The notes beneath the pieces were generated by a model. The model was given only the letters and a program-made list of their open reading frames with translations. It was not told the DNA's origin and did no database searches. The translations under genes were made by a program, and so were the position numbers. A stretch of DNA of 36,896 nucleotides, from NCBI GenBank assembly GCA_007695175.1, contig REEH01000203.1, forward strand, positions 1-36,896. Direction: 5' to 3'. The number at the start of each line of letters is the position of its first letter. Position 1 is the stretch's first letter. Positions 1 to 36,896 of the stretch are shown here, in pieces. The DNA comes from Spirochaetaceae bacterium. Its GTDB lineage: Bacteria; Spirochaetota; Spirochaetia; DSM-27196; Alkalispirochaetaceae.

Positions 1-2
1 AA

Positions 3-1466
3 CAGGTGGAAGATGGCCGCTACAGCTACCAGCTCCTCGGGGAGGATGAGGCCGGCAACCGGGTAACCCTTACGCAGGAAAACATCCGCGTCGATAGGGA
101 AAAACCGGGGGTATCTCTTTCCGCTAATCGCCGTGCTTTTTCTCCCAACGAGAGTGGAGTGCGGGACACCGTTTCCTTTGAAACGTCCCTTCCGGACGCA
201 GTCGAACCGATGGAATGGACCTTTTCCGTTCTTGACGCGGATGATCGGAACGTAACGAGTGAAAGCGGCGGCGCACCGGTACCGGAACAGATCACCTTTG
301 CCGGGACGTCCGAGGGCGACCCCTTGCCGGAGGGATCATATCGGGGACACCTGGAGGTAGTCTTCGTCAACGGGGTGGTGGAAGAAGCCCTTTCTCGCCC
401 GGTGACTCTCGACGTGACGCCGCCCTCCGTCGCGGTATCGCTGGATCTTGACCAGTTTTCCCCCGAAGGTGATGAGGATCATCGCAGGTTGACCATACGC
501 CAGGAGTCCAGCGACGCTATTCACTGGAGAGGTCGCATAATCCCGAAGGATGAGGATGAGAGTATTCTCAGCCGCACATGGGAAGACGAACTGGCGGAGG
601 ATTTTTCGTGGAACGGGCAAACCGAAAGTGGTGAGAACGCAACATCGGGACATTATCGGTACGTGCTGACTGCCCGGGATCGAGCCGGGAACAGTGCGAC
701 GGTGGAGTCGGAACCCTTCCTTCTTGAGCGTGAGGGGCCTTCTCTGGACGTGGCGATCGATCCGGTTCCCTTCAACCCCGCTGCCGAGGAGGAGGAGGAA
801 CTCCTCTTCACCGTTGATGCCTCGGATCGTACCGGTATCGAGCACTGGGCCGTTACTATCCGCGATCCGGAGGGCAATCGCTTTGCCCGGATCGAGGGCG
901 ACGGTGAGCCTGCTGATGCGATCGCCTGGGACGGCAGAGGCGACGAGGGAGAACTACCGGAGTCGCTGCGCGATTATGCCGCGACGGTAACAGTCACCAA
1001 CACGGTGGGAAACCGATCTTCCACGGAGAGAACGATACCGATCGGTCTGCGCGTGGACGTTGATGACGCGGGAAACGCGCGTCTGCGCGTGACCGGTATC
1101 CGCTTTGCTCCCTTTGAGGCGGAGTTCCTCGATCTTGACGATCCCGAGGTGGTGGAAAACAACCGGGAAACGCTCGACACCGTCGCCGAGTATCTCGCGG
1201 AGTTCCCCGACCAGGATGTTCGTATAGAGGGGCACGCGGTGCACATTTTCTTCGCTGAAGAACGTGCCCGCCGGGAGCAGGAGGAGGTCCTTCTGCCTCT
1301 CTCGGAGGATCGTGCTCTCGCGATCAAAGATGCCCTGGTGGAACGGGGCATCGCCGAGGAACGACTCTCTGTCGAGGGCTTCGGCGGCAGCGAGCCGGTC
1401 GTGCCTCATGACGACATGGAGAACCGGTGGAGGAACCGGCGCGTGGAGTTTGTCCTGGTCAACTGA
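3..1466 (+). CDS. Envelope protein with Ig/FlgD-like repeats and C-terminal OmpA domain (5' end outside window)
   Basis: The reading frame is open to the left edge, so the N-terminus is missing; the GTG at 6 is only an internal Val codon. The visible 487 residues hold about three extracytoplasmic beta-sandwich repeats. They share phrases such as an S-P-N or N-P start, a W-x-G turn, and a 'GHYRYVLTARDRAGN' type end, as in FlgD-like Ig repeats. The last ~120 residues (about 365-486) form an OmpA-type peptidoglycan-binding domain: an F-x-P start, an 'RIEGH' strand, 'SEDRALAIKDAL', 'GFGGSEPV' and a final 'NRRVEFVLV'. Known role of the family: tethering envelope or surface structures to peptidoglycan. 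The repeat-plus-OmpA architecture is common in spirochaetes. An intrinsic terminator follows, so this is the last gene of its transcript. Confidence 0.8.
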   Translation, partial: QVEDGRYSYQLLGEDEAGNRVTLTQENIRVDREKPGVSLSANRRAFSPNESGVRDTVSFETSLPDAVEPMEWTFSVLDADDRNVTSESGGAPVPEQITFAGTSEGDPLPEGSYRGHLEVVFVNGVVEEALSRPVTLDVTPPSVAVSLDLDQFSPEGDEDHRRLTIRQESSDAIHWRGRIIPKDEDESILSRTWEDELAEDFSWNGQTESGENATSGHYRYVLTARDRAGNSATVESEPFLLEREGPSLDVAIDPVPFNPAAEEEEELLFTVDASDRTGIEHWAVTIRDPEGNRFARIEGDGEPADAIAWDGRGDEGELPESLRDYAATVTVTNTVGNRSSTERTIPIGLRVDVDDAGNARLRVTGIRFAPFEAEFLDLDDPEVVENNRETLDTVAEYLAEFPDQDVRIEGHAVHIFFAEERARREQEEVLLPLSEDRALAIKDALVERGIAEERLSVEGFGGSEPVVPHDDMENRWRNRRVEFVLVN

Positions 1467-1484
1467 CCGGGATAACCCACGAGG

Positions 1485-1517
1485 AAGGGGATGCGGGTTG
1501 CCTGCATCCTCTTTTTT
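1485..1517 (+). terminator. Rho-independent terminator
   Basis: GGGGATGC (1487-1494) pairs with GCATCCTC (1504-1511) through one G-T wobble and a 9-nt loop. A flanking AA/TT extends the stem into a run of six T (1512-1517). It lies 20 nt after the envelope gene stop and 80 nt before pntAA, separating the two transcripts. Confidence 0.85.
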
Positions 1518-1595
1518 CGTCCCGTCTCCCGTTTCCCTTGCTACCCGCCCCGGGGAAGGGATATCCTGACTCATATAGTAAGGAGGGGCGCAACG

Positions 1596-2816
1596 GTGAC
1601 AATCGGAGTAATCAGGGAACGCCTTGCCGGTGAGACCCGGGTGGCCCTCGTGCCCGCCCACGTGCCGGATGTGAAGAAACTGGGCGCCCGGGTCCTGGTC
1701 GAGTCCGGCGCGGGTGTGGCCGCGGGTTATCTTGATGAGCAGTACGCGGAGAAGGGCGCCGAGATCCTGCCTGATCGTGCCGCGGTCCTGGCGGCGACTG
1801 ATCTGCTCGTGGCCGTCCGGAGCGGTGCCGCCGCGGGGGAGGATGCCCCGACGGATCTGGAGGCGCTCCCGGAGGGAGCCGCAGTGGTAGCCATGATGGA
1901 TCCCTGGCGGGAGCATGAGTCATTTCGCGTTCTCTCGGGGCGCCGGCAGCGCGCCTTCGCCCTGGAGCTTCTGCCGCGTATTACCCGCGCCCAGAGCATG
2001 GATGTGCTCTCCTCCCAGGCCAACCTGGCCGGCTATCGGGCCGTTCTCCTGGCGGCGACGGAACTGCCGCGCATGTTCCCCATGCTCATGACCGCCGCCG
2101 GCACGGTGGTGCCGGCCCGCGTTCTCGTGGTGGGCGTCGGCGTGGCGGGGCTCCAGGCAATCGCCACGGCGCGTCGTCTGGGTGCGATCGTGAGCGCCTA
2201 CGACATCCGGCCCGCGGTCAGGGAGCAGGTGGAGAGTCTGGGCGCGCGTTTTGTGGAGATGGAGCTGCAGACCGGCGATGCCGAGAGCGGCGGCGGATAC
2301 GCCCGGGAGATGGACGAGGAGTTCTACCGCAGGCAGCGTGAGCTGATGCGATCGGTCGTAGCGGAGCAGCACGTGATTATAACCACCGCCGCGATTCCCG
2401 GCCGGAAGGCGCCCGTGCTCGTAACGGAGGAGATGGTTCGGGGTATGGCACCGGGCAGCGTCATCGTGGACCTCGCGGCGGAGCGGGGTGGCAACTGCGA
2501 GCCGACCCGGGTGGACGAGGTCGTCTCAGTCCCGGTAGCCGCGGGCGCAGACAGCGGCGCAGGCAGCGGCGCGGGCAGCGTAAGAATCCTGGGCCCTTCC
2601 AATATCGTAGCCGGCCTCGCGTACCACGCCAGTCAGCTCTTCAGCAAGAATATGGTGACCTTTCTCGCGACGATTCTCCGGGAGGGCGCGCTGAGGATCG
2701 ATCGGAAGGACGAGATCATCGCCGCCACGATGATCATGGAGGATGGAGCGTGTCCCGACCGGGAGCGGGCGAGCGTACTTGGCGTGCCCCACGGGGGTGC
2801 CGGAGGAGAGGCGTAA
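1596..2816 (+). CDS. pntAA: NAD(P) transhydrogenase subunit alpha part 1 (NAD(H)-binding, cytosolic)
   Basis: This is domain I of the proton-translocating transhydrogenase, which binds NAD(H) and passes hydride to NADP+ bound by PntB. The 406-residue protein opens with 'TIGVIRERLAGETRVALVP', as in the alanine dehydrogenase/PntA family. It has a Rossmann loop 'VVGVGVAGLQ' near residue 180, and 'ITTAAIPGRKAPVL' with 'VIVDLAAERGGNCE' in the second half. The GTG start at 1596 is chosen over upstream ATG 1491 because an AAGGAGG site (1580-1586) precedes it and homology begins there; the 1491 start lies inside the terminator. An Ala/Gly/Ser insertion (about 2538-2580) sits just before the 'LGPSNI' segment, which is unusual for the family. 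The membrane domain is encoded separately by pntAB, the split arrangement seen in Rhodospirillum rubrum. Confidence 0.95.
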   Translation: MTIGVIRERLAGETRVALVPAHVPDVKKLGARVLVESGAGVAAGYLDEQYAEKGAEILPDRAAVLAATDLLVAVRSGAAAGEDAPTDLEALPEGAAVVAMMDPWREHESFRVLSGRRQRAFALELLPRITRAQSMDVLSSQANLAGYRAVLLAATELPRMFPMLMTAAGTVVPARVLVVGVGVAGLQAIATARRLGAIVSAYDIRPAVREQVESLGARFVEMELQTGDAESGGGYAREMDEEFYRRQRELMRSVVAEQHVIITTAAIPGRKAPVLVTEEMVRGMAPGSVIVDLAAERGGNCEPTRVDEVVSVPVAAGADSGAGSGAGSVRILGPSNIVAGLAYHASQLFSKNMVTFLATILREGALRIDRKDEIIAATMIMEDGACPDRERASVLGVPHGGAGGEA

Positions 2817-2818
2817 CG

Positions 2819-3109
2819 ATGGATATTGTAACGATTCTGACTATTTTTGTCCTGGCGATCTTCGTGGGATTCGAGGTGATAACCAAGGTGCCACCGATTC
2901 TGCATACGCCCCTCATGAGCGGATCCAACGCGATTTCCGGTATCACGATCGTGGGCGCACTGATCGCTGCCGGAACGGGCCAGGGTGCGATGACCCGGTA
3001 CCTGGGGTTTGCCGCCCTTGTTTTTGCCACGATTAACGTGGTGGGCGGATTCCTGGTGACGCACCGCATGCTGAGCAAGTTCCGGAAGCGGGAGGACACC
3101 AATGGTTGA
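2819..3109 (+). CDS. pntAB: NAD(P) transhydrogenase subunit alpha part 2 (membrane)
   Basis: A 96-residue membrane protein with three predicted helices, matching the usual PntAB length. It starts with 'MDIVTILTIFVLAIFVGFEVITKVPPILHTPLMSG' features; the 'V-P-x-L-H-T-P-L-M-S' motif and a following 'N-A-I-S-G-I' are diagnostic. It supplies part of the transmembrane proton channel (domain II) that connects PntAA to PntB. The ATG lies 2 nt after the pntAA stop, with GGAGGAG upstream. A longer in-frame start at 2750 would sit inside pntAA and is rejected. Its last 8 nt overlap pntB, so translation is probably coupled. Confidence 0.95.
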   Translation: MDIVTILTIFVLAIFVGFEVITKVPPILHTPLMSGSNAISGITIVGALIAAGTGQGAMTRYLGFAALVFATINVVGGFLVTHRMLSKFRKREDTNG

Positions 3110-4499
3110 ATTGGGATATCTCCTGGCGGCGATTCTCTTTATCGTCGGTCTCAAGGGCCTGACGCACCCCCGTTCGGCGGTACGGGGTAATCTGATCGGC
3201 TCCATGGGCATGCTCGTTGCGGTGGTGACGGTGCTCCTTGCGCAGGAGATCCTCAACCCGGGGCTGATCGTAGCCGGTGTAGCCCTGGGCAGCGCGATCG
3301 GGGCGGTGCTGGCCCTCACGATCAAGATGACGGCCATGCCGCAACTGGTGGGTCTGTACAACGGCTTTGGAGGTATTGCCAGCGTCCTGGTGGCGGGAGC
3401 GGTGCTGTACCAGGTACTGGGGATCGGGGCTGCGGCCGCGGTCGGCACCACCACGGCGGACCTGCAGATGCTGGTGGCCACCTCCGCGAGCGGACTCATT
3501 GGAGCGGTGACCTTTTTCGGATCCCTCGTGGCGTTTGGCAAGCTTCAGGGGATTGTTACGGAAAAACCGGTGCGGTACCGGGGCGAGCAGATCGTAAAGG
3601 TCCTGGTTACGCTGGTTTCCCTTGCCCTGGCCGTTATGGTGGTGCGAACACCGGATCAGATCGAGTACTACTGGGCGCTGGCGGGTGTCGCCTCGCTCCT
3701 GGGTATTCTGCTGGTGATTCCCATCGGCGGAGCGGACATGCCCATCGTGGTAGCCCTGCTCAACTCCTACTCGGGCCTTGCCGCGGCGGCGACCGGGTTC
3801 GTGCTGACCAACACGGTGCTGATCATCGCGGGATCGCTGGTGGGGGCGAGCGGCATCATCCTGACCAACATCATGTGCAAGGCGATGAACCGATCCCTGG
3901 CGAACGTGCTCTTTGGCGGTGTAGGGGCGGTGCAGGAATCCGCCGGCGGTGACGACATCTACGAGGGGCGGGTGAAGAGCACCTCCGCGGAGGAAGTTGC
4001 CATGATCCTGAAGAGCGCCCGCTCGGTGGTGATCGTACCGGGTTACGGCATGGCGGTGGCTCGCGCGCAGACGCCGGTGCGTATCCTCACGGAAGCGCTG
4101 GAGGCGGACGACGTAACGGTAAACTTCGGGATTCATCCCGTGGCGGGACGCATGCCGGGACACATGAACGTGCTTCTGGCGGAGGAGAACATCTCCTACG
4201 ACAAGCTCCGGGAGATGGACCAGATAAACCCGGAGTTCGCCAATACCGACGTGGCGATCGTGCTTGGCGCCAATGACGTGGTCAATCCCGTGGCGCGTGA
4301 AAGCAGCGGGTCTCCCATCAGCGGCATGCCGATCCTGGACGTGGACAAGGCGCGCACCGTGGTGGTTATCAAGCGCTCGCTCAGTCCCGGGTTCGCCGGG
4401 ATTCCAAACCCTCTCTTCGCGGCGGACAATACGCTCATGCTCTTTGGCGACGGAAAGAAGGTGATGGACGACCTGGTGAGCGCCTACCGGGACGCCTAG
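3102..4499 (+). CDS. pntB: NAD(P) transhydrogenase subunit beta
   Basis: The 465-residue membrane subunit has about nine N-terminal helices and a C-terminal NADP(H)-binding domain (roughly residues 290-465). The NADP domain shows 'VPGYGMAVARAQ', 'HPVAGRMPGHMNVLLAE', 'GANDVVNP' and 'KRSLSPGFAGIPNPLF', all standard for PntB. With PntAA and PntAB it uses the proton gradient to make NADPH from NADH, or runs in reverse. The ATG at 3102 overlaps the end of pntAB by 8 nt and has a GGAGG site at 3091-3095. It closes the three-gene operon. I see no clear intrinsic terminator after the stop. Confidence 0.96.
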   Translation: MVELGYLLAAILFIVGLKGLTHPRSAVRGNLIGSMGMLVAVVTVLLAQEILNPGLIVAGVALGSAIGAVLALTIKMTAMPQLVGLYNGFGGIASVLVAGAVLYQVLGIGAAAAVGTTTADLQMLVATSASGLIGAVTFFGSLVAFGKLQGIVTEKPVRYRGEQIVKVLVTLVSLALAVMVVRTPDQIEYYWALAGVASLLGILLVIPIGGADMPIVVALLNSYSGLAAAATGFVLTNTVLIIAGSLVGASGIILTNIMCKAMNRSLANVLFGGVGAVQESAGGDDIYEGRVKSTSAEEVAMILKSARSVVIVPGYGMAVARAQTPVRILTEALEADDVTVNFGIHPVAGRMPGHMNVLLAEENISYDKLREMDQINPEFANTDVAIVLGANDVVNPVARESSGSPISGMPILDVDKARTVVVIKRSLSPGFAGIPNPLFAADNTLMLFGDGKKVMDDLVSAYRDA

Positions 4500-4522
4500 G
4501 AGGCCGACCGGACGAAAATCGT

Positions 4523-4551
4523 TTGATTCCAGCGACAGTTCCTGATACGAT
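4523..4551 (+). promoter_or_regulatory. Predicted sigma-70 promoter, near-leaderless
   Basis: TTGATT (4523-4528), a 17-bp spacer and TACGAT (4546-4551). The expected transcription start coincides with the ATG at 4558, so the transcript would be leaderless, and no ribosome-binding site is visible in front of that gene. Confidence 0.45.
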
Positions 4552-4557
4552 CAGTAT

Positions 4558-4749
4558 ATGGACAAGACCCGCACAGCTCTCCGACGTATGTCGGAGCACG
4601 TGGCAGAAGAAGCGGTTCCGGGTACCCCGGCGGAACGCATCAGCCTTGTGTGGCCCCTCACGCGGGAGCTGGCGTCCCTGAGTAAACGCTACGATGTTGA
4701 ACGAAGACTACAGAGAGATGTTACAAGCCTTATCCGACGAGAACGTTAA
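4558..4749 (+). CDS. Small hypothetical protein preceding a nucleotidyltransferase remnant
   Basis: A 63-residue basic protein with features such as 'PAERISLVWPLTRELASL' and a C-terminal 'ERRLQRDVTSLIRRER'. From memory, small proteins of this type are often found immediately 5' of a nucleotidyltransferase gene of the AbiEii-like class, and the next frame here begins exactly like one. The two frames overlap by 56 nt (4694-4749), as in an antitoxin/toxin-like pair. The small gene appears intact while its partner is broken. No function is claimed. The absence of a Shine-Dalgarno site and the promoter placement suggest leaderless translation. Confidence 0.5.
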   Translation: MDKTRTALRRMSEHVAEEAVPGTPAERISLVWPLTRELASLSKRYDVERRLQRDVTSLIRRER

Positions 4750-4801
4750 GTTTCTTCTCGTTGGTGCGTATGCGCTCGCCGCCCATGGGTATGGACGGCT
4801 G
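4694..4801 (+). pseudogene. N-terminal remnant of a nucleotidyltransferase (AbiEii/DUF6036-like)
   Basis: The first ~36 codons read as 'MLNEDYREMLQALSDENV' followed by 'KFLLVGAYALAAHGYGR'. This is the start of a MNT/AbiEii-class nucleotidyltransferase, where the G-A-Y-A-L-A-x-H-G phrase precedes the catalytic G-D-x-D strand. The match stops at about 4798-4801, and the frame then runs antisense through the neighbouring carrier gene, whose stop codon is at 4803. The catalytic Asp pair and the rest of the protein are missing, so the product would be inactive. This looks like a deletion or rearrangement junction. Confidence 0.65.
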
Positions 4802-4802
4802 A

Positions 4803-6251
4803 TCAGAACGGTCCGAATCCCACCAGCACCGCCACGTAGAGAAACACCATGGAGAGCAGAAACATCACCGCCTGGAGGCCGATCGTCCAGGCGATCCACC
4901 TGGGATAGCTCACCACGGTAAAGCCCAATCCTATCAGCAGGAGCGCGTTGGAGGGGTAGAGCATGTTGCTGAACCCGTCACCAAAGCCGAAGGCGAGCAC
5001 CGCGGTCTGCCGCGTGATGCCCACCAGGTCCGCCAGGGGTGTAAGGATGGGCATCATGAGAAAGGCCTTGGCCGAGGCGGAACCCACGAAGAAGTTCATC
5101 CCCAGGGTTACCGCGTAGATCAGGAACGCCGCCACCACCGGGGGCCTTCCCTCGATCATCCGTGCCGCGGAATGCAGGATCGTATCGGTGATGCCCCCGG
5201 TGTGCACGATGTGGCGCACGCTGAGGCTCATCATCACCAGGAGTACCCCCGGGAGCATGGCCAGCGCGCCGGAACGCACCGAGCGCCACACTCCTGCGGG
5301 GCCCATCCCCGCCAGGAGCCCCGCACCGATTCCTCCGATCAGGAGGAGCAGCGCCATCAGGGGAAAGGCCAGGTCCGAGAGTACCGGATGTCGGGCGGTA
5401 GCAAAGACAAAGAGAAAGGCCGTGCCCATGGCACCGCCAAACCAGAGGATCGCCCGCTTCATCGCCCGGGTCATCGCGTCCGCCGGGGGGAGCGAGTCCG
5501 GTCCAAGTTCCTTTCTCAGTCGCTGGTCCTCGGCGAAAACGGAGGAGTGCTCCGGGTCGCGCTCCACCGCCAGGGCGTGACGCCGGACGAAAAGCAGCAC
5601 GCAGACGTATACCAGGAGGAAGAAGATTACCCGCAGCCAGGCTCCGGAAAAGAGGGGCAATTCGGCGATGCGTTGCGCCACCCCGATCGTGAAGGGGTTG
5701 GTTATCGCCGCGGAGAATCCGAAGGCCAGCGCCAGGAGACTCATGCCGAGGCCGGTGAGGGAGTCCCAGCCCAGGTAGTGCGCCAGGGGTACGATGAAGA
5801 CGATCAGCGGCACCATCGACTCGTACACACCCAGCACGGCGGCAACGCTCATGAAAAAGAAGATCACCACCGCCATGAGCATGAAGCGGTTCGCCCGGAA
5901 GCGTCGCACTACCAGAGCAAGGAGGGTATGGAGAATCCGACCATGTTCCAGGACGGTGAAGCTGGCGCCCACGAAGATGAGAAAGAGTATGATCGTGATC
6001 GCCACGATGCTCCCCTCCGCGAAGAGCACCTCCACCGGAGCGGTGAACCAGCGCCACACCGGCAGACCCGGGTGGTCCACGTAGCGGAATGATCCCGGTT
6101 CGATCATCACGCGCCCCTCCGTGAGGACGCGATCGTACAGGCCCGCCGGCACGGTTCGCGTAAGCACTCCCGAGACGATCATGAGCAGGATAAGAATCAC
6201 GAAGGCCAGGACAAAGGCACGCAAACCGATTCGGATCATGGAGTCATTCAT
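4803..6251 (-). CDS. YfcC/DcuC-family carrier (C4-dicarboxylate / amino-acid type secondary transporter)
   Basis: A 482-residue integral membrane protein with about 12 hydrophobic segments. After an N-terminal helix it has the family's periplasmic segment, 'VPAGLYDR...EGRVMIEPGSFRYV'. It also has 'GFSAAITNPFTIGVAQ' in the first half and 'NMLYPSNALLLIGLGF' near the end, both typical of the YfcC branch of the DcuC superfamily (PF03606). Characterised or predicted family members move C4-dicarboxylates, arginine/ornithine or other carboxylated solutes; the substrate here cannot be read from sequence. The start overlaps the end of the amidotransferase-M20 gene by 8 nt, so the two are co-translated. 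The pairing suggests import or export of the peptidase's substrate or product. Confidence 0.85.
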   Translation of the reverse strand: MNDSMIRIGLRAFVLAFVILILLMIVSGVLTRTVPAGLYDRVLTEGRVMIEPGSFRYVDHPGLPVWRWFTAPVEVLFAEGSIVAITIILFLIFVGASFTVLEHGRILHTLLALVVRRFRANRFMLMAVVIFFFMSVAAVLGVYESMVPLIVFIVPLAHYLGWDSLTGLGMSLLALAFGFSAAITNPFTIGVAQRIAELPLFSGAWLRVIFFLLVYVCVLLFVRRHALAVERDPEHSSVFAEDQRLRKELGPDSLPPADAMTRAMKRAILWFGGAMGTAFLFVFATARHPVLSDLAFPLMALLLLIGGIGAGLLAGMGPAGVWRSVRSGALAMLPGVLLVMMSLSVRHIVHTGGITDTILHSAARMIEGRPPVVAAFLIYAVTLGMNFFVGSASAKAFLMMPILTPLADLVGITRQTAVLAFGFGDGFSNMLYPSNALLLIGLGFTVVSYPRWIAWTIGLQAVMFLLSMVFLYVAVLVGFGPF

Positions 6252-8412
6252 CGATACACGCTCCCAGGGTCCGGATGCAATCGTAATACCAGCTGATCGC
6301 CCGCCGGTAATCCCGGATCGCGATCCGCTCGTTTATACCATGGATTGAGGACAGGCGCGCAGGATCAAGGGGGATCGGTACGAATCGGTATATCGCCCGG
6401 GAGAGGGCGTGGTAATGGCGCGAATCCGTCGTGACGGTCACGAGGAAGGGCGCGACGATCGCCGTGGGAAAATGTGCGGCTGTTACGTCCTCCAGGATCC
6501 GGTAGGTCTTCGTGTCGACCGGCGAGTCCGGTACGGGATCGGAGCCGCCCGGGAGTTCTGTAATCACCACGTCAGTGCCGGCGGTGCGCGTCGCGTCCGC
6601 CACGCCGGCCACCGGCACCCCGGCGAGCGCGCGCAGACGGGCCAGTGCCGCCGGGCGGTCCGTACCGGGAAGCAGGCGCAGGTTGAGCGTCATCTCCGCC
6701 CGGGCAGGGAGCACGTTGGGCGCGGCGGAGCCCCGGGCCATCGTGGGAGCCACGGTGGTGCGCACCAGAGCGTTGCTGGTGGGCGCGGACCGGAGCGCCC
6801 GGCAGAGGAGCGGTGCAAAGAGGCGTGGGTGACGCAGGAGAAACGCGGTGATAGCGCCGGGGCCGCGCCCGCCGGACCCGAGGCACCGGAGAAACGAGGC
6901 GGTGGCACTGGGCATTCGGAGCGGGAATCCCCCCTGGTTGATCCGGGTGACTGCCGCGGCAACGCGGCCCAGGGCTGTCCGGCGTCCCGGCATCGCCGCG
7001 TGGCCACCGGTCTCTTCAGCCGAGACGCATACGTCCAGGTACCCTTTCTCCGCCGTACCGATGAGCGCCAGGGGTCGTTTTACCAGGGGTATCATTCCCT
7101 CCGCCACGACGGACCCCTCGTCGAAGGTGGCGTGCGCTACGATCCCCCGGCGGGCGAGATCCTCCGCGATCCGTACCGCCCCGCCGGACCCTCCCGTCTC
7201 CTCGTCGCCTCCCAAAGCGATCATGATCGTTCGTCGCGGGATGTAACCCTCGCGGATCAGGTTCTCGGTTGCCTCCAGGAGCGCCATGAGCGGACCCTTG
7301 TCGTCCAGTGCGCCCCTGCCCCAGACGCACCCCTCCGCCACCGCGCCGGAGAAGGGCGGGTAGTGCCACCCTTCCGGGTCCGCCGGAACGACGTCGTAGT
7401 GGGCCAGGAAGAGCAGGGGATCCGCCCCGGGGTCGCTTCCGGGCCAGGTAAAGAGCAGACCCGGATCGCCGGGCTGCTCCACGGTGCAGTTGCGGTGCAG
7501 GTCCGGAAATGCGTGTCGCAGAAACTCCTCAAACTGATCGAATACGGCGCGTCCCGACGGAGCGACGGGTAATACAGTGCGGTACCGGATTGCCCGGGCA
7601 AGCCGTTCGACTTCCGGGCCACGCGCCTCAAGAAGGAAACGCGCGATCCAGCCCGCCAGGGTAATTGCGTCGGGAAGCAGGGCTGTCCCGTCGCCGGTAT
7701 CGCCGCCGCTTTCGGCGTTATTTTCCGTGCCGCTTTCGCCGCCGGGGCGGCGCCGCCGGCTCAGCGTCTCCAGGGCCGGTCCGGCCACTTCCGGAGTGAA
7801 CTTCCCTGGCTGCGACCGGATGATTGTCTCCGCCGTCGCCGGGGTGAACTCGGGATGCCCCTGTAATCCCAGAACGGTCGCGTGCTCCCCTGAATCACCG
7901 AGGACAAAGCCTGCTACCGGACAGCGGTCCGTACGCGCGAAAACCTGAGCCTCCGGGGGCACGGTAACCACCTGGTCCTGGTGGATGTAGATCAGTTGGA
8001 GTGAATCCTCCGGGGCCGGCGCGTCGGTGCCCATCCAGGATTGCCGCCGGGTTATCCGCGTCGTGCGGACTCCGAGTTCCCAGCCCGTCCGGGCCTTCTC
8101 GACGCGCCCCCCCAGGATCCGGGCCAGTACCTGGTGCCCGAAGCAAACGCCCACCAGAGGTATCGCCGCTCCATGGGCCCGCCGCACAAACTCCAGGAGC
8201 CGGGAGATCCAGGGGTGAGCCTCGTATACGCCGGCGTAGCTGCCCGTGATGATATAGCCCTCATGATCGTGTACGGTGGAGGGCAGGATACCACGGCAGG
8301 CGGCGTAGGGATGAAGCGTGATATCGGCCCCCTCGGGTACGCTCTCAAGCAAGTCACGGAAGAGCCGATCGTACGCCGGGGTTTCTTCGCACACGAGAAG
8401 CGCTACGTTCAT
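6244..8412 (-). CDS. Fusion of class-I glutamine amidotransferase domain and M20 (CPS1/PM20D1-like) metallopeptidase
   Basis: A 722-residue two-domain protein. Residues 1-205 form a class-I glutamine amidotransferase: nucleophile Cys90 in 'VGVCFGHQ', and His186 with Glu188 in 'LQGHPEF'. A low-complexity linker rich in Gly, Arg, Ser and Glu spans about 215-245. Residues 250-722 are an M20 peptidase of the carboxypeptidase S/PM20D1 branch. Metal and catalytic positions are visible as 'LAHYDVVPAD' (His338, Asp340), 'GRGALDDKG' (Asp370/371) and 'GGDEETGG' (Glu404/405), with a late 'TTDSRHY' metal-ligand region. PM20D1-like enzymes hydrolyse or form N-acyl amino acid or dipeptide amide bonds; the amidotransferase domain would release ammonia from glutamine or a gamma-glutamyl compound. 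All key residues are present in both halves. The fusion has no frameshift and is followed by a coupled carrier gene. Confidence 0.85.
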   Translation of the reverse strand: MNVALLVCEETPAYDRLFRDLLESVPEGADITLHPYAACRGILPSTVHDHEGYIITGSYAGVYEAHPWISRLLEFVRRAHGAAIPLVGVCFGHQVLARILGGRVEKARTGWELGVRTTRITRRQSWMGTDAPAPEDSLQLIYIHQDQVVTVPPEAQVFARTDRCPVAGFVLGDSGEHATVLGLQGHPEFTPATAETIIRSQPGKFTPEVAGPALETLSRRRRPGGESGTENNAESGGDTGDGTALLPDAITLAGWIARFLLEARGPEVERLARAIRYRTVLPVAPSGRAVFDQFEEFLRHAFPDLHRNCTVEQPGDPGLLFTWPGSDPGADPLLFLAHYDVVPADPEGWHYPPFSGAVAEGCVWGRGALDDKGPLMALLEATENLIREGYIPRRTIMIALGGDEETGGSGGAVRIAEDLARRGIVAHATFDEGSVVAEGMIPLVKRPLALIGTAEKGYLDVCVSAEETGGHAAMPGRRTALGRVAAAVTRINQGGFPLRMPSATASFLRCLGSGGRGPGAITAFLLRHPRLFAPLLCRALRSAPTSNALVRTTVAPTMARGSAAPNVLPARAEMTLNLRLLPGTDRPAALARLRALAGVPVAGVADATRTAGTDVVITELPGGSDPVPDSPVDTKTYRILEDVTAAHFPTAIVAPFLVTVTTDSRHYHALSRAIYRFVPIPLDPARLSSIHGINERIAIRDYRRAISWYYDCIRTLGACIDE

Positions 8413-8544
8413 GGGGAGATACTAAACGAAGTATTCCCCGGGGGGAAATATGTGCATCCCCCGGTTAAACAAACACCCCTTATGGTCGCCCCCCGCAAGG
8501 CCGACAGGTAAGCACCGCAAGAATTCCACGAGAATCACGAAAGG

Positions 8545-8580
8545 TTCCGGCTAACCGGATAACGGCATGACTCGTATACT
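8545..8580 (+). promoter_or_regulatory. Promoter of the first URO-D gene with shared regulator element
   Basis: TATACT (8575-8580) is the -10 box. Seventeen bases upstream, TAACCG occupies the -35 position and is part of the element TTCCGGCTAACCGG (8545-8558). The same element, with one base changed, lies at the same distance from the -10 box of the downstream ABC operon (9881-9916). A weak -35 overlapped by a conserved element suggests an activator, for example the AraC-type response regulator at 15257. Confidence 0.6.
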
Positions 8581-8616
8581 GGAGGTATCCACAATTTTTT
8601 CAGGGAGGAGACTATC

Positions 8617-9756
8617 ATGGACAGCACCCAGACCTACCGGGAGCGCAGTGCGAAAGCGGAAGGCACGTTGAAAGAGGTGTATGACTTTCGAAACGACAGG
8701 GCGCCGCACATTATTTACGACGTAAACTACTGGCTCTTTGGCGAGCGGGCGGCAAATATCCCCACCGGGTACTGCAGTAACGACGCGTCGATCATGACCG
8801 AGTACCAGATGCGCAAGATCGAACGGCACGTGCAGCTCTACGACGATGCGTACATACCCTTTCTCATGCCCTGGTTCGGAACGGGCGTTCTCGCCTCGGG
8901 CTTTGGCGTGGAGGTGGTATTTCTGGAGGGCATGGATCCCGCGCCGAATCTTCCCACCCTGACGGACGTGGCTCAGCTGGAGAAACTGGCCAAGCCCGAT
9001 TTCGAGAAGGCCGGTATCATGCCCATGGCGCTGAACGCGATTCGATACATGAAGAAGCAGACCCGCCTGCCCGTGGGTGTAACCGACTGCCAGGGCCCCC
9101 TGACCACCGCCATGAACACCATCGGATACGACAAGATGATCTTCTGGATGCACGACTACCCGGAAAAGATCCACGCCCTGATGCAGCTTGTCACGGATGT
9201 GCTGATCGAATGGGTCCGGTACCAGAAGGAACTCTCGGCGCAACCGCGGGATGGCGGAGCGTATGTCCTGGGGATCAAGATCCCCGAGGGATACGGCGGC
9301 GTATGGGTCTCCGACGACGACGTGGTGATCTTTGGTCCCGAGCTGTACAGGGAGTTTGTGGTGCCCTACAATTCGCAGATACTCACCGCCTTTGGCGGGG
9401 GCGCCATCCATTACTGCGGTACGGCCAACCAGCATATCGAGAACTTCGTCGCTACGGAGGGGCTGAAAGCGATTCACAACATGACGCTGGACGACCTGGA
9501 GGGAGCGGCGGTGATGAAGCGCGCTCTGACCGAGAAGGGAATCGTGTACATTGCCGGTGACTTCAGTGTCAGGGACGAGAACCTGGAAGAATACTACCGA
9601 CAGCTTTTTCGCAAGCTGGACCCCTCCGGACTGATCGTTGCCTCCTATGTCACGCCCGCCATAGCCCTGGAAGGAGGGAAGTACCTCGGTCTGGAGCGCG
9701 ATGCGGAGGAACTGGGTCTCCGAACCGATCGGGCAATCCGCAAGTACGGTGCCTAG
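8617..9756 (+). CDS. Uroporphyrinogen decarboxylase (URO-D) superfamily protein, divergent
   Basis: A 379-residue TIM-barrel protein of the URO-D/MtaA/CmuA superfamily. It carries an H-x-C motif in 'IHYCGTANQH' (His265, Cys267), which aligns with zinc ligands of the corrinoid-linked methyltransferases MtaA and CmuA. The third ligand position of that family (a late Cys) is not obvious in 'IVASYVTPAIALEGGKY'. It is unlikely to be true HemE: length, motifs and context all differ. A strong AGGGAGGAG site (8602-8610) precedes the ATG. It has its own promoter and stands just upstream of a sugar-type ABC operon that shares its promoter element. Inference: it acts on the transported compound or a derivative. 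The reaction is unknown. Confidence 0.8.
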   Translation: MDSTQTYRERSAKAEGTLKEVYDFRNDRAPHIIYDVNYWLFGERAANIPTGYCSNDASIMTEYQMRKIERHVQLYDDAYIPFLMPWFGTGVLASGFGVEVVFLEGMDPAPNLPTLTDVAQLEKLAKPDFEKAGIMPMALNAIRYMKKQTRLPVGVTDCQGPLTTAMNTIGYDKMIFWMHDYPEKIHALMQLVTDVLIEWVRYQKELSAQPRDGGAYVLGIKIPEGYGGVWVSDDDVVIFGPELYREFVVPYNSQILTAFGGGAIHYCGTANQHIENFVATEGLKAIHNMTLDDLEGAAVMKRALTEKGIVYIAGDFSVRDENLEEYYRQLFRKLDPSGLIVASYVTPAIALEGGKYLGLERDAEELGLRTDRAIRKYGA

Positions 9757-9880
9757 CGGAGCCCGGGAGGATCGATTGGTGACAAAATTAAGGTGCTCCT
9801 GATAAATTTATCGCCCTGCATTGCGGCGGAAGTACCATGAGCGAGCGACCCGACAACAACTTCTCCCTTGTCTCAAAATG
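9757..9880 (+). other. Intergenic region before the ABC operon promoter
   Basis: Part of a 234-nt non-coding stretch. It holds a perfect 12-bp palindrome GATAAATTTATC (9801-9812) that could be an operator. I see no intrinsic terminator after the URO-D stop, so some read-through into the ABC operon is possible. Confidence 0.4.
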
Positions 9881-9916
9881 TTCCGGATAACCGGTTTGCC
9901 CGTTGGGTGCTACACT
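9881..9916 (+). promoter_or_regulatory. Promoter of the first ABC transporter operon with shared regulator element
   Basis: TTCCGGATAACCGG (9881-9894) matches 13 of 14 bases of the element at 8545-8558. The -10 box TACACT (9911-9916) begins exactly 30 bases after the start of the element, as at the other promoter. The -35 position (TAACCG, 9888-9893) again lies inside the element. Confidence 0.6.
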
Positions 9917-9990
9917 TACCGGTAGTAAACTGGTCCCGGACGGGAGCGACTCCGCAAGGACGCAACCCGGACGGGCAAAAGGAGAAAAGA

Positions 9991-10995
9991 ATGAAGAAAG
10001 CTTTTGTTGGTGTAATCGTTCTGGCCGCGCTGGTGGCGCTGATTTCCTGCGGCGGGCCCGCGCAGCAGGCGCAGCCGGCTCAGACTCAGCCCGCGGATGG
10101 CGCGGAAAGCAGAATGGATCAGCTCTATATCCAGGTCTCGGCCCTGAGCAACCTGGATTACTTCTACGACCATCAGCTGGGTATGCGCATGGTGGGTGAG
10201 GAACTGGGCGTACGCACCGAGTACGTGGGCCCTGCCGAGTACGACATGAACGCCATGATCTCCGCCTTTGAGCAGGCGATCGCGCGCCGACCCAACGGTA
10301 TCGTCGTGGTAGGATTTGAGCCCTCCCTGGATGCGATTGTGGACAAGGCAATCGAGGAAGGTATCCCGGTGGTCACGGTGGACGCGGATCTTCCCACTTC
10401 GCGCCGGCTCGCCTTCGTCGGTACGGGTAACTACAACGCGGGCTTCACCGGAGGAAACGCCATGGCGGATCTTATCGGTGGCAGCGGCAAGGTTGCCCTC
10501 ATGACCCGACCGGGACAGTCCAACCTGGAGGAACGGATCAGAGGGTACCAGGACGCCCTGGCGCAGTACCCGGGCATCGAGATCGTCCAGATCGCGGATA
10601 CCCAGAGTGACCCGATCGTGGCGGCCCAGGCGGCGGCGACGCTCCTGCAGCGCTTCCCGGACCTGGCGGCGATCGGTTGTGTTGAGGCGGCCGGCGGTTC
10701 CGGCGCTTCCACGGCCGTGCGCGAAGCTGGCCGCGCGGGAGACGTCAAGATCATCGCTATGGATCGCGGTAACGAGGTCCTGGAAGGTATCCAGGAGGGA
10801 GTAATCTCGGCCTCGATCGCGCAGCAGACGGCGCTCATGCCCTACTACGCAACGCAGATCCTCTACAACCTCAACAACTCCAACGTGGCGATCACCTCCG
10901 ACAATGTCGGCGCGGGCGTCCTGGGCATACCGGAAATGGTGGACACCGGTGTAATCGTTGTAGACTCAAACAACTACCAGTATTTTATGCGCTGA
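9991..10995 (+). CDS. Sugar-type ABC transporter substrate-binding lipoprotein (RbsB/peripla_BP_4 family)
   Basis: A 334-residue periplasmic-binding protein of the ribose/galactose class. The N-terminus is a lipoprotein signal, 'MKKAFVGVIVLAALVALISCGG', with lipobox Cys20, followed by an Ala/Gln/Pro-rich linker. The mature part shows 'AMISAFEQAIARRPNGIVVVGFEP', 'IEEGIPVVTVDADLP' and 'GVISASIAQQTALMPYYA', the standard PBP type-I fold markers. The start at 9991 is set by GGAG (9981-9984) and the signal peptide; an upstream in-frame start would add 41 non-signal residues. It delivers substrate to the ATPase/permease encoded next. Ligand unknown; family members bind pentoses, hexoses, inositol or autoinducer-2. 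Confidence 0.9.
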   Translation: MKKAFVGVIVLAALVALISCGGPAQQAQPAQTQPADGAESRMDQLYIQVSALSNLDYFYDHQLGMRMVGEELGVRTEYVGPAEYDMNAMISAFEQAIARRPNGIVVVGFEPSLDAIVDKAIEEGIPVVTVDADLPTSRRLAFVGTGNYNAGFTGGNAMADLIGGSGKVALMTRPGQSNLEERIRGYQDALAQYPGIEIVQIADTQSDPIVAAQAAATLLQRFPDLAAIGCVEAAGGSGASTAVREAGRAGDVKIIAMDRGNEVLEGIQEGVISASIAQQTALMPYYATQILYNLNNSNVAITSDNVGAGVLGIPEMVDTGVIVVDSNNYQYFMR

Positions 10996-11031
10996 GCCGG
11001 TATAGTACTATTCTTCTGAATTAGCATTCTG

Positions 11032-11058
11032 CCGGCCGTGGCTTCCCGCCACGGCCGG
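11032..11058 (+). other. Intra-operon stem-loop between binding protein and ATPase genes
   Basis: An 11-bp perfect stem CCGGCCGTGGC / GCCACGGCCGG with loop TTCCC and no T-run. In binding-protein operons such hairpins stabilise the upstream message or partially reduce downstream expression, which gives more binding protein than membrane components. Confidence 0.6.
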
Positions 11059-11090
11059 TACGCAAATCCACGGTGAGACAGAGGATCTAC

Positions 11091-12614
11091 ATGACGGATA
11101 TAATTCTGGAGGCGCGAGGGATCGTAAAGACTTTTCCCGGTGTCCGGGCGCTTGACGGGGTTGATCTCAAGGTGCAGCGCGGCGAGGTGCACGCCCTGGT
11201 GGGCGAGAACGGCGCCGGCAAGAGCACCCTGATGCTCGTACTCGGGGCAATCCACAAGCCCGATGAGGGGGAGATTTTTGTGGAGGGACGGCCCGTTTCC
11301 GTTTCCTCGCCCCATGACGCCAACGAGCAGGGCATCAGTATCGTCTTTCAGGAACTCAGTCTCGTTCCTTCCCTGAGTATCGCGGAGAACGTCTTCGCAA
11401 ACCGCCAGCCCGTAAATATGATCAACATGCTGGATCGCAGGACACTCCATCGCCAGACGCGGGAGATGCTCAGGCTCTTTGATCTGGATCGTCTTGATCC
11501 CGCAACCCTGGTAAAGGATCTTTCCATCTCCAATCAGCAGGTGGTGGAGATTCTCAAGGCCATGTCCATCAACCCGAAAGTGCTGATCCTTGACGAGCCC
11601 ACCTCCTCCCTGACCGAGTCCGAGGTGGAACAGCTTTTTATCAATATCCGGAAGCTGAAAGAGGAAAAAGGAATCTCCTTCATATACATTTCTCACCACC
11701 TTCCGGAAATATTTCGCATCGCCGATTCCGTTACCGTTCTCCGGGATGGCAAGAAGGTGTGTGATGCGGATGTGAAGGGTATCGACGAGGAGTTCCTCAT
11801 CACCAATATGGTGGGGCGGAAGATCGAAAACATGTACGGCCACCGGGAAGAGACTGATACCGTTGGTGACGTACTCTTTGAAGCACGAGGAATCAGCCGG
11901 GGTGATGATTTCCGCGACGTGAGTTTTTCCGTGCGTTCCGGTGAGATCGTCGGGTTTTCCGGCCTGGTCGGGGCCGGCAGGACGGAGGTGGGACGCGCCA
12001 TATTCGGAGCGGAGCCCATTGATGCGGGGGAGCTCCTCATGGAGGGCAAACCACTCTCAATCAGAAAGCCGGAAGAGGCGATTGCCCGCGGTATCGGCTA
12101 TCTCAGTGAAGACCGAAAATCGCAGGGACTTTTTCTTGATTTCAGCATCAAGGCCAACCTGATCGCCAACCACCTGCAGGATTTCTGCGGAGGCACACCC
12201 TTTATGCAGAGCCGGAAGGTCAACGACTATTCCCGCGGCTGCGTTCGGGACTACCGCATCATTTCCCGCAACATCGATCAGCAGCTGAAGTTTCTATCCG
12301 GCGGGAATCAGCAGAAGGTTCTGGTCGGGACATGGTTCGGGATAAAACCACGGCTTCTTATCGTGGACGAACCGACCCGCGGCGTCGACGTGGGAGCGAA
12401 GAGCGAGATTTATATGCTGCTTCGGCGGCTCGCTCGCAACGGAGTTGGCATCATCATGATTTCCTCCGACTTGATGGAGATCCTCGGCGTGAGTGACCGC
12501 ATCATGGTGATGCAGGCCGGGAGAGTCGTCGGGGAAATCAGCGGCAGAGACGCAACGGAGGAGAGGGTAATCGCTATGGCGGCAGGTACAGTGAACGGAG
12601 GCGGTGAGGCATGA
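11091..12614 (+). CDS. Sugar ABC transporter ATP-binding protein, double-domain RbsA/MglA type
   Basis: A 507-residue tandem ATPase. Domain 1 (about 1-235) has Walker A 'GENGAGKST', a degenerate signature around 'LSISNQQ' and Walker B 'VLILDEPTSSL'. Domain 2 (about 250-500) has the usual degenerate Walker A 'VGAGRTEVGRAIFG', signature 'LSGGNQQK' and Walker B 'LLIVDEPTRGVD'. This matches the RbsA/MglA/XylG family, in which both domains energise one transporter. ATG 11091 follows an AGAGG site; the GTG 18 nt upstream is less likely. It overlaps the permease gene by 4 nt (ATGA). Confidence 0.93.
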   Translation: MTDIILEARGIVKTFPGVRALDGVDLKVQRGEVHALVGENGAGKSTLMLVLGAIHKPDEGEIFVEGRPVSVSSPHDANEQGISIVFQELSLVPSLSIAENVFANRQPVNMINMLDRRTLHRQTREMLRLFDLDRLDPATLVKDLSISNQQVVEILKAMSINPKVLILDEPTSSLTESEVEQLFINIRKLKEEKGISFIYISHHLPEIFRIADSVTVLRDGKKVCDADVKGIDEEFLITNMVGRKIENMYGHREETDTVGDVLFEARGISRGDDFRDVSFSVRSGEIVGFSGLVGAGRTEVGRAIFGAEPIDAGELLMEGKPLSIRKPEEAIARGIGYLSEDRKSQGLFLDFSIKANLIANHLQDFCGGTPFMQSRKVNDYSRGCVRDYRIISRNIDQQLKFLSGGNQQKVLVGTWFGIKPRLLIVDEPTRGVDVGAKSEIYMLLRRLARNGVGIIMISSDLMEILGVSDRIMVMQAGRVVGEISGRDATEERVIAMAAGTVNGGGEA

Positions 12615-13609
12615 AAGAATGGATCGCTCGCGTAGCGCGACAACGGGAGTTCATGATTTTTGTGATAGTCGTTGTGGTGACGGTAGTGATGACCTTCGCG
12701 TCGCCGCATTTTCTGACTACCGGTAATATTCTCGCCCTGCTTCTGGGCCTCTCCATAGAGGCGATCGTGGTAGTAGCCATGACGAATCTGATGGTATCCG
12801 GCGGATTCGATATGTCCGTCGGGTCCGTACTGGCCTTTACCAGCGCCGCCACGGCTACCTTTCTGCGAATGGGCATGCCCATCGCGGTGGCTGTCCTCAT
12901 CGGTCTGGCCATTGGCGCGACTATTGGACTCATCAACGGCTTTTTCGTGGCCAAGGTGGGACTTAATCCTTTTGTGACGACTCTTTCCGGGCTGAGTATC
13001 TACCGGGGACTGACGCTCATAATCACGGGAGGACAGAATCTTGCGGGTCTCCCCCTGGCTTTTCGGGCAATCGGGCAGACGCGCTTCTTTGGTGTGCAGA
13101 CGCCCATCATTATTGCCCTGCTGCTGATCCTCATCGGTGAGATTCTGCTGCGCAATTCCCGTTTCTTCAGGCAGGTGTACTACATCGGGGGCAACGAGAA
13201 AGCGGCACGCCTCTCCGGTATCAGGGTGGATCGTATGAAGATGTTATCCTACGTTCTGACCGGACTCTTCGCCGCCATGGCTGGTGTCGTCATGACCTCC
13301 CGCCTGGGAGCGGCGTCGGTGACGGCCGGGACGGGGATGGAACTGCGCGTTATCACGGCGGTTATAATCGGGGGTGCCAGCCTGCAGGGCGGAGAAGGTT
13401 CCGTCCTGGGTTCTTTTCTCGGAATCCTGCTGATGGGGCTGATTCTGAACGCAATGAACCTGCTGGGCGTCAGCGTGTACTGGCAGACCTTTGTAGTGGG
13501 AGCGACGCTGCTCACGGCGGTAGTCATCGATCAGCTGGGCAAGCTCAGAAACGAGGGCAAACTGGTGATTCCGCGATTACGGCCACGGAAGGCAACCGAC
13601 CAGGGATAG
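12611..13609 (+). CDS. Sugar ABC transporter permease, RbsC family
   Basis: A 332-residue polytopic membrane protein of the BPD_transp_2 family. It has 'LMVSGGFDMSVGSVLAFTSA' after the second helix, 'LNPFVTTLSGLSIYRG' in the middle and the ATPase-contacting loop 'YYIGGNEKAARLSGI'. It also has 'VIIGGASLQGGEGSVLGSFLG' near the end. These are diagnostic of RbsC-type permeases, which form homodimers with a single RbsA-type ATPase. The start overlaps the ATPase stop (ATGA). The C-terminal tail is basic and cytosolic. Confidence 0.93.
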   Translation: MKEWIARVARQREFMIFVIVVVVTVVMTFASPHFLTTGNILALLLGLSIEAIVVVAMTNLMVSGGFDMSVGSVLAFTSAATATFLRMGMPIAVAVLIGLAIGATIGLINGFFVAKVGLNPFVTTLSGLSIYRGLTLIITGGQNLAGLPLAFRAIGQTRFFGVQTPIIIALLLILIGEILLRNSRFFRQVYYIGGNEKAARLSGIRVDRMKMLSYVLTGLFAAMAGVVMTSRLGAASVTAGTGMELRVITAVIIGGASLQGGEGSVLGSFLGILLMGLILNAMNLLGVSVYWQTFVVGATLLTAVVIDQLGKLRNEGKLVIPRLRPRKATDQG

Positions 13610-13629
13610 GAACAGGGGAGAGAAAGAAT

Positions 13630-14799
13630 ATGGAAATGACCAGTTACGAGCGCGTGAAGGCGGCCCTGGAACACCGCGAACCTGACCGTGTACCCTTTGA
13701 TCTGGGAGGGACCGTCCTGACCGGCATGAACCGGCATTGTTACGCACGACTGCGGGACCATCTGGGCCTGCCAGAACGGGAAATCAGGATCCTGGACGTG
13801 ATGCAGCAGCTGGCCAGGATAGACGAGGATGCAGCGGAGTATCTCAAAACTGACGTGGGGTGCGTCGATCCGATGCCTCCCGCTACGTCGCCCCTGGCAA
13901 AGCCCCCTGCCCTGGAGGGTGAGTACTACACGATGACCGACGAGTGGGGCATCGAGTGGAAGATGCCCGCTCAGGGGGGGCACTACTACGACATGGCGGA
14001 TCAGCCCCTGAAACACGCGGAAACTCCCGCCGATCTGGAGAAGTTCCCCTGGCCCGATCCCTCCGACCCGGCCCGTTTCGCGCGGCTGAAACAGTCGGCG
14101 GACAGTTACGTGTACGACCAGAAGAAGGCCTATATTCTGGGGCGGCAGTACGCGGGTATCTGGGAGACGGCGCTGTGGATGTCGGGGTTCGAGAAGTTCT
14201 TCATGGATATGCTCACCAACGAGACTTTTGCGCACGCCCTTATGGACAGGATCACCGAGCTGAAGATGGAGTACTGGAGCCACGCTCTGGATGCCGTGGG
14301 AGACAACGTTCTGATTATGTCCGAGGCGGACGACCTGGCCACGCAGAGCAGTCTCCTTTGTTCCGTGGATCTCTACCGGAAGATGGTACACCCCTATCAC
14401 AAGAAACTTTTCGATTTCATAAAGAGAAAAGCCCGGAACAAGGTTTATGTCTTCTACCACACCTGTGGTGCGGTTAAACCGCTCATACCCCTTCTCATTG
14501 AGGAGGGCGTTGATATACTCAATCCGGTTCAGGTAAACGCGGACGATATGGATACGCGGGAGCTGAAGCGTGAGTTTGGCCGGGAGATAACATTCTGGGG
14601 AGGGGGCGTTGATACGCAGCACGTGCTGCCTTTCGGATCGCCCCGGGAAGTACGGGACGAGGTGAAACGTCGGATCGATGACCTGGCCCCCGGTGGCGGC
14701 TTTGTATTTGCCGCCGTGCACAACGTGCAGAGCGATGTTCCACCGGAGAACTACATGGCCATGTGGGAAGCGATGCGCGAGTACGGTCTGTACGGTTGA
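13630..14799 (+). CDS. URO-D superfamily protein (MtaA/CmuA-like)
   Basis: A 389-residue URO-D-fold protein that starts with 'TSYERVKAALEHREPDRVPFDLGG', the usual opening of MtaA-like methyltransferase homologues. Zinc-ligand-like residues are His277-x-Cys279 in 'FYHTCGAVKPLIPLL'. A late His364 in 'AAVHNVQSDVPPEN' sits where MtaA-type proteins carry a Cys. 'VDTQHVLPFGSPREVRDEVKRRI' is a conserved family stretch. It is the fourth gene of the ABC operon, 20 nt after the permease with a GGGGAG site, so it is co-expressed with the importer. The likely role is processing of the imported compound. No corrinoid protein is nearby. The exact reaction is unknown. Confidence 0.85.
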   Translation: MEMTSYERVKAALEHREPDRVPFDLGGTVLTGMNRHCYARLRDHLGLPEREIRILDVMQQLARIDEDAAEYLKTDVGCVDPMPPATSPLAKPPALEGEYYTMTDEWGIEWKMPAQGGHYYDMADQPLKHAETPADLEKFPWPDPSDPARFARLKQSADSYVYDQKKAYILGRQYAGIWETALWMSGFEKFFMDMLTNETFAHALMDRITELKMEYWSHALDAVGDNVLIMSEADDLATQSSLLCSVDLYRKMVHPYHKKLFDFIKRKARNKVYVFYHTCGAVKPLIPLLIEEGVDILNPVQVNADDMDTRELKREFGREITFWGGGVDTQHVLPFGSPREVRDEVKRRIDDLAPGGGFVFAAVHNVQSDVPPENYMAMWEAMREYGLYG

Positions 14800-14800
14800 A

Positions 14801-15238
14801 ATGACGGAGAACCGGAAGAACGAGTTTCTGAGTCTGAGCCTCGCCCATGCGGGGGAGCTGGCGTACGCCGAGGAGGCGCCGGGGACGTGCGCGCTCCTGG
14901 GGCACTTGAACAGTTTCTTCCGGTATCTCTGCGGCAGCCCGGAGAAGGTGATTCTCAGGGATGAGATCCGCGCCTGCGAGGCCTACGTCGCCATCCAGCA
15001 GATAAGCACGCCCTGGGCCTTGACGGTGACCTTTGAGGTGGCCGGAGAGGTCGCGGAAACGCTGGTTACCCGGTTTTCCGTGATCGATATTCTGGACCGC
15101 TTCGTAAACAGCGTGCGGAACACCCAGTCCGCCGGTGTGGCGGTGGCCGTGAGGATCGTGCGCACCGTCTCGTCCGTTCAATGCGAGTTGCGCGCGGAGA
15201 AGGATACGGTACCGGCGGTTGTCACGGTGCTCTCCTGA
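14801..15238 (+). CDS. Degenerate histidine-kinase-like protein (no ATP-binding domain)
   Basis: A 145-residue protein between the second URO-D gene (1-nt gap after its stop) and a response-regulator gene. Its middle, 'LLGHLNSFFRYLCGSPEKVILRDEIRACEAYVAIQQ', resembles the dimerisation segment of YesM-type kinases (PF06580), where 'LLRY...V.L..EL....YL.IQ' is standard. The phospho-acceptor 'NPHFLFN' motif and the G boxes of the ATPase domain are absent. It also lacks membrane segments. It could be a scaffold, a decoy partner for the neighbouring response regulator or kinase, or a decaying kinase. Its frame is intact and tightly packed, which favours a functional product. The domain call is tentative. 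Confidence 0.5.
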   Translation: MTENRKNEFLSLSLAHAGELAYAEEAPGTCALLGHLNSFFRYLCGSPEKVILRDEIRACEAYVAIQQISTPWALTVTFEVAGEVAETLVTRFSVIDILDRFVNSVRNTQSAGVAVAVRIVRTVSSVQCELRAEKDTVPAVVTVLS

Positions 15239-15256
15239 TGGCACGGGTACGACAGG

Positions 15257-16324
15257 ATGTATAGGTTACTGATCGTTGATGACGAAGACCTCGCCCGGTA
15301 TGCGGTGCGCAAAATGATCTCGCGCCTTGCCGTTCCCCTGGAGGTTTGCGGCGAGGCCGACAACGCCGTCACGGCTCGTGATCTGGCGGCGCAATTGAAG
15401 CCGGACATCGTGGTGATGGATATCAACATGCCCGGGATGAACGGTCTGGAAGCAGCGCGGCAGATCCGGGAAGCGCATCCCGCCGCGCGGGTGCTGGTCC
15501 TCAGCGCTCACGACAGTTTTGCCTTCGCCCAGCGGGCGGTGCAGCTCCAGCTCGACGCATACCTCCTGAAACCTGTCCGGGAATCGGAGTTCGCCCGGGA
15601 GATTCAGCGTATCGTCGATTCTCTGGAGGGGGATCGTCCGCCGGAGCGTACCGGACCGGCCGGGGGAGCTGAAATCGTTCCGTACCCCCGGAAGGTGGAG
15701 CGGGAGTTTCTGAAGCTGCTTGATCGTACCGACACGCCGGCGACACGAGCCCGGGAAATCGAGGAGATAGCCGGCAGTTTTCTCCCGGAAGGAACCGATC
15801 CGGTAACGGCGCGTCGACATGTGATCGAGCTCGTAGCGTTCCTGTATCGTGAGCTGGACAGGCTGCCCGGAAGGGATTCCTCACCGGTTCGGGGTGATTT
15901 CTTTGAGGAAGTCGGCCGTTGTACCTCCACGGAACAGATCCGGAAGTGGCTCTCCATGGTGCTCATGGAGTTTGCCCGGGGATATGCACACCGTGAAGAA
16001 GACACGCTGCTTGACCGCGTGAATGAGTATCTGAGGACGCATTCACTGCAGGAGGTTTCCCTGGAACGCGTATCGGAGTACCTGGAGATGACGCCGCAGC
16101 ATCTGAGCCGGATTTTCAAGGAACGATACGGCATGAAGTTCCTCGAGTTTGCTACGGAAAAGCGGATCGAGCGGGCCAAAGAGCTTCTGCTTGCCGGTAC
16201 CTGTACCGTCGCGGAGGCCGGGCAGCTGGTGGGATACACGGATCCCCACTACTTTTCCCGCCTCTTTCGGCAGACTACGGGCCTCTCCCCCCGGGCTTAC
16301 GCCAGATTACGCTCGGGAATATGA
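15257..16324 (+). CDS. Response regulator with AraC-type DNA-binding domain (YesN family)
   Basis: A 355-residue protein. The receiver domain (1-120) has the acidic pair in 'IVDDEDLAR', phospho-acceptor Asp55 in 'VVMDINMPG' and the conserved Lys in 'LLKPVRE'. A helical linker follows (about 130-250). The C-terminus (about 255-353) is a double helix-turn-helix AraC domain ending in 'GYTDPHYFSRLFRQTTGLSPRAYAR'. YesN-type regulators activate ABC transporter operons for plant-derived sugars when phosphorylated by a YesM kinase. The likely kinase is encoded convergently, and the two genes overlap by 28 nt at their 3' ends. It is the best candidate to bind the element shared by the promoters at 8545 and 9881 (inference). 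Confidence 0.92.
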   Translation: MYRLLIVDDEDLARYAVRKMISRLAVPLEVCGEADNAVTARDLAAQLKPDIVVMDINMPGMNGLEAARQIREAHPAARVLVLSAHDSFAFAQRAVQLQLDAYLLKPVRESEFAREIQRIVDSLEGDRPPERTGPAGGAEIVPYPRKVEREFLKLLDRTDTPATRAREIEEIAGSFLPEGTDPVTARRHVIELVAFLYRELDRLPGRDSSPVRGDFFEEVGRCTSTEQIRKWLSMVLMEFARGYAHREEDTLLDRVNEYLRTHSLQEVSLERVSEYLEMTPQHLSRIFKERYGMKFLEFATEKRIERAKELLLAGTCTVAEAGQLVGYTDPHYFSRLFRQTTGLSPRAYARLRSGI

Positions 16325-17796
16325 AGGGACACGGGTCTCCCCGTGCGCGGTATGGCGATGGAGACGGTCGTGCCGACCCCGGGCGAACTCTCGATATTCA
16401 CCACGTCACGCCCGTAAAAGAGCTGGAACCGCCGGCATACGTTGCTGATCCCGAAATGCTGTCCCGGTGCCCAGCCGGCCTGTGAGGAAAATTTCGTTGC
16501 CTGGACGATTTCTCCGATCCGTGCCGGATCAATCCCGACCCCGTCGTCCCGGATGGTAACGAGCACGTGCTCGAGGTCCTGTTCCGCGGTAATCCGGATA
16601 TGGCACACGTCCACACTGGGTTCCAGCCCGTGGATTACGGCGTTCTCCACAAAGGGTTGCAGCACGAGACCGGGAATTGCCACGTCCAGGCAATCAGGGT
16701 CCGTCTCCAGGGTGTACTCCAGACGGCGGGAGAACCGTGTTTTCTGGATCTGAAGATAGCTGGAGACCGTTTCCAGCTCCTCCTGGAGTGTCACCTTTTC
16801 CTTGCCCCGTTTCAGGTTGTACCGGAGTATGTGCGACATATTATCCAGCACTTCTTTCGTTTTCGGCGCCGACTCCAGATCCGCCAGAGCGGAAATCGTA
16901 TTGAGCGTATTGAAGAGGAAATGCGGGTTTATCTGTGCCTGCAGGAGCTCAAGTTCCGACTGTTTGAGCGCATTTTCCATCTCCAGGTTCTGCTGTCGTA
17001 TCAGCGCCTCCGTTTCGGCCTGGGCCTTCGTCCGTTCTATGAACTCCTTTATGCGCCCGGTCATGTCGTTGAAGGAGTGGACCATTATCGCGATTTCATC
17101 GGTATTGCTCGTCCCCAGAGGAGGAAGATCCAGTTTGCCTGTCGCGAAGAGTTGCAGGTTGTGGACAAGCTCCTGAATTGGTACCGAGAGGTGGCGGGAA
17201 AAGCGCAGGGAGAAATACACACAGAGAAGCAACACCAGGGCAATAACGAAAAAGACGATCCGCTCTCCAGTCGCAAGATTGCTGCCGACCCCGGCAAAGT
17301 ACACACGCAGGGCGTGCAGGTCCTGCGCAAGGATGATATCAGCCTGGTTCTTTACGTATTGCGGGAGGAGGCCGAGTTCCAGGGTACTCCGGAAGAGGTA
17401 TATCCGCTCAACCCGGGCACGATAATCCTGGAGAAGCTGTTCCCGACGCTGATCAAAGGTCTGCAGGATCTTTTCCATGTCCGCAAGCGCAAAGTACGCC
17501 GGAGTATTCCGGGGGCGGCGCTGCTTCAGGGTGGCGATGCGGTTTTGCAGCTGCCTCATGTCCCGGTGGTACGATGCGATGTACTCGCTGTTTCCACTGA
17601 GGAGATAGTTCTCCGTGTTGGAGAAGATCTCATCCATCCGTAGCGATATCGCCTGCGTCTCGATCATGCTGGAGTAGAAATCGGCTACGTTTCCATAATG
17701 GTACCGGATCAGCCAGATCACCGCGATATTGAGGGAGGCCATGAGCAGTATTATCGCGAGGAAATAGCGCAGCAGCCGGTTTCGCAGCGTTCTCAT
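16297..17796 (-). CDS. Sensor histidine kinase, YesM family
   Basis: A 499-residue membrane kinase. There is one transmembrane segment at about 8-31, an extracytoplasmic helical sensor region (about 32-177) and a second segment at about 178-198. A HAMP linker (about 199-250) and a coiled segment come next. The His_kinase domain has 'LLQAQINPHFLFNTLNTISAL' (phospho-acceptor His292). The ATPase domain shows 'ENAVIHGLEPS' (N box) and 'IRDDGVGIDP' (G1). Known partners are YesN-type regulators such as the one at 15257-16324. It is the last gene of the minus-strand ABC/URO-D operon and overlaps the LacI-type gene by 4 nt. The sensor and its probable regulator are thus in opposite operons, tail to tail. 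Confidence 0.92.
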   Translation of the reverse strand: MRTLRNRLLRYFLAIILLMASLNIAVIWLIRYHYGNVADFYSSMIETQAISLRMDEIFSNTENYLLSGNSEYIASYHRDMRQLQNRIATLKQRRPRNTPAYFALADMEKILQTFDQRREQLLQDYRARVERIYLFRSTLELGLLPQYVKNQADIILAQDLHALRVYFAGVGSNLATGERIVFFVIALVLLLCVYFSLRFSRHLSVPIQELVHNLQLFATGKLDLPPLGTSNTDEIAIMVHSFNDMTGRIKEFIERTKAQAETEALIRQQNLEMENALKQSELELLQAQINPHFLFNTLNTISALADLESAPKTKEVLDNMSHILRYNLKRGKEKVTLQEELETVSSYLQIQKTRFSRRLEYTLETDPDCLDVAIPGLVLQPFVENAVIHGLEPSVDVCHIRITAEQDLEHVLVTIRDDGVGIDPARIGEIVQATKFSSQAGWAPGQHFGISNVCRRFQLFYGRDVVNIESSPGVGTTVSIAIPRTGRPVSLHIPERNLA

Positions 17797-18851
17797 GCGG
17801 TATCCGCCCGGGCCTGAAGGTACGAATCGAGGTTCTCCCGGGTCACGAGCTCGATCGGCATCGGGATCATCCCCGAAGGTGGCGAGCCGAGAACCACCTG
17901 CCGGTAGAGCTCGTACAACGCGTGGTATCCCTGAGTCTCCGGCTCCTGGCTGATGGCGAAGTCGATCCGGCCCTCCCGCAGGTACTCCACGTTCTCGGGG
18001 ATCAGGTCGTACGCTACAAGTGGTATGTGGCGGGGCACTCCCCTCGATTCCAGGTACGTCACAACCAGGTGGCAGAGCGCGTTCGTTACGAAGATGCCTG
18101 ACACGTCGGAGAGGTCTCCCGGCATCTTCCCGGAAAGATCATCGGAGGGATTGTTTCCCGCCTCCCGGTCGAGCTCGATCGATCGGATCCGTACCGTGGG
18201 ATCGCTCTCAAAAAAGCGGTGGAACCCCTCGGCACGGCGGGCCAGGTGGTAGTCGTCCGTCCCCACGGTGACTACCACCTGCGTTGTTCCACCGCGACTG
18301 AGAATTCGCAGCAGTTTCCCCGCTACCAGGCCGCTGGTGAACGGATCCTGTCCGACGAAGGTACAGGGCGCACTCGTTTCCACGTGGCAGTCGAAAAGTA
18401 CCACGGGAAAACTGTGTTCGGTACTGATCGTTTCCAGGAAATGGCGCGCCGGGCGGGAGAGGACGGGAGCGAGAACGAGACCGTCCAGCCCCGCTTCGAG
18501 CACCTGCCGGGAGCACTCGTTAAAGGAATCGGACGAGTACTGGTTGAAGAAGAAGTATCGCGCGGAGACGTTGTGGAAGGCCAGATCCTGAGCCGCCCGG
18601 GCAACGCCGCCCTGAGGCAGCGCCCAGTACCCGTTGTCATGGGTAACGTCCGGCATCATCACGCCGAAGGTGTACGTCTTGGCCATCGACAGGTGGCGGG
18701 CCGTCAGGTTGGGGGAGTAGTTCAGGTCGTGAATAGCCTGCCGAACGCGCCGGAGCGTTTCCGGCGCGACACGACCGCGATCGTTCAGCACGCGGTCAAC
18801 GGTCCCGATGGAGACTCCGGCGCGCCCCGCTACATCCTTGATCGTGGCCAT
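17793..18851 (-). CDS. LacI-family transcriptional regulator
   Basis: A 352-residue protein. The N-terminal helix-turn-helix 'IKDVAGRAGVSIGTVDRVLNDRGRV' and hinge 'LNYSPNLTARHLS' are characteristic of LacI regulators. A periplasmic-binding-protein-like ligand domain follows (about 60-350), with 'GVMMPDV' and 'LVAYDLIPENVEYLREGRIDFAISQEPETQGYHALYEL' type features. The hinge with 'T-V-D-R-V-L-N-D' rather than S-R-A-L-N resembles inositol/xylose-type binding branches. It lies inside the second ABC operon, between a URO-D gene and the kinase gene, so local control is likely. A candidate operator is the 18-bp palindrome at 22820-22837 ahead of the operon. Confidence 0.9.
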   Translation of the reverse strand: MATIKDVAGRAGVSIGTVDRVLNDRGRVAPETLRRVRQAIHDLNYSPNLTARHLSMAKTYTFGVMMPDVTHDNGYWALPQGGVARAAQDLAFHNVSARYFFFNQYSSDSFNECSRQVLEAGLDGLVLAPVLSRPARHFLETISTEHSFPVVLFDCHVETSAPCTFVGQDPFTSGLVAGKLLRILSRGGTTQVVVTVGTDDYHLARRAEGFHRFFESDPTVRIRSIELDREAGNNPSDDLSGKMPGDLSDVSGIFVTNALCHLVVTYLESRGVPRHIPLVAYDLIPENVEYLREGRIDFAISQEPETQGYHALYELYRQVVLGSPPSGMIPMPIELVTRENLDSYLQARADTA

Positions 18852-18870
18852 ACCGTCGCCATGCTAACTT

Positions 18871-19944
18871 TCAGGTCCACTTCTCGATCTTTTTCAGAAG
18901 GGACCGTTCCTCCTCCTCACTCGCCGAGGGCAGGCAGAGAAAGATCCCCTCCGGTCGAACGTGCTGCATGAACTCATCCAGCTCCCTCGGCAGCAGATCG
19001 ACGATCACCGATTTTCCCGCTTCCTGGATGCGCCTGACAAGAGGCACCCACTGCATGATGGGCTGGTCCTCCGCGACACCCTGTACCCACTGGTACGCCT
19101 GGATTTCCGGTATCGCCAGGAGCTGGTCCAGGTGCCGGGCGACACCCTTGCCGTCCACGTGAAAAACGTTGTGTGTCATGTGCCGGACCTCGCGGCGGAT
19201 TATCGGGAGGGCGATATCGTTGAACTGCTCCTCCGAGATCATCGCGGCAAGATCGCAACTGGGAATGTGCATTTTTCCGCGGGAGGGGATCTCCATCCAG
19301 GTCACCGACAGCTGGCCGTGACTTTTGAGGATCCCGTCAAAATGGTCGTAGACCTCAAGGAAGTACGTGGCTCCGCGTTCCGCCAGGGCCCGAACCTGCT
19401 CCGGCGCATCGTAGAGGTCCAGACAGAGCTGGGTCGCCCCGCGCCACGCCATGGCGCAGTCCGCTCCGGGATGCAGGTCGGTGTAGCCTACCATGAAGCG
19501 GTCCCCACAAACCTCGAGTGCCGCCCGGGTCAGCTCCTCGATCTTGCGGAAGTATTCATTCTCCCGGTCAAGGACCAGCTTCTCCGCGTCGGACCATTCC
19601 CGGACGGGGTGGACCGACCAGGAGGTTGTCTCTCCGTACTCCAGGGGGCAGCCGTGGAAAGCAGCGTAAACCTCCGGGCCCAGGTTCGGCCAGTAGACGG
19701 GGAAGGTTTCCGCCAGGAAGACCTTGTTCCGGATCGAACGGAGGTAGCGATCGATCTGGTACTCCACGTCAAACCAGCGGTCCCGGAGCGACTGCCAGCG
19801 GCCGGGATCCACCGAATCGATTTTCTCGGCGAAGGCGTTGTGCCGCGTGAAGCGCACCGGGACTCGATCGACGATTGCGCCCTCGAACCACGCCTCCACA
19901 CGGCTCATGGCCTGGTCGAAATCCGGCTTGGAGGCGAGATCCAT
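18871..19944 (-). CDS. URO-D superfamily protein with altered metal site
   Basis: A 357-residue protein with the URO-D fold, distant from the other copies. The position of the H-x-C zinc motif reads His262-Val-Asp264 ('VFHVDGKGVARHL'), so Cys is replaced by Asp. The late ligand position is also not recognisable ('IFLCLPSASEEEE'). Other landmarks: 'DRVPVRFTRHNAF' at the start, 'VGYTDLHPGADCAMAWRG' and 'SVTWMEIPSRGKMHIPSCDLAAMIS'. It starts 1 nt after the permease stop, so it is firmly part of the second ABC operon. It may use another metal geometry or no metal. The annotation as a family member is sound; no function is assigned. Confidence 0.75.
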   Translation of the reverse strand: MDLASKPDFDQAMSRVEAWFEGAIVDRVPVRFTRHNAFAEKIDSVDPGRWQSLRDRWFDVEYQIDRYLRSIRNKVFLAETFPVYWPNLGPEVYAAFHGCPLEYGETTSWSVHPVREWSDAEKLVLDRENEYFRKIEELTRAALEVCGDRFMVGYTDLHPGADCAMAWRGATQLCLDLYDAPEQVRALAERGATYFLEVYDHFDGILKSHGQLSVTWMEIPSRGKMHIPSCDLAAMISEEQFNDIALPIIRREVRHMTHNVFHVDGKGVARHLDQLLAIPEIQAYQWVQGVAEDQPIMQWVPLVRRIQEAGKSVIVDLLPRELDEFMQHVRPEGIFLCLPSASEEEERSLLKKIEKWT

Positions 19945-19945
19945 G

Positions 19946-20908
19946 TCAGCCCCGCTTTCTCATCATCGTCGCGTAGGTGGAGACGGAAATCATGATCAGC
20001 AAGCCGTAGATAAACTGGATCCAGAACCCGCTCAATCCTGACGAGATAATTCCTGCCTCGAGCGATCCGATAAGCAGGGCGCCAAGAAAGGTGCCGAGCA
20101 TCGTTCCCATCCCGCCGAACACGGAAGTACCGCCCACGAAAACGGCCGCCAGAGCGGACATGAGGTACCCCTGTCCCTGGCTTGGCCAGAAGTAGGTCAC
20201 TTCCAGCGTGGAGAGGATGCCCACGAAAGCCGCGGCGGCGCCCACCTGCATGAAGGCTATCGTCTTGACCAGTTTGACGTTGATACCCATCATGGCGGCG
20301 CTCTGTTCGTTATCACCGACGAAGAGCAGGTGCGTACCGAAGCGGTGCCGTTTGAGCAACGTTCCGAAAAAGAGTCCCGCCAGAACCATCCAGATGAACT
20401 GCGCCGGGATCACCCCTCCGATTCTTCCCACGAAGACGGTGAACAGAGTCCGGTCCATGGCTCCCACCAGGGAAATACCGCGTCCCTGGGCGACCATGTT
20501 GACGGCTCCCCGCCAGAAAAACATGGAACCGATCGTCGCCACGAGGGAGGGAACTCCGATATGGACCACCAGGATCGAGTTGATGAACCCGCAGGCGGTG
20601 CCCACCGCAAGACAGGCGATCACAGCCAGGGGCATGTTTCCCGTGGCGGTAAAGACGGCGCCGAATACCCAGGCGGAAAAGGCGAGAACCGAGGGGAAGG
20701 AAAGATCCATCATCCCCAGGACGACGACCAGCGTGACCGAGAGTGCCAGGATCGCGATGAAGGGTATCGTGGACATGAAAGAGTAGTAGATATCGAATCG
20801 TGAGAAGACTCCCGGATTCCCGATAAAGAAGAGGGCGTATACGGACAGAAAAACGACCAGTATACTGAGATCGAGCTTGTGCTCCAGACGCATTGGCTTT
20901 TTCAACAT
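19946..20908 (-). CDS. Sugar-type ABC transporter permease (second transporter)
   Basis: A 320-residue RbsC-family membrane protein (BPD_transp_2). It shows 'LVVVLGMMDLSFPSVLAFSAW', 'VGVPSLVATIGSMFFWRG' and the coupling loop 'LFVGDNEQSAAMMGINV'. 'VFVGGTSVFGGMGTMLGTFLGALLIG' lies near the C-terminus. Starting at 20908 is supported by a GGGGAA site; an internal ATG five codons later is possible. It partners with the single-domain ATPase at 20929-21702, a minimal arrangement unlike the double-domain ATPase of the first transporter. Confidence 0.92.
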   Translation of the reverse strand: MLKKPMRLEHKLDLSILVVFLSVYALFFIGNPGVFSRFDIYYSFMSTIPFIAILALSVTLVVVLGMMDLSFPSVLAFSAWVFGAVFTATGNMPLAVIACLAVGTACGFINSILVVHIGVPSLVATIGSMFFWRGAVNMVAQGRGISLVGAMDRTLFTVFVGRIGGVIPAQFIWMVLAGLFFGTLLKRHRFGTHLLFVGDNEQSAAMMGINVKLVKTIAFMQVGAAAAFVGILSTLEVTYFWPSQGQGYLMSALAAVFVGGTSVFGGMGTMLGTFLGALLIGSLEAGIISSGLSGFWIQFIYGLLIMISVSTYATMMRKRG

Positions 20909-20928
20909 TGTATGTTCCCCTTCCTCGA

Positions 20929-21702
20929 TTACTCGAAGACCCCGGTCCTGGCCAGGTTTTCCATTTTCTGTACCAGGTCATCCTGGGTGATATCGCTTTT
21001 TCTGACGTCTCCGGCAATCTTGCCGCGATCGAGAATCACGAAGCGGTCCGCCGCCGGGTAGATATGGTAAAAGTTGTGACTGATAAAGATGGCGGACTTC
21101 CCGTGTTCCTTGATGCTGCGGGTGAATTCAAGCACCTTCTTGGTCTCCGAGAGGGACAATCCCATGGTCGGTTCGTCAAGAATGATGAGGTCCGCGTCAA
21201 AGTAGAGCGCCCGCCCGATCGCGACGCCCTGTTTCTCTCCACCGGAGAGAAACATAACCTGCGAATCCACGGTGATCGCCTTGGAGGTAAAGCCCATGCT
21301 CTCGCGCAGGAGTCGCTCCGTCTCCCGTTTCTGCTGTTTCACGTCGATGAGACCGAGAAAATTGGTAATTTCCCGCCCGGCGAACATGTTGCGCCACAGG
21401 CTCTGCTGGTCCGCCAGGGCACGCTCCTGGTAGACTGTCTCGATCCCGAGGGCACGGGACTGGGCAACGGAATGGATCGTGATCCGTTGGCCCTTGAAGT
21501 AAATCTCGCCCTTGTTGGGCCGGTGTACGCCGGTGATCGTCTTGATCAGCGTCGATTTTCCCGCGCCGTTGTCGCCCACGAGCGCGACGATCTCCGCTTT
21601 ACCCACGTGAAAATCGATGCCCTGCAGCACGTTCACGTGTCCGAAGGATTTGTGTACGCCGCGCATCTCCAGCAAGTATTCGTAATCGGTGTTTTCCGAC
21701 AT
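20929..21702 (-). CDS. Sugar-type ABC transporter ATP-binding protein, single domain
   Basis: A 257-residue ATPase: Walker A 'GDNGAGKST', signature 'LSGGEKQGVAIGRAL' and Walker B 'LIILDEPTMGLS', ending with an H-loop 'IFISHNFYHIY'. The family is the short FrcA/XylG-like form that works as a dimer with an RbsC-type permease. The ATG is preceded by GGAGG. It lies 87 nt after the binding-protein gene, separated by an attenuator-like hairpin, and 20 nt before the permease. Confidence 0.93.
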   Translation of the reverse strand: MSENTDYEYLLEMRGVHKSFGHVNVLQGIDFHVGKAEIVALVGDNGAGKSTLIKTITGVHRPNKGEIYFKGQRITIHSVAQSRALGIETVYQERALADQQSLWRNMFAGREITNFLGLIDVKQQKRETERLLRESMGFTSKAITVDSQVMFLSGGEKQGVAIGRALYFDADLIILDEPTMGLSLSETKKVLEFTRSIKEHGKSAIFISHNFYHIYPAADRFVILDRGKIAGDVRKSDITQDDLVQKMENLARTGVFE

Positions 21703-21719
21703 CTATGCTACCTCCCCGG

Positions 21720-21756
21720 AAAAATCACGGCGGCCCCGCATCGCGCGAAACCGCCG
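21720..21756 (-). terminator. Attenuator-like hairpin after the second binding-protein gene
   Basis: On the minus strand CGGCGG pairs with CCGCCG (plus positions 21751-21756 and 21728-21733) around a 17-nt loop, followed after three bases by a run of five T (21724-21720). It probably causes partial termination, so the binding protein is made in excess over ATPase and permease. Confidence 0.55.
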
Positions 21757-21789
21757 GATACAGATGAGACTAGTGCTGAAAACCGGGGA

Positions 21790-22809
21790 TTATCTGATTC
21801 CCCGCTGCGCCAGAGGCGCCACAAAGTCGATATTGCTCGCATCAATCAAGGCCGCACCCGTATCGATGTGGAGTCCCGAGAACCCGTACTTCACCGTCAG
21901 GGCGATCTGCAGAATGGGCAGGTACCCCTGCAGCCAGGGCTGCTGGTCCAGAACAACGCCGAGGTATCCACTGTTGATTGCGTCCACCGTGGCGGCACTC
22001 AGGTCAAAGCCACCCACGTAGATATCGCCGGGATCGCGCCGTGCCGCCCGGAGGTAGGTGCCTACCGTTGCAGTCAGGGCGCCGTGGTCCGTGATGATCA
22101 GCTTGACATCGGGATTCGCCGCGATGTAGCTGGTCACGACCGGGGTGCCCTGGGCAGGATCGGAGTTGACCGCATCGGAAATCTCGATGTAATCGACGGT
22201 CAGACCCATCTCTTCAAGCGCGTCCACGGCGCCACGAGTACGCAGACCCCGCGTCTCCTGACCCATAAGGCCCCATACCATGGCTCGGTCTCCCGAGCTG
22301 ACGCCGGCGCGCTGTGCCGCACCTTCCGCGAGCATCCGGCCGGACCCGTAGAGATCCTGTCCCACGTATCCAAAGCCTTCCGCCTTGTATTTATCCTCGA
22401 TCTCCGGCAGCTGCGTATTCTGGCTCGTCACCACGATGCCCCGGGCGCGAGCGTCATCCACGAGCGGAGCCAGGGCGGCCACACCGGGGTGACCCATCAC
22501 GGCGATACCGTCGGGACGGCGTGCCACGGCGTCACGGAACTGGGCGATCATGCGGTCCGGAAGCCAGTCCGACCATACGTACTCCACGTTGACACCCAGA
22601 TCGTGCTGCGCCGCACGGGCACCGTTGTACACGATCGAGGCAAAGGGTCCACCCTCGGGTCCGCCCGGGAAGAAAACGATGTTGATACCCTCAAAATGTT
22701 TCTCACCTGCGGCAGCCCTGCTTTCCTGCTGGCCATCGGCAAACAGGAATGCCGAGAACACGAGCAACAGCACCATGCTGAGCCCGAGAACCTTCCTCAA
22801 ACTTCTCAT
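21790..22809 (-). CDS. Sugar-type ABC transporter substrate-binding protein (second transporter)
   Basis: A 339-residue binding protein with a Sec signal peptide ('RKVLGLSMVLLLVFSAFLFA', cleavage likely after Ala24) followed by D-G-Q-Q-E-S, a mature start common in spirochaete binding proteins. The mature part has 'FRDAVARRPDGIAVMGHPG', 'ARARGIVVTSQNTQLPE' and 'YLGVVLDQQPWLQGYLPILQIALT'. These mark the peripla_BP_4 class that binds ribose, inositol, AI-2 or related ligands. It has no lipobox, unlike the first binding protein. An AGGAGG site precedes the ATG. It opens the minus-strand operon ending at 16297. Confidence 0.9.
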   Translation of the reverse strand: MRSLRKVLGLSMVLLLVFSAFLFADGQQESRAAAGEKHFEGINIVFFPGGPEGGPFASIVYNGARAAQHDLGVNVEYVWSDWLPDRMIAQFRDAVARRPDGIAVMGHPGVAALAPLVDDARARGIVVTSQNTQLPEIEDKYKAEGFGYVGQDLYGSGRMLAEGAAQRAGVSSGDRAMVWGLMGQETRGLRTRGAVDALEEMGLTVDYIEISDAVNSDPAQGTPVVTSYIAANPDVKLIITDHGALTATVGTYLRAARRDPGDIYVGGFDLSAATVDAINSGYLGVVLDQQPWLQGYLPILQIALTVKYGFSGLHIDTGAALIDASNIDFVAPLAQRGIR

Positions 22810-22819
22810 AACGCCTCCT

Positions 22820-22837
22820 TTTCAGGATACCCTGAAA
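22820..22837 (-). promoter_or_regulatory. 18-bp palindromic candidate operator in the leader of the second ABC operon
   Basis: TTTCAGGATACCCTGAAA: a perfect 7-bp inverted repeat with a 4-bp centre, immediately upstream of the AGGAGG site of the binding-protein gene. It fits a dimeric repressor such as the LacI protein encoded in the same operon. As RNA it could also fold into a hairpin near the ribosome-binding site. Confidence 0.5.
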
Positions 22838-22847
22838 TATTTTTAGT

Positions 22848-22874
22848 CCGGCCATCCCCGGAGGGATGGTCCGG
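22848..22874 (-). repeat. Inverted repeat in the second ABC operon leader
   Basis: CCATCCC (22852-22858) and GGGATGG (22863-22869) form a 7-bp stem with a CGGA loop, extended by flanking CCGG on each side past a one-base bulge. No T-run follows on either strand, so it is not called a terminator. It lies just upstream of the 18-bp palindrome. Confidence 0.4.
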
Positions 22875-22954
22875 CCCTCGAAACCAAAGTATCTCACGCA
22901 CTACCTGAAGCAGATATGGACTATCCTGCCGCATGAATAGATAAAACTGCAGCT

Positions 22955-24037
22955 CTATGCCCGGTACCCCTCCCGGATCGTATCCACCATGGCCCGGAAG
23001 TTTTCCATGGGTGTATCGAGCTGCACGTGGTGCGTCGGGCCGAGAATCAGCCCGCCCCCCCTGCCGATCGTCTCCATCCGCCGGCGGACTTCCTTCTCCA
23101 CGTCCCGGGGAGAGCCGAAGGGAAGCGTGTGCTGCTCGTCGATGGAACCCCAGAAGCAGAGCTTGTCGCCGTAGAGGCGTTTTACCTCGGCGGGATCGAG
23201 ACTGGCCGGCTGGATCGGGTTCAGGACGTCAATGCCGATCTCGATCAGATCGGGGACAACCGGCCAGATCGCGCCGTCCGAGTGATACGCCACCTTGACC
23301 TCCGGGTTTATCGCCTTTACCTCCGCCACGAAGCGGGCCATGCGTGGTTTAAGAAAGGTGCGCCACATCTCGGGGGAGATGATCATGGCAGTCTGGGCGC
23401 CGATGTCGTCGCCCGTCCAGATCATGTCCACCCCGAGTTCCGTGAGCTTTTTGGCCGCCGCCAGGTGAAACAGGAAAGGAATCTCCAGTACCGCATTTGC
23501 CGTGTCGGGCTCCAGGGAGAGGTCCATCAGGAGGCGATCGAGTCCGCGCAATGCCCAGGCGGTCTCAAAGATCGTGCAGACCGTAACTCCCGTTATCCAG
23601 TACTGCTGCCCGAACTCCCGCACCACACGAGCGGGCTCATCGTACAGTTCGGGCCGCTGCGGATCGGGAGCCGCGTAGCTGGAAATAGCGCTGTCCTCCG
23701 CAAGGGGGTGCTCGGCGATCTCGGTGTAACTGCCGGTGCCAAACTTCGTGGTATACCCGGTCCGGCGCCATCCGATGCCCCATTCGTCGGTGTAGCTCTC
23801 GCCGCCGCCGTAGTAGGAGTTGGCCCACCCGACGGATGTCAGGAGGAGATCCTCCCCGAGCGCGCGCTCTATGTCGTAGGGGTTGCCGCCGCCGTGGGGG
23901 TTGTGTTCGTCCTCGCCGGTGAGGTGCAGATCCTCCCGCAGGCGCTGGGCAAACTCCGGAGTAAAGCTGATCTGCATGGGGCAACGGTCCGGCTGCTCCC
24001 CGTTCAAGGCGTGCAGCACCCGCTCTCGACTGGTCAC
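22955..24037 (-). CDS. URO-D superfamily protein (MtaA-like)
   Basis: A 360-residue URO-D-fold protein starting 'TSRERVLHALNGEQPDRCPMQISFTPEF'. The metal motif reads His252-Ser-Asp254 in 'VAYHSDGAIWPVVPDLIEIGIDVLNPIQP', with a late His336 in 'GPTHHVQLDTPMEN', so Cys ligands of MtaA are replaced by Asp and His. 'IDEQHTLPFGSPRDVEKEVRRRM' is shared nearly word for word with the homologue at 13630. The GTG start has a GGGAG site upstream. It has its own consensus promoter (24090-24119) inside the gap after the AraC/PocR gene, and the second ABC operon follows 145 nt downstream. Confidence 0.83.
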   Translation of the reverse strand: MTSRERVLHALNGEQPDRCPMQISFTPEFAQRLREDLHLTGEDEHNPHGGGNPYDIERALGEDLLLTSVGWANSYYGGGESYTDEWGIGWRRTGYTTKFGTGSYTEIAEHPLAEDSAISSYAAPDPQRPELYDEPARVVREFGQQYWITGVTVCTIFETAWALRGLDRLLMDLSLEPDTANAVLEIPFLFHLAAAKKLTELGVDMIWTGDDIGAQTAMIISPEMWRTFLKPRMARFVAEVKAINPEVKVAYHSDGAIWPVVPDLIEIGIDVLNPIQPASLDPAEVKRLYGDKLCFWGSIDEQHTLPFGSPRDVEKEVRRRMETIGRGGGLILGPTHHVQLDTPMENFRAMVDTIREGYRA

Positions 24038-24089
24038 TCGGCAACTCCCTTTTACCGGCCTCGGTGCGGCGCGGCGTTAACGTACACAC

Positions 24090-24119
24090 ATTATAGGGGC
24101 ACCCCGGAATTCCTGTCAA
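24090..24119 (-). promoter_or_regulatory. Consensus sigma-70 promoter of the 22955-24037 URO-D gene
   Basis: On the minus strand TTGACA (24119-24114), an 18-bp spacer and TATAAT (24095-24090), both perfect consensus. The start point would be near 24083. GCGTTAACG (24074-24082) lies right there and is shared with the araA operator at 27742-27761, so a common repressor is possible. The -35 box overlaps the last codons of the AraC/PocR gene. Confidence 0.75.
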
Positions 24120-24973
24120 ACAATTTGTTGGTCCCCCTCCCGCCGGCGTGCGAGGGAGGGGGCGATACCCCGTTTGCGTCGGTAAAACCGCGAAAAATAG
24201 AGGGGATCACGAAAGCCGACGGCACCGGCGATCTCCTTGATCGACATGCGCGGATCGTGCCGCATGTACCAGTCCGCCTTGTCCAGGATGATCTCCGCCT
24301 GAACATCCTTGAAGCCGGCGCCGTACTGTTCCCGAAAAAGGTGGGCGATCCGGGAGGGACTCTTGCCGACGAGGCGCGCCGCCTCGGGCAGGGAGAGCCG
24401 GATATCGCAGTGCTGCTCCATGTGCGCGATTATCTGCTCCAGGTTTCCCGCGGTCTCAACCCGGATCATGTGCTGCTGCAGGATGTAATCCACCAGCGAG
24501 GAGAAGAGGCCCAGAATGTGTTTGAGTCGGGAGGGCTCGAAGTAGGGTGCTTCCAGGAAGGCCTCCCGGAGCTCCCCGTTGTTGTGCTGCTGCTTCCACT
24601 GAAAGAGGTATTCCGCCGGCGGAGTATCGGTCATTCTCAGCTGTCCGATCATCACGTACCCCAGAAGGTGTCCGTCGTGCAGGAAGAGAGGTTTGATCGC
24701 CTCCACCAGTCCTCCGTGGCACTCGTAGTGCAGCAGCGCGGCGCGATCCCGTGCCTCCTGCTGCCTGGCGCGATCGGTTTCACGGCATCGGCCGTCCTGG
24801 TCGAGGCGGGTTCGAAGGAGAGTGCAGTACCGGCACCAGGGCTTGTTCTCGCCCACGCGCAGCTCTTCCCCGGCGGCGGAGAAGAACCCCATGCGAATCC
24901 CCAGCAGGGCGGTGAAACTGTTGAGTATTTCCTGCACATCGGGCCGGAAAAGGATCTGCATCTGGCGCGGCAT
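24116..24973 (-). CDS. AraC-family regulator with PocR ligand-binding domain
   Basis: A 285-residue regulator. The N-terminal ~165 residues form a PocR domain with its cysteine cluster: 'WCRYCTLLR' (Cys47, Cys50), 'GRCRETD' and 'LLHYECHGGLVEAI'. The C-terminal ~100 residues are an AraC double helix-turn-helix: 'SLPEAARLVGKSPSRIAHLFREQYG' and 'SIKEIAGAVGFRDPLYFSRFYRRKRGIAPS'. PocR domains sense small hydrocarbon metabolites such as 1,2-propanediol, or act as redox/ligand sensors. The start at 24973 is chosen because homology begins there; ATG 24961 is an alternative, and no good Shine-Dalgarno site is visible for either. It is flanked by URO-D genes on both sides, one co-directional and one divergent, and probably controls one or both. 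Confidence 0.85.
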   Translation of the reverse strand: MPRQMQILFRPDVQEILNSFTALLGIRMGFFSAAGEELRVGENKPWCRYCTLLRTRLDQDGRCRETDRARQQEARDRAALLHYECHGGLVEAIKPLFLHDGHLLGYVMIGQLRMTDTPPAEYLFQWKQQHNNGELREAFLEAPYFEPSRLKHILGLFSSLVDYILQQHMIRVETAGNLEQIIAHMEQHCDIRLSLPEAARLVGKSPSRIAHLFREQYGAGFKDVQAEIILDKADWYMRHDPRMSIKEIAGAVGFRDPLYFSRFYRRKRGIAPSLARRREGDQQIV

Positions 24974-25021
24974 GCCCGATTGTAACACGGGCAGCACAAA
25001 AGTCCATATCAACGACAAAGC

Positions 25022-25054
25022 GGTACCTGCACCGGAAGGAATGCAGCTGGTACC
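25022..25054 (+). promoter_or_regulatory. Imperfect inverted repeat in the divergent AraC/URO-D gap
   Basis: GGTACCTGCA (25022-25031) and TGCAGCTGGTACC (25042-25054) form an inverted repeat with a 3-nt insertion in the right arm. It lies between the two divergent starts (24973 and 25089), so it may be an operator or a leader hairpin of the plus-strand gene. Confidence 0.35.
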
Positions 25055-25088
25055 ATGGCAGCAACCACACGACGGAGGAGGCACGGGC

Positions 25089-26084
25089 ATGAACCGGAGA
25101 GAGACAGTCCTGGCGGCGATCAACAAGCAGGAGACACAGGTAATTCCCTATCAACTGGATCTTACCGACCTGGCCCGGGCCAGGCTGCAGGAACACTTCG
25201 GTGACCCGGACTTCGAGAAGGGGATCGGAAACCATCTCGCGCAGGAGCGCAACGAGATCCTGCACCAGATCTCTCCCTCCAGCAAGCGGGACATGTTCGG
25301 CGTGCTCTGGGAAACGGAGCAGGAGGGAGACTTTGGCGTCGTTACCGATTACATTCTGAAGGAAGCGGATTTCGGCGACTACCGGTTTCCCGAGCCTGAC
25401 GAGGATGTGATCCGGGCGAAGTGTGAGGCTCTGCGAGCGGTGAAGGACGAGCAGTTCACCATGTATATCATCGGCTTTTCCCTCTTTGAGCGCGCCTGGA
25501 GTCTCCGGGGTATGGAGAACGTCCTGATGGACTTCATCACCGACCCCGCTTTCGTAAACGAGCTCTTTGAGCGGATCAACGAGTACAACCTCAAGGTGAT
25601 TGATATCGTGGCGGAGTATCCCATCGACTGTATCTTCTTCGGTGACGACTGGGGCCAGCAGAAGGGCCTGATCATGGGCCCGGAGCACTGGCGCAGGCTC
25701 ATCAAGCCGCACCTGCGCCGCCTGTACGAGCGTGTCCAGGATCATGGCATGTACATCGCGCAGCATTCCTGCGGCGATATCCAGGAGCTCTTTCCCGATT
25801 TGATCGAGATGGGGGCGGATATCTATAATACCTTTCAGCCGGAAGTGTACGATATCGGCAGGATCAAGGATGAGTACGGGCAGCACCTCACCTTCTACGG
25901 CGGGATCAGCACGCAGCGCCTGCTGCCCATGAGCGATCCCGACACTGTCCGGCGGGAAACTCGGCGCCTCATGGGCGTGCTTGGCCGAAGGGGTGGATAC
26001 ATCGTAGCGCCCACCCACGCCATACCCAACGATGTACCCACCGAGAATATTCTCGCTCTCCTCCAGGTGATGCAGGAGCAGTAA
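25089..26084 (+). CDS. URO-D superfamily protein (MtaA-like)
   Basis: A 331-residue URO-D-fold protein, 'MNRRETVLAAINKQETQVIPYQLDLTD' at the start. Metal-ligand candidates are His226-x-Cys228 in 'AQHSCGDIQELFPDLIEMGADIYNTFQP' and late His310 in 'APTHAIPNDVPTEN'. 'GGISTQRLLPMSDPDTVRRE' corresponds to the 'QHTLPFGSP' segment of the other copies. A GGAGGAGG site (25074-25081) sits 8 nt before the ATG. It is transcribed divergently from the AraC/PocR gene and appears monocistronic, facing araA convergently. An in-frame upstream extension would overlap the regulator's coding start and is not needed. Confidence 0.83.
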   Translation: MNRRETVLAAINKQETQVIPYQLDLTDLARARLQEHFGDPDFEKGIGNHLAQERNEILHQISPSSKRDMFGVLWETEQEGDFGVVTDYILKEADFGDYRFPEPDEDVIRAKCEALRAVKDEQFTMYIIGFSLFERAWSLRGMENVLMDFITDPAFVNELFERINEYNLKVIDIVAEYPIDCIFFGDDWGQQKGLIMGPEHWRRLIKPHLRRLYERVQDHGMYIAQHSCGDIQELFPDLIEMGADIYNTFQPEVYDIGRIKDEYGQHLTFYGGISTQRLLPMSDPDTVRRETRRLMGVLGRRGGYIVAPTHAIPNDVPTENILALLQVMQEQ

Positions 26085-26088
26085 GAGC

Positions 26089-26163
26089 GGCGCGCGGGGT
26101 GGTGTGCCGCGGCGCGTGGGCGGCGGCCCCCGGCGCGCGTTGGTATGCCGTCGCGCGTGGGCG
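26089..26163. repeat. Imperfect ~32-bp direct repeat in the URO-D/araA convergent gap
   Basis: Two GC-rich copies (26089-26122 and 26132-26163) share GGCGCGCG, TGCCG and GCGCGTGGGCG in the same order, separated by 9 nt. They lie between convergent genes, just beyond the URO-D stop. Confidence 0.5.
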
Positions 26164-26184
26164 CCTCCCTCTTTTCTCAGATTC

Positions 26185-26209
26185 GAGGCCAGATCCCGGA
26201 AACGGCCTC
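26185..26209. other. Stem-loop at the araA stop
   Basis: GAGGCC (26185-26190) pairs with GGCCTC (26204-26209); the stem includes part of the araA stop codon. No U-run follows on either strand, so termination is uncertain. Confidence 0.3.
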
Positions 26210-27716
26210 AGAACCGGCGGTTCAGGCGCCAGTAGAGCTCGTTCCAGCGCAGCTGCTCCCGGAACTGCCGGATCCGTGTCTCCCGGTCGATCACCACCAG
26301 CTCAACCCCGGCGATCTCGGCGTAGTCCTCCAGCATCTCCGTGGTCACGGCCTGGCTGAAGCCGGTATGGTGCGCGCCCCCGGCGAGGATCCACGCGGTA
26401 GCGCCGATCTCCAGGTCAGGCTCGGGTACCCAGATCGTGCGTGCCACCGGCAGATTGGGGAGGGGCTCATCAGGCGCGACCGCTTCCACGGGGTTCACGA
26501 TCAGGCGCATCCGGTTGCCCAGGTCCACCATGGAGGCGTTCACCGCCGGCCCCGGGGGCGTATCGAAGACCATCCGTACGGGATCGCTCTTCCCGCCGAT
26601 ACCGAGGGGGTGGATCTCCAGGCGAGGCTTGCCCGCGGCGATGGAGGGGCAGATCTCCAGCATGTGCGCTCCCATGACGCGCTCCCGCCCCGGTTCAAAA
26701 TGGTAGGTATAATCCTCCATGAAGGAGGTGCCTCCCGGCAGACCCCGGGCCATCACCTTCATCGCCCGCACGAGCGCGGCCGTTTTCCAGTCACCCTCGG
26801 CACCGAATCCGTAGCCATCCGCCATCAGGCGCTGAACGGCCAGCCCCGGTAACTGCTCAATCCCGGTGAGATTTTCAAAGGTATCCGCAAAGGCGACAAA
26901 CTCTCCCTCTTCCAGAAAGGCACGCAGCCCCAGCTCCTGCCGCGCGGCGTAGCGCAGCGCCTGATGGCGCGCTCCCCCCTTGCGCAACTCCGATGCCACC
27001 TCGTAGAGGTCCTGGTACTCCTGTACCAGCGTGTCTATCGCCGCATCCTCAACGGCATCGATACGCGCTACCAGTTCTCCCAGGCCGTAGCCATTGACGG
27101 AATACCCCAGCTGGAGCTCCGCCTCCACCTTGTTCCCCTCCGTGACCGCCACGAAACGCATGTTGTCCCCGAAGCGTGCGATGCGCGCTCCCTGCTGATC
27201 CGCCCAGGCGGCGACGGCGCGGCTCCACGTGCCGATACGGTCCAGGGTCTTCACGCTCTGCCAGTGACCGGTCACAACGGTGCGCTGGAGCGCCATGCGG
27301 GTTGCCATGAAACCGAACTCCCGTCCGCCGTGAGCGGTCTGGTTTAGGTTCATGAAGTCCATATCGATCGAGTCCCAGGGGATATCCCGATTGAACTGCG
27401 TGTGAAAATGCAGCACCGGCTTCGTCAGCTCCAGGAGGCCCCGGATCCACATCTTCGCCGGTGAGAAGGTGTGCATCCAGAAGATTACCCCCGCGCAGGC
27501 GGCGCTGCTGCTCGCTTCCGCCAGGGAGTTCCTGATCTCCTCGGGAGTGGTGAGAACACCCTTGAACTCCACCGGCAGGGTGATCACCGGCGCGTCGTTG
27601 AGGGCGGCCGCAATCGCCGCGGCGTTCCGGTGCACCTCCTTGAGGGGACCCGGACCGTACAGCTTCTGGCTGCCGGCGTACATCCAGAGTCGGGGGGAGT
27701 CTTTCGTTTTCATCAT
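26208..27716 (-). CDS. araA: L-arabinose isomerase
   Basis: A 502-residue enzyme converting L-arabinose to L-ribulose, close to the usual ~500 residues. Landmarks: '[39 protein letters not shown]' near the start and '[13 protein letters not shown]'. Central metal-site segments lie around '[21 protein letters not shown]' and '[15 protein letters not shown]', with '[13 protein letters not shown]' near the end. The Glu, Glu, His, His metal ligands are all present in these blocks. The start has a GGAGGA site; a second ATG follows directly, so the true start may be 3 nt later. It is expressed from a strong promoter with a LacI-type operator over the leader. No araB or araD is seen in the window. 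Confidence 0.95.
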
Positions 27717-27741
27717 TATCCTGTTCCTCCGTGCTGTGGGC

Positions 27742-27761
27742 TTGCGTTAACGGTAACGCAA
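27742..27761 (-). promoter_or_regulatory. LacI-type operator of araA
   Basis: TTGCGTTAACGGTAACGCAA, a 20-bp palindrome with nine of ten base pairs matching and a central C-G step, as expected for LacI/GalR repressors. It sits just after the predicted transcription start and before the araA ribosome-binding site. Confidence 0.7.
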
Positions 27762-27773
27762 AGCTTTTCTTAG

Positions 27774-27803
27774 AGTGTAGGTGCGCCACTTCACCGTTGT
27801 CAA
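27774..27803 (-). promoter_or_regulatory. araA promoter
   Basis: On the minus strand TTGACA (27803-27798), an 18-bp spacer and TACACT (27779-27774). The start point would be near 27767, so a repressor at 27742-27761 would block initiation or early elongation. Confidence 0.7.
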
Positions 27804-27807
27804 GAAT

Positions 27808-27867
27808 GGAATGACAGGAAACGGAATGACAGGGAACGAAAGAACAGAGAACGGAATAACAGGGAAC
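27808..27867. repeat. Four tandem copies of a 15-bp repeat
   Basis: Units 27808-27822, 27823-27837, 27838-27852 and 27853-27867. Consensus GGAATGACAGGGAAC; unit 3 is the most diverged (GAAAGAACAGAGAAC). The array starts right behind the araA -35 box and ends 9 nt before the SDR stop. Confidence 0.8.
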
Positions 27868-27876
27868 GGGGGCCGG

Positions 27877-28665
27877 TCACTCCCTGTAGATCATCTTGCG
27901 CGTCATCCCGCCGTCGATCACAAAATTCTGCCCCGTTATAAACCCCGCTTCCGGAGATATCAGGTACGCCACCATAGCCGCGATGTCCTCAGGTACTCCC
28001 ACGCGTCCCGCCGGATGCTGCGAATGGTCCTGCGGGGTCAGGGGCTGCGGGGGATCGCTCACGTCGATCCATCCCGGACTGATCGCGTTAACCCGAATGG
28101 CGGGTCCCAGGCTGAGTGCCAGAGCGTGGGTGAGCGCGATCAGTCCGCCCTTGCTCGCGGCGTACGCCTCGGAGCCGGGCTCCGACTGCAGCGCCCGGGT
28201 GGAGGCGATATTTATGATGGAGCCGCGATTCTCCCGGAGTGCGGGAGCTGCGTACTTCGCCGTCAGAAACGCCGCGGTGAGGTTGGTATCGATCACGCTG
28301 AGCCATTCCTGGAGGGAGAGCTCCTGGGGACCCACCCGGGACGGCGCCGATACGGCGGCGTTGTTTACCACCGCGTCGAGGCGTCCAAAGTGCTCCAGCG
28401 TGCGGTTGATCGTCGCCTCCACCTGCGGCTCATCGCGGATGTCCGCGGCGATCGCCAGTACGCGCGGTGTGCCGGCCGGACCAGGGTCCTGGTCCAGGGC
28501 GGTGCGGCCATTCTCCAGCTCCTCTCGGGTCCGCTCCAGCGCCGCCGCGTCAGAATCGACGATCGCTACGCGCAGGCCCCGGTTGAGCAGCCACGCGGCG
28601 CATCCGCGGCCGATACCCCGAGCTCCTCCCGTTATGTAGACCACCGGTGATTCAGCTACGTCCAT
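27877..28665 (-). CDS. Short-chain dehydrogenase/reductase (glucose-1-dehydrogenase-like)
   Basis: A 262-residue classical SDR. The cofactor loop is 'TGGARGIGRG' near the start, with Asp in 'VAIVDSD' suggesting NAD(H) preference. 'VVNNAAV' is the N-N-A motif. The catalytic residues appear as 'IINIAST' (Ser) and 'YAASKG' (Tyr and Lys). It ends with 'NFVIDGGMTRKMIY', typical of a sugar or polyol dehydrogenase branch. No clear Shine-Dalgarno site is seen before the ATG. It lies directly upstream of araA on the same strand, but araA has its own promoter. It probably oxidises or reduces a sugar-derived alcohol; the substrate is not certain. Confidence 0.88.
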   Translation of the reverse strand: MDVAESPVVYITGGARGIGRGCAAWLLNRGLRVAIVDSDAAALERTREELENGRTALDQDPGPAGTPRVLAIAADIRDEPQVEATINRTLEHFGRLDAVVNNAAVSAPSRVGPQELSLQEWLSVIDTNLTAAFLTAKYAAPALRENRGSIINIASTRALQSEPGSEAYAASKGGLIALTHALALSLGPAIRVNAISPGWIDVSDPPQPLTPQDHSQHPAGRVGVPEDIAAMVAYLISPEAGFITGQNFVIDGGMTRKMIYRE

Positions 28666-28730
28666 TCCGGAATGATAAACGGCCGGTCTCTTCTGTCAAT
28701 AGCTACCGTTCCCCGCTACAATGGGAGCCT

Positions 28731-29195
28731 ATGCGACGAAGCGAGAAGGAGATAAGGGAGCGGTCCGGGATCGACGGGATAATTCACGCCACGGAAGTTT
28801 GCCGGCTCGGGTTGTGCGATCACGGCCGGCCCTACGTGGTGCCGCTGAATTTCGGCTATGACGGGGAGGTCGTGTACTTTCACTGTGCCCCGGAGGGGCG
28901 CAAGCTCGAGATCCTTCGTGAGAACAACAGGGTTTGCCTGGAGTTCGATATACCGGAGGGACTCGTCCGGGGGGAGCAGGCGTGCAACTGGGGGATGCGG
29001 TACCGGAGCGTCCTGGCGTTTGGTACCGCCCGGGAGGTTGCGGATCCCGGGGAACGGCTCCGGGGACTCCAGGTGATAATGTCGCACTACTCGGATGAGC
29101 GGTTTTCCTTTCCCCCGGCGATGGTGGAACGCACCACCGTGATCCGGGTGGATATCGAGACGATCACGGGAAAACAATCGCCCCCGTCATCCTGA
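28731..29195 (+). CDS. Pyridoxamine 5'-phosphate oxidase-like FMN flavoprotein (Nim-type)
   Basis: A 154-residue protein with the split-barrel flavin fold: 'IDGIIHATEVCRLGLCDHGRPYVVPLNFGYDGEVVYFHCAPEGRKLEIL', then 'NNRVCLEFDI' and 'YRSVLAFGTAREV'. This is the NimA/5-nitroimidazole antibiotic resistance-like branch of the family, small FMN-binding proteins of varied redox function. The ATG at 28731 follows GGGAG and matches the family start; an upstream in-frame start would run into the divergent SDR leader. A TACAAT (28717-28722) looks like a -10 box but is very close to the ATG. Not linked to the sugar genes by any visible feature. Confidence 0.85.
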   Translation: MRRSEKEIRERSGIDGIIHATEVCRLGLCDHGRPYVVPLNFGYDGEVVYFHCAPEGRKLEILRENNRVCLEFDIPEGLVRGEQACNWGMRYRSVLAFGTAREVADPGERLRGLQVIMSHYSDERFSFPPAMVERTTVIRVDIETITGKQSPPSS

Positions 29196-29266
29196 CGTGA
29201 ACACGCGCGGAAGAGCTTCCGCAGGACCGGTGCATCCTCGGGAAAGCGGGCCGATCTGATCTCCAT
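29189..29266 (-). pseudogene. Possible N-terminal remnant of a GNAT acetyltransferase
   Basis: The minus strand from ATG 29266 reads 'MEIRSARFPEDAPVLRKLF' then 'RACSRQD'. This resembles the start of GNAT acetyltransferases ('M-x-I-R-x-A-x-P-E-D-A-x-x-L'). The likeness ends where the frame enters the antisense strand of the flavoprotein gene. About 26 codons remain and no acetyl-CoA motif exists. The match is short, so chance cannot be excluded. Confidence 0.3.
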
Positions 29267-29315
29267 GGACGCATCATACCTTGTCACGGGAGCGCAGGAA
29301 AACTACTCTCACCCC

Positions 29316-31256
29316 ATGGCGCGCAGCAGTACACGGAACAGCAAGCAACCGGACCCCAGCCAGGGGCGGCTCAGGATAGGCAACCAGTGGAACGCGATTC
29401 GGATCATCGCGCTCTCCCAGAACAACCCCCTCAAGGCGATTGCGGAGTTCGTGGAGAACTCGATCGACGCGCGGGCACGGAACGTCTCGATCGTGCGCGG
29501 CAAGACGCGCGGTGAGCAGTACCTCAAGGTAATAGACGACGGTGAAGGCATCCAGGATTTCCGGTATGTGGCCACCCACATCGGAGACTCGATCAAGCGG
29601 CGCCTCAAGGAGCAGGGCACACAGGGTATCCAGGGGGAGTTCGGGATCGGACTGCTCAGTTTCTGGACGGTGGGAGAGGAGCTGACCCTCACCTCCTGTC
29701 CCGCCGAGGGCAGCGCCCTGCGGCTCCATCTGGTGAAGGACTCCCCGGACTACACGATCCGCCCCTCGCGGGAGCTCTTTGATCGCGCCGGTACGACGCT
29801 GCATATCCAGCCGCTCCTGCCGGGGATGAAGACGCTCTCGGGTGAGAAGATTCAGTCCTACCTGGCGAGCGAGCTGCGGGACCGGATTACCCGTTCCGGC
29901 GTCTCGATCAGGATCATCGACCGCACCGCCCGGAAGGACCTGGTGGTGGAGCCGCGCCGCTTTCACGGCCGGCTCCTGCACGGATTGCCGGAGCCGCGTA
30001 CACCCCTGGGCGAGATCTACGTGGAGTGCTATCTCACCGAGCCCGGCGCGGGCACGGGTATCGGCCTCTACCGGCAGGGGACGCGGGTCTTTCCCGATAT
30101 CACCCGGATTGATGCGTTTCGTCGGCCCCCCTGGACATCAGGGTATGTGGAGGGGATCGTGGACGCCTCCTTTCTGCAGCTCACCCCGGGTACGCGGGAC
30201 GGGATCATCTACGACGCCGCTCTTGACTCCCTGGTGGACGCGCTGGTGCCGGTGGAAGAAGCCCTGACTGCAGCGATAGAGGAGCACCGCCGGGCGGAGG
30301 AGGAAGAAGCGAGCAAGGCGATGCTGCGCCGCATAACGCGGGCACTCAAGGAGGCCTTCGCGATGCTCCCGGCGGAGGAGTACGGGTGGCTCTCCGCCCG
30401 GACCGAGGGGGATCGGCGCGGGTCCGGGACGGCGCCGGGCAGCGGGGGAGGCGCCGGGAACGGGCCCGGAGACGGCCCGGCCGGCGGCGCGGGAAGCGGC
30501 AACGGCGAGGCGGACCCAGGAGCGGATGCAGAATCGGGATCCGGCTCCGCCGGTGATGCCCCGGGGGGCGATCCGGAAGGGGACTCCCCGGATGCGAGCG
30601 GGATAGCCGTAGCGGAGGGGCCCGGGCGGGACCCATCGGGACAGCGCGCTTTTTTTGAGTTTCCCGGCCCGCTCTACCGCGTGGATGTGCGCCCCCTGGC
30701 GGCGCGTGTCGCCGTGGGCGGGGAATGCGCGCTCCGGGCGGTGCCGCGGGACAAGTCCCGTCGCGTGGTCGACTCCGACGTGACCATAAGCTGGGTGATC
30801 GAGCAGGGCGGCGGTACGCTCGACCGGGAGCAGGGCGAGTTCGTGAATTACCGCGCCCCGCAGGAGCCGGAGCTGGCGGTTATCCGCGCCGTGGCGAGGC
30901 AGGACCAGCTGGAGTGCGAGGCGCGATCGACGATCACCGTGACCGCGGAGTTGCCCGGTGCGCGGAGCGCCGGAACTGGTGCCGTGGGCCGGCAGGGTAT
31001 GCCCGGCTATACCTACCGCTACGCCCCGGGCGAGCTCTGGCGATCCCGGTACGACGCGGAGCAATCCCTGATCACGGTAAACTCGGGACACGCCGATTTT
31101 GTCTTCGCCGCCCGCCAGTCGGCGAGCAAGCTGCGCTACCTGGGGCGGCTCTTCGCCAAGGAGATCGTTCTGGCAAACTTCCCCGGCGCCCCGCGGGGGG
31201 AGCTTCTGGAGCGGATGGTGGAGCTGGAACTTTACATGGATAGCTCCTTGCGGTGA
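29316..31256 (+). CDS. GHKL (Hsp90/MutL-type) ATPase with Ig-like domain
   Basis: A 646-residue protein. The N-terminal ~200 residues are a Bergerat-fold ATPase: N box 'AEFVENSIDAR' (Glu44, Asn48, Asp51), G1 'DDGEGI' (74-79) and G2 'GEFGIGLLSF' (107-113). This resembles MutL and Hsp90 rather than sensor kinases; no His-acceptor domain is present. A long Gly/Ala/Asp/Ser linker spans about 362-445. It is followed by an Ig-like beta domain (about 447-548) and a conserved C-terminal domain with 'LITVNSGHADFVFAAR' and 'YLGRLFAKEIVLANFPG'. ATG 29316 is preferred over 29265 because homology starts there, though neither start has a strong ribosome-binding site. The role is unknown; DNA or protein remodelling and defence functions are both possible. 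Confidence 0.75.
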   Translation: MARSSTRNSKQPDPSQGRLRIGNQWNAIRIIALSQNNPLKAIAEFVENSIDARARNVSIVRGKTRGEQYLKVIDDGEGIQDFRYVATHIGDSIKRRLKEQGTQGIQGEFGIGLLSFWTVGEELTLTSCPAEGSALRLHLVKDSPDYTIRPSRELFDRAGTTLHIQPLLPGMKTLSGEKIQSYLASELRDRITRSGVSIRIIDRTARKDLVVEPRRFHGRLLHGLPEPRTPLGEIYVECYLTEPGAGTGIGLYRQGTRVFPDITRIDAFRRPPWTSGYVEGIVDASFLQLTPGTRDGIIYDAALDSLVDALVPVEEALTAAIEEHRRAEEEEASKAMLRRITRALKEAFAMLPAEEYGWLSARTEGDRRGSGTAPGSGGGAGNGPGDGPAGGAGSGNGEADPGADAESGSGSAGDAPGGDPEGDSPDASGIAVAEGPGRDPSGQRAFFEFPGPLYRVDVRPLAARVAVGGECALRAVPRDKSRRVVDSDVTISWVIEQGGGTLDREQGEFVNYRAPQEPELAVIRAVARQDQLECEARSTITVTAELPGARSAGTGAVGRQGMPGYTYRYAPGELWRSRYDAEQSLITVNSGHADFVFAARQSASKLRYLGRLFAKEIVLANFPGAPRGELLERMVELELYMDSSLR

Positions 31257-31290
31257 TGCCTTGACAATCGCCGAGATATTAACGGTGATA

Positions 31291-32826
31291 ATGGGCATGG
31301 AAGAACCAGCAGGGTACCGCCGTTTTCCAGATGATTTCATATTTGGTGCCGCCACCGCCTCGTACCAGATTGAGGGCGCGACCGGTGAGGATGGCCGGGG
31401 AGAATCGATCTGGGATGAGTTCTGCCGCCGTCCCGGGCGGGTGGCGGGTGGTGACAACGGCGATATCGCCTGCGATCACTACCACCGGTACCGGGAGGAC
31501 ATCGCGATCATGAGCGAGCTGGGGGTGGAGGCGTACCGCTTTTCCATCGCCTGGCCGCGGATCGTTCCCGACGGCGAGGGTGCGGTAAACGGGGCGGGTC
31601 TGGATTTTTATTCCCGCCTGGTGGACTCGCTGCTGGCGCGCGGTATCCGTCCCTTTGTCACCCTTTTTCACTGGGATCTGCCCCTGGCGTTGCAACGCCG
31701 GTACGGCGGGTTTGCGGACCGGCGGTGTATCGATGCATACGTGCGGTACGTGGAGACGGTCGTCTCCGCCCTGGGTGATCGCGTCCGGGATTGGGTAACG
31801 TTCAATGAGCCCTGGGTCTACTCCGTGCTGGGTCACCTGCTGGGCATCCACGCTCCGGGGGTCAGAAATCCCTGGAAGGCATTTCGCGTGGCGCACCACC
31901 AGCTGGTGGCGCACGGCCGCGCGGTGACGCGAATCAGGGAGATCAGCCCGGACGCGCGGGTGGGGATCACGCTCAACTTGACACCGGTTCACCCCGTCGA
32001 GCGCCGCTCCGGTTCCGGAAAGGGTGCCGGCGCGGGTATGAGTCCCGGTGCGGGCGCCACGGCGCGGGATCGGGCGGCGGCGGAAATGGCGGACCAGTCG
32101 CTGAACCGCTTCTATCTGGACGCGGTATTCACCGGCACCTATCCGGAGCGGTTCCGGCGACGCCTGGGTATTCTGCGTCCACCGGTCATGCCGGGAGATA
32201 TGGAGACGATCGCCGTGCCGATCGATTTTCTCGGGGTAAACAACTACACCCGTCACCGGGCACGCTTCAGCTGGAAGAACCCGCCCTTCTTCTTTGACAT
32301 GGATGGCGCCGCGGTGCCGGAGCGCGAGTTTGTCGGACCGAAGGGTGAGCAATACACCGCCATGGGGTGGGAGGTGTACCCCCAGGGTCTGCGGGAGATA
32401 CTGATCCGCCTCAAGGAGGAGTACAACAATCCGCCGGTATACATCACGGAGAACGGTGCCGCCTTCACCGATGAGCTGGAGCCGGAGCCCGCCCAGGCAG
32501 CCCGATCTACTTCCCGAGTCGTGCGGGATCCGCTCCGGATCGCGTACCTGGAGCAGTACACCGCGGCAGTCCACCAGGCGCTGCAGGAAGGCTGTGACGT
32601 GCGAGGGTACTTCGTCTGGAGTTTGCTGGACAACTTTGAGTGGGCCCACGGATATTCCCGGCGCTTTGGTATTGTCCACGTGGACTACCGGACGCAGGAG
32701 CGGACCGTGAAGGAGAGCGGCCGCTGGTACGCGGCGCTCATGGCGGCGCGGAAACACCAGCGGGAACACCAGCCGGAGCACGAGCCGCAGCGAGAATCAG
32801 CAAAAAGCGGTAGACTGGGCTCATGA
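31291..32826 (+). CDS. Glycoside hydrolase family 1 beta-glucosidase
   Basis: A 511-residue retaining beta-glycosidase. It begins 'YRRFPDDFIFGAATASYQIEGA', with acid/base Glu173 in 'VTFNEPW' and nucleophile Glu387 in 'YITENGAAF'. 'FVWSLLDNFEWAHGYSRRFGIVHVDY' is the conserved aglycone and substrate-binding block near the end. It likely hydrolyses cello- or other beta-oligosaccharides in the cytosol, as no signal peptide is seen. ATG 31297 is an alternative start. Odd points: a Gly/Ser/Ala insertion at about 238-258 in a surface loop, and a His/Gln/Glu-rich tail. The gene overlaps the next one by 4 nt (ATGA), so the two are co-translated. Confidence 0.93.
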   Translation: MGMEEPAGYRRFPDDFIFGAATASYQIEGATGEDGRGESIWDEFCRRPGRVAGGDNGDIACDHYHRYREDIAIMSELGVEAYRFSIAWPRIVPDGEGAVNGAGLDFYSRLVDSLLARGIRPFVTLFHWDLPLALQRRYGGFADRRCIDAYVRYVETVVSALGDRVRDWVTFNEPWVYSVLGHLLGIHAPGVRNPWKAFRVAHHQLVAHGRAVTRIREISPDARVGITLNLTPVHPVERRSGSGKGAGAGMSPGAGATARDRAAAEMADQSLNRFYLDAVFTGTYPERFRRRLGILRPPVMPGDMETIAVPIDFLGVNNYTRHRARFSWKNPPFFFDMDGAAVPEREFVGPKGEQYTAMGWEVYPQGLREILIRLKEEYNNPPVYITENGAAFTDELEPEPAQAARSTSRVVRDPLRIAYLEQYTAAVHQALQEGCDVRGYFVWSLLDNFEWAHGYSRRFGIVHVDYRTQERTVKESGRWYAALMAARKHQREHQPEHEPQRESAKSGRLGS

Positions 32827-33647
32827 GCAGCTCATCCTTTCTGGATCGCGTCCTGGAGAAGATCGGGGCCGGCAGCGTCCCCGTGGGAACGGTGATCAAC
32901 CTGAGGGATCCCCTGGTGACGGAGATCGTCGCCGCGGCGGGTCTCGATTTTGTGTGGATCGATCTGGAGCACTCCTCCATGGCCAATGCGGAGGTCGACG
33001 CTCATATCGTCGCGGCCCGCAGCCGCGGAATCGCGCCCTTCGTGCGCCTGCCCTGGAACGATCCGGTCCGGGTGAAGCCGATCCTTGAGATGGGGCCCGC
33101 GGCGGTGATCTTTCCCTTTGTCAATTCCGGGGAGGAGGCTCGAGCGGCGGTGGCGGCGTGCCGGTATCCGCCGGAGGGAGTGCGCGGATTCTGCCCCCAC
33201 CGGGCGATCGACTTTGGAGCGCAGCCATTGGAGGAGTACCTGGAGATCGCCCGGCGCGAGCCCTGGGTGGTGGTACAGATCGAACACGTGGAGGCAGTGG
33301 CTCATATCGATGAGATCTGCGCCGTCCCCGGCATCGGTTCGATCCTGGTGGGCCCCTTCGACCTCACCATGTCCCTGGGAAAAGCGGGGCAAATGCGGGA
33401 CCCTGAGGTTGTGGCGCTACTGGACACGGCAGGCGACGCCGCGCGACGACACAACGTGCCCCTGGGGGCGTTTGCTCTCTCCGGTGATGAGGAGGGGATC
33501 GCCGCATGGCTGCGCCGGGGCGCATCCTGGTTGGCGCTGGACATGGAGTACGCCCATATCACGCGGGGCGTCCGCCGTTCGATCGAGACGGTGGAGCGGC
33601 TGAGGCGGGGTAGAGTTCAGGAAAAAACCCGGCTTGATACGAAGTGA
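32823..33647 (+). CDS. HpcH/HpaI-family class II aldolase
   Basis: A 274-residue TIM-barrel enzyme of the 2-keto-3-deoxy acid/4-hydroxy-2-oxoheptanedioate aldolase family. Visible motifs: 'FVWIDLEHSSM', 'PFVRLPWNDP' (catalytic Arg), the metal Glu in 'VVVQIEHVEAV' and the metal Asp in 'ILVGPFDLTMSLG'. The usual G-P-R-R-A loop reads 'FCPHRAIDFGAQ'. Such enzymes cleave 2-keto-3-deoxy sugar acids to pyruvate and an aldehyde. It is coupled to the beta-glucosidase by an ATGA overlap, which suggests use of a beta-linked sugar or sugar acid; the true substrate is not known. Confidence 0.88.
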   Translation: MSSSSFLDRVLEKIGAGSVPVGTVINLRDPLVTEIVAAAGLDFVWIDLEHSSMANAEVDAHIVAARSRGIAPFVRLPWNDPVRVKPILEMGPAAVIFPFVNSGEEARAAVAACRYPPEGVRGFCPHRAIDFGAQPLEEYLEIARREPWVVVQIEHVEAVAHIDEICAVPGIGSILVGPFDLTMSLGKAGQMRDPEVVALLDTAGDAARRHNVPLGAFALSGDEEGIAAWLRRGASWLALDMEYAHITRGVRRSIETVERLRRGRVQEKTRLDTK

Positions 33648-33686
33648 TTCGAGCGGTACCTTATCACGAGGAGGAAACCGAAAACC

Positions 33687-33935
33687 ATGCCGGAGATCTC
33701 CCGCTTTTTTGGCATCGTGATAGCAATGTATTACAATGAACACAATCCTCCACACTTTCACGTCCGGTATAACGAGTATGAGGCACAGTTTGATCTGCTC
33801 GAAGGCGCGTTTTTTCGAGGGTTTCTTCCCTCAAAGCAATCACGGCTGGTACTTGCCTGGTACGAAATTCATAAGGACGAGCTGTTATCGATGTGGAACA
33901 CAAAGGAGTTTCACATGGTAAAACCCTTGGAGTAG
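33687..33935 (+). CDS. DUF4160 family protein
   Basis: An 82-residue protein with the DUF4160 signature 'FGIVIAMYYNEHNPPHFHVRY' and 'EAQFDLLEG', ending in the family-typical acidic/tryptophan helix 'LAWYEIHKDELLSMWN'. GAGGAGG (33668-33674) precedes the ATG by 12 nt. DUF4160 genes are very often followed by DUF2442 genes, as here, a toxin/antitoxin-like pair arrangement of unproven function. Confidence 0.85.
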   Translation: MPEISRFFGIVIAMYYNEHNPPHFHVRYNEYEAQFDLLEGAFFRGFLPSKQSRLVLAWYEIHKDELLSMWNTKEFHMVKPLE

Positions 33936-33946
33936 GAGGGATACGG

Positions 33947-34240
33947 ATGATCAGACCCAGATTATTCCAGGTTATGCCCGCGGACGATTTTCGTGTCTTT
34001 CTTTACTATGATAACGGTGAGGTGCGCGTGTACGATTGTCGATGGATCCTGGATTCGACAGGTGTCTTTGAGAAGATCAAGGATCCTGGGCGCTTTCGCG
34101 ATCTTTGCACGATCATGAACGGAACACTCGCGTGGGATACGAGCGGCAAACGTGATCCATACGATTGCATCGACATCTGCCCCGACACCGTTTACCAGGA
34201 CAGTTTGAGGACTATTGATCCCTTGCGCAGCTCCGCTTGA
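33947..34240 (+). CDS. DUF2442 family protein
   Basis: A 97-residue protein: 'VMPADDFRVFLYYDNGEVRVYDCRWIL' and 'FRDLCTIMNGTLAWD' match the DUF2442 pattern of a short beta-rich domain ending in an aspartate-tryptophan turn. Start 33947 lies 11 nt after the DUF4160 stop with a GGAGGG site; a longer in-frame start would overlap the upstream gene. The pair forms a small two-gene unit, with lower GC than its neighbours, which hints at transfer. Confidence 0.8.
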   Translation: MIRPRLFQVMPADDFRVFLYYDNGEVRVYDCRWILDSTGVFEKIKDPGRFRDLCTIMNGTLAWDTSGKRDPYDCIDICPDTVYQDSLRTIDPLRSSA

Positions 34241-34287
34241 GGCAAGGTGCATCAGAAACGGCTCGGTGACGGTCCGCGGACAGCCCG

Positions 34288-34316
34288 TTGACGCCCCGTA
34301 CTTGCACAGGTACTAT
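34288..34316 (+). promoter_or_regulatory. Promoter of the fluoride riboswitch/antiporter transcript
   Basis: TTGACG (34288-34293), a 17-bp spacer and TACTAT (34311-34316). The predicted start (about 34323) lies 4 nt before the riboswitch P1 stem. A 10-bp palindrome GTCCGCGGAC (34272-34281) sits just upstream of the -35 box. Confidence 0.75.
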
Positions 34317-34326
34317 CGATGCATCC

Positions 34327-34375
34327 CGGCGATGGGGCTCGCCGTATAACCGCCGTTCCGGCTGACGGTCCCTGC
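34327..34375 (+). promoter_or_regulatory. Fluoride (crcB-type) riboswitch
   Basis: P1 is CGGCG (34327-34331) with CGCCG (34340-34344) around the 8-nt loop ATGGGGCT, which keeps the A-U-G that binds the metal-fluoride cluster. The joining segment contains TAACC. P2 is GCCG (34352-34355) with CGGC (34359-34362), loop TTC. TGACGGTCCCTGC follows, where the family has TGATG. The loop bases GGGGC (34334-34338) can form the pseudoknot with GTCCC (34368-34372). Compared with the Thermotoga petrophila aptamer, two conserved-region bases differ by transition (U41 to C, A49 to G), while the A40 and U48 linchpin positions are kept. It lies 33 nt before the antiporter start, and Na+/H+ antiporter and UspA genes are known members of fluoride regulons. 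Confidence 0.85.
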
Positions 34376-34407
34376 ATACTCGTTTTTCGTTTATGGAGGG
34401 CCGGATC

Positions 34408-36030
34408 ATGATACAGGGTATTCTCCTTATTCTCGTTGCAGGGTTTCTGGCGGGGGAGATCGCAGGACGGCTGCGACTGCCCAAGCTGATCGGGATGCTC
34501 CTGGCGGGTATCGTGATCGGGCCGGATCTGCTGGACGTGATGCCCGCGGCGATGACGGAGCTCTCCGCCGAGATCCGGCGGCTGGCGCTCCTGGTGGTGC
34601 TGCTCAAGGCGGGGCTGGGGCTGGACCGGGAGAAGATCCTGGCGGAGGGCTCCGTGGCGATCCGCCTCGGCTTCATGCCCGCCGTAATCGAGGCGGCCGT
34701 GGTGGCGGTCGCTTCCCGGTACATCATGGGCTGGGACTGGTACACGGCGTGGCTCCTGGGTTGGGTGATCTGTGCTGCCTCCCCGGCGGTGATCGTGCCG
34801 ATGATGCTGCGTCTCAAGTCCGAGGGGTGGGGTGTGGACAAGGGTATTCCGGACCTCATCCTGGCGGGCGGTACCGCCAGCGACGGAGTTGCCGTGACGA
34901 TGTTCGGGATCTTTCTCGTCTGGGTTGTGGACGGGGCCGCCGGAGCGGGTGCCGGCGGAGCCGGTGCCGGTGGTGCGGGAATCGCTCTGCGGCTCCTGGA
35001 TATTCCTCTCCAGATCGGGCTGGGCCTGGTGGCGGGCTTCCTGGCGGGCCGGGCCGCTGTTTTTCTCCTCTCCCGGCTGCGCTTGGCGGAAAGCATCATC
35101 CACGATCTGATAGTCGCGCTTGCCCTGGGGCTGGCGCTTATCACCTTTGACACGTATCTGCCCTACTCATCCTTTCTGGCGGTGATGGTGATGGGCTTCG
35201 TTATCCTCGAGTCGGATGTGGTGCTGGCGCGGCGTCTGCGCGCGGAGATCGGCAAGGTCTGGATCGTGGGAGAAATCTTTCTCTTTGTCCTGATCGGTGC
35301 GGCGGTACGCATCGATATTCTCGCCGATGCGGGACTGCGAGGCCTCGCGATTATCGGAATAGGCCTCCTGGTTGGGCGCTGGGCCGGTATCTTCGCCTCT
35401 ACCGCCTTCTCCCGTATCACCTGGGGGGAGCGGGTGTTCATGGTGGTGGGCGATATGGCCAAAGCCACGGTGCAGGCGGCGATCGGGGGAATACCCCTGG
35501 CGATGGGCGTGGCCGGGGGAGAGTACATCCTGGCGATCGCGGTGCTGGCGATTCTGATTACCGCGCCTCTGGGTGCGTTCGGGACCGCTTTCCTGGCGCC
35601 GCGGATGCTGCAGCGAGGCACCGTCGATCCGACGCGAATCATCGTCCACGAGAAGCACCGTTTTCTCGTGGCCTGGGACGGCTCGCCCGGAGCCGGGGCT
35701 GCCCTGGAGCGCGCCGCCCGTACCGCGCGTCAGCTGGACGCGGATATCGTGCTCCTGCACGTACCGCATCGGGATGATGCGGAACTGACGCGGGAGCAGC
35801 TGATCGACGTGCTGGGTCCCGCCCGGGATATCGCGGTTGATATCGTCCAGGGCCGGGGCAACCCGGCGGAGCTGATCATAGAGACGGCGGAATCCCGTGG
35901 GGTGGATTACATATACATGGGGAAATGGACCACCAGCCGGGGGGAGAACGTACTCCTGGGCGATGTGGTGCAGCACGTGATCGGGATCACGGAGATCCCC
36001 GTGATCGTCGTGGAGCCTCCCGCGTCCTGA
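34408..36030 (+). CDS. Monovalent cation/proton antiporter (CPA2 type) fused to a C-terminal universal stress protein domain
   Basis: A 540-residue protein. Residues 1-400 hold about 12 hydrophobic segments in the Na+/H+ exchanger fold: 'GEIAGRLRLPKLIGMLLAGIVIGPDLL' near the start, 'CAASPAVIVPMML' and 'DMAKATVQAAIGGIPLAMG' further on. Residues ~411-538 form a UspA domain: 'FLVAWDGSPGAGAALERA', 'DIVLLHVPH', 'DYIYMGKWTTSRGENVLLGDVVQHVIG' and 'IPVIVVEPP', with the ATP-binding loop largely recognisable. The start at 34408 is set by GGAGGG (34395-34400); ATG 34393 has no such site. A Gly/Ala run (about 175-191) lies in a loop between helices. Control is by the fluoride riboswitch in the leader, so the transporter probably serves fluoride or pH homeostasis. 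Confidence 0.88.
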   Translation: MIQGILLILVAGFLAGEIAGRLRLPKLIGMLLAGIVIGPDLLDVMPAAMTELSAEIRRLALLVVLLKAGLGLDREKILAEGSVAIRLGFMPAVIEAAVVAVASRYIMGWDWYTAWLLGWVICAASPAVIVPMMLRLKSEGWGVDKGIPDLILAGGTASDGVAVTMFGIFLVWVVDGAAGAGAGGAGAGGAGIALRLLDIPLQIGLGLVAGFLAGRAAVFLLSRLRLAESIIHDLIVALALGLALITFDTYLPYSSFLAVMVMGFVILESDVVLARRLRAEIGKVWIVGEIFLFVLIGAAVRIDILADAGLRGLAIIGIGLLVGRWAGIFASTAFSRITWGERVFMVVGDMAKATVQAAIGGIPLAMGVAGGEYILAIAVLAILITAPLGAFGTAFLAPRMLQRGTVDPTRIIVHEKHRFLVAWDGSPGAGAALERAARTARQLDADIVLLHVPHRDDAELTREQLIDVLGPARDIAVDIVQGRGNPAELIIETAESRGVDYIYMGKWTTSRGENVLLGDVVQHVIGITEIPVIVVEPPAS

Positions 36031-36047
36031 TCTATACCGTATCCATA

Positions 36048-36896
36048 TCAGTGGGGAAACTCGACGCGAAACGTCGTGCCCCGGCCGTCCACGATATCGA
36101 AGGTGCCACCAATCTGCTCCACAAGCATGCGCACCAGCGTCATCCCCAGGGACTGCCGCGGATTGTCGGAAATCCCGCTCCCGGAGTCGGCAACCTCCAG
36201 CACGTGTACGTTCTGGTCCGTTGTCATGCTTACACGGATGGTCCCGGATCTGTTCGCGTTAAATGCGTGTTCGTAGGCGTTGTTCACCAGTTCATTGACG
36301 ATCATGCCGCAGGGAATTGCCCGATCGATGTTGAGTAGAACCGGCTCACCCGAAACCTCCAGAGTGATGTCCTCCCGGCGTATCGATCCCCGAATGTGCC
36401 CGACCAGGTCCTGCAGGTAGAGATCAAAGGGAATCACGGAAAGATCCTCGGTCTGGTAGAGCTGTTCATGGACGAGTGCCATCGAGAGCACCCGATCCCG
36501 ACTCCGATCGAAGAGACGGGAATCGCGCGGGTCCGCCACGTCCGCGGACTGCAGGTTCAGGAGGCTCGCGATAACCTGCAGGTTGTTCTTGACCCGGTGG
36601 TGGAGCTCCCGTATCAACACGGTCTTTTCCTGGACGCTCCGCTGCAGGCTCGCCTGCTGCTGGTCGATGCGGTCGATAAAGGTGTTGAACCGATCCACCA
36701 GTTTCCTCACTTCCCGGGGTGCCCTCGGGTAAAGATCCGCCGTTTCAGCGCGGAGGCCCGTCTCCGCCGCTTCCGCCAGGCGGACGATCGGGCCGGAAAC
36801 GGTGCGCGACATGCGGAGAGCCAGTGCGATAACGGCAGCAACGAGCACCAGGACGAGCACGCTTGTACCGAGACCGAGAAGCAGGATGGGGCGGCG
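36048..36896 (-). CDS. Sensor histidine kinase, HisKA_2 type (N-terminus outside window)
   Basis: The frame is open to the right edge; the GTG at 36860 is an internal Val, so the N-terminal sensor part is missing. Visible: a transmembrane segment at the edge, a HAMP linker ('[15 protein letters not shown]') and a coiled region. The HisKA_2 phospho-acceptor region is '[23 protein letters not shown]', and the ATPase domain has '[16 protein letters not shown]', '[10 protein letters not shown]' and '[16 protein letters not shown]'. HisKA_2 kinases often signal through orphan or stress-response regulators. It converges on the antiporter gene with an 17-nt gap and no visible terminator. Confidence 0.88.

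Follow-up and report, generated by a model that had tools for sequence, protein, structure and literature searches.

The locus described here raises the question of what a fluoride-sensing RNA does in front of a gene that encodes neither of the standard fluoride exporters. The window, by which we mean the whole 36,896-nucleotide stretch of a Spirochaetaceae contig that was analysed, had been read from its sequence alone as carrying a fluoride riboswitch before a fusion of a CPA2 antiporter with a Usp domain. A covariance search proposed in that reading returned a significant match: in an Rfam scan of the whole window, RF01734 was the single match above threshold; its 43.2 bits (E=6.9e-9) exceed the gathering score of 34, and it spans model positions 1-64. 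The source genome (3.72 Mb, 97%-complete) contains one copy of RF01734, and it stands in front of the antiporter-Usp gene. P1 and the five-pair pseudoknot GGGGC/GUCCC, which joins the P1 loop to the 3' tail and marks members of RF01734, are both present as drawn earlier (Table 1). Two other loci with the fused gene, L005 and L007, carry GGAGC/GCUCC instead, that is, different yet matching pairs. The promoter that had been read as placing the transcript start 4 nt ahead of P1 was recovered as well; it is the only promoter-like site on either strand of 34150-34500, where shuffled sequences lead one to expect 0.2. Overall, the fluoride-sensing switch before the antiporter-Usp gene is genuine, and we infer from its sequence that the leader responds to fluoride.

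The sequence-only reading had also stressed two departures from the reference aptamer, U41C and A49G. Both are there, but neither is notable. Among the 41 distinct aptamers that we collected, position 49 is G in 21, so that G is as common as A, and U41C occurs in six, five of which precede a Usp-fused antiporter and one (L012) crcB. A notable functional role for the two changes was rejected, and we regard them as tolerated minor variants. It would be very surprising if the aptamer were a relic, decayed or without function. The aptamers of L003/L097 and L006 do score slightly under the gathering threshold; against this, the window aptamer gives a 43-bit full-length match with an intact pseudoknot and an exactly placed promoter, and it is conserved before orthologues that are 60-77% identical.

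Table 1. Features of the antiporter-Usp locus, in window coordinates.
Feature	Position	Strand	Remark
DUF2442 gene	33893-34240	+	just upstream of the riboswitch promoter
Sigma-70-type promoter, TTGACG-17-TACTAT	34288-34316	+	predicted +1 near 34323, 4 nt before P1
Fluoride riboswitch aptamer (RF01734)	34319-34381	+	covariance-model match above gathering score
P1	34327/8-34344	+	present; P3 also present
Pseudoknot 5' strand GGGGC, in P1 loop	34334-34338	+	sequence, RF01734 alignment
Pseudoknot 3' strand GUCCC	34368-34372	+	alternative partner is the Shine-Dalgarno region
Shine-Dalgarno sequence GGAGGG	34395-34400	+	sequestered in predicted ligand-free fold
Antiporter-Usp fusion gene, 540 aa	34408-36030	+	ATG 34408, stop 36028-36030; Pfam, translation
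Histidine-kinase gene (HisKA_2 + HATPase)	36048-36860	-	convergent with antiporter gene, near window end

Because the 3' strand of the pseudoknot also pairs with the Shine-Dalgarno sequence, translational ON control of the window gene is likely according to the folding model. When the leader was folded without the pseudoknot, a hairpin at 34366-34403 was predicted (-18.9 kcal/mol, z -3.35; one equally stable fold in 200 shuffles), and the mean pairing probability of the GUCCC strand to the Shine-Dalgarno region was 0.80. At low fluoride, GUCCC would pair with the Shine-Dalgarno sequence and translation would be off; with fluoride-Mg2+ bound, GUCCC would be locked in the aptamer pseudoknot, the ribosome-binding site free and the gene on. 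We found no U-rich terminator in 34150-34500, and a terminator-type expression platform was rejected on that ground. The alternative pairing between pseudoknot strand and Shine-Dalgarno sequence is clear in L005 and L007 too, but it was not seen in L003 or L004, which have longer leaders; Shine-Dalgarno sequestration was therefore rejected as a conserved mechanism and is claimed for the window only. Since the pairing is missing from these two loci and blocking the pseudoknot bases raised the predicted accessibility of the Shine-Dalgarno sequence only from 0.20 to 0.47, we infer the translational mode rather than state it as a result.

With the DUF2442 gene upstream and the convergent histidine-kinase gene downstream, the antiporter-Usp gene looks like a one-gene unit. 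Its product consists of a Na_H_Exchanger domain (PF00999; residues ~4-403, E=9e-27, 94.4 bits against 26.2) followed by a C-terminal Usp domain (PF00582; residues 417-535, E=4e-17, 63.6 bits). It is itself neither Fluc/CrcB (PF02537) nor, judging from motifs, CLC-F. The closest solved structure is SLC9B2/NHA2 (E 3e-38), the next antiporter following at 2e-5, and because SLC9B2/NHA2 is the best solved relative, sequence comparison assigns the protein to the NHA/SLC9B2-like CPA2s. The TM3 Glu (E95) and the Arg at motif position 8 (R324) align with Glu215 and Arg432 of NHA2 (human numbering). The Asp-Asp pair of TM5, found in the unfused members in which TM5 is present, is replaced by Ser-Asp in the window protein (Ser158-Asp159) and in every Usp-fused relative. 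NHA2, in which Asp277/278 and Arg431 are conserved, works electroneutrally (PMC8850199), and electroneutral exchange is expected of CPA2s without an acidic residue at motif position 6 (PMC6181914). As Ser158 replaces the first Asp of the CPA2 pair while Asp159, Arg324 and Glu95 are kept, the product would be an NHA/SLC9B2-type cation/proton antiporter, predicted to be electroneutral. The protein is nearest to NHA2 and predicted to work like it, yet it is a divergent branch and not a standard member. The Usp domain is probably cytoplasmic and regulatory. Its alignment reads G-KW-T-9x-G-D in place of the ATP-binding motif G-2x-G-9x-G(S/T); the second Gly and the final Ser/Thr are missing, and the glycine motif is degenerate. 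An AlphaFold model built from six sequences was unusable, with a pLDDT of 46 in the membrane domain.

A survey suggested in the sequence-only reading showed that the fusion gene is repeatedly preceded by RF01734 in related genomes. Besides Alkalispirochaeta alkalica, MAGs under the titles Spirochaetaceae, Clostridia and Planctomycetota have fused relatives, and we take most of these to be soda-lake organisms. In the soda brines of Lake Magadi, fluoride builds up until NaF precipitates (PMC8991015). RF01734 lies upstream of the fused gene in L004, L005 and L007. In L003 the gene is preceded by a weak match of 32.9 bits, and in L006 by one of 32.0 bits that lies about 470 nt away, with short ORFs only between riboswitch and antiporter. 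RF01734 is also upstream in the order relatives L096-L100 and L104, some of which are the same genomes as L003-L007; no riboswitch was detected at L101 and L102, two deep members of the fused clade. L008 was left unscored, its aptamer lacking the 5' half beside a palindromic contig end. A candidate for an unfused Ser-Asp form, L076, was rejected, as it combines a frameshift with a contig end and its Usp domain continues in another frame. A search of viral contigs gave no relatives, and viral carriage was likewise rejected.

Counting any match at E<=1e-20 as a relative, we found the wider family in 43 of 247 Spirochaetota genomes, with RF01734 at most 310 nt upstream in 22 of these 43 and a weak match in four more. 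In a second sample of 249 genomes, from the phylum to which the Clostridia-titled MAG belongs, 21 had a relative, and RF01734 scored above threshold at 17 of the 20 fetched loci (besides L006). Searching plasmids by protein alone gave 12 records, and all seven loci fetched had RF01734 upstream (Picosynechococcus, Leptolyngbya, Synechococcus NIES-970, Peptoclostridium, Ilyobacter, Acetoanaerobium and Cetobacterium). Three cyanobacterial plasmid proteins are full-length, and both of the two checked in Pfam contain Usp. Two of the plasmid loci showed further features: in Peptoclostridium the fluoride riboswitch is separated from the antiporter by a CBS-domain gene (L070:1474-1887), and a c-di-AMP riboswitch (L074:4678-4841, 60.5 bits) lies just downstream of a cyanobacterial antiporter-Usp gene. 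Thus an NHA-like family is linked to the fluoride riboswitch across Spirochaetota, the Clostridia-titled phylum, Cyanobacteria and Fusobacteria, which is a new observation.

Equally new is that the Usp-fused form is one clade, marked by the change of the TM5 Asp-Asp to Ser-Asp and by changes in TM4. In a tree of 63 membrane-domain sequences, which comes with a warning of long branches, the 13 Usp-fused proteins lie beyond a single branch (100/99); riboswitch linkage is scattered over the whole tree. In TM4, all fused members have Ala or Glu before SPA in place of the Val of unfused members, to which the unfused L093, with Ser, is the single exception. The fused members also share a one-residue insertion just ahead of the conserved Arg.

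The pairing of riboswitch and antiporter itself is of a known kind. Genes for K+ and Cl- transport were already on the list of Weinberg 2010 (PMC2864571), and a 2024 review places Na+/H+ antiporters next after fluoride exporters among the genes most commonly associated with the riboswitch, attributing them to pH homeostasis (PMC11139923). The earlier view that the target is unusual in kind therefore finds no support. Other targets appeared among the Spirochaetota loci. An unexpected one is a gene of ~490 aa directly behind the riboswitch in L011, L017, L019, L021 and L025; in L011 it encodes a dynamin-like GTPase (PF00350, E 9e-33), and the products in L019, L021 and L025 look similar in their N-terminal part. 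In L014, L020, L024, L030 and L035, mostly spirochaetes of family f31, the riboswitch is followed by a second CPA2 antiporter of a different kind; it matches PF00999 in L014 and is unmatched by the window protein at 1e-20. In L033 the riboswitch precedes an MFS transporter (PF07690).

A third new observation concerns the standard fluoride channel: the family and CrcB/Fluc never co-occur in the sampled genomes of the two phylum samples. CrcB (PF02537) is absent from the window's genome and from all six genomes that supplied the other loci with the fused gene (L003-L008). In Spirochaetota, 43 genomes have the family, 89 have CrcB and none of the 247 has both (15.5 expected, P 4e-10), and 7.6 co-occurrences are still expected when genus g38 is removed (P 3.6e-5). 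In the second sample the figures are 21, 107 and none of 249 (9.0 expected, P 4e-6), which gives, with both samples pooled, CrcB in 0 of 64 family-bearing genomes where 24.5 were expected; these counts come from related species and are not independent, the exclusion is partly confounded with phylogeny, and MAGs may miss genes. Counted by genus, Spirochaetota show two shared against eight expected (P 0.002); counted by family, 12 have the antiporter, 31 have CrcB and three are shared against 7.2 expected (P 0.007, assuming 52 families from the printed labels). Even in the three shared families and the two shared genera (g8 and g59), antiporter and CrcB are found in different genomes. For CLC-F there is no comparable exclusion, though genuine overlaps are scarce: CLC-F-like motifs occur in only two of the 64 genomes, G257 and G321, out of six candidate overlaps, and no riboswitch was detected at the antiporter of G257. 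The apparent overlaps G026, G092 and G222 in Spirochaetota and G250 in the second sample were rejected for lack of CLC-F motifs. The single CLC of the window's genome is of the GKEGP type without CLC-F motifs, and on this basis CLC-F was rejected as its missing exporter. Because the relatives are found only in genomes without CrcB, the pattern suggests that the window-type protein does the job of the standard fluoride channel. In this respect the non-co-occurrence lends weight to the earlier suggestion that the gene encodes an alternative fluoride defence protein, and the sequence-only reading as a whole is partly supported.

How might an antiporter do this job? On balance we lean towards a single-gene fluoride-defence unit, in which a fluoride-induced NHA-type cation/proton antiporter protects cells where Fluc is absent. 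On the usual weak-acid argument, the cytoplasmic fluoride level of a cell that has no exporter would follow delta-pH. The antiporter would shield Fluc-less cells by altering the ion and pH gradients that set fluoride accumulation: if induced by fluoride and lowering delta-pH, it would lessen accumulation and could replace an exporter. An acid-extruding antiporter would raise delta-pH and trap more fluoride, so that pH homeostasis fits the exclusion only with reverse flux. Behind this antiporter reading we rank direct export, and behind that an accessory role with coincidental exclusion. In the former, the riboswitch-linked NHA-like family would be a fluoride exporter (e.g. H+- or Na+-coupled) and thus add a third solution to Fluc/CrcB and CLC-F; the Usp-fused form with Ser-Asp would then be a modified branch of it. 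The absence of CrcB from the pooled genomes and from those of the other fused loci, together with the scarcity of CLC-F-like motifs, speaks for export, as does the window's genome, which has no CrcB and no CLC-F and yet keeps its sole fluoride riboswitch in front of the antiporter gene. We nevertheless consider it doubtful, since the fold is that of cation/proton antiporters, the ion-binding Asp, E95 and R324 are kept and shared with NHA2, which exchanges Na+(Li+) for H+, we know of no anion-transporting member of this fold, and lineage history can also produce exclusion.

That history is central to the accessory explanation, by which the antiporter merely repairs Na+/K+ or pH balance after HF entry. 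This is the reading given by the 2024 review (PMC11139923), and it gains from the fact that the Spirochaetota families with antiporter and with CrcB are largely separate lineages. The exclusion is harder to explain in this way, because an auxiliary gene would be expected in many genomes that have an exporter, the genes are kept in different genomes even within shared families and genera, and the pattern repeats in the second sample; we therefore judge the accessory explanation unlikely. More broadly, and as a tentative proposal, the NHA/SLC9B-like antiporters linked to the fluoride riboswitch, including the Usp-fused Ser-Asp branch, might take the place of Fluc/CrcB in several phyla, as a third bacterial system for fluoride export or its equivalent.

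The frequent link between riboswitch and antiporter is currently put down to general pH homeostasis. Since CrcB is strictly absent from the sampled genomes that carry this NHA-like family, the link becomes a sharp claim, namely that the family stands in for the fluoride channel through HF-trapping gradients or fluoride movement. If true, the annotation of fluoride tolerance would change in spirochaetes, clostridia, fusobacteria and some cyanobacteria, and the SLC9B family would gain a bacterial model.

Compared with known systems, the window aptamer resembles RF01734 in its full-length match above the curated score, its P1, P3 and pseudoknot and its conserved loop bases; it differs in U41C, shared with close relatives, and in an expression platform predicted to work by Shine-Dalgarno sequestration and not by a terminator. 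For the riboswitch-associated Na+/H+ antiporters of Baker 2012, as described in the review (PMC11139923), the aptamer is likewise followed directly by a gene of the Na_H_Exchanger family; measured against that description, the window adds the Usp fusion, the TM5 Ser-Asp and the non-co-occurrence with CrcB. With SLC9B2/NHA2 the protein has in common the SPAV motif, the TM3 Glu, the Arg and a KATVQAAIG segment. Where the window protein has Ser158-Asp159, however, NHA2 carries two Asp in TM5; NHA2 also lacks the Usp domain, and its 14-TM form includes an additional helix at the N terminus. Finally, the Fluc/CrcB and CLC-F exporters are controlled by the same riboswitch class, but their folds are unrelated to that of the window protein.
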